From a virus: 64,000 bases of DNA. Shown here in pieces: positions 1 through 64,000 of the stretch (position 1 is the first letter of the stretch; each line of letters starts with the position of its first letter). A model generated the notes under the pieces. The model saw nothing but the letters and a program-made list of their open reading frames with translations, was not told the origin of the DNA and did no database searches. Position numbers and translations under genes: made by a program. The stretch lies in the IMG/VR virus record IMGVR_UViG_3300027911_000012, positions 1-64,000 of that record; one strand, given 5' to 3'.

Positions 1-470
1 AGACCGGCTGGGGCGTAGGACTCGGGGCCGAGACCGCTGGCTTCGGCGCGCTGAATGGCCGAACCCGAGATGCCTTGTTCTTCGGTAATGACTTTGACGA
101 GGTTACCGAAGACGATGGCCGCGTTTTCGATACGCGAGGCGAGTTGCGCTTGCCGCGGGAGGCTTTCGACGAAGGCTTGGGCTGCGGCTTCGAGTTTGTC
201 ACCGCGGATGCGGGAGATTTGCTCATCGAACTTAGACCTGTGGACTTCTAGGGTAGCGCTGATTTGGCCAGATAGCAACGTTAATGTAGACGCATGGTCG
301 GTGAGGGATTTTGACAGTGCCGACTGGAGATCGAGAAACGACTGAGCTGAAGCGAGCGCCAGTTTGTGCTGCCGGATCAGCAACCAGATGAGCACACCGA
401 TGGCGGTCAACAGGACGACGCCGAAGATGGCGGCGAGGATACTGAGAACGATGATCGATAATGTGCTCAT
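1..470 (-). CDS. Membrane-anchored phage protein, 3' end beyond the window
   Basis: The reading frame is open from an ATG at 470 to the left edge (at least 156 residues). Residues about 5-32 form one strongly hydrophobic helix (IIVLSILAAIFGVVLL, then IGVLIWLLI), followed by a long charged, probably helical or coiled-coil region. It is most simply an inner-membrane anchored protein with its bulk on one side. A spanin-like or host-envelope role is possible, but no family is recognised. It is the last visible gene of the leftward unit, 10 nt after the preceding gene. Confidence 0.75.
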   Translation of the reverse strand, partial: MSTLSIIVLSILAAIFGVVLLTAIGVLIWLLIRQHKLALASAQSFLDLQSALSKSLTDHASTLTLLSGQISATLEVHRSKFDEQISRIRGDKLEAAAQAFVESLPRQAQLASRIENAAIVFGNLVKVITEEQGISGSAIQRAEASGLGPESYAPAG

Positions 471-480
471 CTGATCTGGA

Positions 481-801
481 TTACCTCACGCCAAAGAGCG
501 TGTGTAGACTCGGGAGTTTGACATCGAATCTGGTCTCGATGTCATTGATCGCGCCGTGCAACATACCTCTGGCCGCTTCCGGCAACGCGTCATACTCGGC
601 GCGCGCTTCGGTCGCGAGTTCGATAATCGATGGCGCAACAACGGTTGCGGGCTCGGGCTCGGGCTCGGATGCGGTCTCGATTGGCGCTACCGCTTCCGGC
701 ACCTCGGATTGGATTTCGGGAACTGCTGCTGTGGCTTCGCTCGAAGCCTGTTGAGCTTGCTGCTGATCCTGTGCTTGTGTCTCGTTCATCTCTTCACTCA
801 T
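481..801 (-). CDS. Small acidic Gln/Ala/Glu-rich protein, unknown function
   Basis: 106 residues. The N-terminal two thirds are low complexity (Gln, Ala, Glu, Pro). The last 45 residues look folded and helical. The start at 801 is preferred because AGGAG lies 7 nt upstream; an in-frame ATG at 843 would add 14 His/Lys/Gln-rich residues and has only a weak AAAGG. No family is recognised. Low-complexity acidic proteins of this size occur as phage accessory or scaffold-like proteins, but nothing here shows such a role. Confidence 0.7.
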   Translation of the reverse strand: MSEEMNETQAQDQQQAQQASSEATAAVPEIQSEVPEAVAPIETASEPEPEPATVVAPSIIELATEARAEYDALPEAARGMLHGAINDIETRFDVKLPSLHTLFGVR

Positions 802-859
802 CGTATCGCTCCTGTGTTGATGCTGTTTGTGCTTCTTGCTCATGACAGTGACACACCTT

Positions 860-2203
860 TCAAAGTGTAACGTACTCGCGGGGATACGGCACGTTCGGTA
901 CTATTTTGCCGAGAAACCCACACAACGCAGGCCAGCCATCTCCGAAACGACCCATATCCATGCACAGCAGGTCGCCGGGTCTGCCGAGGAAGTAATCGTA
1001 TACGTCTTCATTGTGTTTCCGGTATCGTTCCAGAAACACTTTCTCGTCGAACGATTTCCGTCCATACACTTCGGTATGGATACGGTTCGTGAAACAGTCC
1101 GTGTCCCACGACGCCCGCCATGGATTGTGAGCGGTGTCCCAATGACTCCGGACACTGTTCAACCACTCTTGCTCGGGCCGTACCGTGAGCACGAATTTCG
1201 ATCCCGGATACGCGGCGTCCAGTTCTCTGTACAGTATCGACACCGGCAAATCGCTCGTGGCGTAATGGCGCTCGATCGTCAGCGACCGGCCCGCGTCCTT
1301 CATCTCGAACCAGATGTTGCGGGCCTTGCGCGGCGACTCCCAATGACTGGCGTCAAATCCCAAAATCCTTAGCGCCGACGTGAGCGAGTTCGTTGCCGTC
1401 TTGTGCAACCCGATACCGAATATCCGCGTCGGTATCCGGCCAAGTGTTATTGGTTTGTCTGAAAAATTCCTGTACACCGTCCCGCACCCGACGTTGCCAA
1501 AATTGACAATCGTGGCATCGGGGCCGTCAGCTAACTGCTTCTCGTAATCGTCCACGAGTTCTCTGACGTGTGGGTACTCCCGGAACCGCACGGCGTCATT
1601 GTGTGGCACGCACCGGAAATATCGCGGGTCGATTTCGACCGCCGCGTACCCGAGCCGTTGCAACCTTCGGTTAAAGTCCTTGTCGTCGGGCGCGTATGTT
1701 GTGTACCGCTCGTCGTAACCGCCAGCGTTCAGGAATTGCGCGGACGTGACACAGATACGGCCAGAACAGCCGCGGAATTGCCTGCCTTGGCCGGGTATGA
1801 CTTTAGCGGCCAGGAATGTGTCGCGGTTCTTGAGATCGCTGAAGTGATTCGATACCGATTCCGCAAATCCCTGAAACGTGAAGTTGTCGGCGTCTAGGTT
1901 AACGAGCACGTCGGCGCCTTCGCGCAGCCCGCAGCGGTGAACGATGTTCTTGGCCTTGGCCATTTCAAACGGCCCGTCGCACGGGTAGCTGTAAAACACC
2001 AGCCGGCCGGACTCGATGTCGGGCATGTGATGGGCGCGGATGTAATCGATCAGACCGTCGCTGTCGCAATTCGGGCCGGTGTTCGCGTACCCGAGTACGA
2101 TGAATTTGCAATCCGGGTATGTGGCGTTGTCGGCCAGATTGCGGGCCAGAGTTTGCGTGATGTGCCCGGTTCGCCCCTTTGCCGTTGTGCAGAACGCTAT
2201 CAT
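860..2203 (-). CDS. Glycosyltransferase-sulfotransferase fusion protein
   Basis: 447 residues with two enzyme domains. Residues 1 to about 250 look like a GT-A glycosyltransferase: a NLDADN stretch supplies the DxD metal/nucleotide-sugar motif (D104, D106), and GGYDERY (161-167) with PDDKDF (172-177) matches the galactosyltransferase-type C-terminal region. Residues about 260-447 match the PAPS-dependent sulfotransferase family: a 5'-phosphosulfate loop GIGLHKTATNSL (263-274), a 3'-phosphate region FVLTVRPEQEWLNSV (about 337-351), and a typical C-terminal GDGWPALCGFLG block. The inferred role is to add a sugar and then sulfate it on a glycan, lipid or virion/host surface. The preceding gene encodes a SAM methyltransferase, 15 nt away. 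Acceptor and cellular location are unknown. Confidence 0.85.
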   Translation of the reverse strand: MIAFCTTAKGRTGHITQTLARNLADNATYPDCKFIVLGYANTGPNCDSDGLIDYIRAHHMPDIESGRLVFYSYPCDGPFEMAKAKNIVHRCGLREGADVLVNLDADNFTFQGFAESVSNHFSDLKNRDTFLAAKVIPGQGRQFRGCSGRICVTSAQFLNAGGYDERYTTYAPDDKDFNRRLQRLGYAAVEIDPRYFRCVPHNDAVRFREYPHVRELVDDYEKQLADGPDATIVNFGNVGCGTVYRNFSDKPITLGRIPTRIFGIGLHKTATNSLTSALRILGFDASHWESPRKARNIWFEMKDAGRSLTIERHYATSDLPVSILYRELDAAYPGSKFVLTVRPEQEWLNSVRSHWDTAHNPWRASWDTDCFTNRIHTEVYGRKSFDEKVFLERYRKHNEDVYDYFLGRPGDLLCMDMGRFGDGWPALCGFLGKIVPNVPYPREYVTL

Positions 2204-2217
2204 GACCGTGCCAGCCT

Positions 2218-2823
2218 TTATGGAGTCTTTAGTCTACAGATGCAGCATTGTGTGCACTGATCGAGGTTTGAGTGAAAATGCCGAACCACGTCGAAATGGA
2301 TATCCATGAACTGACGAAACTCTCCGAACGACCACTCACGGACGTGGCACTGGTTCCCCGGCGGCCCCATGCGGTTCGTCCACTTTGGGTGTCTCGCCAT
2401 CAACTCCCGGTCGGGTGTGCTAATGACTAGCCACCGAGGCCCGATATACTTGAACAAGGAACACAGTTGACCGGGATCGTTCACGTGCTCGATTACGTCG
2501 GAACAGATTAGTAGACCTGGTGGCAGGCAGTTCAGGTTTTCAGCCGTACTCCACCAGCCGTTCGGGTAAAGGCGTTTCAGTATCTCGACAGCAGGAGCCA
2601 GATCCACCCCAATCGTAGTGTACTTCGGGTTTATCCCAAAATACTTCATCAGCTTGAATCCGGAGCCGCAGCCAAAGTCGAGCACGGTCGTCAGGTCGAG
2701 GGCTTCGGATAATTTCAACGCCGTCTCGTACACTTCCCGCTGCCAGGTGTCGTCGCCGCCGATGTCGTAGGTCTGGGGAGCGTCGAGTCGCTCTACATAT
2801 CCGTCGGGGAGAAAGTAAGCCAT
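2218..2823 (-). CDS. Class I SAM-dependent methyltransferase
   Basis: 201 residues. Motif I is TVLDFGCGSGFKL (about residues 46-58), followed by an acidic motif II (IGVDLAP) and a motif IV-like LLICSDVIEHV. This is the arrangement of small Methyltransf_11/23-type enzymes. The acceptor cannot be read from the sequence; lying just before the glycosyltransferase-sulfotransferase gene in the same direction suggests glycan or small-molecule modification rather than DNA methylation (no DPPY or PCQ motif). The start is ATG 2823. A TATACA sequence ends 7 nt upstream, so this gene may head its own short transcript. Confidence 0.8.
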   Translation of the reverse strand: MAYFLPDGYVERLDAPQTYDIGGDDTWQREVYETALKLSEALDLTTVLDFGCGSGFKLMKYFGINPKYTTIGVDLAPAVEILKRLYPNGWWSTAENLNCLPPGLLICSDVIEHVNDPGQLCSLFKYIGPRWLVISTPDRELMARHPKWTNRMGPPGNQCHVREWSFGEFRQFMDIHFDVVRHFHSNLDQCTQCCICRLKTP

Positions 2824-2857
2824 AGTGATCTGTATACAATTCCTAACACGAGCAGGC

Positions 2858-2866
2858 TGTGGATAA
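2858..2866 (-). promoter_or_regulatory. Perfect DnaA-box 9-mer
   Basis: The leftward strand carries TTATCCACA, an exact match to the bacterial DnaA box, in the 63-bp gap between the HerA-like ATPase gene and the methyltransferase gene. It is a single copy, and one exact 9-mer is near chance expectation in a window this size. It could be a host DnaA contact near a promoter or a coincidence. Confidence 0.3.
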
Positions 2867-2886
2867 CCAGAAAAATCAGTATCCGT

Positions 2887-4605
2887 TTACAAAAATAACG
2901 TTTCCCGATTGGCGGACGCCTGCCCGCGTTCTGTGGTAATCAATCGCGCCGTCCGCAAATCGCTAAGGTAAGTCGTGAACGTCCCAGATTTTGCTAGGTT
3001 CGCCTTTGCCGTCAAGTCTTCCATGGATACGGGGTCGCCACCGGCATCGACGAGGACACGCAGGATACGGCGTGCGCCGTCCCGGAGCTTCGGCTCCCAT
3101 ATGGACAACACTTCTTCGGTCGTGGTCGGCGCGGATGGTACGTTGCCACCGAAATACTTTAGTCCTTCCTCGGTCGCGTATACCTTGCCGTCGCGCTCGT
3201 CGATGTAAACGCCTTTGCGTAAATCCGACATGTATGTCGTGAACGTGCCGGACTTCTTCATCCCGGCGTGAGACCGCATTTGACCGATAGCCATCCCTTC
3301 CGGCGACCACTGTACGAGAGCCGATAACATGCGCTCGGCACCGGCACGGAGTTTTCCCGCTCCATCACAATTCGGTGCGATATGCTTCATGACCGATGGG
3401 GGGTAGATGGATCGAGTAACGTGGCTGACGGTAATCGGCGTGCTGGCACGATGCTCCGCAGCGGTGTCCGGTAACCGCCCCATAGCTTGTGTCAACAACT
3501 CGACGTGCCCCTGCACCAGCCGCAATTTCTCCTGCAACCGGTCGAATTCTTTCTTGACTTCTTTGGGCACGACTTCGATCCGGCGCTCGACAATCTTGAT
3601 TTTCTCTTCGACGCGCGGCTTGCCGAAACCCGCTGACAGTTCGCGTTTGAGACGTGCGATCTCGGCGCGCAGTTCTCGCGGGTCGTCGGCCTTGGCTTTC
3701 TCGATCGTAGCCGCCATTTTGGTTTTCAGCGCATCCAGATCGACGGGAGCGAGCTGGATGTTCTTGTACGACTTGCCAAACTCCGGGGTCGCGCTGGAGT
3801 CAAACGTTTCCCTCTTCCGTACATTTACCTTCTGGCAAATATCCAACCATCCCGGACTCCAGAACCACGCCGTGCCTTTCGGTAACGACGGCAGGGAATC
3901 AAGCACCGTATTCGCTTCGGACTTGTCGGCGTGAATGTCGATCCACTCTTCGATGGCCTTTCGGTCTTGCGGGCTGATTGTACGTAACGGCACCAGCACT
4001 TCCGCCTGTGTCAACACGTCCTTGTTCAACACTGCCGACCGCTGAGTAATCATGGTGATACCCACACCGCGGGCTCGGCCACGTCGTACGAGGTCTTGCA
4101 TGGCACCGAGTAACCGGGCTTGGTCGGGTTGTGGCTTTTGCGGAGCGAAGGCGTCGGCCTCGTCCAGAAACATGTGAAGTGGTGACCGCTTCGCCTCGGG
4201 GGCTTTTGCGTGGTAAAGCTTCTCGGCGAAGTCCGTCATGAACCGGATCATGGCACCCTTGCGGAGTAATCCAAGATCCAGCACTACCGACGATCCGGTG
4301 TCCACGATAAATTCGGCCACGATTGCCCCTGTGGTCTCGTCCAAAGGGATGTCACCGTGTTCGCCGCCCATGACAATGATCGGCAGTCCGGGGGACTTGC
4401 CGTCGGAACCTGAACGCAGACCCCACCAGACACCGACAGGATCGCAGACGACAATCTGGGCTCCTACCTTGAGCATCTCCTCGGCCATCACAGCGGCAGT
4501 ATAGGTCTTGCCCATGCCACGTTTGGCTAACACCGCGAAGGTCTCGGTGACGGCGGACAGCGGCAACGACAATCCAGGTGCAATATGGAGTTTGCGCTCA
4601 CTCAT
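2887..4605 (-). CDS. HerA/FtsK-like ATPase with C-terminal winged-helix repeats
   Basis: 572 residues. The Walker A is AKRGMGKTY (27-35) and the Walker B is LHMFLDEADAF (about 143-153), followed by an RGRARGVGITMITQR stretch typical of the HerA/VirB4 clade of hexameric DNA motor ATPases. Residues about 315-385 are charged and helical, probably coiled coil. Two similar C-terminal modules, each containing KSGTFTTY(M/L)SDLR, look like tandem winged-helix DNA-binding domains. A role as a DNA translocase or end-processing motor is inferred. The 5' end overlaps the upstream gene by 4 nt (ATGA). No HerA-partner NurA nuclease is seen next to it. Confidence 0.85.
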   Translation of the reverse strand: MSERKLHIAPGLSLPLSAVTETFAVLAKRGMGKTYTAAVMAEEMLKVGAQIVVCDPVGVWWGLRSGSDGKSPGLPIIVMGGEHGDIPLDETTGAIVAEFIVDTGSSVVLDLGLLRKGAMIRFMTDFAEKLYHAKAPEAKRSPLHMFLDEADAFAPQKPQPDQARLLGAMQDLVRRGRARGVGITMITQRSAVLNKDVLTQAEVLVPLRTISPQDRKAIEEWIDIHADKSEANTVLDSLPSLPKGTAWFWSPGWLDICQKVNVRKRETFDSSATPEFGKSYKNIQLAPVDLDALKTKMAATIEKAKADDPRELRAEIARLKRELSAGFGKPRVEEKIKIVERRIEVVPKEVKKEFDRLQEKLRLVQGHVELLTQAMGRLPDTAAEHRASTPITVSHVTRSIYPPSVMKHIAPNCDGAGKLRAGAERMLSALVQWSPEGMAIGQMRSHAGMKKSGTFTTYMSDLRKGVYIDERDGKVYATEEGLKYFGGNVPSAPTTTEEVLSIWEPKLRDGARRILRVLVDAGGDPVSMEDLTAKANLAKSGTFTTYLSDLRTARLITTERGQASANRETLFL

Positions 4606-5294
4606 GGGAGACGCTCACGCTTAGTGCCGAATATGCCGCGTTTCGCGCCGATGCCGGGTGTCGAGGACATGACGCCCGACATGATCGCGTCGGGCACGGG
4701 AACGGCCACGATGGGCTTGAGCGGATAGGGATCGACCGATACATAATAGCCGTAATCCGCCCCGTACGCATCCACGTACCCATCCGGATGGCGTCTCCAT
4801 TCCGCCGATTCCAGCTCCGCAGCTTTGTCGAGCGCTTTATGCTTAGACGTGAACTTGGTGACCACAAGAGTCGGATACGCCTTGAGATCCGGATTCGGGT
4901 TCGGATCGGCAACGTAACGGTCGTTGTGTTTCACACACCATCCCCAGTCCGACCACAACCACTCCCGAGTCCGGTGCGCGATAGCAATCATGACGCCCGA
5001 CTGCTTCATGACGGCGCAATTCGAGCACGGTACAGGATTTGCCACGTACGGGTACTCGGCTTGACACGACTCGCACACGAGACGGGTCGCGCCACCGCCG
5101 CCGGGGTGCACGATGTGGCGCGCGCGGAACATGGACTTCGACACGAACACGGGGGACAGTTGCGAGGTCACGGTCACGGGGACGTTCCACATGGCGTATA
5201 CAGTCCAGTGATGCCGGGACCAACCTAGCTTGAGTTCCCATGAGCGCATGGCGCGGGAGTGGATGAGCGTGATATATCGGGACTCGAATTTCAT
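4602..5294 (-). CDS. Zinc-ribbon containing hypothetical protein
   Basis: 230 residues. A CESC...CSNC arrangement (about residues 74-93) looks like a zinc ribbon. The N-terminal part is rich in Trp and aromatic residues and the C-terminal part is Pro/Gly-rich. No family is recognised. It is translationally coupled on both sides by ATGA overlaps, so it belongs to the same leftward transcript as the HerA-like ATPase. Confidence 0.7.
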   Translation of the reverse strand: MKFESRYITLIHSRAMRSWELKLGWSRHHWTVYAMWNVPVTVTSQLSPVFVSKSMFRARHIVHPGGGGATRLVCESCQAEYPYVANPVPCSNCAVMKQSGVMIAIAHRTREWLWSDWGWCVKHNDRYVADPNPNPDLKAYPTLVVTKFTSKHKALDKAAELESAEWRRHPDGYVDAYGADYGYYVSVDPYPLKPIVAVPVPDAIMSGVMSSTPGIGAKRGIFGTKRERLP

Positions 5295-5653
5295 AACGAC
5301 TCCGTGGCCTCCACAAACTTCGCGATCTTATTGGCCATCAACGCACACCACTCCCACTTACTGTCATCATCGCGGCAAAGCAGGTGAGCACGTTTCGCCT
5401 GTCTGATTTCAGCCTTACCGGGAAGGTATCCGCAGCCCATGGTCGCCACTCCTCCGTTGGCATCCCAATCGTCGAACAGCATGGCAGTGATCTTGTCTGC
5501 CAGGTTCGGGGATCTGAGAAGATCCCTCAGCCGCTTATCGATCTTGGCCATTTGGTGATCCTGCTGACGGCCAACGGCTGCTCTGTCACGGTCATACTGA
5601 CCGGATCGGACGTAGGCCAGCATCGGGCGGCTCCTGCGCTTCGAGCCTCTCAT
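5291..5653 (-). CDS. Hypothetical protein
   Basis: 120 residues, basic N-terminus, helical middle, no recognisable motif. The start ATG 5653 overlaps the stop of the preceding gene and its own stop overlaps the next start (both ATGA). Tight coupling and clean reading support it as real; function unknown. Confidence 0.65.
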   Translation of the reverse strand: MRGSKRRSRPMLAYVRSGQYDRDRAAVGRQQDHQMAKIDKRLRDLLRSPNLADKITAMLFDDWDANGGVATMGCGYLPGKAEIRQAKRAHLLCRDDDSKWEWCALMANKIAKFVEATESL

Positions 5654-5847
5654 TCGATACCTCGAATCTCGGTCGTCTCCGTCCGATACCTATTCGACCG
5701 TTCCCAATCGCCAGCGGTGTCACGATCGCACAGACATATCACGCAATCGCAAACGGCACAGAACCCGATGCCGCGGTGAGGGCACAGGGTACTGTGTATT
5801 TCATCGCTATACCGGCGATGACATCGGTCACACGCTTGATAGGCCAT
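5650..5847 (-). CDS. Small Cys-rich zinc-binding protein
   Basis: 65 residues with CDRC near the N-terminus and a CPH...CAVCDCVICLCD cluster, enough for one or two zinc sites. No family is recognised. It is coupled to the downstream gene by an ATGA overlap. Similar tiny zinc proteins recur through this genome and are probably accessory host-takeover or DNA-binding factors. Confidence 0.65.
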   Translation of the reverse strand: MAYQACDRCHRRYSDEIHSTLCPHRGIGFCAVCDCVICLCDRDTAGDWERSNRYRTETTEIRGIE

Positions 5848-5849
5848 GT

Positions 5850-6071
5850 CTACTCCCCTACTGGTTTCCTGTCTCGCAACCTGTTAATCGCCGCGATCGC
5901 CAGATCGAAGTCATCGTCGGTTATGACTACGTCACCGTCGCCACCCTCGTCCTGAATCCACGGCGTACGGATGACGATCGTGATTTTAGGCCGCTGCGTA
6001 AACATCCGGCATATCGATTCCAGATGATCGGCGACACGCTCTTGAAGCTGTATGAGTTTGTCTTGAGCCAT
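5850..6071 (-). CDS. Small hypothetical protein
   Basis: 73 residues from an ATG at 6071, just after the stop (6073) of the upstream gene. A longer frame to 6209 exists, but that extension overlaps the neighbour and is Trp/Arg-rich, so the short start is preferred. It has an N-terminal helix, then strand-like residues and an acidic DEGGDGD stretch. No known family. Confidence 0.6.
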   Translation of the reverse strand: MAQDKLIQLQERVADHLESICRMFTQRPKITIVIRTPWIQDEGGDGDVVITDDDFDLAIAAINRLRDRKPVGE

Positions 6072-6072
6072 A

Positions 6073-6459
6073 TCAATCGTTCTCCATCGGATCTTGGTCG
6101 GCCACGTATTCATCCACGGCCCTCTGCTGCGATCTTGTGAACTCGCACACCACACACGCCGTGCCCAGATAGCACTGGCCGCCCATAAACGCGTCCTGAT
6201 CGGCAGCATGGTATTTCTGGAAGTGGTGATAGGTAGCGTGTAGCCAGTCCCACGCGTCGATCAAAGTTTTCATGTCCTCCAAGCGAGCACGCTCATCGTC
6301 ACCCACGTCGGGGTCATAGCCCTTCATCTTGTCAGCAACAACCGCGCGCCATCCGCAGTAATTGGCTCTAGCGGATTCAACTGCCGATTCGATTCGGCGC
6401 TGGTTAGCTCGATAAAACTCGGCGGAGAGTTCGGTCTCGGATTTTAGCTTACCGGGCAT
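6073..6459 (-). CDS. Hypothetical protein
   Basis: 128 residues, mostly helical, with a Cys pair CVVC near residue 103. The start lies inside the 3' end of the upstream gene (11-nt overlap). No known family is recognised. Confidence 0.65.
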   Translation of the reverse strand: MPGKLKSETELSAEFYRANQRRIESAVESARANYCGWRAVVADKMKGYDPDVGDDERARLEDMKTLIDAWDWLHATYHHFQKYHAADQDAFMGGQCYLGTACVVCEFTRSQQRAVDEYVADQDPMEND

Positions 6460-6682
6460 CGGTCGAATCCTCGCACACTTCGTACAATGTCACCGCCATC
6501 TCCCTACCCACCCGATACAGCTTTCCCCGATTCGGGCATTCCGGGTTGCTGTGCGTGGCGCGGAACTCGGCAGGCACTGTGTTCTTGGATACCGAGCAGT
6601 CCATCTGGTGATGGCACACGCCGCAAATGATTCCGGTGTTCGGCCACGCGAACGAAGAGTTAACGGTTGCCGTCACTGGCAT
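6449..6682 (-). CDS. Small zinc-finger-like hypothetical protein
   Basis: 77 residues from ATG 6682. The motif CGVCHHQMDC, with a later Cys (ECPN), suggests one zinc site. The frame stays open further upstream to 6865, but that region is better explained by the upstream membrane-protein gene in another frame. GGAGG lies too close to this ATG for an ideal ribosome site, so the exact start is uncertain. Confidence 0.5.
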   Translation of the reverse strand: MPVTATVNSSFAWPNTGIICGVCHHQMDCSVSKNTVPAEFRATHSNPECPNRGKLYRVGREMAVTLYEVCEDSTDAR

Positions 6683-6921
6683 ACCTCCACAGTCTTCTGA
6701 TCCGAGCACACGCATACCCTCGGGCTCGTCCGCCACCCTGTCGCACGCTGCTCGACGGTCTCGGACTTCGCATACGTCCACACGAACTGACCATCGACGG
6801 CGGGAGCGGTAATCGCCAGCGGCGTCGTGCACGTCAGTGGTGGATTCGTTTGTCCGCAGCTCCAAAAGATAATCGCGGCCCCAAACGACAATCCCGAAAA
6901 CGCGCTAATTACGTACCTCAT
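6673..6921 (-). CDS. Short exported or lipoprotein-like protein
   Basis: 82 residues. The N-terminus is a hydrophobic segment (residues about 3-20) ending in FWSCGQ, which resembles a signal-anchor or a weak lipobox with Cys at 22. The mature part has a further CVCSD motif. AGGAG lies 8 nt before ATG 6921. Small lipoproteins of phages can act in lysis (o-spanin) or superinfection exclusion; nothing here decides between these. Confidence 0.6.
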   Translation of the reverse strand: MRYVISAFSGLSFGAAIIFWSCGQTNPPLTCTTPLAITAPAVDGQFVWTYAKSETVEQRATGWRTSPRVCVCSDQKTVEVCQ

Positions 6922-6932
6922 TCTGACCGCTC

Positions 6933-7118
6933 CTAGCCGATCCCGGCTCGTTTCAACTTTTCCCGGTACCTCTTTGCCGCCCGCCGCCACCGGTCTCGTG
7001 TCGCTTCGTCGTGTTTCGGTGCCGGCCTGTCGGACTCGTACCGAAACGGCGTGCTGGACTCACAGTACGTCAAGCCGTATAGAATGCAGTGCGACCCGAT
7101 TTTCTCGCCGCGGCGCAT
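6933..7118 (-). CDS. Small basic hypothetical protein, start uncertain
   Basis: 61 residues from ATG 7118, with a strongly basic C-terminus (about residues 39-58). This ATG has no clear ribosome site. The same frame can be extended to GTG 7184, or to CTG 7166 overlapping the TGA of the upstream HAD gene; the latter would give coupling with an AGAGG nearby. No family is recognised. Confidence 0.45.
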   Translation of the reverse strand: MRRGEKIGSHCILYGLTYCESSTPFRYESDRPAPKHDEATRDRWRRAAKRYREKLKRAGIG

Positions 7119-7162
7119 CCCGAGGTTCGCGTCGTGCAGGACAGATTCCCACTCGGTGTATA

Positions 7163-7546
7163 TCAGACCTCTTTCGCGTTCCACGGCTTGAAATTCTTGA
7201 GATAGTTGATCGACGGCCACTCGCCCATGAACGTGATTACCCGGTCGTCGATGCCTACAAACGCGGGCGGCTTCTCGGTCGGGAAACGTAGCATGATATT
7301 TTTGGCATCCGGAGGCAAATGGCGCTCGAACCAATCTGCCATGGCCTTGATGCCACCTTCCTGATTACTGCGGCTGGAGTAGATGTTGATCTCGAACTCG
7401 TTGGAGGCTTTCGACAAGAACTCGAACAAGCCGGGCACCGGCGGGTCTGGAATCACCGCCGCGCCCTTCCATCCCGACGTATACGAGTGGCACACGCCAT
7501 CGAAGTCGAGACACAGTATCGGTTTGCGCCCAGTCAAGTCAGTCAT
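7163..7546 (-). CDS. HAD-superfamily phosphatase-like protein
   Basis: 127 residues. HAD motif I is [10 protein letters not shown] (nucleophile and acid/base Asp of DxD), motif II is INIYSSRS, and motif III/IV is VGIDDRVI near the C-terminus. The compact length, with no large cap domain, fits phage HAD hydrolases that act on nucleotides or other small phosphoesters. Substrate unknown. The start ATG 7546 overlaps the HNH gene stop (ATGA). Confidence 0.8.
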
Positions 7547-8208
7547 TCCATGAACTCCTCATAATGGTAACGGTTCAGTAGATTCCACACGCTAGCTTTA
7601 CTGACTGCGAACAAGGACGCTATAGTGTCGTGGGAACACCCTGATAACGCCATTTCTCTTATCTTTTTTAGCTGCTCTCGATTCAGCCTTTTAGCTAAAC
7701 TCCTACGAGTGTTGTGACACTGTTGCTCACGGGAAGCCCACCGACAATTGCCGGGCTCATAGTCACCGTCATTGTCCGGGTGTCTGTCCAACGTTAGACC
7801 TTTGGGTTTACGCCCCATGTCCGCAAGGAAATTCTCGAACGTGTGCCAGCGTTCGCAAACTTTTATACCTCGCCCCCCATAGTGTCGATAGTTTACGTTG
7901 TTCGGGTTTTCGCATCTATCCAACATGTTGTGCCAAGAGCTGTGCTCAGTTGACCGGATGCCCCCAATGGAGTGTCCGTGTTTTAGGATACCCAGACCTC
8001 TCGTGCATCCGCAGGCATTGGCAGACCACCCCAGATTGCACTGAGTAACGATTATCAGGTTTCCGCAGTCGCAGCAGCATAGCCACTGTATTTTCGGCGT
8101 AGCATTTTTGTACTGTACTCTGCCCACAGGCCAGCAAGCAGTTAGCATGCCGAATCTTTGTCCTGTGATGTCGCGCTTTCCGTATGCCCTGTTTCGTTTC
8201 TTTTTCAT
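7543..8208 (-). CDS. HNH homing endonuclease with C-terminal HTH
   Basis: 221 residues. The N-terminal third has CCCDCGN and CGC Cys motifs (zinc ribbon). The centre carries the phage-type HNH block: [12 protein letters not shown], then [20 protein letters not shown]. Residues about 178-215 form a resolvase-like helix-turn-helix, suiting site-specific DNA recognition. It is expected to nick or cut DNA and spread by homing. It sits between two small genes with ATGA overlaps on both sides, so it is cotranscribed rather than on its own promoter. Its local base composition looks more AT-rich than its neighbours. Confidence 0.85.
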
Positions 8209-8429
8209 TTAGCGCCCGTCAACCAGTTTCCGAAGTCCTCAAGACTGGCGTCGTTCACCGGCATCCACCTGTCGCCCGCGTGCCTGTCCGCGCTAAACGT
8301 CTCCCACAACCGTTCGACTTCGACACACGATAGCGGCCACGCGGCGGACTGATATGCGACTTGTCGAATCCGCAACTCCTCTAGCGGATGGCGGGCACGC
8401 AAAGCGCGAGCGATGTTCGATGATGACAT
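8205..8429 (-). CDS. Small hypothetical protein
   Basis: 74 residues, helical, Trp-rich at the end. AGGGAG lies 11 nt upstream of ATG 8429. Second gene of the leftward early-type transcript; the stop overlaps the HNH start. No family is recognised. Confidence 0.6.
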
Positions 8430-8448
8430 TAGAGATCAATCTCCCTTT

Positions 8449-8712
8449 TTACTTCTTGTTTTTCTTTGCGCCTGTACCGTCAATCTGGTACACCTTGGCC
8501 GTCGCCCCCATATACTTCAACACCACCTCGTTCGGCGGCCGACCGCGCTTCGTCCGGCTGTCCCAGCGCATCATGTTGACCAGATGCGAATACGACAGCC
8601 GCATCCCAGTCCTCGCCTCAATCTCCAGCCGAAACTGTTCGACGGACTTCCGTCCCTTGCGCGATTTCAGCGAAGACGCGATCTGGTCGGAAGTCAGGTA
8701 TTCCGGAGACAT
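8449..8712 (-). CDS. Small HTH-like DNA-binding protein, probable repressor
   Basis: 87 residues. Residues about 25-70 read like a degenerate XRE/Cro-type helix-turn-helix (QFRLEIEARTGMRLSYSHLV, then a basic RTKRGRPP turn and VVLKYMG). First gene of the leftward transcript. A strong promoter and two TTTCA-N4-TGAA palindromes lie directly upstream, one between the promoter and the start codon, so autoregulation is likely. No ribosome site is obvious before ATG 8712. Confidence 0.65.
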   Translation of the reverse strand: MSPEYLTSDQIASSLKSRKGRKSVEQFRLEIEARTGMRLSYSHLVNMMRWDSRTKRGRPPNEVVLKYMGATAKVYQIDGTGAKKNKK

Positions 8713-8717
8713 TATAG

Positions 8718-8731
8718 TTTCAAATTTGAAA
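8718..8731. promoter_or_regulatory. Operator-like palindrome O1
   Basis: TTTCAAATTTGAAA is a perfect 14-bp palindrome between the predicted transcription start and ATG 8712 of the small HTH gene. Its placement inside the 5' leader suits repressor binding. A related site lies at 8785-8798. Confidence 0.5.
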
Positions 8732-8747
8732 TCCGTACTGCGAAGAC

Positions 8748-8776
8748 AGATTAGACGATGTGGGGTATCGTGTCAA
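8748..8776 (-). promoter_or_regulatory. Leftward sigma70-type promoter
   Basis: On the minus strand TTGACA (8771-8776) is followed after 17 nt by TAATCT (8748-8753). The predicted start of transcription is near 8741, giving a leader of about 29 nt before the HTH gene at 8712. It probably drives the whole run of coupled genes down to about 4.6 kb or further. Confidence 0.75.
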
Positions 8777-8784
8777 GAAAAAAA

Positions 8785-8798
8785 TTTCAAAAATGAAT
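8785..8798. promoter_or_regulatory. Operator-like site O2
   Basis: TTTCAAAAATGAAT has the TTTCA-N4-TGAA layout of the palindrome at 8718-8731 with one weaker arm. It lies just upstream of the leftward -35 box, so the two sites bracket the promoter with centres about 67 bp apart. Confidence 0.35.
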
Positions 8799-9236
8799 TT
8801 TGGCTGAATTCGGCCAATTTGTTTGGAATATCGGAGAATCTAGCAATTTCCACCGGGTACCGTCGGGATGGTCCCCACCCCCTTGGCGCGGGCAGGGCGG
8901 GAACGAGACACGGTTAGCGCGGCATGGTATAGCGGTCATCGCGGCCGGCCGCTGGCATGAGCTGAGCTGATACCAGACCAGAACAGACTAGAGCGGTCAC
9001 CGCTTACCGCCGTGCGCGCTCCGTGTCATCCTCTGTACTCAGGTACCAGTCTGCTAGATCGGTTAGCCATGCGATTGGATTCGAGTCTACATACCGCCGT
9101 ACTGGTACGGCGCGCGGTTCTGCGGGAACGGTTAGCGGCACAACATTATGTATTGTCATACCTGGCAGTGTCGCGTGTAGCGCTGAGCTGAGCAAGATTA
9201 CCGACGGCCATGTACGAGTGTGCGTACCAATTCCCA
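8799..9236. other. Divergent intergenic control region
   Basis: Between the leftward and rightward transcription units. No convincing gene is seen. A minus-strand frame of 51 codons (9004-9159) lacks a promoter and a good ribosome site. Visible structure: direct copies of AGCGGTCAYCGC near 8932 and 8993, a CGGCCGGCCG palindrome near 8943, and AT-rich sequence at its left edge. This is a plausible place for regulatory or replication-start signals. Confidence 0.4.
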
Positions 9237-9271
9237 TTGACAACAACTATTATTGATCGGGACGCATTTTG

Positions 9272-9303
9272 TTGTTGACAACAAATGTATACGGGAGTAT
9301 AGA
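9272..9303 (+). promoter_or_regulatory. Rightward early promoter with overlapping palindrome
   Basis: TTGACA (9275-9280), a 17-nt spacer ending CGGGAG, then TATAGA (9298-9303). The -35 lies inside the interrupted palindrome TTGTTG-A-CAACAA (9272-9284), a likely operator. A second copy of TTGACAACAA occurs at 9237-9246. The spacer block CGGGAG next to the -10 recurs in other promoters of this phage (11294, 21824, 26221). Confidence 0.7.
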
Positions 9304-9328
9304 TAGGACAGTACAGGGAGTACAGCAC

Positions 9329-9667
9329 ATGGCGAAGCAACTGAGTCAACGGGCATACGAGATTCTGACCGTGATTGACGATCACACAAAGTGGGAAGGT
9401 GACACGCGTCCCGGTTCTAGCCTTAGTCGGTACTGGTATCCGCCATTGGACACTTGCAACAATTGGTCTGAGACGTTAGGGCGCAACGTTTACATCTCTG
9501 GCTCTGGCGATTGCGCTATCTTGCGATCATTCGCGCGCAAGGGTCTGACGAAATCAATCCCGAACATGATTCGGGAGTATGCCTGCCATATCACGGAAGA
9601 TGGAATGATCGCGCTAGAAAGATTCCGCGAGGAGTCTGTTTACGTGGATGGCAGGTTTCCCGACTAG
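9329..9667 (+). CDS. Hypothetical early protein
   Basis: 112 residues. The start ATG 9329 is chosen because the promoter -10 lies at 9298-9303 and AGGGAG precedes the ATG by 8 nt. The N-terminus (QRAYEILTVIDD) may form a short winged-helix-like DNA-binding region, but no family is clear. First gene of the rightward transcript, so probably expressed early. Confidence 0.65.
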   Translation: MAKQLSQRAYEILTVIDDHTKWEGDTRPGSSLSRYWYPPLDTCNNWSETLGRNVYISGSGDCAILRSFARKGLTKSIPNMIREYACHITEDGMIALERFREESVYVDGRFPD

Positions 9668-9698
9668 CGCGTGCTTCGGTACAGTCTAGTCCAAACTA

Positions 9699-9739
9699 GT
9701 TAACTATAGTTAACATCACATCACATCACGTCACATCGC
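9699..9739. repeat. Palindrome plus ATCAC tandem repeats
   Basis: GTTAACTATAGTTAAC (9699-9714) is a perfect 16-bp palindrome, followed directly by five 5-bp units (ATCAC three times, then GTCAC and ATCGC, 9715-9739). It lies in the 5' leader of the next gene. It could be an operator or an RNA hairpin; no terminator-like T-run follows. Confidence 0.5.
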
Positions 9740-9756
9740 ATAGGAGTGTACATACA

Positions 9757-10146
9757 ATGACGCAAACACTGAACTATCTCGGCATGGATGTATTCACATC
9801 GGCGTACTACGAATGCGCGCTATGGTCTAGTACTGACGATAACGGCACACCGTTGGATAGCGGCGCTAACTCCGACAGGGAACTGTCTCAGTCTTGTATT
9901 GACTTGTTCAAATCAGACTGTGACGCGTTTCGCGCCGCGAATGCCGCTCTCATTATCGAAGCGCAAAAGTACCAATCGATTGGTCACATCGCGCATGACT
10001 TCTGGTTGACTCGCAATGGTCACGGCGCGGGATTCTGGGATGGCGATTATCCGAAGGATATCGGGGAATCGTTGACCAAAGCGAGCAAGAGTTTCGGCGA
10101 ATGTGACCTGTATATCGGCGATGACGGCATGATCTATGTCGCGTGA
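9757..10146 (+). CDS. Conserved phage protein of unknown function
   Basis: 129 residues. The C-terminal half has a pattern I recognise from small proteins of many phages (HDFWLTRNGHGAGFWDGDY, then GECDLYIGDDGMIY), usually early or replication-adjacent and without known function. Start ATG 9757; AGGAG is 10 nt upstream. Confidence 0.7.
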   Translation: MTQTLNYLGMDVFTSAYYECALWSSTDDNGTPLDSGANSDRELSQSCIDLFKSDCDAFRAANAALIIEAQKYQSIGHIAHDFWLTRNGHGAGFWDGDYPKDIGESLTKASKSFGECDLYIGDDGMIYVA

Positions 10147-10179
10147 AACTCCGCTACAGGCAAGGGTTTCGGCGCGCTA

Positions 10180-10255
10180 CTAGGTCAATTTGACCTAGCA
10201 CTAGGACAATGTGTACTAGGACAGTTTGACCTAGTGCTGGGACAATTCGGACTAG
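10180..10255. repeat. Array of four 19-bp CTAG-bounded palindromes
   Basis: Copies at 10180-10198, 10201-10219, 10216-10234 and 10237-10255. Copy 1, CTAGGTCAATTTGACCTAG, is a perfect palindrome around a central T; the others are variants (for example CTAGGACAGTTTGACCTAG). Starts are spaced 21, 15 and 21 bp, so copies 1/3 and 2/4 are each 36 bp apart. Copies 2 and 3 overlap by 4 bp. Spacing of about two helical turns suggests cooperative protein binding, as in iterons or multi-operator control regions. Confidence 0.8.
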
Positions 10256-10313
10256 TCGAGAACGGGAAAGTTATAGCACAAAGCGATAGACGCAACGATA
10301 GGAGAATTGGCAT

Positions 10314-10790
10314 ATGCGGCAACAATCCAAGCAAGAATTAGCGAAATCGAATGCCAGACTACAGGCCGAACTAGACCGCGTGCATGAGGCGTTAGGCGCG
10401 GTCATGGGCGGTAACGCGGTACTGGTAGGACAGTTCACGTTGGACGGCCAGACAACCAAAGCGCGGCTAATCGGCGCGGATAGGGCGCATGGCGGACTGG
10501 TTATGTTCAGCGAGACCACGAAGGACGGCGCGCGCGCAATGCACAGAGTGCATTATCTCGAAGAACAAGAACGGGAGCTGAGACACGCGGGAACCGATTA
10601 CGCAAGGAATCTGAGGAACTTGGTAGGCAAAGCGCGCACAGAGGCATGGCGGAAGAGACACGCGCCAAAGGAAACGATTGTAGACGTGGCCGTCCGGGCC
10701 ATGATGCCAAGTCAAGACGGGCAGCACGGAATCAAGTGTGAGGATTGTTGCGACAATCCCGCGTGCTGTGCTGGGCATGACGCACGCTAA
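10314..10790 (+). CDS. Hypothetical coiled-coil protein
   Basis: 158 residues. An N-terminal heptad-like helix (residues 3-30), a compact middle, and a C-terminal Cys cluster CEDCCDNPACCAGHD suggesting metal binding. AGGAG lies 9 nt before ATG 10314. It lies just downstream of the palindrome array and may be controlled by it. No family is recognised. Confidence 0.65.
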   Translation: MRQQSKQELAKSNARLQAELDRVHEALGAVMGGNAVLVGQFTLDGQTTKARLIGADRAHGGLVMFSETTKDGARAMHRVHYLEEQERELRHAGTDYARNLRNLVGKARTEAWRKRHAPKETIVDVAVRAMMPSQDGQHGIKCEDCCDNPACCAGHDAR

Positions 10791-10837
10791 CCGCTAGTGT
10801 TCTGTGAGAGTACAGCCATAGTCAAGGGGAATCGGCA

Positions 10838-11260
10838 ATGGCAATGGCCGTAGTCGGGAGGTCACTAGTTATGACGCATGACAATTCTGTACCGTGCTTG
10901 TACGAAATGGAACCAATCGGCGTGGATGGCAAACTCGAAGCCGTTGCTACGCTCTGGTTTTGCTCAGACCGATGTAGGCGAGTGTATGAAACAGACCAAA
11001 CCGTAGAGTCGGGAGAAAACTCCGAATACTTGGATGGCACGCTCTGCGAGGAATGCGGGATTCCGGTAGTCACGAAGATCGGCAGGACGGGCGAAGAGTC
11101 GAATTACTATGTAGACATTCCCACGGCGGATTGTATCGGGAATCCCGATGGCGCATATAAGAACGTGGGACTGTTCAAAACCAAAGCCGATGCAATCGCG
11201 TTCGCCAGGGAGCATTTCGGCGCGGACGAAAACGGAAACGTGTGTCTGGTTACGGGATAG
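10838..11260 (+). CDS. Hypothetical zinc-binding protein
   Basis: 140 residues with FCSDRC and CEEC motifs (two Cys pairs for a zinc site) and a C-terminal FKTKADAIAFARE helix common in small DNA/RNA-binding folds. Two starts are possible: ATG 10838 (AAGGGG 8 nt upstream) or ATG 10871 (GGGAGG 9 nt upstream). No family is recognised. Confidence 0.6.
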   Translation: MAMAVVGRSLVMTHDNSVPCLYEMEPIGVDGKLEAVATLWFCSDRCRRVYETDQTVESGENSEYLDGTLCEECGIPVVTKIGRTGEESNYYVDIPTADCIGNPDGAYKNVGLFKTKADAIAFAREHFGADENGNVCLVTG

Positions 11261-11293
11261 CGCGAAATAGTTCGGCGCTGTATACGATTATTG

Positions 11294-11322
11294 TTGACAG
11301 GAAATTGGAACGGGAGTAGAAG
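11294..11322 (+). promoter_or_regulatory. Rightward promoter, CGGGAG class
   Basis: TTGACA (11294-11299), 17-nt spacer ending CGGGAG, TAGAAG (11317-11322). It resembles the promoter at 9275 in spacer and position. The leader to ATG 11351 is about 22 nt and contains GAGGT. Confidence 0.55.
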
Positions 11323-11350
11323 AGTATCAACAATCTCAGCGAGGTGCGAA

Positions 11351-11893
11351 ATGGAATCCGAATATCAAGGAACGTATGCCGGTTTTAGCTTCCCACAAAT
11401 CATTGCCATCCTGCCGCGAGGTCCGCTCAGCAAACGGCTAGCCGAATTCAAGCAAACTCACGGTAAACGTGTATGTGGTCCGTACTACCGGACGAAACCT
11501 GCCAACAATCCCAAGGGAATGAGTTTCTACTTGGATTCGGATTTCATGCCGCAACTACGCTGGACATGGGCGGATGAGATCGAAGGCGCGCGGATTCAGC
11601 ATCGCGGATGGTACAGCGATGAGTATGGAGATGCGGAAAAGATTCGCGGGATAGTGATGAGACTGCCAAGTGGGAAGGGGTTTCTCGCGGGTTGGAGCAT
11701 GGGCGAAGGTATGGCAAGCGGGATTGAGTACGACGTTTACGACGATGAAGTGGAAGCCACGAGGTGCGCGGATGGGTTAGCGGAGTCAACGGCGGAACAA
11801 TGCCGCGAGGATGAAGCGGAGTATCAAGCGGAACGGGAAAAGGAGGAAATGGCGGAAGCGATTGAAGATGGCGAGGACGAAGGCGAGGTCTAG
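11351..11893 (+). CDS. Hypothetical acidic-tailed protein
   Basis: 180 residues from ATG 11351, chosen because the promoter lies at 11294-11322 and GAGGTG precedes the ATG. The first 145 residues look globular; the last 40 are almost all Glu, Asp, Ala and Arg. Such acidic tails can mimic DNA or bind host proteins, but there is no direct evidence. No family is recognised. Confidence 0.65.
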   Translation: MESEYQGTYAGFSFPQIIAILPRGPLSKRLAEFKQTHGKRVCGPYYRTKPANNPKGMSFYLDSDFMPQLRWTWADEIEGARIQHRGWYSDEYGDAEKIRGIVMRLPSGKGFLAGWSMGEGMASGIEYDVYDDEVEATRCADGLAESTAEQCREDEAEYQAEREKEEMAEAIEDGEDEGEV

Positions 11894-12005
11894 AAAGCGA
11901 GGTGATTCGTATGCACGGTAATCACGGCCTGTAATCGGCTGTGGGACGGGCGCGGAACGGTCGGAGTAACGGCCACTACTCGCCCGTCACAGAGGACGAT
12001 TCGAC

Positions 12006-12266
12006 ATGGCGCTAATTGAACCGATCTACGATCCCGAAGACGATTTATGGTTTGCGGGAACCTATACCGGATTGCCTACAGGGCCAATCGGTCAGCGCGG
12101 GGAGTTTTTCGCGTGGCCAAATCCGGACGGCACAACACCGGAGGACTGCGCGCAAGAGTATTACAGCCGGAATGAGGCGCTGAGCGCTTGCGAGCGGTTA
12201 GGCCGGATGACGTTAAAGGAACTGGTAAAACTTTGTCCGTGGTACTTCGAGGAGCGAACGAAATGA
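12006..12266 (+). CDS. Small hypothetical protein
   Basis: 86 residues, rich in aromatic and acidic residues near the N-terminus. The stop overlaps the next start (ATGA). The preceding 112 nt contain a GACGGGCG/CGCCCGTC inverted repeat but no clear gene. Confidence 0.6.
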   Translation: MALIEPIYDPEDDLWFAGTYTGLPTGPIGQRGEFFAWPNPDGTTPEDCAQEYYSRNEALSACERLGRMTLKELVKLCPWYFEERTK

Positions 12267-12451
12267 ATCGGTCATTACGTTGTGACTGGCAAACGGAAAC
12301 CGGGACAATCAATTCTCCGCAAGTGTGTGGGCGCGCGGTCGATATCGGGCATAGTTTCTGTCTACAGCATGAACGAGACGCGGCGGAAACACAGAAAGGC
12401 AGTAACGGCAAAGTAGCGCCGAATCTCAAGACGAAAGGTAAACGACAATGA
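12263..12451 (+). CDS. Small zinc-binding protein
   Basis: 62 residues from ATG 12263, overlapping the upstream stop by 4 nt. It has spaced Cys/His residues (RCDW, VCGRA, FCLQH) that could bind one zinc, and a Lys-rich tail. The stop overlaps the next start. Function unknown. Confidence 0.6.
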   Translation: MNRSLRCDWQTETGTINSPQVCGRAVDIGHSFCLQHERDAAETQKGSNGKVAPNLKTKGKRQ

Positions 12452-12969
12452 AAACGAGCGACGCGGTAACGCAGTCCGTTGAACGTTGCGACAAACAAAC
12501 GCCGTGGAAGCGGCATAGCTGGGTGGAGAGATGCGGAGAGCACCCACAGCCATACAAGCACATCGTTTGCGAAACATGCGGATGGGGGCCGAGTCCCGAA
12601 TCGAAGGACGGCAAGCGCGCTGAGGCGATCCTGTATCTTCGCAAGTTGATCCCCAAAGGCGACACGGTTTACACGATCTTGAAGCACGTGAGCCGAAGCG
12701 GCATGACGCGCGGAATCGACTGCTATGCCATCGTTCCGAAAGGTGGCCTATGCACCGCTGGGCACAACACTGGCCTGTATGCCGAGCCGGTTTGGATTAC
12801 CGGTTACGTAGGGCACGCAATCGACTCGCCTCAGCCTATCGACTATTGGCGCAAGTCGCTTGGCCTGAAGGTTGACGGATGTGGAATGGACATGGGGTTC
12901 CACGTGGTTAACTCGCTCAGCTACGCGCTGTACGATGACGGGAACGCAATCAAGCACGCTTGGCTGTAG
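12448..12969 (+). CDS. Conserved phage protein with N-terminal zinc motif
   Basis: 173 residues. A CETCGW pair with upstream Cys forms a probable zinc ribbon. The rest matches a pattern I recognise from many phages: KHVSRSGMTRGIDCY, then ITGYVGHAI and CGMDMGFHVVNSLSYALY. The family has no assigned function as far as I know. Starts with an ATGA overlap. Confidence 0.7.
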   Translation: MKTSDAVTQSVERCDKQTPWKRHSWVERCGEHPQPYKHIVCETCGWGPSPESKDGKRAEAILYLRKLIPKGDTVYTILKHVSRSGMTRGIDCYAIVPKGGLCTAGHNTGLYAEPVWITGYVGHAIDSPQPIDYWRKSLGLKVDGCGMDMGFHVVNSLSYALYDDGNAIKHAWL

Positions 12970-12982
12970 ACGAAAGGACACC

Positions 12983-13189
12983 ATGAAATACCAACGGAAA
13001 ACGCGCGACTATTGGGACATTGAGCAATTCATTTGCGGATTGTGGGAAGCGGTGAACGCCGAAGAAACTTGGAAGGACGCACGGCGGTCGCTCAAGGAGT
13101 ACCGCGAGAACCAACCAGAGTACCCGGTTAGAGCCCGGCGCAAACGAGAACGAATCGAGAAAGGGGAGGGGGAATCGTCATGTGCTTAG
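12983..13189 (+). CDS. Small basic hypothetical protein
   Basis: 68 residues, start ATG 12983 after GAAAGGA. The N-terminal half is helical and aromatic, the C-terminus very basic. It overlaps the next gene by 10 nt. No family is recognised. Confidence 0.6.
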   Translation: MKYQRKTRDYWDIEQFICGLWEAVNAEETWKDARRSLKEYRENQPEYPVRARRKRERIEKGEGESSCA

Positions 13190-13524
13190 ACGTGGAAGAC
13201 GTGAGGCGAATCATGGGCGTCCGGGAGTATCGCGAGCCGTGGCGGGACCGTGCTCTGGACTGGTTAGGGCAGAGACCGCTAGCGAGTATGGGAGTGGCGT
13301 TAGCGGTCAGTGGCGTCATGTGGGCGGTCGTGATTGGTGCTTGGTTCAAGCGAGCGCTGGTCACGACCGCATGGCGGGATCTGAGCGACACGGTAACCGT
13401 GTTGTGGCGGGCGGATACCGACGGGTGGCTTGGGCCGATGAAGTGGGGACTGGTAGCGTTAATCGCTGGTACGGTCTGGTTTCTGGCGGTTGGCGTTGTG
13501 GAATGGTGGCGACGGAGACGGTAA
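13180..13524 (+). CDS. Two-helix membrane protein
   Basis: 114 residues with two hydrophobic segments (about residues 36-55 and 89-108) separated by a Trp-containing loop, ending in a basic cluster. Probably an inner-membrane protein with both ends cytoplasmic. A Gly-rich purine stretch (GGGGAGGGGG) precedes ATG 13180. Possible roles include superinfection exclusion or a holin-like function; unproven. Confidence 0.65.
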   Translation: MCLDVEDVRRIMGVREYREPWRDRALDWLGQRPLASMGVALAVSGVMWAVVIGAWFKRALVTTAWRDLSDTVTVLWRADTDGWLGPMKWGLVALIAGTVWFLAVGVVEWWRRRR

Positions 13525-13569
13525 ACGGGTACGGGCAAGACTGAACAAAATTCAAATCGAGGTGCGGTG

Positions 13570-13824
13570 ATGGCTGAGCAGAACAGAATTATCAAAATCG
13601 AGTGCAATCGGAACGCGGACGGCACGAGCTGGACGGTCAAGGTCATGAAAGAGTTTGAAGACCGATATGGCGGCGGCGAGCAGACGTTCGTGGAGCAGGC
13701 ACCGTACATGCACATGGCGCTGGACGTGGCGCGGGAAATGATAACGCTCAGTCCGGGACAGCGCACGGATTTGAGCAAGCCCGGTACGTACTCGGGGACG
13801 GGCAGACTGATGGTGTGGTCATGA
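13570..13824 (+). CDS. Small hypothetical protein
   Basis: 84 residues from ATG 13570, with AGGTG upstream. Strand-rich N-terminus and a helical HMALDVAREMI segment. Its stop is overlapped by the next start (ATGA). No known family. Confidence 0.6.
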   Translation: MAEQNRIIKIECNRNADGTSWTVKVMKEFEDRYGGGEQTFVEQAPYMHMALDVAREMITLSPGQRTDLSKPGTYSGTGRLMVWS

Positions 13825-14007
13825 CGCCGGAACTGTTGGAGTTGCGCGCGGGAACATGGCACGAAACCGGAAATCAGTTTCGAGTATCTGGACGCCGTGT
13901 TGCCGTTCGCGGAATGGTTGAGCGATGCGGAAGAGATTCCGACGGCGACGGAAATGAAAACGAAAGCCGATGAATTGATACTGGTGGCGTCTACGGCAGT
14001 AGCGTGA
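13821..14007 (+). pseudogene. Small gene interrupted by an apparent +1 frameshift
   Basis: From ATG 13821 the first 10 codons read MTPELLELRA. The good protein-like sequence (EISFEYLDAVLPFAEW to the TGA at 14005) is one frame over. Ignoring one G of the GGG at 13850-13852 joins them into a 61-residue protein. Both ends fit the local overlap style: ATGA with the upstream gene at 13821 and GTGA with the next gene at 14004. It is either an assembly or sequencing error, a real mutation, or recoding. Uninterrupted, the first frame would stop after 50 codons. Confidence 0.55.
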
Positions 14008-14444
14008 GAGACCGCGAGCGCAAATCGGTAAGAGCGCGCCGCAGGTGGCGCGAGTTTGAAAAAGTTCACGAAAGGGTTCAGGCAATGACGGACAAAAGCG
14101 GGATGATTGATCCAAAAAGCGGCTTGGTGGATTGCGCCAAGTCGGTGAAGGCCATGCGGGCGGCGGCAAGAAAGCGGCGTATGGCTGAGACTCCCAAAAA
14201 GCGAAAACTAGACAGTAGTGACATCGCGACCATACTAGCGGCGCTGAGGATGTTTCAGCGCGAGTACGAGGATTGCGATTCGGCAACAATCCAAGCGGCA
14301 TGGCCGGATTACTTCGCGCTGGGCGAGGAAACGCTAGACGACGACGGGCAGACGATTGAGCAATTGGTGGTGCCGGAGCCGCTTGGGAGTATGGACATTG
14401 ACGAGCTGTGTGAGCAAATCAACTTAGGCGAGGTGAAATTGTGA
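14004..14444 (+). CDS. Hypothetical protein
   Basis: 146 residues from GTG 14004 (GTGA overlap), or shorter from ATG 14085 with AAAGGG 8 nt upstream. Very basic N-terminus, acidic C-terminus. No family is recognised. Confidence 0.6.
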   Translation: MRDRERKSVRARRRWREFEKVHERVQAMTDKSGMIDPKSGLVDCAKSVKAMRAAARKRRMAETPKKRKLDSSDIATILAALRMFQREYEDCDSATIQAAWPDYFALGEETLDDDGQTIEQLVVPEPLGSMDIDELCEQINLGEVKL

Positions 14445-14806
14445 CGGACTTGAAGAAACTGCAAACGGCGATGAACGGTAACGACGTGCCGGAGATCGCT
14501 AAGACACTAGGGATTGCTATCGGCGTGTGCCGGGAAGACAATCCCGCAGACGTGGACGACGCGTACGGGGCCGGGACGTATGCGAGGCTGTTTCCGCCTG
14601 AGCCTGATCCGTTTCCCGTCCTGTTTATTCTGGACGACGACGGCGAGGCCATGGGTATTAGGCCGTTCTGTTCTATCGAGTGTCGCGCCGGCTATAAGCC
14701 GATTCCTCAAGACGAAGGCGAGAAAACGGAGCCGGGGGAAGTGGACGCCGTTGACATCGTTGACCAAGCGGTCTGCGAGATGTGCGGAAATGTACTGGAG
14801 CCGTGA
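14441..14806 (+). CDS. Hypothetical zinc-binding protein
   Basis: 121 residues starting at GTG 14441 (GTGA overlap). The C-terminal part has FCSIEC and CEMCGN, a four-Cys zinc site. The N-terminal part is helical. Function unknown. Confidence 0.6.
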   Translation: MTDLKKLQTAMNGNDVPEIAKTLGIAIGVCREDNPADVDDAYGAGTYARLFPPEPDPFPVLFILDDDGEAMGIRPFCSIECRAGYKPIPQDEGEKTEPGEVDAVDIVDQAVCEMCGNVLEP

Positions 14807-14946
14807 TGACGGTCACCACACACACGAACGTGAGCGGGCAGACGGTGGTCAAGGTCCGGCAAGGTCTGGATTGGATCGTGATCCAGTTCAAGACGAGACA
14901 GGACGCGCTGGCGCTGCTGAAAGCGTTACGAAAGAGGGCGCGCTAA
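14806..14946 (+). CDS. Very small hypothetical protein
   Basis: 46 residues from ATG 14806, overlapping the upstream TGA by one base (TGATG). Strand-rich first half, then an amphipathic, basic helix (DALALLKALRKRAR). It fills the space between two coupled genes exactly, which supports it as real. Confidence 0.55.
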   Translation: MTVTTHTNVSGQTVVKVRQGLDWIVIQFKTRQDALALLKALRKRAR

Positions 14947-15333
14947 ATGAAACTCACTCAGGTTGTATTCGAGCCGAAAGCCGAAATCGAATTCACGCGC
15001 GCCGATCTGCGGATACTGTTCGAGTTGTCGGAACGCCATTACGACGGCGTGTGCCGGTCTCTGAGCGAGCGGGGCGGGATGCTGTACGGGATGCGGAACG
15101 AATTCCGGTTCTGTTCAACGGCAAACAAGAAACTGTTGATCGTGACGCGTACACTGGCAAACCGTGAAGTGCAGCTCTTGTGCAAGCTGTGCGAGATAGC
15201 ATCGTACTGGTTAGGCAGCAGGCCGGTAGATGTTAGAAAGCGTAAACACGGCATGACGTTAGGCCACGAGTTGTATGTCGTGTTGCGCGAGATGTCGGCA
15301 GAATTCGAGCACACGAAAGTGGTGGTCAAGTAA
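14947..15333 (+). CDS. Hypothetical protein
   Basis: 128 residues directly abutting the preceding stop. It reads as a compact alpha/beta protein with a helical core (ADLRILFELSERHYDGV). TAATG overlap with the next gene. No known family. Confidence 0.6.
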   Translation: MKLTQVVFEPKAEIEFTRADLRILFELSERHYDGVCRSLSERGGMLYGMRNEFRFCSTANKKLLIVTRTLANREVQLLCKLCEIASYWLGSRPVDVRKRKHGMTLGHELYVVLREMSAEFEHTKVVVK

Positions 15334-15599
15334 TGGCCGTTATAGGGTCGGACTCACCACCGTGCACGGAACGTTGTCCACGATGTGGTGAACGTTGTAT
15401 GAACCGGTCAGGACATGCCGAGTGCGCGACTGCGGGGCGCGGTCTAGCGGAGTTGCATTGCTGCCGTAAACATGTCTGGGGATCGCTGCACGAAATGCTG
15501 GAAGCGCAGCGCGCAACCGGCAAGCTGGCGAGAAAAGAAGTACGCGAAAGCATTAAACACTGCCGCAAGTGTATCGCGGCAGTAGAGAGACTGGGGTGA
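15333..15599 (+). CDS. Cys-rich zinc-finger protein
   Basis: 88 residues with CTERCPRCGERC near the N-terminus, CCRKH in the middle and CRKC near the end, enough ligands for two zincs. A basic helical centre suggests nucleic-acid contact. Function unknown. Confidence 0.6.
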   Translation: MAVIGSDSPPCTERCPRCGERCMNRSGHAECATAGRGLAELHCCRKHVWGSLHEMLEAQRATGKLARKEVRESIKHCRKCIAAVERLG

Positions 15600-15603
15600 T
15601 GTC

Positions 15604-15819
15604 ATGATCGTTCGTTACGTGGTCACAAACGTGTACAAAGTCGGCAACGAAACCGCCGATAGCGAGCCCGCAGGCTGGGAGCTGTTCACGGATACCGGCG
15701 GCGATACCGGAGAGAGACTGGTACACATTCGAGCCGTCATGGAGTGGCGCGCAATTCGGTTTCTACTGGAAGACGGGAACCGGGCGCGCCGGGCGAGGCT
15801 TATAAATTTCTGGGGGTAG
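15604..15819 (+). CDS. Small hypothetical protein
   Basis: 71 residues, strand-rich start and basic C-terminus. Four nt after the preceding stop. No family is recognised. Confidence 0.55.
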   Translation: MIVRYVVTNVYKVGNETADSEPAGWELFTDTGGDTGERLVHIRAVMEWRAIRFLLEDGNRARRARLINFWG

Positions 15820-15829
15820 GGAGGGCGGC

Positions 15830-16093
15830 ATGAGCATCAGGCTGGCGATGGTGTTGAGGGAATGGCGCAAGGGCAGTGGAGTCACGCTCAGACAGGTCAG
15901 TGAAGAGTCAGGGGTGTCGGTGAGCACATTACACCGTGTCGAGATGGGGATTAGGAAAGCGACAAGCACGAGCCAGGACAACCGGAGAGCTGACAGCAAC
16001 GGGCTGGACGGAGTCAGCTTAGGCCGCTTGATTGTCTGGTTGCTGAGTGAACCGGTAACGGAACCGGACAAGACCGAGGCGGCGCAATCATGA
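15830..16093 (+). CDS. XRE-family transcriptional regulator
   Basis: 87 residues. Residues about 3-40 form a Cro/C1-type helix-turn-helix (LREWRKGSGVTLRQVSEESG then VSTLHRVEMG). Size and fold fit a phage Cro-like repressor. It is embedded in the rightward operon with an ATGA overlap to the next gene, unlike the two other XRE genes here, which have their own promoters. Confidence 0.8.
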   Translation: MSIRLAMVLREWRKGSGVTLRQVSEESGVSVSTLHRVEMGIRKATSTSQDNRRADSNGLDGVSLGRLIVWLLSEPVTEPDKTEAAQS

Positions 16094-16578
16094 TTACCGA
16101 TCCCCACCCGAACCGCAAGCCGTTTACTGGCACTCTGTTCTTTATCGGCAAGGTGTCGCATAAATCCCCAGCGGGCGCGCGTGGCCGGAAAGTAATCGTT
16201 ACCCGTGACGCCGTAGAACGTTCGTTGTCAACGCTGGTCGGCATGGGCGTGAATACCGGTGCCGATCTGGAATGCCACAATCAGCGGCACAAGGTTGGGG
16301 TGATTACCGATGCCAGGATCGTGGACAACCGCGTGGAGATTGACGGTTACCTGTATGCGCTGGATTTCCCCGAAGTCGTAGACAGGCTGTGTGCCAGTGC
16401 CGAGGATTTCGGTATGAGCTACGAGGCCACGGATTGTCTGGTCAAGGACATCACGGACAAGGTGTGGACGATTGCGCGTCTGGTGTTCACGGGAGCCGCG
16501 ATACTAAAGCGAGACAGGGCGGCGTACAAGGGGACGGAAATAAAACTGATCGATGTGGGGAAGGGGGAATGGTTATGA
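16090..16578 (+). CDS. Phage protein resembling capsid-associated protease-like proteins
   Basis: 162 residues. The middle (CHNQRHKVGVITDARI, then IDGYLYALDFPEVVDRL and MSYEATDCLVKD) and the end (VFTGAAILKRDRAAY) match from memory a phage family usually found beside portal and scaffold genes and sometimes called a prohead-core or maturation protease. Here it lies in the early region among regulators. No clear catalytic Ser/His pair can be assigned, so a non-proteolytic role is equally possible. Confidence 0.5.
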   Translation: MITDPHPNRKPFTGTLFFIGKVSHKSPAGARGRKVIVTRDAVERSLSTLVGMGVNTGADLECHNQRHKVGVITDARIVDNRVEIDGYLYALDFPEVVDRLCASAEDFGMSYEATDCLVKDITDKVWTIARLVFTGAAILKRDRAAYKGTEIKLIDVGKGEWL

Positions 16579-16781
16579 TGTCGATGTCGAGATTGCATTG
16601 GCCCGACAAACCCGAATGGCAGCCGGATGCGCGCCAACACGCCATGGTCATCATGGACGAGGTTCAGGGCGACTGGCACCACGCGCAGGAATGCGTCATG
16701 GCCATGGTGGTGAGTGGCGCAGTCACCGTAGGGTACGCGCAAAGGTTACTGTGGCTGACGATGCCGCACGGAGAATGCTAA
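16575..16781 (+). CDS. Small hypothetical protein
   Basis: 68 residues from ATG 16575 (or ATG 16578), overlapping the upstream stop. AAGGGGG lies 7-10 nt before the ATG. Helical, His/Met-rich. No family is recognised. Confidence 0.55.
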   Translation: MMSMSRLHWPDKPEWQPDARQHAMVIMDEVQGDWHHAQECVMAMVVSGAVTVGYAQRLLWLTMPHGEC

Positions 16782-17300
16782 GTGAAATTCAACCGAGTAT
16801 TCGCGATGCCAAATCCCGATACGTTCAGCATCAAGCCTATCGCGGAACTGCTTGATCGTTGCTTGAAAGCCGACCAGGTCATCATTGATCCTTTTGCGCG
16901 AAACAGCAAACGCGGTACGGTGACGAACGATCTAAATCCGAACACGAGGGCGACTTTTCATCTACTCGCGGAAGACTTCGTAAGGACGTTGACGCCAGAC
17001 ACTTCGGATGTGGTTCTGTTTGACCCGCCGTATTCGCCGCGCCAGATTTCAGAAGTCTACCAGCAAGTCGGTAGACCGTGTTCGACGAAGGAAACACAGA
17101 ACGCGAGACTGTACAAAGTTGTAAAAGATGGTCTCGATCAAAGCCTGAAGCCAAAAGGAATCGCGATCTGCTGTGGTTGGAACTCTCTAGGGTTCGGCAA
17201 AACACGAGGGTACGAGATGCTGGAAATCCTGCTCGTGACGCACGGCGGGGCGCATAACGATACGATTGTTACGGTTGAACGCAAACGGGGAAAGGATTGA
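16782..17300 (+). CDS. N6-adenine/N4-cytosine DNA methyltransferase, small phage type
   Basis: 172 residues from GTG 16782. The catalytic motif IV is FDPPYS (80-85). A motif-I-like IIDPFAR...NDLNP (34-52) precedes it and a motif-X/I-like region (CCGWNSLGFGK) follows. The order and short length match a compact phage methyltransferase family without a separate target-recognition domain. It would methylate phage DNA, probably to escape restriction. No partner endonuclease is seen. Confidence 0.8.
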   Translation: MKFNRVFAMPNPDTFSIKPIAELLDRCLKADQVIIDPFARNSKRGTVTNDLNPNTRATFHLLAEDFVRTLTPDTSDVVLFDPPYSPRQISEVYQQVGRPCSTKETQNARLYKVVKDGLDQSLKPKGIAICCGWNSLGFGKTRGYEMLEILLVTHGGAHNDTIVTVERKRGKD

Positions 17301-17349
17301 TATGAATGCCGTGGATCAGTGTATGTCATGAGGCGGTCGGCTCCGGATT

Positions 17350-17526
17350 GTGTCGTTGTCGCGCGCGGATAGGATACGGGAACGGTTAGGCCGGATGTGG
17401 TTAGCGGAATGCGGCCAGTGTAGACAGCGGTCGCGTGTTGTGCCGGACGCGTGGCGATTGCTGGTGAAAGAGTGGCGACAGGCGCGAGCAGCGAAACAGG
17501 ACTGGGAACAACCGAGTCTGTTTTGA
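17350..17526 (+). CDS. Small protein ending in a sliding-clamp-binding-like motif
   Basis: 58 residues from GTG 17350. A basic helical start, a CGQC pair, a second helix, and a C-terminal EQPSLF. QPSLF is close to the bacterial sliding-clamp-binding pentapeptide (QLxLF type), here at the extreme C-terminus as in many clamp clients. There is no good ribosome site before the GTG, so the start and even expression are uncertain. Confidence 0.45.
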   Translation: MSLSRADRIRERLGRMWLAECGQCRQRSRVVPDAWRLLVKEWRQARAAKQDWEQPSLF

Positions 17527-17573
17527 ATTCCGAGGCAGGTTAAATTTCATTTTTCAAACAAGGAGAAACTAAA

Positions 17574-18059
17574 ATGTGGAGAATCAGTAACGAGAACGGT
17601 GAATCCGCTGGATGGCGAAACTGGGGCAGGCTCATGCTGTCCCTGATACCCGCCGCCTTTGGGGGAGCGGCAGTTCTTTGGATCATTGCCGGATTCGGTT
17701 GGATTGATCTCACGCGGGAGTTACGCATGGAGAGAAGAACCATGCAAAGTGTTGGGATCAGCGTGTTACCTAAATCGAGCATTGGACTACTGGCACACGA
17801 CGGGCCGTGCTTAAAGGTCGATTCATCCTACATGGATGGTGATCGACTCCAATTCTATGCGAGTAACTCTTGCTCGCATTGGCTATACAATCCCGCTTTC
17901 TACTATCGGATAAAGGCCCACAACGGCACCGTAATAGACAGCCACGAGTGGCTGTTCAATGGCGATTCCGATCTTGCGCCTAAAGAACGCAGGGAGCAAT
18001 TTATAGATCTGGCTGACGACAGTCGGGCAGAACAAGTGGAACTGTGGATGCGAAAGTAG
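17574..18059 (+). CDS. Single-pass membrane protein, unknown function
   Basis: 161 residues. One hydrophobic helix (about residues 20-42) followed by a soluble domain with several aromatics and a Cys pair, probably outside the cytoplasm. AAGGAG sits 8 nt before ATG 17574. Unknown family; host-envelope modification or exclusion is possible. Confidence 0.65.
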   Translation: MWRISNENGESAGWRNWGRLMLSLIPAAFGGAAVLWIIAGFGWIDLTRELRMERRTMQSVGISVLPKSSIGLLAHDGPCLKVDSSYMDGDRLQFYASNSCSHWLYNPAFYYRIKAHNGTVIDSHEWLFNGDSDLAPKERREQFIDLADDSRAEQVELWMRK

Positions 18060-18139
18060 ACGAGAGGGACTCCAGAGCGGGATGAAACGATTACTGGAGG
18101 AGATTGATAAGCACAGGACTGGTTAGCGGTCAGGGGGAA

Positions 18140-18184
18140 GTGCATCAGCGTCGAAGCCGCGAAGCGGCTGAGTAAGCTGTGCAC
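18140..18184 (+). other. Two-tier RNA hairpin in an intergenic gap
   Basis: GTGCA-T-CAGC (18140-18149) pairs with GCTGTGCAC (18176-18184), nine base pairs with one bulge. Inside it AGCCGC (18155-18160) pairs with GCGGCT (18164-18169) around a GAA triloop. It lies in a 157-nt gap (18060-18216) with no gene. There is no T-run, so it is not a standard terminator; a structured leader or small RNA is possible. Confidence 0.45.
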
Positions 18185-18216
18185 GATAGGGGGAGTTAGG
18201 ACTACAGAGCACTGCT

Positions 18217-18405
18217 ATGGCTGGCTACACTCAACGCGACTGGATGTGTCTCAGGAAGTTCCGGTACGACACGATCGAGCAGTGTCAAGCCGAGGTGGAC
18301 AGGTTGAATCGGAAGCCATTACAGATTGGTCGTGCGGGTGCTTACCGATGCCCGTATTGCCAGAAGTGGCACGTAGGACGAGAGAAAGGGAGGAGATACA
18401 CGTAA
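18217..18405 (+). CDS. Small conserved phage zinc-finger protein
   Basis: 62 residues. The C-terminal AYRCPYCQKWHVGRE is a zinc-knuckle-like motif that I recognise in many phage proteins of this size. Basic overall, so nucleic-acid binding is likely. Confidence 0.65.
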   Translation: MAGYTQRDWMCLRKFRYDTIEQCQAEVDRLNRKPLQIGRAGAYRCPYCQKWHVGREKGRRYT

Positions 18406-18476
18406 CGCGTAAATCGCAGATCAACATCAACGCATCACCAACCGGAGCGTGGCGCTCCAGAAACGAGACAACGAGT

Positions 18477-19310
18477 ATGACGTTCAAGAAAGTGTTGCAC
18501 GCAATCGCAAAACTGTTTGTGGCTTGGGTGAGTGGTGTCGTGGTCATGACCATGCTTGCCGGTGCCGCGTACGCGTGGCCGAAGTGTGCAGGAAACTGGG
18601 TCGAGGTGCCACCGGGTACCAAAGGTCCGGGCAAGATTTATAAAGACAAGCAGGGAACGTGGGAATGTATCGTGGACAAGGACGGCGGTGGCGTGAAGAT
18701 CAAGAACACGAACACGAACAACAATACGAACACGTCATCGTCTAGCTCCAGCTCCAGTGCAACCAGCTCCAGCTCGTCTAGCGCGGCTGGTGGTGACGCG
18801 TCCAACTCCAACAACACGACGAACAACGTGGCTGCCGGTCCGGCAAGCACGGCTTACGCTCCAACAGCGTTACCCACAGTGCCTTGCTTCAAAAGTTACG
18901 GGGCAGGGTTTCAGGGCAGTATCGGTCTGAGCATCGGCGGCGGCAAGGTTGACGAGAACTGCGTAATTCTGGAGGCTGCACGGTCGCTGGCGTTACATGG
19001 GAGCGATTTAGCGTACTGCAAAGTCATGGTCAGCCATAAAGCGCTCCGGAAGGCTGGGGTGACGCTGGAAGACTGTATGAGGGTGTACGAGCCGCCGAAA
19101 CCGGAACCGGTGCAGCCTAGCCCCGCTGTGGCCCCGCAGGCACCACCACAGATTATCGTGCCGGCGCCCGCGGTGACGGTTAACGTGCCAGCTCCGGTGA
19201 TTGCGGAAACGGTCCCGGCACAGGCACCAGCAGTATCGTGCCCTAAACCGGTCAAGCGCGTCCATCACGTCCACCGAGACGCGAACGATCCGTGTTCGCA
19301 AAAGAAGTGA
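18477..19310 (+). CDS. Secreted protein with Asn/Ser-rich linker
   Basis: 277 residues from ATG 18477. Residues about 1-35 form a signal peptide ending AGAAYA-WP. A short Cys-containing domain is followed by a low-complexity Asn/Thr then Ser tract (about 85-120). A conserved domain with paired Cys follows (from CFKSYGAGF to LEDCM), then a Pro/Ala/Val-rich region and a basic tail. A similar C-terminal domain occurs in exported proteins of other phages. Likely periplasmic or surface-exposed; function unknown. The ribosome site is weak. Confidence 0.65.
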   Translation: MTFKKVLHAIAKLFVAWVSGVVVMTMLAGAAYAWPKCAGNWVEVPPGTKGPGKIYKDKQGTWECIVDKDGGGVKIKNTNTNNNTNTSSSSSSSSATSSSSSSAAGGDASNSNNTTNNVAAGPASTAYAPTALPTVPCFKSYGAGFQGSIGLSIGGGKVDENCVILEAARSLALHGSDLAYCKVMVSHKALRKAGVTLEDCMRVYEPPKPEPVQPSPAVAPQAPPQIIVPAPAVTVNVPAPVIAETVPAQAPAVSCPKPVKRVHHVHRDANDPCSQKK

Positions 19311-19318
19311 GGCCGACA

Positions 19319-19522
19319 ATGGCGAACGAGAACGAGTACGACGTGCAGTTCCGATTCGACGATTACAGTGGCCGTTTTTACCGAAAGGACAAGAACGGTC
19401 AATGGTACAAGTTTCACCAGATCGGCAATGCCGGAGTGGCGTCCGATGTAGCCGGGTTGCTGATCAAGCTCGGACACCGAGTTGATTTCATACCAGAAAG
19501 GGCGCGCGACACGGATTGGTAG
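19319..19522 (+). CDS. Small hypothetical protein
   Basis: 67 residues from ATG 19319 with GTGAGG upstream. Strand-rich and aromatic (FRFDDYSGRFYRKDK). No known family. Confidence 0.6.
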   Translation: MANENEYDVQFRFDDYSGRFYRKDKNGQWYKFHQIGNAGVASDVAGLLIKLGHRVDFIPERARDTDW

Positions 19523-19558
19523 TAAGGAAAGCCAAATCCAAAAAGGAGAACACTGAAT

Positions 19559-20014
19559 ATGTTTGACAACGACGAGTACAAACGCGAACAACATTACCTG
19601 GCGGCCGAACGCCAGGATGACATCAACAAGCTGCGGGCCGGTGAGTATGGCGGCGGCGATGACGATGACGACGCCGAGTTCTTCTCGGACGAGCCGCGCG
19701 ACGATACTTATGACGAGCCCGTGCCGATTATCGGGAACGCCGACGACGAGGACGAGGCTTTGGCGGAATTGGAGCCGGAGCCGGTCATTGACGAGAACGC
19801 CCCGGTGCCGACGCCCGCAACCGTACCCGAAGATCACCAACCGCTGCCGGGGTATCGGGGCGCGGATAGCCCGCCGACATCGGGGAAACGTAAGCAGGCT
19901 AAGAAGTCGAAAGCCCAAGCCCGCTCCGCAAAAGGCCCGAAACCGTCAAGGCTGAAACCGCGACCGAAGACGGTGAAAAAGGTTGTCAAAAAAGGAAAAA
20001 GCAAGAAACACTGA
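19559..20014 (+). CDS. Acidic-basic low-complexity protein
   Basis: 151 residues. Residues 30-90 are dominated by Asp/Glu, residues 105-151 by Lys/Arg/Pro in a histone-tail-like manner. The split charge suggests DNA or nucleoprotein binding, or charge-based assembly. AAGGAG precedes ATG 19559. Last gene before a convergent gap. Confidence 0.6.
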   Translation: MFDNDEYKREQHYLAAERQDDINKLRAGEYGGGDDDDDAEFFSDEPRDDTYDEPVPIIGNADDEDEALAELEPEPVIDENAPVPTPATVPEDHQPLPGYRGADSPPTSGKRKQAKKSKAQARSAKGPKPSRLKPRPKTVKKVVKKGKSKKH

Positions 20015-20037
20015 TTGGCGTAGGCTTGAAGACTTTG

Positions 20038-20074
20038 CCTGAGCCCGCGAACATTGACACAAACCGGGCTCAGG
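20038..20074 (+). terminator. Probable terminator hairpin
   Basis: CCTGAGCCCG (20038-20047) and CGGGCTCAGG (20065-20074) form a perfect 10-bp stem with a 17-nt loop, followed by TTTATG. The T-run is short, so termination may be partial. It lies right after the last rightward gene and before the oppositely oriented HNH gene; the remaining gap to 20274 holds no gene. Confidence 0.55.
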
Positions 20075-20274
20075 TTTATGTAAACAAAGACGTTTATTGG
20101 TTGTGTCATACGGTTGTATCAAGCACTAGCGGATATTGAACCAGACACAATCTGAACAAAGTTCGAACAGAGATGTAGGTGGGTTTGTTATCTTAAACTT
20201 ATGGGTTTTTGTTTCAAAAAGCGGATGTATTCTTAGTCTTTACCCCATAGAACCTTAAGCCCTCGGACGCGGAT

Positions 20275-20742
20275 TTACTCCACCAGATTACCGTGCTCGT
20301 CGTACTCATCCTCGTTCCATTCGTCTGGGCAAAACTCCCCATGAACCTCTGGGTCGTATATCTCGTGACTCGGACTGTATGGGGCGGTCTTCCATTTCTG
20401 TTCCGCGTCAAAGTCGTGTGTTTTTTGTCCTGATCGATGCTCGTACAGCTCGTAGCGTTTGATCCAGTTGCAGTTGGCGCACAGCACTTGAAATTCATCG
20501 TTCCACCCTTCCGACGAATCCAGAATGCGCCGATACTCGCTTGTAGGGGTGACTCCCTCGCGCCTGCGTTTGGTTCCGCCGCCGTCGATATGATCAATCT
20601 GCAACACGCGAGGGTCAACCGTGCCGCAGTTGCGGCATTTCGCGCCCAAATGCTCGATGGCCTGTAGGCGCAAAGCCACGGAACCTCCCATAGAGCGCTT
20701 GATCATTTCTTTGGCGATTTGCTTGAACCGATTGCTGGCCAT
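20275..20742 (-). CDS. HNH endonuclease
   Basis: 155 residues from ATG 20742 (GGGAGGG 10 nt upstream). The HNH core is CRNCG, then LQIDHIDGGG and LCANCNWIKR, with four Cys binding a structural zinc. The C-terminal third is acidic. It is expected to be a DNA nicking or cutting enzyme. It follows the RepA-like ATPase gene by 2 nt on the same strand, forming a two-gene leftward unit in an otherwise rightward arm. Confidence 0.85.
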   Translation of the reverse strand: MASNRFKQIAKEMIKRSMGGSVALRLQAIEHLGAKCRNCGTVDPRVLQIDHIDGGGTKRRREGVTPTSEYRRILDSSEGWNDEFQVLCANCNWIKRYELYEHRSGQKTHDFDAEQKWKTAPYSPSHEIYDPEVHGEFCPDEWNEDEYDEHGNLVE

Positions 20743-20744
20743 TT

Positions 20745-21719
20745 TTACTGTACCCTCCCGATTCGATACGATCCCCACTTGGCTTTCGACACTAGACCGG
20801 CATCGATTAAATCGATAAGCCGGCGATTTACGGTGGATCTGGACAAGCCTAGCACTTCCCCAACGTCAACGATGTCTTGGGTGGTCAGAACGGCGCCAGG
20901 CTCATTGGAAAACAGGACAGCGTCAAAATCCTCGAAGCGCAGCAGCGGGTCAGTCGATCCATTAAGCACGGGTATCAAGATGCCTTGAGTAGAGAACTTG
21001 TAATGCAGACGATCGGCGAGGCCGCTTTTGGACTGGATTGTGATCGTGCGACGGGCGTCGGACGGGTTGTCGGGGTTGACGTAATCGATGGATACAAACG
21101 TCGAGCTACCCTGAAGCCACGAGTAGGCTCCGGCGAATCGGTCACGGCTAGACGCATAGTGATCCTTGGGCTTGGAGGAACAACCACTAGCCACGAGCGT
21201 CAGGTTATATTGGAACAGTGCGCGATTGATTTCGGAAATAGTATCAGCGACCGCGCTGGGATCGTTCTGGTTTTTGGTGCAAATGGGTTGGATGCCGTCA
21301 AGGAAAAGTACGTTGAGCTTGGGTACCGCGTGAATGGCTTCTTGGCAGATGCTTTCAAATGTTCTCGGCGAGACGCTGCTCGTGGTTGACAGTACTTCTA
21401 CCTCGGCCCCTACGCGGTTCATCACATCCTTGGCATGTTGCGCTGTATGTATGGTGGACATATAGCAACATGAGGCTGGATGTGACTCGTGGCCGAAAAC
21501 CGGCCGTCCGGCCATCCAATCCCGGATGATCTGAAACAGCAATGTGGTCTTGCCCACGTATGTGGGGCCACCGATCAGGGAAATAGCTCCACGGCGGAAT
21601 AGACGGTCAACGATGAAATCGGCAGGTTCGGTGAAGGACTCGTTATCGGGGGGCTTCGGTGCAGGTTGTTTGGAATTGGCTTTACGTCGGTTCGAGGACT
21701 TCGGTGCTTTCGGTGACAT
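20745..21719 (-). CDS. RepA-like AAA ATPase with C-terminal winged helix
   Basis: 324 residues. A disordered basic N-terminus, then Walker A GGPTYVGKTTL (50-60), Walker B NVLFLDGIQP, and a RecA-like core of the AAA_25/RepA helicase type. Residues about 275-324 form a winged helix (LGLSRSTVNRRLIDLIDAGL). The architecture suggests a replicative helicase loader or a regulatory ATPase. GGAG lies 6 nt before ATG 21719, with a promoter at 21775-21802. Orientation opposite to its neighbours suggests separate control, as for a replication-initiation or lysogeny module. Confidence 0.8.
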   Translation of the reverse strand: MSPKAPKSSNRRKANSKQPAPKPPDNESFTEPADFIVDRLFRRGAISLIGGPTYVGKTTLLFQIIRDWMAGRPVFGHESHPASCCYMSTIHTAQHAKDVMNRVGAEVEVLSTTSSVSPRTFESICQEAIHAVPKLNVLFLDGIQPICTKNQNDPSAVADTISEINRALFQYNLTLVASGCSSKPKDHYASSRDRFAGAYSWLQGSSTFVSIDYVNPDNPSDARRTITIQSKSGLADRLHYKFSTQGILIPVLNGSTDPLLRFEDFDAVLFSNEPGAVLTTQDIVDVGEVLGLSRSTVNRRLIDLIDAGLVSKAKWGSYRIGRVQ

Positions 21720-21774
21720 TCAGGGCTCCGGCAGATTAGGGCAGAAACTTAGCGTTACAATCTCGGCAGGCTAC

Positions 21775-21802
21775 AGTTTATACCCGGTTGGCGGGATGTC
21801 AA
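21775..21802 (-). promoter_or_regulatory. Leftward promoter of the RepA-HNH unit
   Basis: On the minus strand TTGACA (21797-21802), a 16-nt spacer, then TAAACT (21775-21780). The leader to ATG 21719 is about 49 nt and carries GGAG. It faces away from the rightward promoter at 21824, 21 bp away. Confidence 0.6.
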
Positions 21803-21823
21803 GTGCCTATTTTACGAATTTGC

Positions 21824-21852
21824 TTGACAAGAGAACTCGCCGGTAGTAAAAG
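21824..21852 (+). promoter_or_regulatory. Rightward promoter, CGGTAG class
   Basis: TTGACA (21824-21829), 17-nt spacer ending CGGTAG, TAAAAG (21847-21852). It drives the gene at 21884 and probably the following block. The block before the -10 matches the CGGGAG of other promoters in this phage. Confidence 0.6.
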
Positions 21853-21883
21853 TTATTACGGATTAGGGCAGGACTCCCGAAAC

Positions 21884-22045
21884 ATGGATTTCAGAAAAAA
21901 GAAAACGAAGTGCAGACGCGGCCACCGATTAGTCGGCAAGAACCTATACCTGCGCTCGGATGGGTTCCGCGAGTGCAGGCAGTGTTCGCTGATTCGGGCG
22001 CGGCGGTACAATCGAATCAAGAAGAAAGGACAACAAGCGGCATGA
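21884..22045 (+). CDS. Small phage zinc-ribbon protein
   Basis: 53 residues. KCRRGHRLVGKNLYLR then CRQC matches the C-x2-GH...C-x2-C ribbon often attached to phage HNH enzymes; here it stands alone with a basic tail. It may be a DNA-binding remnant of a homing endonuclease or an independent accessory protein. ATGA overlap with the next gene. Confidence 0.65.
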   Translation: MDFRKKKTKCRRGHRLVGKNLYLRSDGFRECRQCSLIRARRYNRIKKKGQQAA

Positions 22046-22527
22046 ATACCAGAAATTACCTGTCAACGCGGTACCGGCATCACACGACACAAGCGGAACA
22101 CGATCGCGCGTTTCTGCGTACACTTGTGGTTCTGATCGTGATCTGCATCGGGTGCGCGATCTGGGCGAGAGCAGAAGCGCAAGACGCGCCGAAGCCAAAT
22201 GCGCCGAGTCCGGCACCTGCGGCGAGTGCACCGGCGCCGGCTCCCGCGCCTGTTCCGGTACCATCACCGTATAAACCCAACGAACTCCAGTCTCTGCAAC
22301 TGGAAAACGCTCAGCTCCGTGCCATCAACGCCAACCAGGCTTACCAAGCGGCACAAGCCGCAATCCCGACGACAAAGGCGAATTTCGAGTCCTCGGTGAA
22401 TGCGCTGGTTGCGTTGTGCAACAAAATCAAGACCGACAACAAATGGCCTGCGACGGTACGGTGCGACATCAACCAGAACCCGATTGTGTTTCAGGACGAG
22501 AAACCAGTAACTCCATCCAAGAGGTAG
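22042..22527 (+). CDS. Membrane-anchored Pro/Ala-rich protein
   Basis: 161 residues from ATG 22042. One membrane helix (about residues 26-45), then a Pro/Ala repeat (about 50-78), a coiled-coil-like segment (LQSLQLENAQLRAI) and a C-terminal domain with two Cys. The layout resembles an inner-membrane spanin or a periplasm-spanning adaptor, but no family match is certain. Confidence 0.6.
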   Translation: MNTRNYLSTRYRHHTTQAEHDRAFLRTLVVLIVICIGCAIWARAEAQDAPKPNAPSPAPAASAPAPAPAPVPVPSPYKPNELQSLQLENAQLRAINANQAYQAAQAAIPTTKANFESSVNALVALCNKIKTDNKWPATVRCDINQNPIVFQDEKPVTPSKR

Positions 22528-22541
22528 CCCCGAGGATAGTT

Positions 22542-23174
22542 ATGGAATATGGCAAGATTGAAACTTTGTACGAGCGCGATCTAGATACCTTCAAGGTTCG
22601 CGTGGGCGAGTTGAAAAACAGGACTTACGGCTTGCTCAAGACTTGGCACTGGACTGAGAAGGTTGACGGTACCAACATCCGCTGCATCTGGCATGACAGC
22701 AAGATTGTTTTCGGCGGCAAGACCGACAACGCACAGATTCACGCTGATCTCATCAAGTGGTTGTACGAGAACGTCACTGCCGACAAACTCCGATCCGTGT
22801 TTCCGGATGAAGACGGAGTTCCTGCCGATGTCGTGGTTTACGGCGAGGGCTATGGCGCGGGCATCCAGAAGGGCGGCGGTGATTACTCTCCGGTCAAGAA
22901 GATCATCGTCTTCGATGTGCTGATCGGCGGCAAGTGGTGGCTGAGCTACGAAAACGTGTGCGACGTGGCGGCGAGGTTGGGCCTTGATGTCGTGCCGTCC
23001 TTTGGCGAAATGACTCTTGAAGATGCCACTGAGTTTGTCCGCAAGGGCTTCAAGTCGAAGTGTGCTGTCAATATCGGCAAGGACGCCGAGGGCTTGGTTG
23101 GACGACCACTAGAAACGTTATTTGACAAAAAAGGCCATCGGCTGATAACGAAACTTAAAACCAAAGATTTCTAG
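22542..23174 (+). CDS. RNA ligase, Rnl2-like
   Basis: 210 residues from ATG 22542 (CGAGGA upstream). The adenylation motif I is EKVDGTNIR, with Lys40 as expected AMP acceptor. Later motifs include VYGEGYG (III/IV region), KGFKSKCAVN, AEGLVGRP (motif IV-like) and a terminal KLKTKDF (motif V). The family seals nicked or broken RNA using ATP; phages use it to repair tRNAs cut by host defences. No polynucleotide kinase partner is seen in the window; a Thg1-like enzyme at 45024 could be a functional companion. Confidence 0.8.
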   Translation: MEYGKIETLYERDLDTFKVRVGELKNRTYGLLKTWHWTEKVDGTNIRCIWHDSKIVFGGKTDNAQIHADLIKWLYENVTADKLRSVFPDEDGVPADVVVYGEGYGAGIQKGGGDYSPVKKIIVFDVLIGGKWWLSYENVCDVAARLGLDVVPSFGEMTLEDATEFVRKGFKSKCAVNIGKDAEGLVGRPLETLFDKKGHRLITKLKTKDF

Positions 23175-23197
23175 GTAGACGAAAGGAATTCCTTCTC

Positions 23198-24043
23198 ATG
23201 CTGACATCCACTCTCCACACCAGCTTGTCCACGTTGTCTGCCGCCGACATCGTCAACCGCATCCGTCTCGGCAAAGGCCCGCATATCCCTGATCACCGTC
23301 GATTCGCGCTGGCCGATTTCATCCCCTTGGGTACGCCACCGCCAAGCGCCAACTTCTACCAAGGCCAGACGCAGTTCGGGATGATGTTGAACGACGTGCT
23401 TGGTGACTGCACATGCGCGGCTGTCGGTCACGCGGAACAAGTAGCGTCATTGAACGACGCGCCACCGCCCGAGATCGGTACCGAGATCACTGTCACCGAC
23501 GACGTGATCGAGAACATGTACGAGAAGTCCTGCGGCTACGTCCCCGGTAATCCGTTCACCGACAATGGTGGCATCATCACCAATGTTCTGGACTGGGCGC
23601 GTCAGCACGGTATCGGCCACCCTGGCCCGACACATCATCACCGTCACCGTCTCGTTGCATACGCCGATCCCAATCCCGCCAACGTCACACACATCAAGCA
23701 GGCGATTGCGGAATTCATGATCGTCGATATCGGATTGCAGTTACCGGTGACGGCACAGGCGCAGATCGGCGGCGTGTGGGACGTGGTGGGGAATCCGAGG
23801 ACAGATCCGGACTCGGTACCGGGGTCGTGGGGCGGTCACAGCGTCGTGGTTGCCGAGTACGACGTGAATGGACTGACGTGCATCACGTGGGGCGCGCTAC
23901 AGGCCATGACTTGGAGATTCTGGAACACTTACTGTGACGAGGCCCATGTGTTGTTTATGGCTGCGCTGCTGGATCGATACAAAATGCTGACGGCGGCACA
24001 GTTGGCGATACTGAACGCTCAGTTGCAGGCGTTGAACAATTAG
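23198..24043 (+). CDS. Papain-like cysteine protease homologue
   Basis: 281 residues. The predicted catalytic Cys is in LNDVLGDCTCAAVGHAE (about 65-81) and the His in SWGGHSVVVAEYD (about 210-222), followed by an ITWG/mTW motif and DEAH (a chance string, not a helicase box). This C1-type family occurs in actinobacterial and phage genomes without known substrate. No signal peptide, so cytoplasmic or released at lysis. GAAAGG precedes ATG 23198. Confidence 0.7.
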   Translation: MLTSTLHTSLSTLSAADIVNRIRLGKGPHIPDHRRFALADFIPLGTPPPSANFYQGQTQFGMMLNDVLGDCTCAAVGHAEQVASLNDAPPPEIGTEITVTDDVIENMYEKSCGYVPGNPFTDNGGIITNVLDWARQHGIGHPGPTHHHRHRLVAYADPNPANVTHIKQAIAEFMIVDIGLQLPVTAQAQIGGVWDVVGNPRTDPDSVPGSWGGHSVVVAEYDVNGLTCITWGALQAMTWRFWNTYCDEAHVLFMAALLDRYKMLTAAQLAILNAQLQALNN

Positions 24044-24051
24044 GTTTATCA

Positions 24052-24102
24052 AAGCTCACGCATCGGGGCGGCACGCTCTGCGTGGATTACAAAAATGAGC
24101 TT
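24052..24102 (+). other. Structured intergenic hairpin
   Basis: AAGCTCA (24052-24058) pairs with TGAGCTT (24096-24102). Inside, CACGC (24072-24076) and GCGTG (24080-24084) form a TCT-looped hairpin. A GGCGGC upstream can also pair with a GCCGCC downstream. There is no T-run. It lies in the 148-nt gap before the helicase gene; it may be a weak terminator or leader element. Confidence 0.35.
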
Positions 24103-24191
24103 GCTGAAGCCGCCTAAAAGGCACGTCCGGGGCCGTCGCAAGTTCCGGCCCAATCTGTTACAATCCGAGTCCCGTAGAAATCTCGTGTCTC

Positions 24192-25991
24192 ATGATCCAG
24201 CTTCCCATCCGAACGTTGAGCGCGGTTAGCGCTATCTCCAGTGATCCGCCACCGGTCACGCCTGTCGATCTCGGACTCCCCGCCAAGTTCACCGAATGGC
24301 GTACGGCACAATGGGACGCCGTCAACCGGATCATCAACTCCCCGAAACGTTTTGTCGTAATCTGCGCCGCTACAGGATTCGGGAAAACTTTAGCCTACGC
24401 TGCGGCGTCTGTTCTGTCTGGCGATCGCACGGTTATCCTGACGGCAACAAAGGGACTCCAAGACCAGATATCGTCGGACTTTTCCGGTCTGTCTTCTGAC
24501 ATCCGCGGGCTCAACAATTACCTGTGCCCGATTACCGATTCACTCGGGATTCCGAAAGACACGTCGGTTGCGGATGCACCATGCCAGTGCGGGTACGGAT
24601 GCAGGCTTAGACGCGGTGGATGCGGATATTACGACTCCTACATAGCCGCGCAGCGCTCCAATATCGTGTCTACAAATTACGCGTGCTGGATGTACGACGG
24701 GGCCAAACAAGACAGCGAGCGCGGCGATCTGCAACACGGTATACCGGTCACGGCAACCGACGTGACGGAACTGGAAGCGCAGCGTAATCGGCAACGTGTA
24801 CGAATGTTGATCGCAGACGAGGCACATGAAATTCTTGAGTCCGTGTCGTTGTTTGTGGGTGTTGACTTCAGCCGTCATGAGTGTCTACAGATGAGGCTGG
24901 ACTGGCCGGATAGTGGACTCACCGTTGACGATTGGCAGCGGTGGGCGATTGAGTGGAACGGAAAAGTCAGCGCGCGTGTCACCCAAGCCGAGCAAAAGCT
25001 AAAGTCGTCGGGCGGTAAAGGGTGGTCGCGGGATCTGAAACATTTGCGCGATCTGAAACGCAAACTCGACCGGTTGTCGGGGATGCGTGCCGACGACGAC
25101 TGGATACTGAACGAGGAAGATGTCGAGGGTAAGTCGATGGCGAGCGTCCGGTTTGACCCGCTGAGTCCAGCGCGCTACGCGGAATCGGCGTTATGGCGCG
25201 GTATCGATAAGATTGTACTCGTGAGTGCTACGGTACGTCCAAAGACGGCCGAGTTACTGGGTATCGACAAGAATGAACTGGAGTTCGTCGAGTACGATTC
25301 GAGCTTCGATCCGAAACGGCGGCCAGTCGTGTTTATACCAACAGTCCGCATGGATTTCAGAACCGAGCAAGACGACCACGCGATGCGCTGGATGTTGAGC
25401 CGGATCGACGACTTGATCGACGCCAGGTTAGACCGGAAAGGGATCATTCACGCCGTGTCGTATGCGAGAAGCAAGTTTATCGTTGCTAATAGTCGGCACG
25501 CGCGACTCATGATTACACATGGCAAGCACGACAAAATGAAAGCCATTGAGCGGTTCCGGCAATCGGATGCGCCGTGTGTGCTCGTGAGTCCGTCTGTGGA
25601 CACGGGGTTTGACTTTGCCGGATCTCAAGCACGGTATCAGCTCCTCATCAAGATTCCCTTTGTTAGCAAAATGGACAAAGTGGTGGCGGCCCGAAGCGCC
25701 CGCGACAAAGAGTACCCGAATTATATTGCGGCGCAAACCATTGTCCAGATGACGGGCCGGATTATGCGGTCTGAAAACGACTTTGGAGAGTCGATACTGA
25801 CCGACTCACATGCTGAATGGTTCATACCAAAGGTGAGGCGATTCCTGCCGGAGTGGTGGCTGGAAGCGTATAGAGTTCAGGACAAGGGGCTGCCGGAGCC
25901 GTTACAGTTTGACGATAACGAGACAACACAGGTACCGTGTTCGTGGTGTGACGAGCACCACGAGGGCGGCCCGGAAATGTGTAAATCATGA
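24192..25991 (+). CDS. XPD/DinG-type iron-sulfur DNA helicase
   Basis: 599 residues. Walker A AATGFGKTLAY (59-69), motif II ADEAH (208-212), motif III-like LVSATVRP, and a motif V/VI region (SPSVDTGFDF, QMTGRIMRSEND). Between motifs I and II a Cys-rich stretch (C112, C131, C133, C137, C144) is placed like the 4Fe-4S cluster of XPD/DinG helicases. It would unwind DNA 5' to 3' in repair or replication. A C-terminal CSWC adds a possible zinc site. A TACAAT sequence upstream could be a -10 but no good -35 is present. Confidence 0.85.
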   Translation: MIQLPIRTLSAVSAISSDPPPVTPVDLGLPAKFTEWRTAQWDAVNRIINSPKRFVVICAATGFGKTLAYAAASVLSGDRTVILTATKGLQDQISSDFSGLSSDIRGLNNYLCPITDSLGIPKDTSVADAPCQCGYGCRLRRGGCGYYDSYIAAQRSNIVSTNYACWMYDGAKQDSERGDLQHGIPVTATDVTELEAQRNRQRVRMLIADEAHEILESVSLFVGVDFSRHECLQMRLDWPDSGLTVDDWQRWAIEWNGKVSARVTQAEQKLKSSGGKGWSRDLKHLRDLKRKLDRLSGMRADDDWILNEEDVEGKSMASVRFDPLSPARYAESALWRGIDKIVLVSATVRPKTAELLGIDKNELEFVEYDSSFDPKRRPVVFIPTVRMDFRTEQDDHAMRWMLSRIDDLIDARLDRKGIIHAVSYARSKFIVANSRHARLMITHGKHDKMKAIERFRQSDAPCVLVSPSVDTGFDFAGSQARYQLLIKIPFVSKMDKVVAARSARDKEYPNYIAAQTIVQMTGRIMRSENDFGESILTDSHAEWFIPKVRRFLPEWWLEAYRVQDKGLPEPLQFDDNETTQVPCSWCDEHHEGGPEMCKS

Positions 25992-26212
25992 CGCGTCCAC
26001 GTTTCGCCAGTGCTCGAATGGCGCATGGGGCCAAGTCGGATTTTCTTTCTACGCCTCATGCCGACAAAGAGAAATTATACGGAAAGAAATCTCGGGCTCC
26101 AGACACGGTGTGCTGGGCATGTAGACATGGTAAATGCTGGAATTGTACGAAGAGGACTTGCCCATGCACGAGCGGTGACCGTGTACATAGAAATAAAATC
26201 GGTATACCTTGA
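25988..26212 (+). CDS. Small Cys-rich protein
   Basis: 74 residues, ATGA overlap with the helicase. CWACRHGKCWNC, then TCPC, gives a compact zinc cluster; the N-terminus is basic. No known family. Confidence 0.6.
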   Translation: MTRPRFASARMAHGAKSDFLSTPHADKEKLYGKKSRAPDTVCWACRHGKCWNCTKRTCPCTSGDRVHRNKIGIP

Positions 26213-26220
26213 GATTTTGC

Positions 26221-26248
26221 TTGACAGGTTCCGCAATCGGAGTATGAT
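26221..26248 (+). promoter_or_regulatory. Rightward promoter, CGGAG class
   Basis: TTGACA (26221-26226), 16-nt spacer ending CGGAG, TATGAT (26243-26248). It resembles the promoters at 9275 and 11294 just before the -10. The leader to ATG 26275 is about 20 nt with AGAGGA. Confidence 0.7.
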
Positions 26249-26274
26249 TGCTCTTGCTTGAGAGGAATAATGGC

Positions 26275-26442
26275 ATGAGTAACGGCAAGACGAAGCGATG
26301 CAAGCGTGCCAAATGCCGCACTGAATTCACTCCCATCAAACCTTGGCAGAAGTTCTGCACCGTAGCGTGCGGCAACCTCGAACGCCAGCGGCGGCGGCGG
26401 GAAGAGTTCAAGGCTTTGAAGAAGGCCGCGAGCGTGAAGTAA
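26275..26442 (+). CDS. Small zinc-finger protein
   Basis: 55 residues. CKRAKC and FCTVACGN supply four Cys with the spacing of zinc ribbons, followed by a very basic helix. Phage proteins of this type (short, basic, Cx4C plus Cx3C) are common; function unknown. Confidence 0.65.
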   Translation: MSNGKTKRCKRAKCRTEFTPIKPWQKFCTVACGNLERQRRRREEFKALKKAASVK

Positions 26443-26498
26443 CCAATTCAGCACCAACCAAAACTAAACGCCGGTTTCCCGGCAAAGGAGCACGACCA

Positions 26499-27404
26499 AT
26501 GGCTTTACAGAAGGCAGGAACAACCAAGTCAGCACCCCCCAACCACGTCCCGGTATCGTTCTCGGACGAAGCCATGCCCGCGGGCGGCGGATTTCTGGAC
26601 GACCAGGATGTCGAGATTACCGACGCGGCTTGCACGGTGTCGGACTTCCAGGGCAACGCCCCTCCGAACACTCCGGTTCTCGCAATCGAGTTCACGGACG
26701 TGAATGGCGGCGAGCACATTCAACTTTACTCCTTGGGTGGATTCGGCAAAGACCCCGAATTCGAGCCCTCGGAAGACGGCAAGTACTTTTACGCCATCGG
26801 CGGCGCCACGGCGATCACCAAGTCGTCTAACGCTGGCCGGTTCATCCAATCCCTGAAACACGGTATCCCTAACAAAGGCGACGGCGGGTTCCCGGACGAG
26901 ATGCTGGCAGAAGGCAACATGAAGGTGCTTGTCGGTACCAAATGCCACGTGTTTGCCGAGGCACAGGGTGGTCCCAAGAGTCTGCGGCGCGACAAGTCTG
27001 GCGCGGACGTGGAAAAGAAAATCATCCTGGTCAGCAAGGTGAACTCGCTGCCGGGCACCGACACCACCAAGAAGCCGACAATGGGCAAGACCAATGTCAA
27101 GGCCGCTGGTGGCAAGCCGAACGGCGCTGCGGCGACAACGACGGCATCGGCTGCCGCCACTGGCGACTTTGCCGAAATCGACGCCAAACTGGTTGAGGAA
27201 TTGACGGCGGCGCTGGCCGAGAACGATCCTCAGCCCAAGAAAGCGCTGTTGCCGATTGCGTCGGCGGCGTTCAAGGGCGTCAAGGGGTTGGATGGCAAGG
27301 ATCTGCACACCAAGGCGATTGCGCGCGCCAACAGCCCGGCATTCTTGAACGGGTTGTCGGATCACGGGATTGCGTTCGACGGAGCGCAGTTCAGTCTGGC
27401 ATAG
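26499..27404 (+). CDS. Replication-region protein, possible ssDNA-binding type
   Basis: 301 residues from ATG 26499 (AAGGAG 9 nt upstream). The first 190 residues look like a beta-rich domain (repeated Gly turns, a conserved Lys/Arg patch DKSGADVEKKIILVSKV). A Thr/Ala/Gly linker (about 200-225) leads to a helical C-terminal module (from AEIDAKLVEELTAAL). A beta domain plus flexible linker beside polymerase and recombination genes fits a single-stranded-DNA-binding protein, but no signature motif confirms it. Confidence 0.6.
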   Translation: MALQKAGTTKSAPPNHVPVSFSDEAMPAGGGFLDDQDVEITDAACTVSDFQGNAPPNTPVLAIEFTDVNGGEHIQLYSLGGFGKDPEFEPSEDGKYFYAIGGATAITKSSNAGRFIQSLKHGIPNKGDGGFPDEMLAEGNMKVLVGTKCHVFAEAQGGPKSLRRDKSGADVEKKIILVSKVNSLPGTDTTKKPTMGKTNVKAAGGKPNGAAATTTASAAATGDFAEIDAKLVEELTAALAENDPQPKKALLPIASAAFKGVKGLDGKDLHTKAIARANSPAFLNGLSDHGIAFDGAQFSLA

Positions 27405-27529
27405 ACGTAGCCAGGCTATCGAGGATGACGGTGGTGGCCCAGAGCGATCTGGAACCGATGGAGTAGCGTTCGACTAGGGCGGCGTCCAAAGGCCCACCAC
27501 CTGATCCCTAACCCGAATTGAAATATGTT

Positions 27530-28330
27530 ATGGACTTCGATGACGACTGGCTGGAAAAACTCGTGCGCGACACCCATCGGGAAGTTGACGAGGCCAGAGT
27601 CGCACGAGGTCTGGAGCCATGGCTGTGGCACAAGACAAAACGCCATGTGCTTGGCGGCCCTCTGGCCGATTTGATCAAACTAGTTGACGAGAAGGGACGA
27701 GAGATTATGCGAGATTACAGTTGTCGAACCAAATGTGGATTCGTGGGCCATTCGCCACGAGACATGCACAATCACTACCAGCAATACCCGAATCACAAAT
27801 CGGCTTCGACAGGCCACGCCGGGTTGGTTAACGCTGTTAATACCGTCAAGCACGTGAAAGACAACCGGTGCAGGGCTTTGTGCGGATTCGTGGGTGAGGG
27901 GGACGTGCTGCTAGCCCTCCGCAACCATTACCTTGACCATCCCGAGCATAAGATTACCGCTTACGAAGCCAAAAAGTTGCGTGAAGGCAAAACCGTGAAT
28001 CGTCGTGCGGTCAGCGGCATGTCGCGCCCGCGCGTCAACGGTCGTCCGATGACGGCGTTTGAGCAGATTCACGCCCTACGGGACGCGTTCGTGGCCGACA
28101 TGAACAAAGAACACTCGGAAATCAAGCGGCTGGAGGGCGAGTTGGTATTACATCAAGCCAACTTGCAGCAGCTCAGTTCCGCGCTTTCGGTGCTGACTGT
28201 TACGCTCGCTGCTGCGGAGCCGAAGCGTGTGGTGCCCGAGACTGAGCCTGCCGATCCCGCGGACTTGAGCACGGCGGAAATCGTCGGGCCATCGACGATT
28301 GATGACAATACCGTGACCGAGTACGTCTAG
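27530..28330 (+). CDS. Protein with two C2H2-like zinc-finger repeats
   Basis: 266 residues from ATG 27530. Two similar repeats: CRTKCGFVGH...HNHYQQYPNH (about 64-88) and CRALCGFVGE...RNHYLDHPEH (about 110-138), each with C-x3-C and two spaced His. A coiled-coil helix (about 190-225) and an acidic tail follow. DNA or RNA binding is likely. The 125-nt gap before it has no other gene. A TTG 12 nt upstream is an alternative start. Confidence 0.6.
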   Translation: MDFDDDWLEKLVRDTHREVDEARVARGLEPWLWHKTKRHVLGGPLADLIKLVDEKGREIMRDYSCRTKCGFVGHSPRDMHNHYQQYPNHKSASTGHAGLVNAVNTVKHVKDNRCRALCGFVGEGDVLLALRNHYLDHPEHKITAYEAKKLREGKTVNRRAVSGMSRPRVNGRPMTAFEQIHALRDAFVADMNKEHSEIKRLEGELVLHQANLQQLSSALSVLTVTLAAAEPKRVVPETEPADPADLSTAEIVGPSTIDDNTVTEYV

Positions 28331-28541
28331 CCTCTGCGGGCTAACGGCATTAGCGACTAGATTTAAGTTTCCGTTTTCGCGTACTTGCCTGATCTCGATT
28401 CTCACGGCCATGAGCAGGTCCAGCGTTGAGCGCGCGAATACGGATTAGAGAGACTCCCGCTGAGCAGTGGCGAGCGCGATCATGGTGACGTTGGCGCAGA
28501 AATTGGGCGGCGGGGGTTTCCGAGATTAGGACTGACCAATC
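28331..28541. other. Intergenic stretch, no gene supported
   Basis: Short frames only (up to about 15 codons) with no ribosome sites. No strong promoter or hairpin is seen. Some codon runs read like decayed coding sequence, but no family could be named. Confidence 0.4.
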
Positions 28542-28763
28542 ATGAAATCGTCTGAACTGAAATTCAAGCAAATCGCGGTCGGCCAGTGGGACAGTGGAAG
28601 CGGATTGACGTTCTCGGTCATCGGACTGAGCGAGGACGGTAACGTATACAAGTACACTCGGCAGGGTTGGGGGAAACTTGACACCCAAAGTAGTGAATCG
28701 GGTAGTAAAGATACACGCGATTTCTTGGGTAACTCTCCTCCGAGCAAGGACGATAATTTTTGA
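28542..28763 (+). CDS. Small hypothetical protein
   Basis: 73 residues. The first 45 look like a small beta sheet (FSVIGLSEDGNVYKYTRQGW) seen in other phage proteins; the tail is Ser/Asp-rich. TGATG junction with the next gene. Confidence 0.6.
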   Translation: MKSSELKFKQIAVGQWDSGSGLTFSVIGLSEDGNVYKYTRQGWGKLDTQSSESGSKDTRDFLGNSPPSKDDNF

Positions 28764-29374
28764 TGATCGTCACCGACATCACCAACGATCTCGATTACCC
28801 AAACTGTCTGCGGTCGCAAGCCGACGAAGACGGGTTGACGCGATCGGAGGGGCTGCACCTGACAACGATAATCAGGGCTATCGAAGAGACCGTAAGACCG
28901 AGAGATGAGTGGTGCACGGAAAATGAATTAGCCTTCTTCGGAGCGGCGGGCTTCATGTGGGAAAGAGTATTCTCAATGGCGATGAGGGACGCAACCGCAA
29001 ACGAAGACTTGGTACGACCAGGGGAAGTTACCTTGGATGGAATCATAGGTTCCCCCGACTTGATTGACATTCCCCGCCTTATCGGTATTGATACTAAATT
29101 GACTTGGAAATCCGCAAAGCGTCTGGATGTTAGTTCAAAACCGGCAATGTTGGAATCCATCGACAGGAATTTTTGGGCCAACAAAATCCAGGCCATGAGT
29201 TACGCTCACATGATGGGGTTTGACACTTGGGAATTGCACTATTTTTTTGTCTCCGGTAACTGGCGGCCGCCGATACCCTGCACGAAAGCAGTCAGGTTAC
29301 AGTTTACATCGGAAGAGTTGAAACGGAATTGGTTGATGCTGGTGCAGTTCGCTGAAACTAGAGGCTGGCTTTGA
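28763..29374 (+). CDS. Cas4/RecB-like PD-(D/E)XK nuclease
   Basis: 203 residues from ATG 28763. The nuclease core reads DGIIGSPDLIDI (active-site Asp) then LIGIDTKLTWKS (D-x-K: Asp and Lys), with a downstream QAMSYAHMMG helix typical of RecB/Cas4-like exonucleases. No 4Fe-4S Cys set is seen. It would act as a DNA end-processing exonuclease, pairing with the Sak4-like ATPase at 30143 in recombination. Local sequence is more AT-rich than the rest. Confidence 0.75.
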   Translation: MIVTDITNDLDYPNCLRSQADEDGLTRSEGLHLTTIIRAIEETVRPRDEWCTENELAFFGAAGFMWERVFSMAMRDATANEDLVRPGEVTLDGIIGSPDLIDIPRLIGIDTKLTWKSAKRLDVSSKPAMLESIDRNFWANKIQAMSYAHMMGFDTWELHYFFVSGNWRPPIPCTKAVRLQFTSEELKRNWLMLVQFAETRGWL

Positions 29375-29892
29375 AACCGGGTAGAAAACCCGGCAGTCCT
29401 TACAGACGGTTATTAGATAGATCGTCCCTTCGTAAGGAACTCATGAAGCGGGGTTGTTGGTTATGGGACGGATGTTGTTATTCTTCCGGTTACGGGAGAG
29501 TAAGCATCGAATGGCGGGAGAGAGCAGTTCACAGGGTGTCTTTTTGGGTGTTCAAGGGTGACGACCGGGTTTTGCACGATTCAAATATTCACGTACTCCA
29601 TAAGTGTGATACTCCTAGATGCTTTCGTCCCAGTCATCTATTTCTCGGAAATCAGTTAATTAACATGCGAGATATGAGACGCAAGAAGCGCGATCTGTGG
29701 GCAGGAAAAACTCATTGCGTTAACGGTCATTTGCTTACGTCATCTAACTCCGGTTACTACCAAAGGAGCCCTGGATACGGATTCCGCTATTGCAAAACCT
29801 GTCTAAACGCTAGACACAGGAAGTATAGCAGCAGCCAAAGAGCCAAAGGTCTGAAGTGGCGTAAGACCCCCAGCGGATGGAGATGGGTGTGA
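29371..29892 (+). CDS. HNH endonuclease with C-terminal zinc ribbon
   Basis: 173 residues starting at TTG 29371, which overlaps the upstream TGA. The HNH_3-type block is HVLHKCDTPRCFRPSHLFLG followed by NMRDMRRKKR. A ribbon CVNGHLL...CKTC follows, the same ribbon type as the stand-alone protein at 21884. It is a homing-type enzyme fused into the operon by a stop-start overlap. Confidence 0.8.
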   Translation: MKPGRKPGSPYRRLLDRSSLRKELMKRGCWLWDGCCYSSGYGRVSIEWRERAVHRVSFWVFKGDDRVLHDSNIHVLHKCDTPRCFRPSHLFLGNQLINMRDMRRKKRDLWAGKTHCVNGHLLTSSNSGYYQRSPGYGFRYCKTCLNARHRKYSSSQRAKGLKWRKTPSGWRWV

Positions 29893-30143
29893 ATAAGCTC
29901 GGTCAATGCACCGGATCGGACTCCCCCTTCGGTGACGCTCTCGAAGCGCAGCGCATACTGAAAATTATCGCGCACGCCGATTTGGATGTGATCGAGCACC
30001 ATTGCGGCGGTCGCGCCAGCGATATCGTGCGCGATCTTCGGTTCCGGCTGGCGTTTGGCTTGGCAAGTTTCAGAGTAACCGGGAAGCAAGTATTTGCGCT
30101 CCGGACGATCAAGGATCAGCTCATTGAGAGAGGACTCATCTAA
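29877..30143 (+). CDS. Hypothetical protein
   Basis: 88 residues from ATG 29877 (alternatives ATG 29883 or GTG 29889 overlapping the HNH stop). Helical, with a motif ASDIVRDLRFRLAFGLA; no family is recognised. Its stop overlaps the next start (TAATG). Confidence 0.55.
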   Translation: MEMGVNKLGQCTGSDSPFGDALEAQRILKIIAHADLDVIEHHCGGRASDIVRDLRFRLAFGLASFRVTGKQVFALRTIKDQLIERGLI

Positions 30144-31099
30144 TGGCAATCAAGGCAAGCAGTCTGCATACCGGCACAGGGTCGGCGTTGAAGAGTGTAA
30201 AGAGTAATCAGGCTCAGTCCGATCCCGAGCCCAACCATAACGGAACGACAGCGCCCCCGATAACGGTGTCCAAGGAAGTGACGCCACTATCAACCGCGGA
30301 AATCCTCGACGGGCTCCCCTCGCGCGAGTTCATCATCTTGGCGGGCAAGGATGGCGTGGGCAAGACCTGTTCAATCCTGTCGATGGCCACTTACGTGGAA
30401 ACCGTTCTCGCGCCCGATGCCAAGTTTTACGTGATCGACACCGAGAACAAGTTCCGTACGGCCATGAAGTCGTTCGGCCCCGACTGCCCGAGCAACATCG
30501 TGTATTACAAGACCGACGACATGAATCAGTGCACGTGGGCGTTGGATCAGATACTCCGGCAACACAATCCCGGTGACTGGCTAGCGGTCGAATCCATGTC
30601 ACGTGTCTGGGAACGGGCGCAGGATTTGGGGTATTCGGCGATTTCGGGGTTTGCCAAAGCCGAGTACATGGAGCGCCGGCGGGCCGAGAAAGCCGACGGC
30701 GGTAAAGCTCCTGCCGTGACACCGCAGCCGGATCAACTGTGGTCGATAACAAAAGGCGCGCACGACGGCGCGTTCGTGGATAGGATAACCATGACCGAGG
30801 ACTTGAACGTGATCCTGTCAACTACTCTCGCGCGACCGCCCAAAGAGGGCAATTTCATGAAGGAGAGCGCCGACCGTAAAGCCTTGCGCGTGGAACTGGG
30901 GATTGACGCGGGATTGGACGGCGCTCCGAGGCTTCCATATTATTGCGAATCCTTGATGATACTGGATCTCAAGAACGGCAAGGTCACGTGCAGAGTCCTG
31001 CGCGACAACATCAACACCGGCGACGAGACGCGTGGAGAATTCGCGGTCGAGGGTAAAAAGACGTTCGCGATCAATTTCTGGGAAAGCTGCCGAGGGTAG
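30143..31099 (+). CDS. Sak4-like RecA-fold ATPase
   Basis: 318 residues. After a disordered 50-residue start, Walker A is AGKDGVGKTCS (67-77), a DTENKF motif follows at about 97-102 and a Walker B-like WLAVES near 147. The fold and context match phage Sak4/AAA_24 proteins, which promote single-strand annealing or act as recombination ATPases. It lies between the Cas4-like nuclease and the ERCC4 nuclease, suggesting a recombination module. Confidence 0.75.
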   Translation: MAIKASSLHTGTGSALKSVKSNQAQSDPEPNHNGTTAPPITVSKEVTPLSTAEILDGLPSREFIILAGKDGVGKTCSILSMATYVETVLAPDAKFYVIDTENKFRTAMKSFGPDCPSNIVYYKTDDMNQCTWALDQILRQHNPGDWLAVESMSRVWERAQDLGYSAISGFAKAEYMERRRAEKADGGKAPAVTPQPDQLWSITKGAHDGAFVDRITMTEDLNVILSTTLARPPKEGNFMKESADRKALRVELGIDAGLDGAPRLPYYCESLMILDLKNGKVTCRVLRDNINTGDETRGEFAVEGKKTFAINFWESCRG

Positions 31100-31109
31100 A
31101 GAGGGCGTC

Positions 31110-31433
31110 ATGGCTGGAACCTGCAAAAAGTGCGGATGCATGACTACAGACACCAGAGAGCGCAGCCCTCTCGGCATGTGTTTCAACTGTGAGCACGGAT
31201 TAACCCGAGAGGCCGCGACTCCGAACGGTGTATCCACGGCGCACAATCTCGACGATGGCGATCTCAAACACTTGGCTTTCTCGATCGCGCACGGCACGTT
31301 TAACCCAGAATCCCCCGGCGGGTGCTCGTGCGATACGTGCTCCACGTTGCGCGAAATGATTCAAGAATTACAGAACAACGAGGCCGCGGATTTCTACAAC
31401 GAGCACTATCCGCCACCGGGCGGGTTTCTGTGA
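31110..31433 (+). CDS. Cys-rich hypothetical protein
   Basis: 107 residues from ATG 31110 (GAGAGGG upstream). N-terminal CKKCGC...CFNC forms a rubredoxin-like zinc knuckle pair; a second CSCDTC lies near residue 73. Overlaps the next gene (GTGA). Unknown function. Confidence 0.6.
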   Translation: MAGTCKKCGCMTTDTRERSPLGMCFNCEHGLTREAATPNGVSTAHNLDDGDLKHLAFSIAHGTFNPESPGGCSCDTCSTLREMIQELQNNEAADFYNEHYPPPGGFL

Positions 31434-31600
31434 CTTACAAGTATCCGTTCAAGTGCGATCTTTGCGGTCACATGATCGAAGACGTGTCCGATCTCGATTG
31501 GCACGGGTATGGGAATTGTGCCGAGATCACGGACGAGATGTGGGCACAGTGGGAACGGGAAGCGAAAGAGCAAGAGGAGTCCGGTAATGGAATACAGTGA
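31430..31600 (+). CDS. Small zinc-binding protein
   Basis: 56 residues from GTG 31430 (GTGA overlap). CDLCGH, then DWHGYGNC, supplies a zinc site; the C-terminal helix is acidic. No family is recognised. Confidence 0.55.
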   Translation: MTYKYPFKCDLCGHMIEDVSDLDWHGYGNCAEITDEMWAQWEREAKEQEESGNGIQ

Positions 31601-31793
31601 CCGTAATCGCCCTTGGATTGGGTGGAAAGTTTGGCCTTGCGGTTGTCGGCAACGCACGGCGGTTTGGTATAACCCAGGAGCGCTACCTGATAGGGAAACT
31701 GTGTTATTTGAGTGCAACAACAACGCTAACGGGTGCGTTCGACTTGTCGAATCCGGACGCCATGTGCCGTTAAATGAGGCTACAACCCTGTGA
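31587..31793 (+). CDS. Small Cys-containing protein
   Basis: 68 residues from ATG 31587 (AGGAG 7 nt upstream), overlapping the preceding gene by 14 nt. CGC and two later Cys (FECNNNANGC) suggest one zinc. Overlaps the next gene start (GTGA). Confidence 0.55.
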   Translation: MEYSDRNRPWIGWKVWPCGCRQRTAVWYNPGALPDRETVLFECNNNANGCVRLVESGRHVPLNEATTL

Positions 31794-32557
31794 TACAGGT
31801 CGATCCTCGTGCCGGTTCCGCGCAAATGGCCCCGTTGCTCCGTAAACTCGGCATGGACGTGGAACTCGTCCAAATGCCCTTCGGCGACGTGTCGTGGATC
31901 GGGTACGGCCCGAACGGTGCGCCAGTATCGTGCACGGCGGAATTGAAGTCGATTGAGGACGTTGTCGCCTGCATATACTCGGGCAGGTTTGCCGGCCACC
32001 AGCTCCCCGGACTGATCGCGAGCTACGATTATGTGTGGCTGTTAATCGTGAACGAGTACAGAGCTCGTCAGCGTGACGGCGTTCTCGAATACTACAAACC
32101 GGGCCGCAACGGCGGTCATTACTGGTCAGAGAGTTGTGGCCGACAGCGTCTCGTCATGTGGCGCGACGTGGAATCGTGGCTCATGACGTGCCAGATCATG
32201 GGCGGCATCCGGATTCACCAGGAGCCCGATTACGAGCACGCCGCGTGCTGGATCAAGATGGCGTCGAATTGGTTCTCGCGTGACGATCACAAGAGCCACA
32301 AAGTTGTCTACGGTTCCAAAGAGCTGTTCGCGGATAGAGCGCTGTTGACGAAGCCGTCATTAGCGCGTCGTGTGGCGGCGCAACTCCCGCACGTCGGAGA
32401 AGTCCGCAGCGCGGCGGTGGCGGCTAGATTCCATACCGTCGAGGCCATGGTCAACGCCAGTGAGAGCGATTGGCGCAACGTGGATGGACTGGGAAAAGAG
32501 ACGGCGCGGAAAGTGTACAACATTATCCATGGGTTGAATGGGAGTAGGGGGCAGTGA
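31790..32557 (+). CDS. ERCC4/XPF-type nuclease with helix-hairpin-helix
   Basis: 255 residues from GTG 31790. The N-terminal half matches the ERCC4 fold: DPRAGS start, then AELKSIEDVVACIYSGR corresponding to the ERK-x3-D active site with Arg replaced by Leu. The C-terminal 60 residues contain tandem HhH hairpins (LPHVGEVRSAAVAAR; VDGLGKETARKV). XPF-like enzymes cut branched DNA; in a phage this suits resolution of recombination or packaging intermediates. The Leu substitution should be checked against family members. Confidence 0.75.
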   Translation: MIQVDPRAGSAQMAPLLRKLGMDVELVQMPFGDVSWIGYGPNGAPVSCTAELKSIEDVVACIYSGRFAGHQLPGLIASYDYVWLLIVNEYRARQRDGVLEYYKPGRNGGHYWSESCGRQRLVMWRDVESWLMTCQIMGGIRIHQEPDYEHAACWIKMASNWFSRDDHKSHKVVYGSKELFADRALLTKPSLARRVAAQLPHVGEVRSAAVAARFHTVEAMVNASESDWRNVDGLGKETARKVYNIIHGLNGSRGQ

Positions 32558-32561
32558 CAAT

Positions 32562-32768
32562 ATGCGCGAACTGGTTACTCTCTACGTGCTCCGTTACGGC
32601 CTGACCGAAACTCTCACGCAAATCGCGGGCGGTCTGGCGGCTGCCGCTGTCGATCCATGTGTCGATATCCACGGCTGGACTGACGACGGCAAGAAGGGAT
32701 TCCGGGAAGCGTCTACCGAGATTTACAGAATCAAGAACGATTTGTATCTGAAAGGACTGTGCTCATAA
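32562..32768 (+). CDS. Small hypothetical protein
   Basis: 68 residues, start ATG 32562. N-terminal LYVLRYGLTETLTQIAGGLA helix; no motif. TAATG junction with the next gene. Confidence 0.55.
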   Translation: MRELVTLYVLRYGLTETLTQIAGGLAAAAVDPCVDIHGWTDDGKKGFREASTEIYRIKNDLYLKGLCS

Positions 32769-33040
32769 TGGCATCCGGTTGCGCGTATACCAATTCCCAC
32801 GGCGTGAAATGTGGTCTCAAGCTCGGACACCACGGCGATCACGAGCCGAACGAGCAGCTCGTGGCCCCAGACCCGTTTTGCCTCCAAGCTCACGACAAAC
32901 TAACGCTGGCGACAATCCGAGCTTGGATCATGGCCGCGAAATCGCACGGCGTGCCAGCAGCCAAAATTCAGCGTGCCGAGGAACGGTTCAACGAGATCCA
33001 TCGGTGGCAGCGTCGAAATGGGACGAAGTTACCCGATTGA
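32768..33040 (+). CDS. Small Cys/His-containing protein
   Basis: 90 residues from ATG 32768. The first 25 residues have CAYTNSHGVKCGLKLGHHGDH, a Cys/His set suited to one zinc, similar to small phage proteins. The rest is helical. Unknown function. Confidence 0.55.
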   Translation: MASGCAYTNSHGVKCGLKLGHHGDHEPNEQLVAPDPFCLQAHDKLTLATIRAWIMAAKSHGVPAAKIQRAEERFNEIHRWQRRNGTKLPD

Positions 33041-33062
33041 GATCGCGGAGATAGTTCAGACA

Positions 33063-33710
33063 ATGCCTTACGGATTCAAGGAACAGCATCGGAGCGCCCT
33101 TTTCGGTCGCAGGCCGTTGCGTCCTGTGCTCCCGGAAGGCCCGGTACCGGCTAGGGTCTATCTCATCGGAGAGCGCCTCGGTGAATCCGAGGCAGTTGCC
33201 GGTAGACCTTTCGTCGGTATTAGTGGCAAGTATCTCGATCTGTGTTTACAAGCGGCTGCCGTAGATCGTTCAGACTGTCGAATAAATAATTTAGTCTCCA
33301 CGTTTAGTTTTTACACTAAACCGACGCAGGAAGAGATAAATCGGGATCACGACGCCTTGGTCGCTGACATTCTCGATTGCGCCCCCGATATCATTGGGCT
33401 CGTCGGCGGCTGGGCAGTCGAGCACGTATTGCTACGTGCGCCCGAAATGGAGAAGTGTCATGGAGTGCCGGTGCGCGTACCGTCGTTGTTCGGTGACGAG
33501 CTATACCGCGATCAAGGCTGGGTCGTGCTGCCTATATTACACCCGGCGTCGGCAGCGCACTCGCCAGACAGCCTGCCGATGGTGTTAGACGACATCCTGA
33601 CCCTGGGCAAACTAATCGACGGCGAAATCCAACCGATGCGCGAGGACAGTGTCTACAACCCCGATTACCGCATCGTGAACTGTGACGACCTTGAGGCGTT
33701 GTTGCCGTGA
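33063..33710 (+). CDS. Uracil-DNA glycosylase superfamily protein
   Basis: 215 residues from ATG 33063; an in-frame ATG 33018 would overlap the upstream gene and has no ribosome site. The N-terminal GERLGESEAV...GRPFVGISGKYLDL corresponds to the GEaPG...PFvG.sG motif of family 4/5 UDGs. LVSTF replaces the usual YiTN, and VLPILHPASAA matches the C-terminal H-P-s/a motif. It lacks the four Cys of Fe-S UDGs. The role could be uracil removal or a DNA polymerase accessory function: its gene overlaps the polymerase start. Confidence 0.7.
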   Translation: MPYGFKEQHRSALFGRRPLRPVLPEGPVPARVYLIGERLGESEAVAGRPFVGISGKYLDLCLQAAAVDRSDCRINNLVSTFSFYTKPTQEEINRDHDALVADILDCAPDIIGLVGGWAVEHVLLRAPEMEKCHGVPVRVPSLFGDELYRDQGWVVLPILHPASAAHSPDSLPMVLDDILTLGKLIDGEIQPMREDSVYNPDYRIVNCDDLEALLP

Positions 33711-35899
33711 GTTTTGACCTGAATCCCGACAAATACATTATCCTCGGCACGGATACGGAAGGCTCTGTGGACAAACCGTGGTCAACGCAGGTGTCCACGG
33801 CGGCGGGAACCGGGTACACGGTATTGGCGTGCGATGTCGAGACAAACCAGACGCTACTGGAGTGGTTACGACGCAACCGCGACCGTGTGCTGATATCGCT
33901 ACATCACTCGCTACATGACTTGCCTGTACTCAAGGCAATCGGCATCGATATCATCGCCGAGGATTTTGCGTTCGTGGACACCATGATTCTGGCTTATCTG
34001 CTAGCGATCGAGCCGCAGGGGTTGAAAGCTCTGTGTTACCGTCACGCCGGTATGCACCAGATCGACTACGCCGAGGTCATGGGCGATGTCGGGCACGGGA
34101 TTGCCATGGACTACCTGCGCCGTGTTGACAGCGCTGTAGACGCGCCATTGGTTGAAATCCCCCCTAAGCCTGTCAAGAAGCGTAAATCCAAGAAAGGCGT
34201 TGATGCTGCGCCCGAGCCGGTACCTGACCCTGTATTCATTCATCAGTGGCCGGAGCCCGAGCCCGAGATCGTCTCGGACGGCAACGGTGACCGTCTCAAA
34301 CGCTCCCACGGCATCGGTAAACTCGTGTCCCGGATACTCGCCGACATCACGTCCGGTAAAACCCTGAAAGACGGTTCCTTGGTTGACCCTCGCGAACGCT
34401 GGAAAAAACTAAGTGACGCGTCGAAAGCGCCGGTAATCTCCGTCATCGGTGACATGCCGGTGCCGGATCTCGATAACGTCGATATCGAAAACGCAATCGA
34501 GTACGCCTGCAAGGACGCCGACGTCCAGTACCGGATTACGCGTCCGCTCATGGAAAAAGTAAAAGCCATGGGGTTGTCGGAAGCCTGCCGTATCGACCAC
34601 GGGATAATTCCGATGATTGACCGGATGGCGACGGTAGGCATCCAGCTCGCGGGCGCTGAATTCTGGGACAGGTTAGGTGACAAGTGCACGGCGCAGATGG
34701 ACAAGGCCAAGTGGAACATATTCAGGGCTACGGGGCGCGATATCAATCCCGGATCGGGCGATCAGGTCGCGGAATTGCTGTACGATTCGACCGACAAGGG
34801 TGGTCTGGGGCTGACACCGCCACGAATGACGGATGGTGGGGAATCCGGTAAGGTGCGCGGTTCCACTGACGACAAATGCTTAGAGGAGTTGTTACCGTTG
34901 TCGCCTGTCATCGTGGACATCGAAGACTATCGGGAAGCCAGTAAACTTAAAGGTACGTACGTAGAGCCGCTACGTAAGATGGCGACGACTGGCGACGGAC
35001 GGGCACGAGCTACGTTTAAGTTGACGCGTCAAATCACGGGTCGTATATCGACGGCCGAGCCCATGAACTTGTTGTCGATACCCGTGCGATCGGAGCTGGG
35101 ATCGGAATGTCGGTACGGGTTCGTGGCGCCCGAGGGCGCGATACTGCACGACGCCGACCTGTCCACAGTGGAGATGAGAACATTCGCTCACCTGTCGAGA
35201 GACCGGAAACTGTGCGAGATATTTGTCAAAGGCCACGAAGCACGCGGTGACGACAAGCTGCAATGGGACGTGCATACGCGGTCGGCGTCCGACATGTTTG
35301 GAGTGCCGATTACTAAAGTTGAGAAATACCAGCGCCAGGCAGGTAAGGTCATCAATTTCTTTATAATTAACGGTGGCACGGCGTACGGGCTGCGCGTCCA
35401 GATGATTAAATTTCGGGCATACAAGGCCAACGGCGAGCGCTGGACTGAGGATGATTGTCAGCACATGCTAGACACGTGGTACCGGATATATCCCGGCGCG
35501 CATCAGTGGCAGAAAGACTGCATGGAATTGACGCGGACGACAGGGCTGGCGAGAGACCCGTTGAGTGGTCGGATACGATACCTGCCGCAGATATGGTCAC
35601 CGATTGCAAAGGTCAGGGCAGAAGCGGAACGGTGTTCGTTTGCACATCTCATCCAGACGAGCGCGAACACGATCCTGAAGCGCGCGATGATGGCGATGTG
35701 GGACGTATTGAAACACGTGCGGGGTGTCGAGCCTCTCTTGCCCGTGCATGATGAAGTCTTGCACCAATTGCCAGACGATAAAGACACTAGGGACGCTGTA
35801 GACGCCACGGTGACGTGGGCGCTGACATCGACGACGAAGCTGATTGTGCCGATTGAGGCCGAGAGTGGTTTTGGACCGTCTTGGGGCGAGGCCCACTAA
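33707..35899 (+). CDS. Family A DNA polymerase with 3'-5' exonuclease domain
   Basis: 730 residues from GTG 33707. Exo I is ILGTDTEGS (D16, E18). Exo II is LHHSLHDLP with His in place of the usual Asn before the catalytic Asp. Exo III is YACKDADV. A Pro/Lys-rich insert (about 155-190) splits the exonuclease region. Motif A is DADLSTVEMR (near residue 482), motif B RQAGKVINFFIINGGTAYG (near 541; Phe at the O-helix position), motif C PVHDEV (near 678). It is the replicative polymerase of this phage. No 5'-nuclease domain. Confidence 0.9.
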   Translation: MSFDLNPDKYIILGTDTEGSVDKPWSTQVSTAAGTGYTVLACDVETNQTLLEWLRRNRDRVLISLHHSLHDLPVLKAIGIDIIAEDFAFVDTMILAYLLAIEPQGLKALCYRHAGMHQIDYAEVMGDVGHGIAMDYLRRVDSAVDAPLVEIPPKPVKKRKSKKGVDAAPEPVPDPVFIHQWPEPEPEIVSDGNGDRLKRSHGIGKLVSRILADITSGKTLKDGSLVDPRERWKKLSDASKAPVISVIGDMPVPDLDNVDIENAIEYACKDADVQYRITRPLMEKVKAMGLSEACRIDHGIIPMIDRMATVGIQLAGAEFWDRLGDKCTAQMDKAKWNIFRATGRDINPGSGDQVAELLYDSTDKGGLGLTPPRMTDGGESGKVRGSTDDKCLEELLPLSPVIVDIEDYREASKLKGTYVEPLRKMATTGDGRARATFKLTRQITGRISTAEPMNLLSIPVRSELGSECRYGFVAPEGAILHDADLSTVEMRTFAHLSRDRKLCEIFVKGHEARGDDKLQWDVHTRSASDMFGVPITKVEKYQRQAGKVINFFIINGGTAYGLRVQMIKFRAYKANGERWTEDDCQHMLDTWYRIYPGAHQWQKDCMELTRTTGLARDPLSGRIRYLPQIWSPIAKVRAEAERCSFAHLIQTSANTILKRAMMAMWDVLKHVRGVEPLLPVHDEVLHQLPDDKDTRDAVDATVTWALTSTTKLIVPIEAESGFGPSWGEAH

Positions 35900-36258
35900 T
35901 GGCCGACGTATCGTTTAACCCGGCGTCATTGGCTATACCCGTACCCGAGTGGAAACGACCAGACCGTGCCGATTACGTACGCCGATGGCATCGAGACGCC
36001 AGACGGTCGCGCCGCCAAGATTATCTCGCCGATAAGTCCTGTATGGACTGTGGCGCACGGAGTTTTCTCGAAATCGACCACATTGATCCGAACCAAAAGG
36101 TAGATCACCGCCACATCTGGCACTGGTGTCGAGAGCGTCGAGAACAGGAATTGGCAAAATGTGTTGTGCGCTGCGACGTATGCCATGACCGTAGACATTC
36201 GGAAACGCTGTGGATGCTACGCGGCTGGACTGGGTGGCGAGGACAAGGCCGGATATGA
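35899..36258 (+). CDS. HNH endonuclease
   Basis: 119 residues from ATG 35899 (TAATG overlap with the polymerase gene). CMDCGARSFLEIDHIDPNQ and CVVRCDVCHDRRH give the Cys4-zinc HNH core. Placement directly behind a DNA polymerase gene is a classic homing site. Stop overlaps the next start (ATGA). Confidence 0.8.
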   Translation: MADVSFNPASLAIPVPEWKRPDRADYVRRWHRDARRSRRQDYLADKSCMDCGARSFLEIDHIDPNQKVDHRHIWHWCRERREQELAKCVVRCDVCHDRRHSETLWMLRGWTGWRGQGRI

Positions 36259-36899
36259 GCGCGACTCGCGACCGTAATCTCGACAATATCCGGCGTGTCT
36301 GGCATCAAGCCGATCGCGTAGACCGTGACGAGGGTATGACGGCGTTTCCGCGGTACCGGTCCACGCTAAATCGGCTCGCCAACGTGTACGGGTTACCCCT
36401 ATCGTCTGTCGTTGGCATGTTCTGTGCACTGAGTCCGAATAACGCTTACATGACGAATTTGCGTGCTGTCAAAGACATGTTGGAAGGCGGCAAGGGTGCC
36501 GGGTATGGCGCGTGTCGGGCGAGAGCACGACGGTGTATATCGGGTGACGATTTCCTGTCGTTTACGAAAGGGTTAAAGACGAGGAACTTTTACCAGAACA
36601 TCATGGACCCGTCGAACCATTATCCGGTCACGATTGACGGTCATGCCTACTGCGTCTGGGTCGGTCGCCGTATGACGATGAAACAGGCTGTCAGAGCCAA
36701 GTTCGATTACCACAAAATCGCCGACGGATACCGCGAAGTGGCCGGTGAGTTGGGGATTGTGCCGTGTCAACTACAGGCCGTCACGTGGTTCACGTGGAAG
36801 CGGATAAACGCTATCGTGTACAAACCACAGATGAACCTGTTCATGGACGGCGATCAGTGGGGTCTGGATCTGGAACCGGATCAAATCAAAGTGTTTTAG
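36255..36899 (+). CDS. Conserved phage protein of unknown function
   Basis: 214 residues from ATG 36255. The layout is one I recognise from many phage genomes: an N-terminal RVWHQAD helix, then VVGMFCALSPNNAYMTNL, a KTRNFYQNIMDP motif and VTIDGHAYCVWVG. No experimentally assigned role is known to me. Last gene before a new promoter. Confidence 0.7.
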   Translation: MSATRDRNLDNIRRVWHQADRVDRDEGMTAFPRYRSTLNRLANVYGLPLSSVVGMFCALSPNNAYMTNLRAVKDMLEGGKGAGYGACRARARRCISGDDFLSFTKGLKTRNFYQNIMDPSNHYPVTIDGHAYCVWVGRRMTMKQAVRAKFDYHKIADGYREVAGELGIVPCQLQAVTWFTWKRINAIVYKPQMNLFMDGDQWGLDLEPDQIKVF

Positions 36900-36928
36900 C
36901 TGTCCTCAATCCTGTATACAAATTTCTC

Positions 36929-36957
36929 TTGACAGACGATTCCCCTCGCGCTACTAT
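36929..36957 (+). promoter_or_regulatory. Strong promoter giving a near-leaderless mRNA
   Basis: TTGACA (36929-36934), 17-nt spacer, TACTAT (36952-36957). The expected transcription start (about 36964) is at or within 10 nt of the first codon of the XRE gene (GTG 36965 or ATG 36974). No ribosome site fits in between. Confidence 0.75.
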
Positions 36958-36973
36958 CCCCTTGGTGCACATT

Positions 36974-37210
36974 ATGACCAGAGCGGCAAGCACGAAACAA
37001 CAGCAGCGAACGACAAACTTGGGCCGAGTGCTCAAATCGTGGCGCATGATCAAGGATTTGTCGTTACGGGACGCCGGCGCCCGTATCGGCGTGTCGTACT
37101 CAACGCTACTGCGAATCGAAATGGGCCACGAGCCCGATTTTGGCACCATGTTGAGAATCCTGTGCTGGATGGCCGAGAGCGAGACCGTTGAGACGGGAGC
37201 GGTGTCGTAA
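36974..37210 (+). CDS. XRE-family regulator from a near-leaderless transcript
   Basis: 78 residues from ATG 36974; an in-frame GTG at 36965 would place the start exactly at the predicted mRNA end. The helix-turn-helix is WRMIKDLSLRDAGARIGVSY then STLLRIEMG. It is a CI/Cro-type repressor candidate, with the same mRNA style as lambda cI from its maintenance promoter. Overlaps the next gene by 1 nt. Confidence 0.75.
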   Translation: MTRAASTKQQQRTTNLGRVLKSWRMIKDLSLRDAGARIGVSYSTLLRIEMGHEPDFGTMLRILCWMAESETVETGAVS

Positions 37211-37545
37211 TGGCGAACCGGCGCAAGAACATCACGAGGCCAATATTACGCCGTCCAGCGAAAGCCGTGCTCCCGCCTGACGTGGTTGATGGTGGTACCC
37301 CAGATCGTCCGATTCTCATGCGCCAGTCCGTGTTGCGGTACGCGTACCGGGCACGCAAAATCTGGAAAGGGAAACCCGTCAAGGACGGCTGGTGGCAGTC
37401 GTTGATCGTGGGGGTGCCGCGTGAGATTATCGAGACCGCGGGTTGGGAGCCGGGGATGACGCTGGTGATGGAGGCTTACGTGGATGGCAGAGTCAGAATG
37501 TATCCGGCTGGAGATGTGGTGAGCCGGGAAGAGGAGTTAGTGTGA
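37210..37545 (+). CDS. AbrB/MazE-like DNA-binding protein
   Basis: 111 residues. A basic N-terminus, then a C-terminal swapped-hairpin signature: IVGVPREIIETAGWEPGMTL then a beta return (DGRVRMYP). This is the AbrB/SpoVT or MazE type. It follows the XRE gene directly and no toxin gene is adjacent, so a transcription regulator is more likely than an antitoxin. Confidence 0.7.
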   Translation: MANRRKNITRPILRRPAKAVLPPDVVDGGTPDRPILMRQSVLRYAYRARKIWKGKPVKDGWWQSLIVGVPREIIETAGWEPGMTLVMEAYVDGRVRMYPAGDVVSREEELV

Positions 37546-37817
37546 TGACCACACGGATTGATCCGCAAGAGTTGCTCGGTCGAGTTTCTTTCTATCTGGC
37601 GGGTCAGTACCCGTTCATCAAAAACGACTGTCTACGCCAGACTCCCGAGCGCCGAGCGTGCGAAATAATTTTGGTCTGCAAAGACCTAATCGAGTTGACC
37701 ACGAAACCGACAACGAATCCGCGGAGAAATCGGTTCGTCGATCATATCGACGGCGACCCGTGTAACAACGACCCCAGTAATCTTAGAATCGTGACCTTAA
37801 AGGAGAATCGACGATGA
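37545..37817 (+). CDS. Short protein with HNH_3-like C-terminus
   Basis: 90 residues from ATG 37545 (TGATG). The end reads FVDHIDGDPCNNDPSNLRIV then ENRR, the His-Asn part of phage HNH_3 enzymes. The N-terminal 60 residues are not a typical HNH flank. It could be a small active nickase or a shortened homing endonuclease. Overlaps the next gene (ATGA). Confidence 0.6.
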   Translation: MTTRIDPQELLGRVSFYLAGQYPFIKNDCLRQTPERRACEIILVCKDLIELTTKPTTNPRRNRFVDHIDGDPCNNDPSNLRIVTLKENRR

Positions 37818-38260
37818 GCACGAACAGTTTAACCAAATCACAACGCACACAATTAGCTGCCGAGTTAGCGGCCGCCGCTCCCGCCCCCGACTGGGAATCG
37901 GTAGCGGAACTCTCCCCCAAGAAATTCCGCGAAGAAGTCGATCTCAAAGACGGCAAGAAGCGTCTCAACTTCGGCGAGATGGTCGAGTTGAGCCTGAAGC
38001 TGAAATCCGAAATCGAGTATCGGGAACGCATTCGCAAGGACATTCAGACGCACCTGGCGGGAGGACTCCTGCTTGCCGACAAGACTGAAGTCATGTACGA
38101 GAACTACCCCGTGCAGTACGTGACGCGATCGGGGTCGAGGAAATTAAGCGCCGAGAAACTGATGGCGAATGGCGTGAAGCCGGACACGATCGCGGCGAGT
38201 TACGAGATTGGCGAGGAGAGCAGTTTCGTGCTGATCGGGAAGCCGAAGAAAGAAAGATAA
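37814..38260 (+). CDS. Conserved hypothetical phage protein
   Basis: 148 residues. Helical first half; the C-terminus NYPVQYVTRSGSRKLSAEKL then VLIGKPK has a pattern seen in other phage proteins of unknown role. ATGA overlap with the HNH-like gene. Confidence 0.6.
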   Translation: MSTNSLTKSQRTQLAAELAAAAPAPDWESVAELSPKKFREEVDLKDGKKRLNFGEMVELSLKLKSEIEYRERIRKDIQTHLAGGLLLADKTEVMYENYPVQYVTRSGSRKLSAEKLMANGVKPDTIAASYEIGEESSFVLIGKPKKER

Positions 38261-38277
38261 GCGGTAGGGGTGAAGTG

Positions 38278-38571
38278 ATGGCGGAGGAGAAGTTCACACC
38301 GGGGCCGTGGCACGTCATGTCTGACAGCCTGACGATTTCAGAAGATTGCGGAATCGCCATCGTCGAATGCTTGGAACGCGGCACTGAAACTCACAACCCC
38401 AAGGCCAACGCTCACCTGATCGCGGCGGCTCCAGACCTGTACGCAGCGTGTACCAAAACTCTGGCAAGAGGCTGCACCTGCCATAGCACTACTCAGGAGG
38501 AATGGCACGCTAACTGGTGTCACATACCGACTGTGAGGGCTGCTCTGGCGCGAGCGCGGGGCCAACAGTAA
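38278..38571 (+). CDS. Small conserved phage protein
   Basis: 97 residues from ATG 38278. FTPGPWHV near the start and NAHLIAAAPDLYAAC in the middle are the hallmarks of a very widespread small phage family without known function. A CTCHS/CHIP Cys-His set near the end may bind metal. Abuts the methyltransferase start. Confidence 0.7.
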   Translation: MAEEKFTPGPWHVMSDSLTISEDCGIAIVECLERGTETHNPKANAHLIAAAPDLYAACTKTLARGCTCHSTTQEEWHANWCHIPTVRAALARARGQQ

Positions 38572-39219
38572 ATGACTATGCGAATCCTTGATCTATTTTG
38601 TGGGGCAGGCGGCGCGGCAATGGGTCTGCACCAAGCGTTCCCAGATGCCGAAATTGTTGGCGTGGACATCAAACCGTAGTCGAGGTATCCGTTTACGTTC
38701 GTGCAGGGCGGTGCTATGGAATTTTCTGTCAAAGGGTTGCGTAAATACGATCTCGTGTGGGCATCGCCGCCATGCCAGCACTACACGCAGATGTTAAATC
38801 ACGGCTTAACGCCCCGCAGCAATCACCCAGACTTAGTGGCGGATGTCCGGCACATGCTGATAACTTCTGGTGCGAACTACGTGATAGAAAATGTCGCCGG
38901 CGCACCACTCGCTATGCCAATTATGCTGTGTGGGACGATGTTCGGCCTGAAAACTTTACGTCATCGTTTCTTTGAGTGCTCATTTCCTGCCAAATCCCCG
39001 ATACATCCAAAGCACGGCGGGAAAGGAATTAGAAATCAACGCGACGGGGGAACATACTACCGTTGCTACGGACACGAGACCGGGAAACGGGAATGGCCTA
39101 AAGCAGTGGGGATCGAGTGGATGAAGACGCCGGAACTCGCTCAAGCCATACCCCCAGCTTATTCCCGATACATCGGCGAACAGTTCTTGTTGGGAGCGCG
39201 GGGCGGGAAGGAGAAGTAG
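38572..39219 (+). pseudogene. DNA cytosine-5 methyltransferase interrupted by an in-frame TAG
   Basis: ATG 38572 opens a frame of 216 codons with one internal TAG at 38677-38679 (codon 36). Motif I DLFCGAGGAAMG lies before it; motif IV ASPPCQHYT, motif VI YVIENVAG and motif VIII LRHRFFEC lie after it, all in the same frame. The stop falls in VDIKP-stop-SRYPF, where relatives have DI-x-PQ-x-RYPF, so CAG (Gln) to TAG is the simplest change. Without readthrough only 35 residues are made. The short length, without a large target domain, fits small phage enzymes. Confidence 0.8.
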
Positions 39220-39220
39220 G

Positions 39221-39520
39221 ATGACGGTCGAAAGCCTTATCGCACATTTGCAGAATCTAGTGGCCCACGGATTATCGCCTGATTCAATTGTCAAGGCATA
39301 CGACGGCGGTGTTGAGAAGTTAATGCCCGTCACGGGATTCCTCTACGACAACAACGAAGTTGAGATTTGCACCGATGATATCGATTGATCCCGGTACGCG
39401 GAGTTAGGCTACGACTACGAAGAATATTGGTGTGACTTGTGTAATACCTTGATCGCGCCGGGATTCATGAAAGAAATTCACAATAGACCGGATTGGACAG
39501 GAGGAATCGTCAATGGCTGA
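39221..39520 (+). pseudogene. Hypothetical gene interrupted by an in-frame TGA
   Basis: ATG 39221 runs 55 codons to TGA 39386-39388. The same frame then continues for 43 sense codons with protein-like content (YAELGYDYEEYWCDLC then PGFMKEIH) to TGA 39518-39520, overlapping the next start by 8 nt. Either the gene is 55 residues and the rest is debris, or a Trp codon became TGA. GAGAAG is the nearest ribosome site. Confidence 0.5.
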
Positions 39521-39707
39521 CATACTAAAGCCTGGCTTATCTTTGCTTGTGAAACTCGGCTCGATTGCCGTTCACGCGGAAGAACTCATCTCGCCGAAAC
39601 GTGAACAAGTAGACGTGGCCGCAATGGAAACGCTCTTGAACGATGCCGAAGTCAAGGAGTGGCTATCTGCAATGACGGTGCTGGCTTTTATGCCGGTAAA
39701 GAGGTGA
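39513..39707 (+). CDS. Small conserved phage protein
   Basis: 64 residues from ATG 39513 (AGGAGG 8 nt upstream). LVKLGSIAVHAEELISP, then WLSAM and MPVKR, match a small phage family often found near replication or packaging genes; function unknown. Confidence 0.65.
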   Translation: MADILKPGLSLLVKLGSIAVHAEELISPKREQVDVAAMETLLNDAEVKEWLSAMTVLAFMPVKR

Positions 39708-39714
39708 TTCCCCA

Positions 39715-39897
39715 ATGGCCGCGAAACGCGAACCTGACAAGAAACACATGACGAAACTGATCCGCCGCGAGGTGAGTTATTTCAATGGCTGGTCGGTGTC
39801 AGAAGAGAGAGTAACGGAGGCTTGTGCCAATGCCGTAGAGAGCATCCTTCGGTATCTGAAGCGTCGCAAATCACGAAAAGCGAGGAGGAAGCCGTGA
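39715..39897 (+). CDS. Small basic hypothetical protein
   Basis: 60 residues ending in a Lys/Arg-rich tail, probably nucleic-acid binding. Start ATG 39715, GTGA overlap with the next gene. Confidence 0.55.
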   Translation: MAAKREPDKKHMTKLIRREVSYFNGWSVSEERVTEACANAVESILRYLKRRKSRKARRKP

Positions 39898-40235
39898 ATT
39901 GGAAAACGACTCGCTATTACCGGCACTGCCCAAACTGCCAGCGATCCAATCATCTTGACTTTCTTCAGCACGAAACGTACTCGGTAATCGAGCAACTCCG
40001 CGAGTGCGATCAATACCGCATTGCCGCCGAACAGGAAGTGGATTTATTGGAGGAGCAACTCCGCGCCGCGAAGGCAGAGAATATTCAACTCAAAACTGCT
40101 CTACAGGAATGTTTTGTTGTTATTGCTGGGATTCTACACGGCACAACGTGGGAACTATCGCCGAGAATCAAAGAGCAAATGATAATTGCTCATGACTTGG
40201 CCGAGACTGCGCTGTCCGAGACGAAGGGAGAGTAG
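39894..40235 (+). CDS. Zinc-knuckle coiled-coil protein
   Basis: 113 residues from GTG 39894 (GAGGAGG upstream). N-terminal HCPNCQ knuckle, then a clear coiled coil (EQEVDLLEEQLRAAKAENIQ). Function unknown. Confidence 0.6.
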   Translation: MNWKTTRYYRHCPNCQRSNHLDFLQHETYSVIEQLRECDQYRIAAEQEVDLLEEQLRAAKAENIQLKTALQECFVVIAGILHGTTWELSPRIKEQMIIAHDLAETALSETKGE

Positions 40236-40237
40236 AA

Positions 40238-40465
40238 GTGAGCCATCCTGAATTTGTTAACAAAGGCACCAGATTGGGCAAGTTTATCGAAGAGTGCGGA
40301 AAATTGTGGCCCAATGATGGTGCAGCGAACTACTATGCTGATAACTGCGTTCGATGCGGAAAAACGCTCAAGATGCAGTCAAACGGAGATCACGAGGACG
40401 AATGGCATCGCGGACACTGCAAAGAGTGCTATGTAATCCTAGCGGCGAACTGCTCATCTGAGTAG
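40238..40465 (+). CDS. Small zinc-ribbon protein
   Basis: 75 residues from GTG 40238. CVRCGK and CKECY, with spaced His, form a zinc ribbon. No known family. Confidence 0.55.
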   Translation: MSHPEFVNKGTRLGKFIEECGKLWPNDGAANYYADNCVRCGKTLKMQSNGDHEDEWHRGHCKECYVILAANCSSE

Positions 40466-40489
40466 CGATGATTTGCAGAAGGAGGATGT

Positions 40490-40687
40490 ATGGCTCTTGC
40501 CGAATCTATCTTCGAGAACAAGCGATTGACAGAGGCCACGCGAGAGTTGAGAGAGGCGCTGGTGCTCGCGAACGAACACTGGCAACACGCTCCGCATACT
40601 CACACCGGCGAAGGCGGCGTAACTGAACACGACCCCAGACATTGCACTCGATGCCGAATTGACGCTGCGCTGGCGAAGTACTCGTAG
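40490..40687 (+). CDS. Small hypothetical protein
   Basis: 65 residues from ATG 40490 (GGAGG upstream). Helical start, then His residues and CTRC, a possible metal site. Unknown function. Confidence 0.55.
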   Translation: MALAESIFENKRLTEATRELREALVLANEHWQHAPHTHTGEGGVTEHDPRHCTRCRIDAALAKYS

Positions 40688-40714
40688 GTGAAGGAATGAC
40701 GGAAGGAGACAACC

Positions 40715-40795
40715 ATGAAATATGTCAGCGCGATTGCGATTTCGGTTATTTTGGGATTTGAAATCGGTATCTTGCTCATGGATGCAGAGGCATAG
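40715..40795 (+). CDS. Tiny single-helix membrane peptide
   Basis: 26 residues, nearly all one hydrophobic helix (residues about 3-22) ending DAEA. GGAGA lies 6 nt before ATG 40715, a good ribosome site. Small phage membrane peptides can regulate lysis or host membrane proteins; function here is unknown. Confidence 0.5.
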   Translation: MKYVSAIAISVILGFEIGILLMDAEA

Positions 40796-40797
40796 AC

Positions 40798-41028
40798 ATG
40801 ATTACCATAGTTCAACGCTTACTCGATTCTGTGTTCGGCTGCTCCCATCCCGAATGCTCGTTCCCGATTACCCTGATCATCGACGGCCATCGTCTCACCT
40901 ATCGCACCTGCCTGTCCTGTGGCGCCCGCCGCAAATACGACATCAACCGGATGCGGTATGTCCCATTCGAATCCGGCGACCAACGGAAGCTGTCATGCCC
41001 GAATTATGGTCAAGGCGTGGTCAGGTAA
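40798..41028 (+). CDS. Small zinc-binding protein
   Basis: 76 residues. CSHPEC and CLSCGARRKYD give four Cys. Likely nucleic-acid binding. Two nt after the preceding stop. Confidence 0.6.
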   Translation: MITIVQRLLDSVFGCSHPECSFPITLIIDGHRLTYRTCLSCGARRKYDINRMRYVPFESGDQRKLSCPNYGQGVVR

Positions 41029-41049
41029 TCGGTGATCGGTAACCCGCGA

Positions 41050-41087
41050 TTGATTTGCGCTGCCATCCTGACGTATCATTAACGTCA
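41050..41087 (+). promoter_or_regulatory. Promoter with overlapping operator, near-leaderless
   Basis: TTGATT (41050-41055), 18-nt spacer, TATCAT (41074-41079). The -10 lies inside the inverted repeat TGACGT-N7-ACGTCA (41069-41087). The predicted transcription start (about 41086) is only a few nt before ATG 41090. The arrangement suits autorepression of the regulator that follows. Confidence 0.6.
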
Positions 41088-41089
41088 AT

Positions 41090-41596
41090 ATGCAGGACGC
41101 TACTGCACAACAGCAGTCTACAGGGTCTGTCCTGCCATCACTATCGCCATTTCCAGCTACGCACGTTGTCGCCGCCCCCCAACGACAGACCCTGAGCTGC
41201 CCGCATTGCGATCTTGTCCAGTTCATGACCGTGAGCGGTTCATGCCGTCGGTGTCACGGCGCGCTGGCAGAGAGGCCACCAGAGACGGCTGCGGTCAACG
41301 CTGCGGTCGTCATTAGCGCCCCCGAAGCCCACCAAACCGGTCATAAACCGAAACCGTTACCGTTGAATGTTGCGCTGCCCGTTGTGCTGTGCTGGCTGCG
41401 GCTCCGTCACGGGTGGTCACAGAAACGTCTTGCGGTAGAGATTGGTGTCCCTCGGACGTACGTGTCCAGAATCGAGAACGGAGCTGCGTCAGCCACGTGT
41501 GTTAGTCTGGAACGAATAGCGGCGGGACTAGGAGTCAGCCTCGCGAAAGTGTTCCTGATGTGCGAAGAATTGATGAAGACGGATAGTGGTGGCTAG
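41090..41596 (+). CDS. Zinc-ribbon plus XRE-type regulator
   Basis: 168 residues. A ribbon LSCPHCDLVQFM...CRRCHGAL (about 35-62), a Pro/Ala linker, then an XRE helix-turn-helix (LRHGWSQKRLAVEIGVPRTY, VSRIENG). The combination is one I associate with acidobacterial regulators, a weak host hint. No ribosome site; translation from a near-leaderless mRNA is likely. Its last 4 nt overlap the convergent gene at 41593. Confidence 0.75.
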   Translation: MQDATAQQQSTGSVLPSLSPFPATHVVAAPQRQTLSCPHCDLVQFMTVSGSCRRCHGALAERPPETAAVNAAVVISAPEAHQTGHKPKPLPLNVALPVVLCWLRLRHGWSQKRLAVEIGVPRTYVSRIENGAASATCVSLERIAAGLGVSLAKVFLMCEELMKTDSGG

Positions 41597-41928
41597 ACCG
41601 AGATTGCGAACTGCGGCACCTGATAAATCAAATCATAGGGCTCATAAATGCGGATAATCAGGCTGCAAATGGGGCACATCTGGATCGCAACCGACATTTG
41701 TGTTCCCTCGTCGAAATCGCGCTGTATCAGGAACGAATCGAACCAGTGTAGACACGGGCTAGTCCACAAGCCAGTCTCGGCCCACATTTGGCCACTCACT
41801 GGATACGCTTGGAAGTTTCCGACGTTCTGTGTGGGAAATACTTGGGTGCCGACGCCGCCTGGCTGACTCCACGCAATTCCGTTCCACCGAGGCTGGTACA
41901 GCGATCCGACGACAAAAGACGACGGCAT
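41593..41928 (-). CDS. Hypothetical virion-region protein
   Basis: 111 residues. Contains TGLWTSPCLHWFDSFLI and a CPIC pair near the end. The Trp/Gly-rich N-terminus looks structural. Last gene of the right leftward arm, so transcribed last. No family name known. Confidence 0.6.
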   Translation of the reverse strand: MPSSFVVGSLYQPRWNGIAWSQPGGVGTQVFPTQNVGNFQAYPVSGQMWAETGLWTSPCLHWFDSFLIQRDFDEGTQMSVAIQMCPICSLIIRIYEPYDLIYQVPQFAISV

Positions 41929-41937
41929 GATCGTCCC

Positions 41938-42315
41938 CTAGTCCAGCTTAATGTGCACGTTTTTGGCAAACTCGTCGTCTTGAGAACTGGCCACATCAGG
42001 CAACGGAATAACCAGACTGAACACTCTGTCCGCTGGACACTCGATTTTGCCATCGCCGATGCCCATGCGAATCGGACTCAGCGGCCCACCGAATGTAGAC
42101 AGTTCGAGAAATATATCGGCGCCATCGGCAACTAATTTACGCTGTTCGGGCGTAAGCGTCCATCGGCTGACTACGGGCACGTACGGGTCGATGTCGGCGT
42201 TGTTCCGTAGCGTACGAAGTGGTATGTACTCGGGTTGATTTTTTGCATAAGTCACCTCCAAGTGCTCCATGCCGTCGATGACGGGGCCGTTTCGGGGGTT
42301 CAGGTACTCGAACAT
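41938..42315 (-). CDS. Hypothetical virion-region protein
   Basis: 125 residues from ATG 42315, right after the upstream stop. Beta-rich C-terminal half, with RWTLTPEQRKLVADGADIFL, a motif seen in proteins near phage tail genes. Function unknown. Confidence 0.6.
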   Translation of the reverse strand: MFEYLNPRNGPVIDGMEHLEVTYAKNQPEYIPLRTLRNNADIDPYVPVVSRWTLTPEQRKLVADGADIFLELSTFGGPLSPIRMGIGDGKIECPADRVFSLVIPLPDVASSQDDEFAKNVHIKLD

Positions 42316-42317
42316 GG

Positions 42318-42836
42318 TCAGGCTCCTGTGGTATTGGTGGCGGCAGGCGCAGGCTGCTCGACGACGCTCCAATCGCCGTACAGGTATGAATTCAATGCCT
42401 CGGCGATCCGCTTCTGCGCTTCCTCAACCAGACTGCATCCGTCGGCCTCGGCCCATAGCTCAAGCTGTTCGACGGTAGGAGTGTCCAGCTCGACGCTGAC
42501 TACCATCGACCCGTCGGCACGTTTGCCGGATGACTGCGGTGCTGTCACGCCCTCGGCCACGGCCATACCGCGGATCTTCTGGAGCTGATCTGGGGTCAGA
42601 GAAGCGAGCACGCTAGCCAGATTTAGTGCCGGATTGGGATTGTCGGCTACAGCGGGTGGTGCCGAGGCAGCGGCGGGCTGTACGGGGCCAGTAGAGTCCG
42701 GTTTAACCTCGGCAGGCCCAGCGAATTCAGCCTCGCTAACGGGCTCGGAAACGCCATTCTGGGCTATGGCCGCGTTTTGGCTTTCTTGGGTGGTTTCCGG
42801 CTTCACCGGAGGCGCTACAGGCTTCCATTTGGACAT
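42318..42836 (-). CDS. Hypothetical protein with disordered N-terminus
   Basis: 172 residues. The first 70 are Pro/Ala/Glu-rich and disordered. Residues about 72-95 form a helix (LASVLASLTPDQLQKIRGMA). The C-terminal part (VVSVELDTPTVEQLELWAEA) reads like a ribbon-helix-helix or small helical fold. Unknown role. Confidence 0.6.
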   Translation of the reverse strand: MSKWKPVAPPVKPETTQESQNAAIAQNGVSEPVSEAEFAGPAEVKPDSTGPVQPAAASAPPAVADNPNPALNLASVLASLTPDQLQKIRGMAVAEGVTAPQSSGKRADGSMVVSVELDTPTVEQLELWAEADGCSLVEEAQKRIAEALNSYLYGDWSVVEQPAPAATNTTGA

Positions 42837-42844
42837 ATCTGTGT

Positions 42845-43045
42845 CTACCTGCCTTTTCTCGCCCTAGTATACCGCCGACGACCACGCTTGCCACGGGATT
42901 TTTTCGCCACCCGCTTATACCCGCCCGATTTCGTAATCCGGTTTTTGCGTGCCATGCTTAGACTCATGGCCACGGCCTGCCGTTCTGGTACATTCTCGGA
43001 TCGCAACTTGCTGATCTTGCGGGATACACGTGCTTCGCTGTTCAT
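42845..43045 (-). CDS. Small very basic phage protein
   Basis: 66 residues; GAGGT 6 nt before ATG. The middle (PERQAVAMSLSMARK) belongs to a common small phage family with a Lys/Arg-rich tail. Probably DNA- or RNA-binding; role unknown. Confidence 0.65.
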   Translation of the reverse strand: MNSEARVSRKISKLRSENVPERQAVAMSLSMARKNRITKSGGYKRVAKKSRGKRGRRRYTRARKGR

Positions 43046-43048
43046 GGA

Positions 43049-43456
43049 TTACCTCGCGTCGGTAGCAAACACTTTTATCTGACTAGCTGCACCTGCCGCC
43101 GATCCCACTATTCCCAAGGTCTGTACCCACCGCTCCAGTTTCCGGTGTCCAGTCCTGTGTAGCCAATACGACACGCCGATTTTGACTCCAGCGTCTACAG
43201 CAAAGAATCCCGCTAACTCCGCTTTCGATCCGGACTGCACAAACGGACGAGCCAGCGGATCTAACTCGGGCGTCAGATTCGGGTGCGCGCAATGTGCCCA
43301 ACCGTATCGGCACACGGACTGCTGCGTGAAAAACGCGTCCGTACCCTCTAATGCGAGCTGCGCGATCACGTAGCGTTTTGAGAACGGTGAACTGGTTCCG
43401 TCTTGCGCGAGCACGGTTGCAGCGTACAGCATAAACGCTATCAATACCCGTTGCAT
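43049..43456 (-). CDS. Exported protein with signal peptide
   Basis: 135 residues from ATG 43456 (or ATG 43468). Residues 1-20 look like a signal peptide (LIAFMLYAATVLAQ). The mature part has a CRYGWAHCAHPN motif and two later hydrophobic stretches. Overlaps the fibre-like gene upstream by 16 nt; both have signal peptides, so they may act together at the envelope. Unknown function. Confidence 0.65.
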   Translation of the reverse strand: MQRVLIAFMLYAATVLAQDGTSSPFSKRYVIAQLALEGTDAFFTQQSVCRYGWAHCAHPNLTPELDPLARPFVQSGSKAELAGFFAVDAGVKIGVSYWLHRTGHRKLERWVQTLGIVGSAAGAASQIKVFATDAR

Positions 43457-44715
43457 AGATACGACCATTGGTAGCTTGTGTTGATGAGAGCCCCGGTGCC
43501 TAGTACCAGCGAGAACCCGGACGCGCTAACCGGCATGTAAATCGACAGTGAATTGTCAGCGGATGCAGCGCTGCCACCAGCAGGCGCGAACGTGCAGGAC
43601 GCGAATGTCGAAAACGGCGTACTGAACGTGAGCGCGAATATCGACGACGTTGTGCCCGACGCCGCCGTGGCGTTGACAGCGCCTATCTTGTCTGTGCTGC
43701 CGGACACTAGGGACGCCGATCCGCTGCCGAGTGCCGCCCCAGCCACGACAGAGGGGGTGCCACCAATCGAGCAACCGGGCCTGAACGCCGTACCCGTCCC
43801 CGTGGACTGTAAACAGTATCCACTGGTGCCGTAACTGCCGCCGATCTGATAACCGGTTGCCGCATTAACGAACGTGCCCGCGACCAGCGATGTCGAGGAC
43901 GTGATTGACTGAGACGCAGTCAGAAATCCCGTGGTCGCGATTCCGCCAACACCGATTGTGGCTTCGAGCCCGAATAGCGTGGCGCTGCTGGTGATACTGC
44001 CAGCGGCAGCGAGTGTGCCGCTCAGGGTGACGTTGCCAGTGAATGAGGATGCCCCAGTGACCCCGAGAGTTCCCGATACGGTCTCGTTGCCGTTGACGGT
44101 GAGACCGTTGATCGTGGTGGAGTTCAACGTGCTCGGAATCATGTTGGCGGTGAGCGAGCAGAACGATGGAAAGGCGATCGAGTTCAGGCAATTCCCGAAT
44201 ACGGTATTCGCATTCTGGGCAACGAACGACGCTGATAGGTTACAGACGCCGGTGCAACCAGAGCCGGTGACGGCGAACACGGAACCCGGAAGTGAGAGGT
44301 TGACGATACTGACGGTGCCCGTGCCGTTGACGAACACTAAGAAGCTCTCGCTGTATACAAATCCGGCTCCAATCGGAGTGGACTCCTGTACCAGAAAACT
44401 TCCCGTAGGCAGGAACACGGAATAGAAACCGTTTGAGTCAGCGTCAAAGGGGTTCCCTAGAGGCGATGTCAATCCGGGGTCGGCGTAGACGTTCGAGATT
44501 AGCGGACTGCACGGAGTACCGATCGCGGTCGATGTGCAGACGCGGACGATGGCGTTGGGAATGACTTGTCCTGATCCGCCGTTTGCGACCGTGCCACTCA
44601 CGACTTGACGGATCAGGTTACCGCCCTGTCCGAAACACGCGGCAGTCAGTAACGACACCAGAGCTAGTCTACTCAGGACATTTCTTACGGTGTACCACCT
44701 TGTTCTCGACCCCAT
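43441..44715 (-). CDS. Fibre-like protein with signal peptide
   Basis: 424 residues from ATG 44715, chosen for AAAGGAG 7 nt upstream; the frame is open further up but overlaps another gene. Residues 1-30 form a signal peptide (LALVSLLTAACFGQ). An Ig-like or carboxypeptidase-regulatory-type domain follows (IPNAIVRVCTST, DSNGFYSVFLPTGSF), then repeats of the phage-fibre type (TINGLTVNGNETVSGTLGVT). A signal peptide on a fibre-like protein is odd for a virion part and suggests a secreted or surface protein. Confidence 0.7.
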   Translation of the reverse strand: MGSRTRWYTVRNVLSRLALVSLLTAACFGQGGNLIRQVVSGTVANGGSGQVIPNAIVRVCTSTAIGTPCSPLISNVYADPGLTSPLGNPFDADSNGFYSVFLPTGSFLVQESTPIGAGFVYSESFLVFVNGTGTVSIVNLSLPGSVFAVTGSGCTGVCNLSASFVAQNANTVFGNCLNSIAFPSFCSLTANMIPSTLNSTTINGLTVNGNETVSGTLGVTGASSFTGNVTLSGTLAAAGSITSSATLFGLEATIGVGGIATTGFLTASQSITSSTSLVAGTFVNAATGYQIGGSYGTSGYCLQSTGTGTAFRPGCSIGGTPSVVAGAALGSGSASLVSGSTDKIGAVNATAASGTTSSIFALTFSTPFSTFASCTFAPAGGSAASADNSLSIYMPVSASGFSLVLGTGALINTSYQWSYLCNGY

Positions 44716-44941
44716 CTTTGAACTCCTTTGACTCGAATACCGAGTCTTCGAACTCCAGCCAGTTCCCGCATCGCGCGCACTTGGATTCTTGCCGTCTACG
44801 CTGCTCGCCGAGGGCTTCCCATTTTGCGTATCTGCCTGCTTCGTTGTGTCGATATTGGGATACACCGTCACGAGTCTTAACCGCACGGGATTGGGTCTCG
44901 CGGACGGCGGGTTTCGTGAAACGGACTCGTCGGGCACGCAT
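44669..44941 (-). CDS. Small zinc-binding protein from a leaderless-type promoter
   Basis: 90 residues from ATG 44941. The TACACT -10 ends 6 nt before the ATG, with TTGGTT as -35, so the mRNA should start at the codon itself. Very basic N-terminal half; CARCGNWLEF and a final Cys form a possible zinc site. Overlaps the next gene by 47 nt. Confidence 0.6.
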   Translation of the reverse strand: MRARRVRFTKPAVRETQSRAVKTRDGVSQYRHNEAGRYAKWEALGEQRRRQESKCARCGNWLEFEDSVFESKEFKDGVENKVVHRKKCPE

Positions 44942-44947
44942 GAGTAG

Positions 44948-44977
44948 AGTGTAGCTCAATAACGCTATCCGAACCAA
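44948..44977 (-). promoter_or_regulatory. Leftward leaderless-type promoter
   Basis: On the minus strand TTGGTT (44972-44977), 18-nt spacer, TACACT (44948-44953), then 6 nt to ATG 44941. It is back to back with the rightward promoter at 44989. Confidence 0.55.
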
Positions 44978-44988
44978 CCACAATTTTC

Positions 44989-45017
44989 TTGACAATCTGT
45001 ATACAAAGCCTTAAAAC
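44989..45017 (+). promoter_or_regulatory. Rightward leaderless-type promoter
   Basis: TTGACA (44989-44994), 17-nt spacer, TAAAAC (45012-45017), then 6 nt to ATG 45024 of the Thg1-like gene. No ribosome site exists between promoter and ATG. Confidence 0.65.
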
Positions 45018-45023
45018 CGTGTC

Positions 45024-45770
45024 ATGGCAAACGACGCAATCGGCGAAAGAATGAAATCTCAATACGAGGACAGGACACGTATCTTCCTGCCCCGACGAAC
45101 GTATACAATTTTACGCGTAGACGGCAAGGCGTTTCACTCCTACTGTCGCGGCATGGCACGCCCGTACGACAAAGGTTTCATGCAGGCAATGGACAACACC
45201 GCTATGTCGATGCTCAAAGAGCTGATGGGGGCCGAGATCGCTTATGTACAATCCGACGAAATCAGCTTCCTGTTGACCGACTTCGCCAAACCTAATACAG
45301 AAGCGTGGTTTGACGGCAACATCCAGAAGATGTCGAGCGTGGCAGCGGCAATGGCGACGGCGTATTTCACGGTGTCGATGGGCGGTGAGCGTGGATTAGC
45401 GATGTTCGACGCCAGAGTGTTCACGATACCGGATCATGTCGAAGTCGAGAACTACTTCATCTGGCGACAACAGGACGCCACGAGAAATTCGATTCTGATG
45501 TTAGCGCAGCACTACTATTCGCCGAAGCAGATGCACGGGAAGAACTGTTCCGAACTTCAGGACATGATCCACGACAAGGGCGATAACTGGAACGATCATC
45601 CGGCAAGATTCAAGCGCGGCGGATTCGCGTACTATGACAAGTCGGCGCAGCCTTACCCTGCTTGGCGGATGGCCGATGAGTGCCCTGTGTTTACAGGGGA
45701 CGAGGGTAGGCCGTTTCTGAAATCCCTGATTCCGGTGCACTGGCAAGAGGATTTGGCGGTGGTTAAATGA
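45024..45770 (+). CDS. Thg1-like 3'-5' nucleotidyltransferase (tRNA repair)
   Basis: 248 residues. The polymerase-fold metal motifs are ILRVDGKAFHSY (Asp33) and YVQSDEISFLL (Asp78, Glu79), the two signatures of tRNA-His guanylyltransferase and Thg1-like proteins. Length matches the family (about 240-260). Bacterial and phage members mainly repair 5'-truncated tRNAs by adding nucleotides in the reverse direction. It is a single rightward gene inside the leftward virion block, with its own leaderless-type promoter, and converges with a KTSC gene (8-nt overlap). Confidence 0.85.
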   Translation: MANDAIGERMKSQYEDRTRIFLPRRTYTILRVDGKAFHSYCRGMARPYDKGFMQAMDNTAMSMLKELMGAEIAYVQSDEISFLLTDFAKPNTEAWFDGNIQKMSSVAAAMATAYFTVSMGGERGLAMFDARVFTIPDHVEVENYFIWRQQDATRNSILMLAQHYYSPKQMHGKNCSELQDMIHDKGDNWNDHPARFKRGGFAYYDKSAQPYPAWRMADECPVFTGDEGRPFLKSLIPVHWQEDLAVVK

Positions 45771-45984
45771 TCCGCTGTTGCGGGAACACGTTCTCGATAT
45801 ACGCGTTCAAGTATTTTGTCGCCGATAGCGCGTTCTCGAAGCCATGTGCGGCAGTCTCATCGACTTCATAGAATTCTATGACGCCGCCTTTAAGAAACTC
45901 AACCGTCAACTGCTGACTATCCTTGTCGTACATCACACTAGCCACATTCGTGCTCGGCGGATGCGATATGATTTCCTGTGCCAT
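45763..45984 (-). CDS. KTSC-domain protein
   Basis: 73 residues from ATG 45984. The pattern TNVASVMYDKDSQQLTVEFL, then a Gly turn, aromatic EFYEV and a final SATKYLNAYI matches the KTSC domain found alone in many phages and attached to lysyl-tRNA synthetases elsewhere. Suspected RNA-binding; here it sits beside the Thg1-like gene. Confidence 0.7.
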   Translation of the reverse strand: MAQEIISHPPSTNVASVMYDKDSQQLTVEFLKGGVIEFYEVDETAAHGFENALSATKYLNAYIENVFPQQRII

Positions 45985-45995
45985 GCCCAAAATCG

Positions 45996-46001
45996 TATAC
46001 T
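45996..46001 (+). promoter_or_regulatory. -10 element of a leaderless-type promoter
   Basis: TATACT (45996-46001) is followed after 6 nt by GTG 46008. The region 17 nt upstream (TTCCTG) is a poor -35, so this promoter may need help or be weak. Confidence 0.4.
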
Positions 46002-46007
46002 ATTCCC

Positions 46008-46628
46008 GTGGCGACCATCAAGCGTAAAACCACCGTCAAGCCTATAGACTTGGCTCATGCGCTCAAAATCCCCATTGATCGTATCCGCGCCCTCGTCGAT
46101 GCCGGATACCTGTGCACTGTACGCGGCCAATTCGATTACCGTATTGTCAAGAGCAACCCGCCGTCGCGGATACCGCCGCGGATCGTCGATCGCATCAGTG
46201 TCGCGCTATGGTTACTGGGGATTGACCATCATCAGATTCCAGAATTCAGTGTGAATCTGGAAATCGAGATCATGAGGATCGCGAAACTCCCGTACCCGCA
46301 GCGCGTCGAGCAGGCGTTGAGATTAGCGCTCAGATATCGGGACGCAGAGGAACTGGTGCGAGCAATAACCAGCGCTCGTGTCGGGGACGTGGCGGCGGCG
46401 AGAATCGCGCAACTGAATCGGAGCTATAAAGCGAAAATCGCCAGCATGTGCGGCGCTAACTTGTTTGATCGCGATCAGGGGGAGTCGGATCGGACTCGCC
46501 AGGCTCATCCTCATCGTCCATCATCTGGGCCAGTTCCAATAGACGGGCCTGCTGCACCATCTCGAAAACCTCTTCAATTGGCAAGTCGATCAGAAACCCA
46601 TCCGCGACCGAAGACTGGCCGGGCGTGA
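46008..46628 (+). CDS. HTH-containing hypothetical protein
   Basis: 206 residues from GTG 46008. N-terminal KPIDLAHALKIPIDRIRALV then AGYLCTV reads like an excisionase/MerR-type winged helix that binds DNA. The rest is helical. The last 50 residues are Pro/Arg/Ser-rich and overlap a good minus-strand gene (46456-46716), so the C-terminus may be a readthrough tail. Single rightward gene among leftward virion genes. Confidence 0.55.
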   Translation: MATIKRKTTVKPIDLAHALKIPIDRIRALVDAGYLCTVRGQFDYRIVKSNPPSRIPPRIVDRISVALWLLGIDHHQIPEFSVNLEIEIMRIAKLPYPQRVEQALRLALRYRDAEELVRAITSARVGDVAAARIAQLNRSYKAKIASMCGANLFDRDQGESDRTRQAHPHRPSSGPVPIDGPAAPSRKPLQLASRSETHPRPKTGRA

Positions 46629-46716
46629 ATATCACACACTGATCACCGCCGCTGACTGAGCGGATGCACGCAATGTGGTCAACGTTGAAGTAGGTGTCGC
46701 CAATCTGAAGGAACAT
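46456..46716 (-). CDS. Small hypothetical protein
   Basis: 86 residues. The first half (GDTYFNVDHIACIRSVSGG, then CVIF) is a compact beta domain of a type seen in small phage proteins, the second half helical and acidic. Convergent overlap of 173 nt with the HTH gene. First gene after the long internal-protein gene in the leftward arm. Confidence 0.6.
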   Translation of the reverse strand: MFLQIGDTYFNVDHIACIRSVSGGDQCVIFTPGQSSVADGFLIDLPIEEVFEMVQQARLLELAQMMDDEDEPGESDPTPPDRDQTS

Positions 46717-46838
46717 AAGAGTAAGCTGCTCTTTTGTTATCTTTGGCTGGGATGAGCATGAACCCAGACTACGCGAGACTCACACCCGGAATGCTCGTCT
46801 GGCGACTGACCGAAATACGCGTCCTAGATCGGCCATTC

Positions 46839-48953
46839 TCACTGTACGGAACCTGTCCCGCCTTTCATTGCCGCCTGCATCACTTGCCGCATCTGCTCAT
46901 CGGTCAGCACCGACCTGAATTTCTCCAGTGGCGGTAGCGGCTCACCTTTCTCGGCGGCCTCTACCAATCTTCGTGCGATTCCGTTCTGAATACCGGTCTT
47001 TTCGACTGTCGGTAATGCGTTCATCTCAGCGGGGGTGACTGCCCCGGCAGCCGATTTTCCTTTGGCTTCCATAATGCGGCTCAGTATCTCGGGCGCTAGC
47101 TCGCCGCCCGCTGCCCATCCTACCATCGGGTGACCTACGACGCTGCCTGCTAAGGCCCCACCCAGTTTACCCACAATTTTGGCTGCCGCCTTCGACATCA
47201 TTCCGAGTTTGCGCGCTGCGGCTTCCGGTCGCTCAACGGATTTCAACTCCGGCGATTCAGGCACGGCCTTATGAGGCAATTCCGGTTTAGCCGGTGCCAC
47301 CCCTTCCTTGGGTGGTTCTGCCGACGGCTCCTTCGGTGTCTTTACCTTGACCTTGGCTGCGGCTTTCGCTTCACTCTCTAGCTGAGTGGCTTTCGACAAC
47401 AACGTCGAGTCAGCACCGTACTGCTTGTACTTTTCCAACTGCTTGGCGATGTATTCGTTGCCGACTCCCAGAATTTTCGGCTCCAGATAATTGGGGTCGA
47501 GCTGCTCGAACGCCATCGATAGCGGGCTCTTGACACGGTGTTTGCCAACTTTGATCTTCCCTTCCCAGTCGGTCAGGAATTGTCCTTCGTCGGCTTTGAG
47601 CGCCTCGTACTCGGACACCAGATCGCGGATCGGCGCGCCGCCGGATGCCGTATACAACGGGTGCTGGTTAGCCATCCGGTCTTTGATGCCGTCAACGATC
47701 TGCTTATCGAGAGCGGCGCGCACGTCTTCAAGGGCGTGATACATGTTGCCCGGTAAGCCGCCTTTGATGATCCGACGCGCAACCGCAGAGTAGTGTGCTC
47801 GCAAAGTCTCAATCGGAATCGGACTCTGCCCCGGTACGGCCTGCTTGGTGCCATCTGGCGCTGTCTCGAACTCCTGCACGCCTAGCTCATGAAGCAGATT
47901 ATTGAACTCCGGCAGGCTACCGGGAGCGCCGCGCAACTGCTTGGCCTTGGCTTCCTCAATGGCATCGAACACCCCCTTGGGGTCGCGGGATATCCCAGCT
48001 ACGTCCTTGTTCCAGACACTCCAGCGCCCGTTAAGAGCCTTGCGTCCGGTTTCGTAAGTCTGCTTGAGGTTGTCGTATACGGATTTGACCGTGTCCTTGA
48101 CTCCCTTTGCCAATGTCTGCGCGCGCTGGGCAGCGTCACGGGACTCGACTTCGGCTTTCCGGTAATCGCTCCATTCCTTGATCCACTTGGCACGGGCTTC
48201 ACTGGATTTCTCGGCGTGGGTCTTGGCCTCCTGTTCGTATTTGGCCACGTTCTCGGTGTGCTCGCGTTTGGCTTCGTCGAACGACTTGGTGATTTTGTCG
48301 TTATACACCTTGGCGTCGGCCGAAAAGCCCTCGTTGGCCTTGTCGAGAGCTTTTGTGTACGCCGGATCGGGAGTTGTGGCTTTAGGTGCCGGGGACTCGC
48401 CCGGCTTGAACGTCTTGTTTCCGGGGGCGCGCATTTCAGCCAGTTCCGGGAACAGCAGCACAACGTCGCCCACCAGCGCCGCAGGGTCGTGGGCATACTG
48501 TTTGGCCTGATCGATTACTATTCGAGGGCCGATAGTGACAGCGCCTACGGCTTTCCCTAGCGTCTTGGACCCCAAAATCGGTTCCGCGTCCGCGCCCGTC
48601 ATGTGCCGTCTGCCCGCAGTGGCCTCGTCTAGTTCTTTCTGGGCTTCGGCCTTGGCTTTTGGTGTCGTCAGACCGCTCTGGTACGACGCAGTGTGCCCCT
48701 CGATGGCGTTCGGGATCATGGAAGCGGTCTGTCGTATACGCTCACCGACGCGTTCCGAGAACGACGGAGGAGCAAGCTCTTTGGGGACGGCAGGCTTCGG
48801 CGCAGATTTCGGATCGGGGACTGCCAAGTCGGAATACTGCGGGTACTTGGCGAGAACCTTCTTGGTCAGCGTGGCGTCGTCCATGTCGTCGTACACGCCG
48901 GGGTGGGCGTTACGAATCTTATCGACTAACGGATTGAGCGCCGTGGACGACAT
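46839..48953 (-). CDS. Probable internal virion/ejection protein
   Basis: 704 residues. The N-terminus (NAHPGVYDDMDDATLTKKVL then KYPQYSDLAVP) is a pattern typical of phage internal or DNA-ejection proteins. A long Lys/Glu/Ala coiled-coil (about 210-330), a globular middle and a Gly/Ala-rich hydrophobic stretch (about 585-625, GKLGGALAGSVVGHPMVGWA) follow. Three such long proteins in a row (with 48956 and 50753) mirror the ejectosome genes of podoviruses. No lytic transglycosylase motif is seen. Confidence 0.65.
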   Translation of the reverse strand: MSSTALNPLVDKIRNAHPGVYDDMDDATLTKKVLAKYPQYSDLAVPDPKSAPKPAVPKELAPPSFSERVGERIRQTASMIPNAIEGHTASYQSGLTTPKAKAEAQKELDEATAGRRHMTGADAEPILGSKTLGKAVGAVTIGPRIVIDQAKQYAHDPAALVGDVVLLFPELAEMRAPGNKTFKPGESPAPKATTPDPAYTKALDKANEGFSADAKVYNDKITKSFDEAKREHTENVAKYEQEAKTHAEKSSEARAKWIKEWSDYRKAEVESRDAAQRAQTLAKGVKDTVKSVYDNLKQTYETGRKALNGRWSVWNKDVAGISRDPKGVFDAIEEAKAKQLRGAPGSLPEFNNLLHELGVQEFETAPDGTKQAVPGQSPIPIETLRAHYSAVARRIIKGGLPGNMYHALEDVRAALDKQIVDGIKDRMANQHPLYTASGGAPIRDLVSEYEALKADEGQFLTDWEGKIKVGKHRVKSPLSMAFEQLDPNYLEPKILGVGNEYIAKQLEKYKQYGADSTLLSKATQLESEAKAAAKVKVKTPKEPSAEPPKEGVAPAKPELPHKAVPESPELKSVERPEAAARKLGMMSKAAAKIVGKLGGALAGSVVGHPMVGWAAGGELAPEILSRIMEAKGKSAAGAVTPAEMNALPTVEKTGIQNGIARRLVEAAEKGEPLPPLEKFRSVLTDEQMRQVMQAAMKGGTGSVQ

Positions 48954-48955
48954 AG

Positions 48956-50731
48956 CTACCGTATACCGAGAGGATCGTTGGGGTCGGCGGGCTTGGACGG
49001 ATTCCGTTTACGCTTAGCGCTGTCGCCCCCTGTATCGCCCGCGCCCCCTTTCCCCAGGTTCGGATTGATCGCTCCGGCGGTCTTCATGATGCCCTGAATC
49101 GATGCAATCGTGGCATCCGGGTTCTTCTGCAAGTCCCCAATAATGTTCTCGAACGCTTCTTGAGCGCTCCTTGACCGGAATCCGTGCATGGCGGGCTGTA
49201 GGGCCGCAAACGTCTTTAGTTCCGACTGTAATCCAGCCAGCTTAGGGTCGCCGATTGGTGTGTTGATGCCGTGCTTCTTGACCCAAGCCGCCAATGTCCC
49301 CAGTTGCTCACGGTTGGCCTGTATGTCTTTAATCAAATCGCCGCCGGCGCGGGACACGGCTCCGGCTTGCACTTCCTCGTGACCGTACGCGCCTGACGCG
49401 CTTGAGCCCACGGGTATATCGTAATTCCTCGTGATCGGGTTCCAGCGCATAATCGTGGGAATGCCGCGATCATCGATGACTGTTTGCGTCTTGGTTTCCT
49501 GTACCTGACCGATTACGGACGCGTAGTTCGGCTGCTGGTACAGCATCGTTCCCGCCGGTGCCTTGCTGCCATCTGCCAGCAGTAAATCACCTTCATGGGA
49601 CACTTTGCCCGCTGCCTGCTTGCCGTCGGGGAGTTTCAGTGTAGCCGCTCGCTCTGCCGGCGGATGCTCGGCGGCAATGGCTTTGGCAAGTTGTTGTGCA
49701 GCCGGGTCCGTGGCCGGATCTCGACCGTTGTCAACTGCGTCTTGGACGGCGTCAGCGTATTTCTGCTGCACGGACGTGCCGCGCATTCCCGCACCACCGT
49801 AGTGACTGGTGATGACCTTTTTGATCGTATCGTCGTCGAGCCCGGCAGCCTTGAGTCCTGACCGCATCCCGCGAACCTGAGCACTCTCTTTTCCCTCTTC
49901 TCCGGCGGTTGCCTGATTACGATAGGCGTCGAGTTTCTTCTTGTCGTCGGCGTTGATTGTGCCTTCCCGCTCGGCTTTTTCCAGAGTGGCTACGTCTAGT
50001 TTGGACGCTGTCGTGATTCCAGCTAACTGCTGCTCGCCCGCCGCGTTCTGTTTCGCCCGCTTGTATTCCGGTGACGCGTAATACCGTCCGGCAATCCGGT
50101 ACCACGGGGTCGCATGGCTCGTCATCAGGAATATTCCTTTTACTTTTTCTTTCGGGTCGGGAGACGTAAGCATGACCGCTATTTCCTGCTGACTGGGTTG
50201 ACCGCCATTTGCTCCCGCTTGATCACCCCCTTTAGCATTCCCACTTTTCTTGCCCTTTTTACCCTTATCTTGTCCTTCGACGTAATTGCTGTACATCGTC
50301 AGCATCTGCTGTCGCGCCGCATCTGCACCAGCCAACGCCGCCTGCGCTTCCGGGGACTTTGGATCGGCACCGTTCTTGATCAGGCTGACGTAAGCGTCCC
50401 CGGAGGTCTGGGCGGCATACTGCAACCCCTGCATGAGTCGGTTGAGTTTGTACGTGTCCTGCTCTTGCTTGGCCTGTCGCCCTTTCATGATGCCCTTGAG
50501 GACGGAATCGCCAATATAGGCGGCGCTAGCGGCCTTGGCAGCGCCGTTATTGCCCCACATTGAGGGTGCAGGTTTGTCGGGGGCGTTGGCGAGCGGGTTA
50601 GCCGGAGGCGATGTAATCGGCGGCGGTACCGATGACGATTCCGGAGCCTCGTAGGGCTTCGTGGGATCGAATACGGGTGCCCCTACTGGGGCTTGCTCGC
50701 TCCACGGCTGTGGTTGTTGGTTGGTAGGCAT
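48956..50731 (-). CDS. Probable internal virion protein
   Basis: 591 residues. Pro-rich disordered start (1-60), Ala/Lys/Gln-rich helical segments and a basic tail. AAGGA lies 8 nt before ATG 50731. Sits between two other probable internal proteins. Function is inferred from composition and context only. Confidence 0.6.
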   Translation of the reverse strand: MPTNQQPQPWSEQAPVGAPVFDPTKPYEAPESSSVPPPITSPPANPLANAPDKPAPSMWGNNGAAKAASAAYIGDSVLKGIMKGRQAKQEQDTYKLNRLMQGLQYAAQTSGDAYVSLIKNGADPKSPEAQAALAGADAARQQMLTMYSNYVEGQDKGKKGKKSGNAKGGDQAGANGGQPSQQEIAVMLTSPDPKEKVKGIFLMTSHATPWYRIAGRYYASPEYKRAKQNAAGEQQLAGITTASKLDVATLEKAEREGTINADDKKKLDAYRNQATAGEEGKESAQVRGMRSGLKAAGLDDDTIKKVITSHYGGAGMRGTSVQQKYADAVQDAVDNGRDPATDPAAQQLAKAIAAEHPPAERAATLKLPDGKQAAGKVSHEGDLLLADGSKAPAGTMLYQQPNYASVIGQVQETKTQTVIDDRGIPTIMRWNPITRNYDIPVGSSASGAYGHEEVQAGAVSRAGGDLIKDIQANREQLGTLAAWVKKHGINTPIGDPKLAGLQSELKTFAALQPAMHGFRSRSAQEAFENIIGDLQKNPDATIASIQGIMKTAGAINPNLGKGGAGDTGGDSAKRKRNPSKPADPNDPLGIR

Positions 50732-50752
50732 TATGTGATCCTTCTTTACGTC

Positions 50753-51349
50753 TTACGCGAACATCAGCATCATGGCCGCGTCACTGGCTGCCGAGCTGGC
50801 CGCGCCGAGTTGCTGTCCCTTTTCCTGCGCTTGGATTTGCTGCTCTTGGAGCTGCATACCGCCCAGAGACGACCATCCGCTCAGGGACTGCCCGAGAGCG
50901 CCAGACGCTAACCCGGTTGCTGTTTGGGATTCCCCAATACCTTGACCGGCGATTTTACCTAACGATGCCGGAGCGGCCTGGACAGCACCACTTGCAGACC
51001 CTGCAATCTGCGCCCCGCGGTTTACGTCAACTTGTTCGAGAGCGAGATTTTTCTCGCCACCGGCGGGTGCGTTGTCCATAATGTTCTTCTTGGCCCCCGC
51101 CGCAGCCTGTGACGTTTGCTGGGCCTGCGGCGCTATCGCGCGCATGATGGCACCGGGGTCACCCGAGGCCAGTGTCTGGTAGTAGTTCTCGGCGGTGACG
51201 AGACCGGGCTCCGTCAGCGAGAACAGTTGATCGGATTGCTGTGTCTGTTGATTGACGAGAGCCGCCAACGCGTTCTGGTCGGCGGTCATGCCGGACGTGA
51301 CCTGTGGCGACGGGGCAGTGGTACTGCTGCCCTTGTTCATGATGCCCAC
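50753..51349 (-). CDS. Small Ala/Gln-rich probable internal virion protein
   Basis: 198 residues from GTG 51349 (GAGG 8 nt upstream). Almost entirely Ala, Gln, Gly and Ser with a helical core; the end ASDAAMMLMFA is hydrophobic. Composition and position match the smallest of a podovirus internal-protein set. It follows the acyltransferase gene by 69 nt, making it a possible acylation target. Confidence 0.55.
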   Translation of the reverse strand: MGIMNKGSSTTAPSPQVTSGMTADQNALAALVNQQTQQSDQLFSLTEPGLVTAENYYQTLASGDPGAIMRAIAPQAQQTSQAAAGAKKNIMDNAPAGGEKNLALEQVDVNRGAQIAGSASGAVQAAPASLGKIAGQGIGESQTATGLASGALGQSLSGWSSLGGMQLQEQQIQAQEKGQQLGAASSAASDAAMMLMFA

Positions 51350-51418
51350 GAGAGTTTCCTCGCAGCTATTGTAGCCTAATCTGTCAATGTGGTAAAACGG
51401 TTACCCAGTCCAGTCTCG

Positions 51419-52156
51419 TTACAGGCTGACGCAGTCCGTGAGCACTTTCTCAACGTACCGGGCAAACACCGACCGCTCCAGCACACTATGGTAACTGTCC
51501 ACCATTTTGGTGCCGTCAAACAGGAACGCCGGGATGGGTTCAGCTAGCGTGCGCGTGCCGAATTGCGCTAGAAACTTCCGCGTGAGCCGGTTCCACGGAT
51601 ACGACTGGCCTTGCAAGGTGAGCAGGTTGAATTTGTGAAAAAAGTATACGCCCATGAGCATGGTGCACACGACCGCTTCCGGTGTGCGGTAAGCTGGCTT
51701 GAATATCGTGTACCCGATCAAAGCCGTCCGACCGGGATCTGGATCGAACTTACCGACAGGTGGACCCGCCACAATGGAGGGGAAGGCGAACCCGATTACG
51801 TCGAACGATCCTGAGTCGTCGGACTCGGATTCGCCTTCTTGGGCGGTGGGGTTATGGGGAAGGTCATTGGGGCTATCTTTGTCAACACAGAACAGGAGTA
51901 ACGGCGACCGCGAATGCAGATAGGAACACACCGCGTCCGCCGAGAGGTCGGCCATGCCACAGCATAACTCAGACAGCGTACCGTAAGGCCGCGACGGGGC
52001 CGACGCCAGACACGCTTGGTACAATTCGTCGTAAATGAAATGCTGCCCGAAAGTAGCGGTGTCGGTATGGTCGTATACGCGCACGAAGCAGTTCCCGAAA
52101 CGGTAGTCGGGCGCGAACGTCGAGAACACGTCAATATGGGAATTAGCGTCAAGCAT
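51419..52156 (-). CDS. GNAT-like acyltransferase
   Basis: 245 residues. The C-terminal 100 residues follow the GNAT layout: a beta strand (TALIGYTIFKPA), a helix, a strand-helix (FFHKFNLLTLQG), and a final block (FGTRTLAEPIPAFLFDG then MVDSYHSVLERSVFARYV) like the last strands of N-acyltransferases. A clear Q/RxxGxG/A loop is not obvious. The start overlaps the end of the acyl carrier protein gene by 8 nt, arguing for an acyl-ACP donor, as in GNAT-fold toxin-activating acyltransferases. The acceptor is unknown; neighbouring virion proteins are candidates. Confidence 0.65.
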   Translation of the reverse strand: MLDANSHIDVFSTFAPDYRFGNCFVRVYDHTDTATFGQHFIYDELYQACLASAPSRPYGTLSELCCGMADLSADAVCSYLHSRSPLLLFCVDKDSPNDLPHNPTAQEGESESDDSGSFDVIGFAFPSIVAGPPVGKFDPDPGRTALIGYTIFKPAYRTPEAVVCTMLMGVYFFHKFNLLTLQGQSYPWNRLTRKFLAQFGTRTLAEPIPAFLFDGTKMVDSYHSVLERSVFARYVEKVLTDCVSL

Positions 52157-52403
52157 TGACAGACTTGGCTTTCAGTCGGGCCTCGACGACGTTGGCCAGA
52201 TCGCGACACGTCTGCATGGTGGCGGGATCGTAGTCGATATCGCCCACGGCTGGATACTGGATTTCGATCGACATCGCGACCGACGACAGGTCAAGCGAAT
52301 CCAGCCCAAGATCGTCTACGATGTTGGAATCGGCGGTCGCTGGCTTATTGCCCTGTTCCGCGCAAATCACGATAATGGAGTCGAGAACACTAGCGTCAGA
52401 CAT
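52149..52403 (-). CDS. Acyl carrier protein
   Basis: 84 residues with the canonical DSL motif: DDLGLDSLDLSSVAMSIE, Ser36 being the expected 4'-phosphopantetheine site. Helical and acidic, the usual ACP length. AGGAG lies 6 nt before ATG 52403. ACPs carry acyl chains as thioesters for acyltransferases; here the only partner in sight is the overlapping GNAT-like gene. No phosphopantetheinyl transferase is seen, so the host enzyme would have to charge it. An ACP gene inside a phage virion block is unusual. Confidence 0.85.
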   Translation of the reverse strand: MSDASVLDSIIVICAEQGNKPATADSNIVDDLGLDSLDLSSVAMSIEIQYPAVGDIDYDPATMQTCRDLANVVEARLKAKSVNA

Positions 52404-52412
52404 TGGTCTCTC

Positions 52413-52787
52413 CTACGCTCGCCCTATCAGGCCGCCGTGTCCGCCCTGCCCCGGCGCTGGCGGCATCCCGCCCGTCAACACCTGTTTCATGGACTGCTCC
52501 AAGGCCGTCGCCGCCGCGTCCAGATTTGCCGCCGCCGTGTACGTCTGCTGGTGAATCTGGAACCCCGCGCCGGCGTTATTGCCGTCGCCGATGGCCGCGT
52601 ACCGCATTGAATTCGCCAGTAACGCGTGCAGTATGTTGGTGACTTGACGCAGGATTTTGGCGTGCCGAGACCGTGGGATGTCGGCAGAGAACTGGACAGT
52701 GATAGTTTCGGTAATCGAGTCTTTCGGTGCAGGCGCGCTGGGCTCGGGGATGATCTCGTCAATCGTAGTATTGGTGTCGTCGCTCAA
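52413..52787 (-). CDS. Hypothetical protein of the ACP cassette
   Basis: 124 residues from TTG 52787, overlapping the upstream stop (TTGA) with GGAGG 6 nt before it. Disordered acidic N-terminus; a helical middle (HAKILRQVTNILHALLANSM) and an Ala-rich helix (AAANLDAAATALEQSM); Gly/Pro tail. No family. Cotranscribed with the RHH, ACP and acyltransferase genes. Confidence 0.6.
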   Translation of the reverse strand: MSDDTNTTIDEIIPEPSAPAPKDSITETITVQFSADIPRSRHAKILRQVTNILHALLANSMRYAAIGDGNNAGAGFQIHQQTYTAAANLDAAATALEQSMKQVLTGGMPPAPGQGGHGGLIGRA

Positions 52788-52996
52788 TTGGCACCTCCAG
52801 TAGCGGTCTTCTTGCCAACTCGATCGCACTGCATCCAGTGATCGAGTGCTTGATCGAGAATCTCAGACGGTTTCCGGTATCCGAGTTCCTTGCCGCGCTT
52901 GAGAATCGCCTTCCGCGTCTTGTCGGACACCCGCATCGAGATCACGGAGTTCAGCTTGTTGGGCTTTGGTTTGGATTTTGATTTCACGGTAGTCAT
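52784..52996 (-). CDS. Ribbon-helix-helix regulator
   Basis: 70 residues from ATG 52996. A Lys-rich start, then LNSVISMRVSDKTRKAILKR and YRKPSEILDQALDHWM, the strand-helix-helix of Arc/CopG proteins. First gene of the ACP cassette, with its own TTGACA promoter; the ATG lies 8 nt after the -10, so the mRNA is nearly leaderless. It probably represses its own cassette. Confidence 0.7.
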   Translation of the reverse strand: MTTVKSKSKPKPNKLNSVISMRVSDKTRKAILKRGKELGYRKPSEILDQALDHWMQCDRVGKKTATGGAN

Positions 52997-53004
52997 CGAC
53001 TGCA

Positions 53005-53033
53005 AATGTATACGCGAGACGCGCCGATGTCAA
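53005..53033 (-). promoter_or_regulatory. Promoter of the RHH-ACP-acyltransferase cassette
   Basis: On the minus strand TTGACA (53028-53033), 17-nt spacer, TACATT (53005-53010); TATACA two bases upstream is an alternative -10. Start of transcription near 52998, 2-3 nt before ATG 52996. It lies inside the virion block, making the cassette independently controlled. Confidence 0.6.
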
Positions 53034-53048
53034 GAGAAATGTATACGG

Positions 53049-53336
53049 CTATTCTGGAATGTCGAACCGTAGTCCATGCCAGCCGATGATTTCATCTTTC
53101 GCCAGCATCCGGCGTTTGTGCCGAGCCAGCATTTTTGCGCTCACACTGTCCAGCCATTTCTGGATGTCGCCACCGAAACTGGACTCCAGTGCCGTGGCCT
53201 CGATGCCGTGGGTCTCTGGTACGCCCTCAAGCTCAGTTCCGTCGTCGCGGGTTTCGACTACGCGACAGTTGACGCTGTGGTGCCCGGTAATCGGGTTCAG
53301 TCCTGTCGAGATCACGTGAAGCTGGTATTTCGGCAT
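53049..53336 (-). CDS. Hypothetical protein
   Basis: 95 residues, beta-rich first half, helical basic second half (KMLARHKRRMLAKDE). Abuts the fibre-like gene upstream. No known family. Confidence 0.6.
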   Translation of the reverse strand: MPKYQLHVISTGLNPITGHHSVNCRVVETRDDGTELEGVPETHGIEATALESSFGGDIQKWLDSVSAKMLARHKRRMLAKDEIIGWHGLRFDIPE

Positions 53337-53338
53337 GT

Positions 53339-54313
53339 CTACAATCTCCGGATTACAGCGGTTGCCACCCCGTTCTGAGGTGAAGTCGCGCCTGCTGCTG
53401 AATTCAGAACGTCGATGCCACCGCTATTCAGCACCACGACGGCAATAATCGTCGTTCCATCGTGACTACCGCCGACTCTCTCCGACCATGTGTCGGCACC
53501 GACACCGGACACCAGTCCCAGAAAACTCTGTCCCGCCGATATCGTGTAGTAATAGACCCCGCCTACGCTAATGCTGCCTCCGGGTGCCGTCGGCCCCGCA
53601 TTCGGGCCGCCTTGGAAATACGTGAACGTGTCTGGGGACGATACCGTCAATACCGAGAACGCGCCGTCGAACGATGGATCGGGTGCACCGGACACACTGA
53701 AACCCTCGTTTACGGACAACCCGTCCGGCGTTGTGGTTACGGCGGTCACGATATTGCCGGAACGCGTCAGGCTGGAAATTGCAATCGACGTTGGTAACGC
53801 CAGCGTGTCTGTGCGAGACGCGTATGGTGTCGCCGTGCCGTCTACACGCTGAAAGAACCCGGCGCTGACGGTAACGGGAATGGTGCCGCCGCTGACGGAA
53901 CCATACGAGATTGTAGACGTATTCGACGTGGGACTTGTGTTCGCGATATCGTTCAAGAACGATGATGTGCGTTCCCGCTGGTCTGGATTCGACAACTGCC
54001 GGTACGTTTGCAGTGTCTGTTTTCCTAAAGCATTGAATGCTGCCGCCAGTGCCTGCGGACCGTAATTGGACGACGCGAACGCCTGCGTGACGACATCGTT
54101 GGGGGACTCGGCGGCACCGACGTTGATGATTTTGTGCCCGGCCAAATCCAAATGATTCGATAAAGAAATTGGCCCGTTGACGCCGCGAAGTACATCCAGT
54201 TGCTGCTGATAGCTGGATAGAATCTGGTTCAGCAACGACAGTGACTCGTCCTCAAGATCGGACTTCTTGAGAATGACGTTCGGGACGGGAGTGACGGTAG
54301 AGTTAGCGCCCAT
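53339..54313 (-). CDS. Tail appendage protein
   Basis: 324 residues. The N-terminus (helix, then LSNHLDLAGHKIINVGAAES) is the pattern of phage fibre/baseplate adaptors. Residues about 170-225 form a module (LTRSGNIVTAVTTTPDGLS to FDGAFSVLTVSSPDTFTY) that recurs in the 58747 gene product. A Gly-rich beta C-terminus follows. Likely virion surface protein. Confidence 0.65.
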   Translation of the reverse strand: MGANSTVTPVPNVILKKSDLEDESLSLLNQILSSYQQQLDVLRGVNGPISLSNHLDLAGHKIINVGAAESPNDVVTQAFASSNYGPQALAAAFNALGKQTLQTYRQLSNPDQRERTSSFLNDIANTSPTSNTSTISYGSVSGGTIPVTVSAGFFQRVDGTATPYASRTDTLALPTSIAISSLTRSGNIVTAVTTTPDGLSVNEGFSVSGAPDPSFDGAFSVLTVSSPDTFTYFQGGPNAGPTAPGGSISVGGVYYYTISAGQSFLGLVSGVGADTWSERVGGSHDGTTIIAVVVLNSGGIDVLNSAAGATSPQNGVATAVIRRL

Positions 54314-54316
54314 AGA

Positions 54317-54571
54317 TTAACCGTTCCAGAAATCGCGTTCGTCCTCGCTCAACCTGACGATGTCTTCCAGTCTCGTCACCCGCCAGTTCGCGCTCAAATA
54401 CCGGTCGTAGCAATTGTTGCACATGATACCGACACCGCCGATTAACCACACGCCGGGACGGCGGCATTTGCGCGAGTTGTCACCCGAGATGCCGATGCAC
54501 TGGTACTGGTGTTGATGCAGTCGTGTCGGGCGGGCCGGCGTAATCTGCGACTGTGCCGCGCTCGCGCTCAA
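54317..54571 (-). CDS. Small zinc-binding virion-region protein
   Basis: 84 residues from TTG 54571, overlapping the large tail gene's stop (TTGA) with GAAGGG 8 nt upstream. YQCIGISGDNSRKCRRPGVW and CNNC suggest a zinc site in a short beta fold. Role unknown. Confidence 0.55.
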   Translation of the reverse strand: MSASAAQSQITPARPTRLHQHQYQCIGISGDNSRKCRRPGVWLIGGVGIMCNNCYDRYLSANWRVTRLEDIVRLSEDERDFWNG

Positions 54572-57500
54572 GGCGTCAACCCTTCCGACAGTGGGACTCT
54601 CTGATAGCCTTTTGAACCGCTTGCGATGACAAATTTTCTGTCGAGCGAAATCGGCGACCATATCTGGAACTGCCCCAGCGCCACCGAGCTAGTCATGACG
54701 ATGCGGAACAGCCGTAACTTCAACGCGGGGAAGCGTACGCGCACGGGGACTTCAGCGCGGGCTGTGTTTGGCGCTAGCGTAAACGTGTAGTACGGCGCCG
54801 TTCCACCATCGGCGAACAGTTGCACGGCGATCGAGTTCCCGTCCGTCGTGGTGTAGTCGATATAGGCTTGTTTAATGAGCTTGGACTCGTTGGAGCCCAA
54901 TGTCTGCCAGTAGGAATCATAGCTGTTGCGTTGATCCGCCAACACCGCCGCCGATATGTCGGCCTGATAGATAATGGGAGCCGATGTCACGGATGCGCCG
55001 ATGACGGGGCTGATCCGGTACGCTTGCTGACCCCCGCCGCCATTGATAATGAACTGGTACTTGGCGCGAATCGCGCCCGTGAACGTGCCTAGATTGATGG
55101 GCGCTACCGAACCGTTGTTATCGTCGAATAGCAGGTTCACGCCGATGGTTTGACCGTTCGGGTTGGCGTCGATCGTGAGGGCGTTCCACTGTTTCTGGTT
55201 ATTAAGAACGCCTAAATCCATGTAAGGCATTTGCAGGTTCATGGCAATCGGCGTCTGCACCAGAGCGCCATTCACCCAGCCGCCGTCGTCGTAGTCCTTG
55301 GTAATGTCTTCGTAGACAATCGCGTACCCGCCCGGTTGTCCCGGATACGGCACCGCGTATACGAACTGATTGGTGTCTTCCTCGACAAGCATGGCCGACG
55401 CTTGCACGTCGTCGTTCCGCCAGCGTTTGTACGTCGCGCTATACATCAGCCGGTGCCGGTTGCCGTCCTGCCCGACGTATGAGAACGTGACTGTGTTATT
55501 CTTGAACGCCCCGACGACTGAGTTCAGTTGAGTCAAGTCCACCAAGGGCACGACGGCCTGATGATTGTTTCGAAACAACCACTCGATGATCAGGGATTTG
55601 TATTCACCATCGGCACCGACAAACGTGCGTAGGCCATCCCAACCGGCATACCACACTTCCCGTTCCGATAAACACCAGTCGAAATTGGCTGGCGATCCGT
55701 GTTTGCTGCCCGTCGTCTGGTACGTCGGCGGACTGCCCGGAGCGATCTGATAGTAGGTTGATCGTGTTCTGACAAACAATATGCCGCGGTGATTGATGAC
55801 GGCCGTAATCGGGTCCGTGGGGCTTCCGATCGGTAACCGATTCTGCGGCGGGCAGTACTGAGGCTGATCTTTTGGTGTGTAGTACAGGGAGTTTGGATTG
55901 TTGTCGTCCCCCGCCATCCAGACTTGACCATAAGCAATCGCCGCCAAGAACACGGTTTGACCTGGCGCCGCGAACACGTTGACAGGCTCACCGATAGTGT
56001 GTGGGAGTTGAACGTAAGCCGTGAACGACCCTGTGCCGCCGGCGACTACGTAGACTTGCTCTTGGTTCTGGGGATTACCCAATACCACAATCTGGTTCGG
56101 GATGAACGTCGCCGATGCCTGCGCGACGGCAATCGTTAACAGTGTCGGCGTGTTGGTATTGACCGGCAGCGGCGCTAACGCTCCCGTAATCGTGGTTGCA
56201 ATCGGGTTCGGCAGCGGGGCCGTCACTGGCACGTCGTTCGTGAGTGACAGAATGTTGCCCTGCTCAAGAGCCGAGTCCGGCAGTATGTAGCGGTAATGGA
56301 ACGTCCCCGTTCCCGTGATGTTCGGAACCTGATCCGCGTAATACCAGTTGTTGCCGAACACGCCGCCGCGCGCGTATATCCGGACGTGGGTAGCTTGAGG
56401 GTCTGGCGTGTACTGGAGAGCTAGGTCAATGGCCTGCCGCAGCACGATTATCGTGGATTCGCCGCCGGGGTTCGATGGTGTCACCGAGAAGTGGTTTTCG
56501 GGAGAGCCGTTCGACTCGGTTAAGGTATTCGCGTCCCAGTATGTCGTCCTGAAATCGTACCCCACACCGCCATAGCTGCTGGCACCAGCGTTGGTGCCGA
56601 CACCAGTTGCCGTCGGGCTTCCCTGAATATACAGCCCGTTGAAACTGACGTTGCTGGACCCATTCGAGTTCGTCGTGACCTGAACTCGCCACCCCGTGAT
56701 CTTCGACCAGTCGGCACCGGACTGCCCGGCGTTACCCGCGGACTGGAATTGACCTTTCGGTAAATAGATGACTGACCACGATCCCTGACCGGAACCGAGT
56801 TGCGACGGCTGCGTGCCTTGCAATCCCGTCGGCACCGTAGGGTATTCGGTAATCGGTTGCCCGATTTGTTGACTCCAGTCCGTGACCCCAATCGCGGTAT
56901 CGAACACGGCCTGCACCATGGCTGACGTGGGATCGTTCGTCTGCGGTGCGCTCAAATTTCCCTGATAGCTGACTGGGATAATCGACTTGTAATAGTAGCT
57001 CGCGCCATACCCAGACCCGTTTACGTCGAACTCGACACGGATCTCCTGAATGTTTTGTGGATTCGACACCTGTAACGCGACCACAATCAAGTCGTCACCT
57101 TGATAATTGACGAGGTTCAGCGCGACTGTTTTCCCGATGTAGCCGGTTGTCGCCGCCCCAATCGACCATTCGGCGGCAGTAAACGTGAACGAGTCCGTCG
57201 CGTCGTACGCGCTGTTCAGCGACACGATGTTATAGGTGTTGTTTACAGGAAACGTGGCAAACTTTAACCGGTATATACCGTCGGATAGGTTTACGGACTT
57301 GGCGATCATGCCGTCCGGCGGGCCTGTATACGATCCCGTCGCGTCCGTGTATTGCTCGTGGTCGCCGGATAGGATTGACGTGCCCCCAGTACCCGCAACG
57401 GTGAACGCCGTCGAGGCGCTGATCGGTGTCATGGCTGACGCCGTGTAACCCGATACGGTACCGAATCCGTCGATGATCTGGATTTGCGGCGCGTACTGGG

Positions 57501-58005
57501 TGGCGATTACGGGTTGCGTGGGCGCGAAAATGCCGATACGAGTAGGCGATCCCGTGCCGTTGTCCTTGATGAGTTTGGATTTGTCAAAACAGAACAAGAA
57601 CGGCTGCGACGACCCTTGTGTGTTGGTCACCAAGGTCGTGAACGGTTGGCCTGACAACCCGGTAGCGATTTCCGCGTACGGCCCTTGCGTGGTGCCAGCA
57701 CGACGCCAGAGAGAACCGTCAATGAGCCCGGCGTACCGATAGCTGGCACCGCCGATGGACTTCATGCGGCCGAGAGTGACGGGTTGCGAGGGGAGTGGGT
57801 AATTCTGGCCGTTGACTGTACCGTCGGGGTCTCGGCTGATAATCGTGCTACCATATCTCGTGCTCAGAGCGGATTCCCCCCGCTCTAAGACACCCGTCAT
57901 CGACTGGTAGAAATGCTCGTTCGGAGGATGGTCGGTGGCTGGGCGAGCCATGATGCCGCGACTGTCAAACGCCCAGCTTATCGAGGAATATTTCGTATCT
58001 GCCAT
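54568..58005 (-). CDS. Large tail/neck structural protein, nozzle-like
   Basis: 1145 residues. Repeated beta-rich blocks (for example IGGASYRYAGLIDGSLWRRA, then VFLAAIAYGQVWMAGDDNN and RGILFVRTRSTYYQIAPGSP) resemble the propeller-like domains of podovirus tail-hub or nozzle proteins (T7 gp12 type). A Ser/Thr/Gly-rich middle and a compact C-terminal domain follow. No signal peptide. It is the longest gene in the window and, with the 58747 product, would form the tail core of a short-tailed phage. Confidence 0.65.
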   Translation of the reverse strand: MADTKYSSISWAFDSRGIMARPATDHPPNEHFYQSMTGVLERGESALSTRYGSTIISRDPDGTVNGQNYPLPSQPVTLGRMKSIGGASYRYAGLIDGSLWRRAGTTQGPYAEIATGLSGQPFTTLVTNTQGSSQPFLFCFDKSKLIKDNGTGSPTRIGIFAPTQPVIATQYAPQIQIIDGFGTVSGYTASAMTPISASTAFTVAGTGGTSILSGDHEQYTDATGSYTGPPDGMIAKSVNLSDGIYRLKFATFPVNNTYNIVSLNSAYDATDSFTFTAAEWSIGAATTGYIGKTVALNLVNYQGDDLIVVALQVSNPQNIQEIRVEFDVNGSGYGASYYYKSIIPVSYQGNLSAPQTNDPTSAMVQAVFDTAIGVTDWSQQIGQPITEYPTVPTGLQGTQPSQLGSGQGSWSVIYLPKGQFQSAGNAGQSGADWSKITGWRVQVTTNSNGSSNVSFNGLYIQGSPTATGVGTNAGASSYGGVGYDFRTTYWDANTLTESNGSPENHFSVTPSNPGGESTIIVLRQAIDLALQYTPDPQATHVRIYARGGVFGNNWYYADQVPNITGTGTFHYRYILPDSALEQGNILSLTNDVPVTAPLPNPIATTITGALAPLPVNTNTPTLLTIAVAQASATFIPNQIVVLGNPQNQEQVYVVAGGTGSFTAYVQLPHTIGEPVNVFAAPGQTVFLAAIAYGQVWMAGDDNNPNSLYYTPKDQPQYCPPQNRLPIGSPTDPITAVINHRGILFVRTRSTYYQIAPGSPPTYQTTGSKHGSPANFDWCLSEREVWYAGWDGLRTFVGADGEYKSLIIEWLFRNNHQAVVPLVDLTQLNSVVGAFKNNTVTFSYVGQDGNRHRLMYSATYKRWRNDDVQASAMLVEEDTNQFVYAVPYPGQPGGYAIVYEDITKDYDDGGWVNGALVQTPIAMNLQMPYMDLGVLNNQKQWNALTIDANPNGQTIGVNLLFDDNNGSVAPINLGTFTGAIRAKYQFIINGGGGQQAYRISPVIGASVTSAPIIYQADISAAVLADQRNSYDSYWQTLGSNESKLIKQAYIDYTTTDGNSIAVQLFADGGTAPYYTFTLAPNTARAEVPVRVRFPALKLRLFRIVMTSSVALGQFQIWSPISLDRKFVIASGSKGYQRVPLSEGLTP

Positions 58006-58007
58006 GC

Positions 58008-58037
58008 TAAAATGATTCCAGTGTGGCTAAGCCGCAC
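58008..58037 (+). promoter_or_regulatory. -10 plus 5'-terminal hairpin of a homing endonuclease gene
   Basis: TAAAAT (58008-58013), 7 nt, then the inverted repeat GTGTGGC-TAA-GCCGCAC (58021-58037). The mRNA should begin at the hairpin. GGAGG follows before ATG 58058. The same arrangement precedes the gene at 63305. Confidence 0.55.
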
Positions 58038-58057
58038 GTCTCACGTGGAGGTGAGAA

Positions 58058-58753
58058 ATGCACCAGAGAAAGCTGGCTGCCCAGCCACGGAAGTATTCTA
58101 CCGAAGAAAAGAAGAAATGGCCTAGCACTTATATTCCGTGTCCGAAATGTGGTGTGCTGATGACCAAGAAATCTAAACAGTGCCTGAACTGCTATAAAAG
58201 CGAAAAGAAGCCTGCCATCCAGGGATCGTTCCTCATCAACGGAATTGAGTGTCATCTCGTGGTGCTCACCCGAGAGTTGTACACGATTGTAGAGGATGCC
58301 GATTACGAATTTATAATGAATTGGAACTGGTTTGCGTTCAAAAACGAGAATAAATATTACGCACTCAGGAATGAATATGTTGGGGTTAAAAAGCAGCGTT
58401 TGGTACAGATGCATCAAGTAGTACTCGAAAGAAAACTCGGGCGTCCTATAAGACGTGGATACTGCCCCGACCATATTAACGGATGCGGTATCGATAATCG
58501 GCGCTCTAATCTCAGAGAAGCTACTCCGGGCCAAAACCGCACCAATGTGGGTGTGAGAAAAGTGAATACATCCGGGTATATCGGCGTCAACTGGAACAGC
58601 AGAACTAGAAGATGGCAAGCACGTGTGACCGTCAATGGTAGAAGAATACTGGCCGGTAACTTTCATACAGCACACGCAGCGGCGGAAGCGAGAGATGAAG
58701 CGGCAATCGAGTATCAAGGGGAGTTTGCGGTATTGAACTTTAACTATCATTGA
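58058..58753 (+). CDS. HNH-AP2 homing endonuclease
   Basis: 231 residues. An N-terminal zinc ribbon (CPKCGVL...CLNC), an HNH block (MHQVVLERKLGRP, then DHINGCGIDNRRSNLREATP) and a C-terminal AP2 DNA-binding domain (SGYIGVNWNSRTRRWQARV, then AAEARDEAAIEYQGEFAVLN). It lies between two leftward tail genes but is transcribed rightward, as a mobile homing gene would be. Codons are more A-rich (AAA, AGA) than in neighbours. Confidence 0.85.
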   Translation: MHQRKLAAQPRKYSTEEKKKWPSTYIPCPKCGVLMTKKSKQCLNCYKSEKKPAIQGSFLINGIECHLVVLTRELYTIVEDADYEFIMNWNWFAFKNENKYYALRNEYVGVKKQRLVQMHQVVLERKLGRPIRRGYCPDHINGCGIDNRRSNLREATPGQNRTNVGVRKVNTSGYIGVNWNSRTRRWQARVTVNGRRILAGNFHTAHAAAEARDEAAIEYQGEFAVLNFNYH

Positions 58754-59883
58754 CCGGTCATCCGGCTTTCAGGTGATCCCGTATTCATTCCTGTTCCGTC
58801 CATCCACCGTCGAGTAGCGAGAACAAGGCGATTAAACCTCATATCGCAATATTTCTGCCTGAGTGGGTCTCTCGCTTCCCCATTTTTGCCCCAACAGTAT
58901 GCTAATGCCTTGTATTTAACTGCGTGCAGGATCGGGTCTGGAACTAGGAAATAATCCGTCAGCTCTAAACTGTCGGTATCGCGCTGCGATACTAATATTC
59001 CACACGGGAAGCTGCTGGCAGGTTTTCCGTCTACAAGCCATCTATAGTTTCCTGATCGGTCCTCGCCCCAAGCCCGTAATCGGGTGATGTTTTGATCTCG
59101 CCAGAACGGATTCTGAATTGATAATTCCTCGCTTGAGGTTTCGAGCAGCCGCAACCATAACACAATCGCGCCGCCGCTCGTGGTCAAGTTGGCCGCGACC
59201 TGTTTATACGTAAACGATGTGGCATTGACAACCGCCAACACCTTGAACGCTCCCGTAAACGATGGGTCGTTCGGATTGTATACCGAGAACTTCTGTCCGG
59301 GAACGAGACCGTGCGGGGATTGCGTGACGGAGGTGACCACGTTCGCGGCTCGCGTTAGACTCGTCAGCGCGACGTATTGACTTGAGGACGCGACACGCTC
59401 CATTTGAATGGCGCTACAAATTAGGGGTTGGTATACCTGACCGATCTGGACAGTCTGCGTGTTGAGCCCATACACGCAAGGCACTTCGGCCATGAACTCG
59501 TGCTGCGCTCTCGCCAGATACCCTGCAATCTCCCGCTGGCTGAAGAAATAATCACCGGACGCGGCCTGTGTCGGGAACGTAGCGCCTTGCACGATGGTGC
59601 CGACCGGATGCGTATACGCGAATGTCGCCGTAAACGAATTCGACGGCACATCGACATCCGATACCTGCACGATTTCCTGATTGACCCCGGAGCCGATTAC
59701 GATCTGGGCACCACTGTATAACGCATTTATCGGGTATCCGAGAGATCCGACAATGACTGTGGATGAGCCGCTTGCCACAACCGGAGACACGAGGGTGCTG
59801 GCCATGTAAGGTTCCATCAGGTGGAACGACATTTCAAGCATTACCGATAAACAATTGCGAAATCCGGAACCCGGTAAGGCCAC
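58747..59883 (-). CDS. Probable tail adaptor/neck protein
   Basis: 378 residues from GTG 59883 (AGGAGG 4 nt upstream); an ATG at 59805 is an alternative. Beta-rich throughout, with the LTRAANVVTSVTQSPHGL to FTGAFKVLAVVNATSFTY module shared with the 53339 product. The C-terminus (ALAYCWGKNGEARDPLRQKY then FNRLVLATRRW) is a helix typical of head-tail adaptor proteins. Probably joins head and nozzle. Confidence 0.6.
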   Translation of the reverse strand: MALPGSGFRNCLSVMLEMSFHLMEPYMASTLVSPVVASGSSTVIVGSLGYPINALYSGAQIVIGSGVNQEIVQVSDVDVPSNSFTATFAYTHPVGTIVQGATFPTQAASGDYFFSQREIAGYLARAQHEFMAEVPCVYGLNTQTVQIGQVYQPLICSAIQMERVASSSQYVALTSLTRAANVVTSVTQSPHGLVPGQKFSVYNPNDPSFTGAFKVLAVVNATSFTYKQVAANLTTSGGAIVLWLRLLETSSEELSIQNPFWRDQNITRLRAWGEDRSGNYRWLVDGKPASSFPCGILVSQRDTDSLELTDYFLVPDPILHAVKYKALAYCWGKNGEARDPLRQKYCDMRFNRLVLATRRWMDGTGMNTGSPESRMTGQ

Positions 59884-59908
59884 CGATCCTCCTATCCTCC
59901 TAGTTCGT

Positions 59909-60253
59909 CTAGCTCGATCCCGCCGATGTACCTCTCACGGCTACGACTGCCGGTATCTCCCAGTGGGCCGCTGCCGTCGAAGGGGCCACCACATCCACAA
60001 TTAGAACATAACCCGCCCCCGCAGGGGGTGCAAATGTATTCGAGACCGGAAAGTTGTAGGTGCCTTTTGACCCGTTGACATAGACACCGGCCACCCCGAT
60101 GAAGCCGGAAACCGGAGTGCCACCGATATCGACAAGGGTGGCTCTGGCATTCAGGGCGTTGTTCACATACTGTGGAGGGTTTAAGCTGTTATCGACGAGG
60201 CCGACGATTTGAATGAATCCACTGTTTTTTTGATAGAACGTGATGTTCTGCAT
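59909..60253 (-). CDS. Hypothetical structural protein
   Basis: 114 residues, beta-rich with Gly/Ala/Val and few charges, no Cys. Composition fits a small virion decoration or tail protein. No family is recognised. Confidence 0.55.
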   Translation of the reverse strand: MQNITFYQKNSGFIQIVGLVDNSLNPPQYVNNALNARATLVDIGGTPVSGFIGVAGVYVNGSKGTYNFPVSNTFAPPAGAGYVLIVDVVAPSTAAAHWEIPAVVAVRGTSAGSS

Positions 60254-60262
60254 TGTAGGAGC

Positions 60263-60568
60263 CTAGTCTGTATCCTGATCATCCGAGTCGTCCTGATCCA
60301 AATCCTGCCATTGACACGATATCAGGGTCAGTGCCGATGGAATGCCTGAGTCCACCACCGCCCCCGTTAGCGAGTCCGACGCTCCTATGTCCGACGCAAC
60401 CAGTCCCGATTGAACAGAAAACACCGTCACACGTATACCGGGTGTGCCCACAATCGACGCGGCAAGGGATGGCTGTATGAACAGAAATTTTTTCGACAGG
60501 CTATAAGACGCAGGGTCGCCATAGTAGGCGGTTCCATACGGGGATAGCCCATATCCGTATCCAGTCAT
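60263..60568 (-). CDS. Hypothetical structural protein
   Basis: 101 residues. Tyr/Gly-rich start, beta middle and an Asp-rich acidic tail (QDLDQDDSDDQDTD). Probably virion-associated; unknown role. Confidence 0.55.
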   Translation of the reverse strand: MTGYGYGLSPYGTAYYGDPASYSLSKKFLFIQPSLAASIVGTPGIRVTVFSVQSGLVASDIGASDSLTGAVVDSGIPSALTLISCQWQDLDQDDSDDQDTD

Positions 60569-60574
60569 GTGTCT

Positions 60575-61225
60575 CTACACAGATAACTCGATCCATTTTA
60601 CGCTTGCGTCGATCTTGGCAGCAGTGAGAGACGCCGCCGCTCCGATGGCAATCAGGTTTCCCGGAACACAGCAGATCAGGCCGGCCTCCTCGATCATGGC
60701 CGGAGTCCATGTCTGTAGGGTGGCCGTCGTTGTCGGAATCGCTCCGATACTCAGTATCGGGTTAATAAGCGCGGCGGCGGCACCGATAAACGTCTGGCTC
60801 GTCAGAGCCGTGTTAACAAACCCCTTAACGGCGCTGCCTGATTGCTGTAACGTGAGTAGGTTGTACGGTGTGGTCACTGTGCCGGTTCCCAAGACCGCAA
60901 CTTGGCCACCGTACCATGAGAAGTCTTCTGCCGCAGCCGCCGTTCCCGTTGTCTGCTGCGCTAGGTAGGTGGCGATCACCCACAGGTTCTTCCCGCTGTT
61001 TAACGGGTTGTACAAGGCCAGCAACGGCGTGCCCGCCGCCGCCCCCGAGTAAGCGGTTGGGTTGGCCGAGGCCGCGCTTAGGAAATAGGCGTTGCCGCGG
61101 TAGATATTCTCGTAATACCGGGGCTGTAATTCAGTGACGAGTACATCGGAATACTCGCCGAATCCAGCCGTCAGGTTCTGCCCTACCTGTTTGCCGGTCT
61201 GCCCTTGGTTGCCTTGAAGAAGCAT
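60575..61225 (-). CDS. Hypothetical structural protein
   Basis: 216 residues. Ala/Gly/Thr-rich beta protein; segments AGTPLLALYNPLNSGKNL and LISIGAIPTTTATLQTW-type repeats are like virion decoration or appendage proteins. Position between fibre-like and adaptor genes supports a structural role. Confidence 0.55.
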   Translation of the reverse strand: MLLQGNQGQTGKQVGQNLTAGFGEYSDVLVTELQPRYYENIYRGNAYFLSAASANPTAYSGAAAGTPLLALYNPLNSGKNLWVIATYLAQQTTGTAAAAEDFSWYGGQVAVLGTGTVTTPYNLLTLQQSGSAVKGFVNTALTSQTFIGAAAALINPILSIGAIPTTTATLQTWTPAMIEEAGLICCVPGNLIAIGAAASLTAAKIDASVKWIELSV

Positions 61226-61234
61226 AGTGACTCC

Positions 61235-61558
61235 TTAAACCTGTTGTGCGTCGGCTACTTCTGCGTCTGTCTGTATGTACCGCGGATCGAAATCGGCGGG
61301 GCTGGCTTGACCACCTTCGCACGCCAGTTTCGTCAATGCCAACCGCATAGAGCGTAATTCGCTTAGGATTTGCAGGAGTGTCTCATTCACGGCTCTCGTG
61401 TCCCCCAATTGAATATATCCCAGTCCCACATCCGGTGTACCGAAAAACAGGTTCCCTGTGTCGATCGCAAAGTACATTTCACCGAGCGCAAGCGGCATCG
61501 CCGACCATAAATTCGCTTGTATACCACGCAAAGGCTGAAGTGTTACGTTGCGAGCCAT
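61235..61558 (-). CDS. Appendage protein with Mtd/fibre-like N-terminus
   Basis: 107 residues. QPLRGIQANLWSAMPLALGE followed by MYFAIDTGNLFFGTPDV resembles the short N-terminal domain that opens many tail-fibre and tropism proteins. C-terminal helix. Likely a small tail-appendage adaptor. Confidence 0.6.
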   Translation of the reverse strand: MARNVTLQPLRGIQANLWSAMPLALGEMYFAIDTGNLFFGTPDVGLGYIQLGDTRAVNETLLQILSELRSMRLALTKLACEGGQASPADFDPRYIQTDAEVADAQQV

Positions 61559-61559
61559 T

Positions 61560-62219
61560 TTAGAATGTCCCGCAATCGAATACCGTCAGTGCCGATCCTG
61601 CCCCAATTGTGGCAGGGAGTTGCGTCTGGGCTAAACTGCCGGAGATATCGGCGAAAGCCGGTTGCGCCAAGTTCAAACTCCCGTCCGCGTTGTTCGACGT
61701 GGCGAACTGGTGTGATACCGCGCCGGTGGCGTTGATTGCGGTTTTACCAAGCAGCGCAAAGTAGTTCGTACCGTCGGAGATGACTTTGACACTGTTGTTC
61801 GTGGCGAGAGTCAGACTCGCGCCTCCGTTGATCAGCGATGTCGTGGGGGTAATGGTGACCGTACCGGCACCGCGGTTCTCAAATTCGACATACCAACCGG
61901 ATGGAAAATTTCCGCCGATTGTGGTCGCTTGTGGCAGTGTAACCGCAACCGCAGCGGCATTATTAAATGTAACCAGCTTTCCGCGATCCGTGTTTAAGAC
62001 CGTGTAGGTGGTTCCCACCTGCGCGTTGACATCGACTACATCGTTTGCTACACGCTGCCATGCGTTGCCAGCTCCGATTCCCGTTCCAGAACCGGAGTCT
62101 ACGTAGAATTCGTGTGTGTCCGTAGTCCATGCAATGACCCCGGCTTGACCGGTCGAGGCCAAGGCTGAAAGGTTCGCCAGAGTTCCGCGATAGACTGCAA
62201 ATTTAACGTTGATAGCCAT
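61560..62219 (-). CDS. Tail-fibre-like protein
   Basis: 219 residues from ATG 62219. A fibre-type N-terminus (AVYRGTLANLSALASTGQAG then TDTHEFYVDSG), a beta domain and the C-terminal FADISGSLAQTQLPATIGAG then CGTF. The end resembles that of the 62221 gene product. Likely receptor-binding or appendage protein. Confidence 0.65.
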   Translation of the reverse strand: MAINVKFAVYRGTLANLSALASTGQAGVIAWTTDTHEFYVDSGSGTGIGAGNAWQRVANDVVDVNAQVGTTYTVLNTDRGKLVTFNNAAAVAVTLPQATTIGGNFPSGWYVEFENRGAGTVTITPTTSLINGGASLTLATNNSVKVISDGTNYFALLGKTAINATGAVSHQFATSNNADGSLNLAQPAFADISGSLAQTQLPATIGAGSALTVFDCGTF

Positions 62220-62220
62220 A

Positions 62221-62454
62221 TTAGAATGTCCCCATGTCAATTGGAGATGGAAGTTGTGACAACGTCAATGTCCCGGATATTTGGGAAAAGGAATAGTCGC
62301 CGGTTTGAGCCGAGATGGCGCCAGTGCGGTTGAATACCGAAGGAACACCGGCGGACGCGTCGAGTATCTGAAAATTGCCATTGACCGCCCCCGACCAGTT
62401 GACGCTGCCCTCCAAGGGCAATGTAAGACCCAGTCTGGGGGTGGTGTCCGGCAT
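62221..62454 (-). CDS. Short tail-fibre-like protein
   Basis: 77 residues. LGLTLPLEGSVNWSGAVNGN is a fibre N-terminal pattern; the end YSFSQISGTLTLSQLPSPID then MGTF parallels the 61560 product. Probably paralogous, a truncated or accessory fibre. Confidence 0.6.
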   Translation of the reverse strand: MPDTTPRLGLTLPLEGSVNWSGAVNGNFQILDASAGVPSVFNRTGAISAQTGDYSFSQISGTLTLSQLPSPIDMGTF

Positions 62455-62457
62455 AAT

Positions 62458-62988
62458 CTATTGTGCCTCGCTTAGTGTCGCGGTCTGGATTGTGCTTGTA
62501 TCTGGTAAAGCCGCAACATGCTCCTGACATGGACACGGGATGTCCTTGCCGATTTTGGCTGTGCACCGGCCCGCGACCCAATCTGTCAACGTGGAGTCGC
62601 TTGGATCGCGCTGCGGATTCGAGTGTTTCCCAAACGGATGCGTGCACTGACATAGCACGGCGTCACGTTCAGCCATCTGCTCAGCCCATTTGGCATCGTC
62701 CCAGTCTTTGGGCTTCTGCGCTGGGTACACACCAGCACCGCCGCACGGCGTGCACGTGGACTTGTGTTCTGACCGCCCACCGTCCCAGACCGTGCGGCCC
62801 GAGTATTGCCCGGTGCCTTGGCAGTTTAGACAGTGAGAAATGAACTGCTTGCCGAAGCACAGACGGCAGGCTCGACCGGAAGTCAGAGCGTCCAGCGCGG
62901 CGTCGGGAGATTGACGGGAACAGAGAGGACAGGGTGAAATCGGCCCTTTGTAGCGTTTGATGTCCATGGAGTTGTCATTGATCTGCAT
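62458..62988 (-). CDS. DnaJ-type zinc-finger protein
   Basis: 176 residues from ATG 62988. CPLCS, CRLCFG, CLNCQGTGQYSG and CTPCGGAGVYP form the CxxCxGxG-like zinc modules of DnaJ. Without a J-domain it is probably a chaperone-like or assembly accessory protein. More Cys in the C-terminal part (CQCTHPFGKH, CPCQ). Confidence 0.65.
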   Translation of the reverse strand: MQINDNSMDIKRYKGPISPCPLCSRQSPDAALDALTSGRACRLCFGKQFISHCLNCQGTGQYSGRTVWDGGRSEHKSTCTPCGGAGVYPAQKPKDWDDAKWAEQMAERDAVLCQCTHPFGKHSNPQRDPSDSTLTDWVAGRCTAKIGKDIPCPCQEHVAALPDTSTIQTATLSEAQ

Positions 62989-63245
62989 TAGCGGGTTCTC
63001 CTTCGGAATGCTTTCTCGATCGGGGACGGCTCTAGGGCTTTTCGGATAGCGGGCATCGGATCAATACCCTCGGCGACGCAAAACTCAAGCAACTCTTTGC
63101 AGCAGTCACCGTCGGTATCGTTTTCCGTGTCTGCCGCTGCCGACGCCAGCATGACAGAAGCCAGAGTGTCGGGATCGTTACAGAATTTCAGCATCGTGAT
63201 CCGATTGATGTCGGCCATCGTGAGCGGTTGGTTTGTAGACGCCAT
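62988..63245 (-). CDS. Small hypothetical protein
   Basis: 85 residues from ATG 63245; the -10 candidates (TATACT or TATTAT) end 6-9 nt upstream, a near-leaderless layout. The frame continues to GTG 63281. Helical with CNDPDTL and DCCKELLEFC. It may be the first gene of the leftward virion arm in this window. Confidence 0.55.
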   Translation of the reverse strand: MASTNQPLTMADINRITMLKFCNDPDTLASVMLASAAADTENDTDGDCCKELLEFCVAEGIDPMPAIRKALEPSPIEKAFRRRTR

Positions 63246-63253
63246 GACAAGAG

Positions 63254-63281
63254 TATAATAATCTAGTGCGGCCTGCCGCAC
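63254..63281 (+). promoter_or_regulatory. -10 plus 5'-terminal hairpin of the second homing endonuclease
   Basis: TATAAT (63254-63259) on the plus strand, 6 nt, then GTGCGGC-CT-GCCGCAC (63266-63281), a perfect 7-bp stem. The mRNA should start at the hairpin. The same AT-rich block can serve as a -10 for the leftward gene at 63245. Parallel to 58008-58037. Confidence 0.6.
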
Positions 63282-63304
63282 AATCCTAATCTGAGGTCAG
63301 GACT

Positions 63305-64000
63305 ATGCACCGGAGCGAACCGGCTGCGAAGCCGCACTTGCAGTATACACCCCCGAATCGGGAAGCAAGATCACCCAAATGCCTGACATTTAAGTGTGCT
63401 GTGTGTGGTGGCCCCAAGTATGGCAAACGCGCTGAAATGTGTAGACAGTGTCGATGCAATGCACGTCGTCCTCCTATCGATGACAAGTTCTATGAAATTC
63501 GTGGTCGTTCTGCCAGAAGAATAGCTCTCACAAGAGGCCAGTACACATTTGTAGACGCTAGAAACTATAAACGATTACTGGAGTGGAGTTGGAACGCGCA
63601 AAAGAAAACCGGGAAGCAGGTGTATTACGCCAGCACACAGGCGTGGTTGGACGGTAAACCCGTAATGGCGCGAATGCACCATGTCATTCTTGGCCTCCCT
63701 ACGTGTGTAGAGTGTGACCACAAAAACAGAAACACACTCGATAACCTAGAAGACAATCTTCGTCCGTGCAGTGACCAACAGAACGCATCAAACCAAGGAT
63801 TAGCCCGCAATAACACTAGCGGTTACAAGGGAGTGATCTGGAGAAAAGAACGAAAGAGATGGAGAGCAGTTATCAATTTCGAGCGTAAACGGCGTTTTCT
63901 AGGAACATTCAAGACAGCACCGGAAGCCGCAAGGGCATACGATAGAGCTGCACTCCGGTATTTCGGGGAGTTCGCTTGCTTAAATTTTCCTAACGCTTCT
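63305..64000 (+). CDS. HNH-AP2 homing endonuclease, 3' end beyond the window
   Basis: At least 232 residues, open at the right edge. Zinc ribbon CAVCGG...CRQCRC, HNH block (MHHVILGLPTCVECDHKNRN, then DNLEDNLRPC) and an AP2-like domain (SGYKGVIWRKERKRWRAVIN, then AARAYDRAALRYFGEFACLN). Closely parallel in layout to the gene at 58058, probably a paralogue. GAGGTCAGG precedes ATG 63305. Confidence 0.85.
   Translation, partial: MHRSEPAAKPHLQYTPPNREARSPKCLTFKCAVCGGPKYGKRAEMCRQCRCNARRPPIDDKFYEIRGRSARRIALTRGQYTFVDARNYKRLLEWSWNAQKKTGKQVYYASTQAWLDGKPVMARMHHVILGLPTCVECDHKNRNTLDNLEDNLRPCSDQQNASNQGLARNNTSGYKGVIWRKERKRWRAVINFERKRRFLGTFKTAPEAARAYDRAALRYFGEFACLNFPNAS

What the first reader, a model, noticed from the sequence alone, without database searches (positions are those of the whole stretch)
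860..2203. Single-chain glycosyltransferase-sulfotransferase
A GT-A type glycosyltransferase (DxD and GGYDER motifs) is fused to a PAPS-dependent sulfotransferase (intact 5'-PSB and 3'-PB loops). A phage protein that both adds and sulfates a sugar is unusual. The neighbouring methyltransferase could extend the modification. Targets could be host surface glycans (superinfection exclusion) or virion proteins.
Basis: partly seen in the sequence, partly recalled or inferred. Interest (0 to 1): 0.75.

Follow-up and report, generated by a model that had tools for sequence, protein, structure and literature searches.

The report
Phage sugar-adding and sulfating fusion enzyme
This phage gene makes one protein that joins an enzyme predicted to attach a sugar to an enzyme predicted to put sulfate on it; the same pairing is kept in over 70 different phage sequences, some of which also carry the gene that makes the sulfate donor, so sulfated sugars look like a real but undescribed phage trait.

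Summary
Confirmed and extended. The ORF at 860-2203(-) is one 447-aa chain: an N-terminal GT-A glycosyltransferase (aa 1-~250, DAD 104-106, GGYDER 161-166, catalytic D174) and a C-terminal PAPS sulfotransferase (Pfam Sulfotransfer_4, aa 260-443, E 2e-32). AlphaFold gives pLDDT 91 and pTM 0.91; the halves match PAPS sulfotransferases and chondroitin synthase/beta-1,4-galactosyltransferase.

It is no assembly accident. A dedicated scan found both halves in one ORF in 77 of 80 viral loci (71 distinct sequences). DxD is invariant; the 5'-PSB and 3'-PB residues are 95-100% conserved; both halves are under purifying selection.

New evidence: 7 of 49 fusion-bearing contigs carry an APS kinase gene (it makes PAPS) just downstream on the same strand, overlapping or abutting in four. 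None of 39 contigs with only the GT relative does. A papain-like protease gene is a second recurrent neighbour. The fusion lies in diverse phages, often just upstream of terminase.

Best reading: a bifunctional enzyme that adds and sulfates a glycan, with PAPS from the host or the phage's own kinase. The acceptor (virion protein or host envelope glycan) is not shown. DNA modification is disfavoured. The methyltransferase link is not conserved. New variant of a known kind.

The parts
860..2203 (-). GT-sulfotransferase fusion gene, 447 aa
   Evidence: Open frame ATG to stop; both halves in one ORF in 77 of 80 viral loci of a dedicated scan; AF2 pLDDT 91.3, pTM 0.91
1454..2203 (-). GT-A glycosyltransferase half, about aa 1-250: DAD aa 104-106, GGYDER aa 161-166, catalytic-base candidate D174
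   Evidence: Pfam matches in relatives; Foldseek to K4CP chondroitin polymerase, CHSY3 and B4GalT1; profile alignment of the WG-x-[DE]-D motif to 2z86/2z87 and B4GalT1; D104, D106, D174 in all 55 sequences
863..1429 (-). PAPS sulfotransferase half, aa 259-447: 5'-PSB K268/T269/T271, 3'-PB R342/S350, invariant D318
   Evidence: PF17784 E 2.4e-32; profile to SmSULT-type and Cpz8 sulfotransferases E 1e-18; Foldseek to SgdX2 (TM 0.76 by target) and Cpz8-PAP
2218..2823 (-). Upstream class I SAM methyltransferase gene (201 aa), 14 bases before the fusion, probably same transcript
   Evidence: Methyltransf_23 E 1.5e-10; no homologue in the flanks of 54 relatives, so link to the fusion is not supported beyond position
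2887..4605 (-). HerA/FtsK-type ATPase gene (572 aa) upstream in the same block
   Evidence: DUF87 3.5e-8 and HerA_C 5e-7; phrog_2666 1.8e-17; same order HerA then fusion in L014, L021, L136
481..843 (-). Small acidic protein gene directly downstream; in relatives L010 and L021 it also follows the fusion and leads to the terminase genes
23198..24043 (+). Papain-like cysteine protease gene (phrog_19005); next to the fusion in 17 relatives, far from it here
   Evidence: phrog_19005 1.7e-35; profile to xylellain 3ois E 3e-8; AF2 pLDDT 85 and Foldseek 3ois E 7e-10; neighbourhood

Best explanation
The gene encodes a bifunctional, soluble enzyme. The N-terminal GT-A domain transfers a sugar from a nucleotide sugar to an acceptor, and the C-terminal domain uses PAPS to put sulfate on a hydroxyl, most likely on the sugar just added or its immediate acceptor, so that the phage makes a small negatively charged sulfated glycan. 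PAPS comes from the host's sulfate assimilation; some related phages bring their own APS kinase to raise the supply. The gene is cargo carried by diverse phages and read with the late packaging/head block. My preferred target is a newly made virion protein (about 45%), next a host envelope glycan or its lipid-linked precursor (about 35%). Shown by sequence and model: architecture, conservation of catalytic and cofactor residues in both halves, selection, linkage to APS kinase, position near terminase. Inferred: that both halves are active, that they act in sequence on one substrate, and the target.
For: Single ORF; PF17784 E 2.4e-32. AF2 pLDDT 91.3, pTM 0.91; Foldseek hits SgdX2, Cpz8 with PAP and schistosome sulfotransferases for the C-half and chondroitin polymerase, CHSY3 and B4GalT1 for the N-half. 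Fusion in one ORF in 77 of 80 viral loci, 71 distinct sequences. D104, D106, D174, T271, W347 invariant; K268, T269, R342 98%; S350 95% of 55 sequences. Halves co-inherited: identity matrices correlate r 0.57, 0 of 2000 permutations as high; dN/dS 0.04-0.24 in both halves where dS is measurable. APS kinase in 7 of 49 fusion contigs, all just downstream on the same strand, 4 overlapping or abutting the fusion's stop, against 0 of 39 GT-only contigs and 3 of 8 ST-only contigs over the cut-off; Fisher one-sided p 0.014 for fusion against GT-only. Late position: TerL, head or portal genes on the same strand within 6 kb in 11 relatives; in G007 the order is HerA-fusion-protease-TerL-downstream block. 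Phage virion glycosylation by phage GTs has precedent (Freeman et al. 2023 as cited in PMC11256854 and PMC12619734).
Against: No biochemistry. No phage isolate carries it, so host and expression are unknown. The window's own record has no APS kinase and no ATP sulfurylase was found in the fusion contigs. The GT half of the window protein is below the Pfam cut-off. The solved ST relatives include phenol or drug sulfotransferases, so the acceptor need not be a sugar. Four of 55 members have membrane-like C-terminal tails, which fits a membrane target better than a virion one. Viral contigs are fragments, so absence counts are soft.
Confidence: 0.68

Rival explanations
1. The enzyme decorates the host envelope (capsule, O-antigen or lipid-linked precursor) with a sulfated sugar, so that superinfecting phages no longer bind, as serotype-converting phage glycosyltransferases do.
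For: Nearest free-standing ST relatives sit in bacterial polysaccharide loci next to glycosyltransferases (Roseobacter plasmid L004, Jannaschia L005). GT half resembles a capsule polymerase, K4 chondroitin polymerase. A transmembrane tail in L042 and amphipathic or Trp-rich tails in L037, L038 and L063.
Against: 51 of 55 members, the window's included, have no such tail; no gtrA/gtrB-like partner seen near it; the gene sits in the late block rather than with lysogeny genes in the relatives read here.
Confidence: 0.35
2. The fusion modifies phage DNA: the GT adds a sugar to a hydroxymethylated base and the ST sulfates it, against restriction. Phage systems with glycosyl- and sulfotransferases for bases have been proposed (Iyer et al. 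2013, as cited in PMC10829341).
For: PMC10829341 reports co-occurrence of viral sulfotransferases and glycosyltransferases and suggests nucleotide or protein modification.
Against: No Tet/JBP dioxygenase in 41 fusion contigs (but no control rang) and a thymidylate-synthase-type base-modifying enzyme over the cut-off in only 2 of 41, the window not among them. GT fold is nearest protein/polysaccharide GT-A enzymes. Membrane tails in some members.
Confidence: 0.08
3. The two halves are independent enzymes tethered only for co-expression; the ST sulfates a small molecule or lipid unrelated to the sugar.
For: ST relatives with solved structure include drug and antibiotic-pathway sulfotransferases. 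Free-standing ST genes occur in other phages, some with APS kinase. Bacteria fuse this ST domain to several other domains, e.g. an inositol-monophosphatase-like one.
Against: The pairing is kept in 71 distinct sequences without a split form among close relatives; the model has one confident domain arrangement, pTM 0.91.
Confidence: 0.15
4. One half is a dead remnant, e.g. the ST serves only as a binding domain.
For: The 5'-PSB loop has Ala for the common Gly (KTAT for KTGT) in many members; one member has Lys for R342 and three depart at S350.
Against: Cofactor residues 95-100% conserved, dN/dS well below 1 in both halves, APS kinase linkage.
Confidence: 0.05

Closest known systems
Sulfotransfer_4 (PF17784) PAPS sulfotransferases: SgdX2, Cpz8, schistosome SULT (5tiv, 4mua)
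   Same: Fold, 5'-PSB and 3'-PB loops, conserved Asp in the [ST]-D-[LNW]-P motif (D318 here)
   Different: Those are free-standing and act on drugs or antibiotic intermediates; here the domain is fused behind a glycosyltransferase in a phage
GT-A enzymes with the WGxEDxD-type motif: K4 chondroitin polymerase (K4CP), CHSY3, beta-1,4-galactosyltransferase 1
   Same: Fold, DxD, WG-x-[DE]-D motif
   Different: Sequence identity about 14%; single small domain; donor and acceptor unknown
Phage virion glycosylation (mycobacteriophage capsid and tail GTs, Freeman et al. 2023 cited in PMC11256854)
   Same: Phage-coded GT, possible structural-protein target
   Different: No sulfation known there; not tested here
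Two-domain glycan enzymes such as heparan sulfate N-deacetylase-N-sulfotransferase (PMC10864358, title only)
   Same: Works like it: two successive glycan reactions, the second a PAPS sulfotransfer, in one chain
   Different: First reaction there is deacetylation, not glycosyl transfer; eukaryotic; no membership claimed
Bacterial GT2/Sulfotransfer_4 fusions (L191, and L143 in reverse order)
   Same: GT and ST in one chain
   Different: Different GT2-type GT (GT half not matched by the phage GT profile), chromosomal MAG contigs, order reversed in L143: independent fusions

Membership tests
PAPS sulfotransferase (Sulfotransfer_4) | Whole-domain profile match | tested here: met
   PF17784 113 bits against cut-off 22.8; 48 of 48 relatives
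PAPS sulfotransferase (Sulfotransfer_4) | 5'-PSB and 3'-PB loops intact | tested here: met
   K268 98%, T269 98%, T271 100%, R342 98%, S350 95% of 55
PAPS sulfotransferase (Sulfotransfer_4) | Fold | tested here: met
   SgdX2 TM 0.76, Cpz8 0.69-0.71 by target length
PAPS sulfotransferase (Sulfotransfer_4) | Sulfate transfer from PAPS | not testable with these tools
   Needs an assay; APS kinase linkage in 7 phages is indirect support
GT-A glycosyltransferase (GT2/GT7-like) | Profile match over the curated cut-off in the window protein | tested here: not met
   Glyco_transf_7C 17.4 bits against 23; relatives reach E 3.6e-10
GT-A glycosyltransferase (GT2/GT7-like) | DxD and catalytic Asp/Glu in the WGxDD motif | tested here: met
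   D104, D106, D174 in 55 of 55; motif aligned to K4CP and B4GalT1
GT-A glycosyltransferase (GT2/GT7-like) | Fold | tested here: met
   K4CP 7e-8, B4GalT1 1e-6, 6p61 TM 0.67 by target
Phage DNA hypermodification system | Base hydroxylase or hydroxymethylase in the genome | tested here: inconclusive
   No Tet/JBP in 41 contigs (control silent); thymidylate-synthase family over cut-off in 2 of 41; contigs may be incomplete
Serotype-converting gtr system | gtrA flippase and gtrB partner next to the GT | not tested
   Flanking genes of the window were scanned and show none, but no dedicated search was made
Virion glycosylation system | Glycan on purified virion proteins | not testable with these tools
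   No isolate

The most novel reading that the evidence does not exclude
A mobile phage cassette for making sulfated glycans: GT-ST fusion, its own APS kinase for PAPS, and a papain-like protease, read together with packaging genes, so that virions (or the infected cell's surface) carry a sulfated glycoprotein. This would be a phage-coded sulfation pathway of a kind not yet described.
Probability: 0.35. Interest if true: 0.82.

Novelty: new variant of a known kind. Interest (0 to 1): 0.62.

Why it matters
Sulfation of glycans is well known in animals and in some bacterial polysaccharides, and APS kinase genes in viral contigs are usually read as auxiliary genes for sulfur assimilation (e.g. 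cysC in PMC9789665). The linkage found here gives a different reading of at least some of them: they supply PAPS to a sulfotransferase encoded next door. If true, diverse phages make sulfated sugars on virions or host surfaces, which bears on adsorption, superinfection exclusion and on how viral sulfur genes are annotated. The fusion also makes the coupling of sugar transfer and sulfation testable with one recombinant protein.

Tried and rejected
Single-sequence scans of viral and genome contigs found no relatives; alignment-based scans did. GenBank phages: only a GT-half match, in a short contig with bacterial-type genes; ST half none. Considered that the ORF might be a chimera or an assembly join: rejected by 71 distinct in-frame relatives. 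Considered that the two halves might be shuffled among phages: identity matrices of the halves correlate. Considered that the window phage makes its own PAPS: no APS kinase or ATP sulfurylase in the record. Considered DNA modification: markers mostly absent. Considered a conserved partnership with the methyltransferase: not found in relatives. Considered the HerA-type ATPase as a conserved partner: present in only 6 of 40 contigs, so the fusion is cargo of diverse phages. Three MAG contigs with the fusion (L136 in a methanogen MAG, L137 in a deltaproteobacterial MAG, L138 in an alphaproteobacterial MAG): L136 and L137 look like phage contigs, so they do not fix the host. Two searches failed on a handle limit, one paper look-up on a term rule and one because the paper is not held.

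Full report
OBSERVATION. The ORF at 860-2203 on the minus strand is real and continuous, 447 aa from ATG to stop. The C-terminal half matches Pfam Sulfotransfer_4 (aa 260-443, E 2.4e-32) and, by sequence, solved PAPS sulfotransferases. The N-terminal half has DAD (104-106), GGYDER (161-166) and a WGxDD-type motif (D174); in the window protein itself it stays below the Pfam cut-off (Glyco_transf_7C 17.4 bits against 23), but most relatives match glycosyltransferase models at E <= 0.01, down to 5e-11. The window is part of a 66,316-base virus record with phage genes (helicase, DNA polymerase I, HNH endonucleases, virion-protein families).

STRUCTURE. With an alignment of 48 relatives AlphaFold2 gives mean pLDDT 91.3 and pTM 0.91 for the whole chain. 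Foldseek against the PDB finds PAPS sulfotransferases for the C-half (schistosome enzymes E 7e-12; SgdX2 TM 0.76 and Cpz8 with PAP 0.69 by target length) and GT-A enzymes for the N-half (K4 chondroitin polymerase E 7e-8, CHSY3, B4GalT1). A profile of the GT halves aligns the phage motif twgpDDkDfnaRL with thWGGEDnEFgyRL of K4CP and with the WGGEDDDiyNRL motif of B4GalT1; by established knowledge of B4GalT1 this places D174 at the catalytic base (inference).

THE FUSION IS AN OLD, STABLE FAMILY. Alignment-based scans of IMG/VR with either half alone return the same thing: the close relatives of either half, down to about 49% identity for the ST and 36% for the GT, have both halves in one ORF, apart from copies cut off or shortened (L089, L092 and L130 run off the contig; L095 is a short GT-only ORF); more distant relatives are GT-only or ST-only genes. 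A scan with the whole fusion gives 77 of 80 loci with both halves in one ORF, 71 distinct sequences; of the other three, two are cut by the contig end and one is a distant ST. In 55 distinct sequences D104, D106, D174 and T271 are invariant, K268, T269 and R342 98%, S350 95%. The halves are co-inherited (r 0.57 between identity matrices, 0 of 2000 permutations) and both are under purifying selection in the close pairs where dS could be measured (dN/dS 0.04-0.24; dS is saturated in most other pairs). The ST half is the more conserved in 84% of pairs.

WHERE IT SITS. The host phages are diverse: the window's HerA-type ATPase occurs in only 6 of 40 fusion-bearing contigs, and contigs range from about 4 to 265 kb. 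In 11 relatives terminase, portal or major head protein genes lie within 6 kb on the same strand. In G007 (locus L021/L230) the order is HerA, fusion, papain-like protease, small proteins, TerL, further genes of the same block. The window shares HerA, the fusion and the next two genes with that order, so its terminase genes probably lie beyond the left end of the record; this is inference from synteny, and no TerL relative of those clusters was found in the record.

THE SULFATE DONOR. The strongest new evidence is an APS kinase gene in 7 of 49 fusion-bearing contigs (Pfam cut-off passed in all). In every case it is the next or next-but-one gene downstream on the same strand. Its start overlaps or abuts the end of the fusion in L037, L038, L020 and L043, as in translationally coupled genes; L070 and L022 have it a few hundred bases on, and L042 about 1 kb on with the protease between. 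The L020 kinase is a weaker match, part of a kinase-nucleotidyltransferase protein, and could have another substrate. In the control set, 0 of 39 contigs with GT-only relatives and 3 of 8 with ST-only relatives carry an APS kinase over the cut-off; Fisher one-sided p is 0.014 for fusion against GT-only and 0.004 for any ST against GT-only. Related contigs (L037/L038) are not independent, so these p-values are optimistic. The window record itself has none, and ATP sulfurylase (PF01747) is absent from all 50 contigs searched, so APS must come from the host.

A SECOND NEIGHBOUR. A 260-290 aa protein of phrog_19005 is found near the fusion in 17 of 58 loci, on the same strand in 16. Profile search and AlphaFold/Foldseek identify it as a papain-like cysteine protease (xylellain 3ois, E 3e-8 and 7e-10). 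In L038, L043 and L070 fusion, APS kinase and protease genes follow one another with overlapping ends between kinase and protease. The window has the same protease gene far away at 23198-24043. Its role is unknown; release or processing of a modified protein is a guess.

MECHANISM. The best-supported reading is a soluble bifunctional enzyme that adds a sugar and sulfates it, using host or phage-boosted PAPS. That both halves act is inferred from conservation; that they act in sequence on one product is inferred from the strict fusion. Target: position in the late block and lack of a membrane anchor in 51 of 55 members favour virion proteins; polysaccharide-locus relatives, K4CP likeness and membrane-like tails in four members favour the envelope. 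Base modification is disfavoured, with the caveat that the Tet/JBP control did not ring and contigs may be incomplete.

NOVELTY. Both domains are known; GT2-type/ST fusions of other make-up exist in bacteria (L191, L143), and viral sulfotransferases and cysC have been listed separately as auxiliary genes (PMC10829341, PMC9789665). No paper in the held library describes a phage GT-sulfotransferase fusion or its pairing with APS kinase; the library lacks most subscription journals. I rate it a new variant of a known kind.

Noticed in passing
window 23198-24043 and L014, L021, L038, L042, L043, L070, L136, L137: Papain-like cysteine protease family (phrog_19005, so far of unknown function) that recurs next to the fusion; catalytic N65-C71-H214 pattern with papain spacing.
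   Followed up: yes
L191:1233-2837, L143:5213-7621: Independent GT2/Sulfotransfer_4 fusions on bacterial MAG contigs, in opposite domain orders.
   Followed up: partly
L037, L038, L042, L063 C-termini: C-terminal tails that look membrane-binding (one transmembrane helix, two amphipathic Arg/Trp tails with His runs, one Trp-rich) after the ST domain.
   Followed up: partly
L044, L049 (IMG/VR contig of 527 kb) and L223: A 527-kb viral contig with two free-standing Sulfotransfer_4 genes, a GT relative and an APS kinase within about 20 kb: a second, unfused version of the same gene set.
   Followed up: no
L020:6585-7364: APS-kinase-like P-loop domain fused to a cytidylyltransferase-like HxGH domain directly behind the fusion; substrate unclear.
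   Followed up: no
L136 (JACTVF010000135.1): A 7-kb contig binned in a Methanoregulaceae MAG whose HerA, fusion and protease genes match viral contig L014; probably a misbinned phage contig.
   Followed up: partly
L138 (JAGWIK010000012.1): The fusion on an alphaproteobacterial MAG contig among chromosomal-type genes, with a gene of unknown family overlapping its start; possible prophage or domesticated copy.
   Followed up: partly
window 45024-45770: tRNA-His guanylyltransferase (Thg1-type) gene, phrog_4717 E 5e-78, in a phage genome without tRNA genes (ARAGORN found none).
   Followed up: no
BFVD A0A6J5QD79 (uncultured Caudovirales) and A0A3G4ZUI3 (Edafosvirus): Foldseek matches that run over more than 450 columns of the fusion model with poor superposition; may be further GT-ST or GT-x proteins in other viruses.
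   Followed up: no

Follow-up and report, generated by a model that had tools for sequence, protein, structure and literature searches.

The phage DNA described here carries, at positions 10180-10255, an array of four similar palindromic sites whose clustering is far above chance, and which is probably a multi-site, multi-dimer operator controlling the gene that begins at position 10314. The window, that is, the whole stretch of 64,000 nucleotides analysed, belongs to an IMG/VR virus contig of 66,316 bp, whose gene content (a DNA polymerase, helicases and a probable packaging ATPase) is that of a phage. The element is of an ordinary kind, unusual within this genome, and its motif sequence is without precedent in the collections searched. 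Should it be an operator, the array would mark a regulated gene block in a phage without a close relative in those collections, and would also serve as defined DNA bait to isolate the regulator.

Structure of the array

The four 19-bp sites start at 10180, 10201, 10216 and 10237, the positions given for them in a sequence-only reading, with centre-to-centre distances of 21, 15 and 21 bp. Two inverted copies of a half-site, CTAGGWCAA at its best, flank one central base. The sites (no strand assigned) and the direct repeat that contains them are as follows:

10180-10198: site 1, CTAGGTCAATTTGACCTAG; 9 of 9 arm pairs, perfect 19-bp palindrome
10201-10219: site 2, CTAGGACAATGTGTACTAG; 7 of 9 arm pairs, 2 bp from site 1
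10216-10234: site 3, CTAGGACAGTTTGACCTAG; 7 of 9 arm pairs, overlapping site 2 through a common CTAG
10237-10255: site 4, CTGGGACAATTCGGACTAG; 5 of 9 arm pairs, the weakest site
10178-10213 and 10214-10249, + strand: 36-bp direct repeat pair, 81% identical

The earlier description of one perfect and three near-perfect copies thus stands for site 1, which is the sole perfect 19-bp palindrome in the window, but not for site 4, a poor palindrome. A gap of 2 bp separates the members of each pair (sites 1-2 and sites 3-4), while the two middle sites overlap by 4 bp. Since the array can also be read as a 36-bp direct repeat, it probably grew by tandem duplication. The CTAG pair near 9686/9696 is present as well, but it has only one degenerate half-site in common with the array. 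At 9686-9740, upstream of the ORF at 9757, ACTAGTTAACTATAGTTAAC is followed by a CATCA-type run, within the most A+T-rich 40 bp found within about 500 bp of the array.

Genomic setting

Genes run leftward up to about 8.7 kb and rightward from about 9.3 kb. The array is located in a 167-bp gap between two rightward ORFs, ending 58 bp upstream of the start codon of the second one:

9757-10146, + strand: ORF of 129 aa, phrog_1915 (function unknown), upstream of the array
10314-10790, + strand: ORF of 158 aa, no family match, directly downstream, with a good ribosome-binding site, TAGGAGAA; the presumed controlled gene

TTGACA-type promoter matches were found before the ORFs at 9329, 11351 and 36974 and, on the other strand, before 8449-8712, 20745-21719 and 52784-53005. 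No TTGACA occurs in the array gap, where the best promoter match is TTGACC-16-TGTACT. As regards the genes on the other strand, the structure predicted for the 8449-8712 product alone was of low confidence (pLDDT 62). The ORF at 20745-21719, on the strand opposite to that of its neighbours and with its own promoter match, encodes an AAA_25 ATPase of 324 aa, whose C-terminal part gives a weak winged-helix match and which may be a regulator or a replication protein similar to RepA. The small product of 52784-53005, in the late gene block, looks by eye like a ribbon-helix-helix protein, with no Pfam match. Furthermore, the product of 45024-45770 resembles by eye a tRNA-His guanylyltransferase (Thg1-like).

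Uniqueness and significance of the cluster

In the full 66,316-bp record, exactly four places match CTAGGNCAANTTGNCCTAG with three mismatches or fewer, so that the scattered copies which would have spoken against a dedicated element are absent; within the window, the next-best matches carry at least four mismatches. The tetranucleotide CTAG, said in the earlier reading to be rare in many phage and bacterial genomes, is also scarce in this DNA, with 103 occurrences in 64 kb against about 240 expected from base composition. One perfect 19-bp palindrome was observed here, against a mean of 0.39 in 200 second-order Markov windows. At an equal cut-off, the cluster of similar palindromes counts three members here against a maximum of two in the same kind and number of simulated windows, none of which held a comparable cluster; a looser cut-off gives four palindromes here, the simulation referring to the stricter one only. 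When palindromy is not required, a 77-bp span holds six CTAGs in this DNA, compared with at most four in 100 simulations. The array is therefore real, and its clustering is far above chance.

Searches for relatives and related arrays

Searches of IMG/VR, INPHARED phages and PLSDB revealed no related array, and a DNA-similarity search with the array in phages and plasmids gave no match. The IMG/VR motif scans returned 12 single sites and 18 site-plus-CTAGG matches, none of which proved on inspection to be a related array. No close relative of the phage was found in the collections searched, and neither the downstream protein nor the helicase led to IMG/VR relatives. For the upstream protein, 17 homologues were found at 41-68% identity, the contigs of which share almost nothing else with the phage; the packaging ATPase has six relatives (36-60% identity) that share little else with it, and those reached through the 11351 protein have almost nothing else in common with it. 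The exact motif was absent from the nine relative records searched, with no array of this sequence, and pieces from six relative records held one other palindrome cluster, of different sequence (in contig L083). A hairpin, CTAGGGCATNATGCCCTAGCCTAGG (or CTAGGCCAT...), was observed in the viral contigs L036, L037, L038, L042, L044, L047, L049 and L050, with two copies in L036; this recurring element appears to sit after a stop codon and ahead of the next gene's ribosome-binding site. A literature search for the half-site yielded no relevant motif in the titles and abstracts listed.

A scan of 84,980 bacterial and archaeal species (one genome each) matched the search pattern in four places, two of them unrelated palindromes and two 15-bp tandem arrays with the same arms:

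L054:5136-5199: 15-bp tandem array of TGYCCTAGGACA type, upstream of cydAB (cytochrome bd oxidase genes), Rubrivivax MAG
L053:2819-2862: 15-bp tandem array of TGYCCTAGGACA type, Proteobacteria UBA964

The 15-bp arrays of L054 look like the operator array of some regulator. A widespread operator in the Rubrivivax family was considered and rejected, as the array occurs in only 1 of 299 genomes. Because of this, and because a 15-bp tandem repeat alone satisfies the search pattern, these arrays were not counted as evidence of a shared regulator.

Function of the array

The sequence-only reading had offered three uses for the array, namely origin iterons, a multi-site operator or a partition-type site, and the operator is the one that best fits its anatomy. 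Several similar dyad sites stand close together between two genes, ahead of the downstream one; all four are confined to that one gap, with no other copies in the record; and the spacing within pairs is exactly 21 bp, two helical turns. Operators commonly multiply by tandem duplication, which fits the 36-bp unit found here. Moreover, the phage encodes several candidate regulators, namely XRE-type helix-turn-helix proteins at 15830, 36974 and 41090. Against the operator, in the window scan none of the candidate regulators had a further copy of the motif at its own promoter. In addition, the best promoter match of the gap scores 9/12, and this as the best of about 1000 combinations in an exhaustive scan, compared with 9-11/12 for the TTGACA promoters elsewhere in the phage. 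Finally, an operator has no need of spacings that are all divisible by three, nor of an open frame across the array, and both are found here.

From the arrangement of the sites we infer that a dimeric DNA-binding protein, phage- or host-encoded, would recognise the inverted half-sites. Up to four dimers could be bound, 2.0 helical turns apart within pairs 1-2 and 3-4 and 1.43 turns apart between pairs; on these spacings, the two members of a pair would share a face of the DNA, and the pairs would be about 154 degrees out of phase and thus face in roughly opposite directions. Such binding may control the transcription of 10314-10790 and probably of subsequent genes too, either by covering a weak promoter within the array (the TTGACC-16-TGTACT match, to which the arms of both site 1 and site 2 contribute) or by switching on a promoter immediately downstream of it.

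The open frame bears on a different explanation, in which the array would be a repeat that codes, or once coded, for protein; it would continue the upstream frame beyond the TGA of that gene, and the palindromes would be a by-product:

10147-10338, + strand: open frame across the array, 64 codons, 12-codon repeat, no start codon before the repeats

The array translates in this frame as LGQFDLALGQCVLGQFDLVLGQF (in a fuller reading, LLGQFDLALGQCVLGQFDLVLGQFGLV), and the 12-residue repeat, NSATGKGFGALLGQFDLALGQCVLGQFDLVLGQFGLVENGKVIAQSDRRNDRRIG..., would be expressed through TGA readthrough or be the relic of a lost gene. The 21/15/21 spacings and the 64 open codons suit this explanation, as do a third-position bias of modest strength between copies (variable columns at third codon positions in 5/7; differences between the 36-bp copies at third positions in 5/8), conservative amino-acid changes (L/V, A/V, C/F) and a codon score of 0.07 bits per codon, within the low end of real genes. 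Nevertheless, no ATG, GTG or TTG precedes the repeats in frame, and the TGA of the upstream gene is its natural end, since the homologues stop at the same point. Viral contigs yielded no relative of the peptide, and its matches in phages are at chance level only. Nor is the peptide matched by the profile of the upstream protein's homologues, where 770 of 2000 shuffles score as well. Leucine is nearly always CTA within the repeats, compared with 10% in the phage, and LGQFDL would take the form of a perfect palindrome with a probability of about 2e-4. The lack of a start codon and of a homologue, the natural stop before the frame and the odd use of CTA thus make a coding repeat less likely, and we regard it as an unlikely origin of the array. 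A derivation of the array from the C-terminal end of the upstream gene by duplication (FGECDLYIG against LGQFDLALG) was considered too and rejected; pairwise, 27 of 2000 shuffles were as good, and the homologue profile gave it no support. That both functions coexist, with an operator array inside a C-terminal extension made by TGA readthrough and the repeated LGQFDL peptide and palindromes in the same 76 bp, is barely credible. More generally, before a palindromic array is called an operator, it should be examined for a coding repeat if all its spacings are multiples of three.

A replication origin of the lambda type, in which the sites would be iterons bound by initiator dimers beside a melting region, was judged to be unlikely. 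The four inverted repeats of 19 bp closely match the anatomy of ori-lambda (PMC5043065), a DNA polymerase and helicases are encoded by the phage itself, and a 40-bp tract of 70% A+T at 9687, the richest within about 500 bp, lies 0.5 kb upstream of the array. The 40-bp flanks themselves, however, are only 37.5% and 55% A+T, so that no A+T-rich region adjoins the array, and the middle pair of sites overlaps by 4 bp. No initiator-like Pfam or PHROG match was obtained among the neighbouring genes, most of which match no known family, so that an unrecognised initiator may be among them. The GC-skew check proposed for an origin went against it, the cumulative minimum being at 8656, 1.5 kb from the array, where gene orientation changes.

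The array could also act as RNA, forming a long hairpin in the intergenic transcript that would affect its stability or termination. The array strand folds better than 200 of 200 shuffles (z = -4.6); moreover, the CA spacer can pair with the TG spacer, which makes a single imperfect inverted repeat of the entire array. Palindromic DNA gives such folding regardless of function, however, and sites 2-4 alone fold weakly. No U-run follows the array and no terminator is predicted there, the G+C-rich hairpin and T-run of an intrinsic terminator being absent, and no Rfam match rose above chance. A function as RNA is accordingly improbable.

Another conceivable role is in partition or in anchoring the DNA in some other way. 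Ribbon-helix-helix proteins do bind arrays of short repeats in plasmid centromeres, and a possible protein of this class is encoded by the phage at 52784-53005. That gene is, however, 42 kb away, among late genes, and no recognised ParA or ParB gene adjoins the array, which leaves this use very improbable.

Comparison with known systems

The bacterial arrays in L054 and L053 resemble the phage array in their outer arms, CTAGGACA...TGNCCTAG, and in the overlapping 15-bp step, as between sites 2 and 3; unlike it, they have no 21-bp step, and they were found by searching for this very pattern. In ori-lambda, the inverted repeats, which likewise number four and measure 19 bp, each bind an initiator dimer and are placed inside the O gene beside a 40-bp A+T-rich tract (PMC5043065), whereas the present array is intergenic and has no adjacent tract of this kind, and no O-like protein was found. 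A parallel in layout is offered by the Stl repressor of SaPI1, for which a single intergenic region carries four operators, nearly palindromic, that have been read as the sites of four dimers (two tetramers) (PMC9638917). The Stl boxes are TGTACT, 3 bp apart, and lie between the stl and str promoters (PMC9638917), while the array is made of CTAGGWCAA half-sites between co-directional genes, with no adjacent repressor gene identified. In both cases, four near-palindromic sites share a single intergenic gap, and the layout of the array is comparable to that of the four SaPI1 Stl operators.
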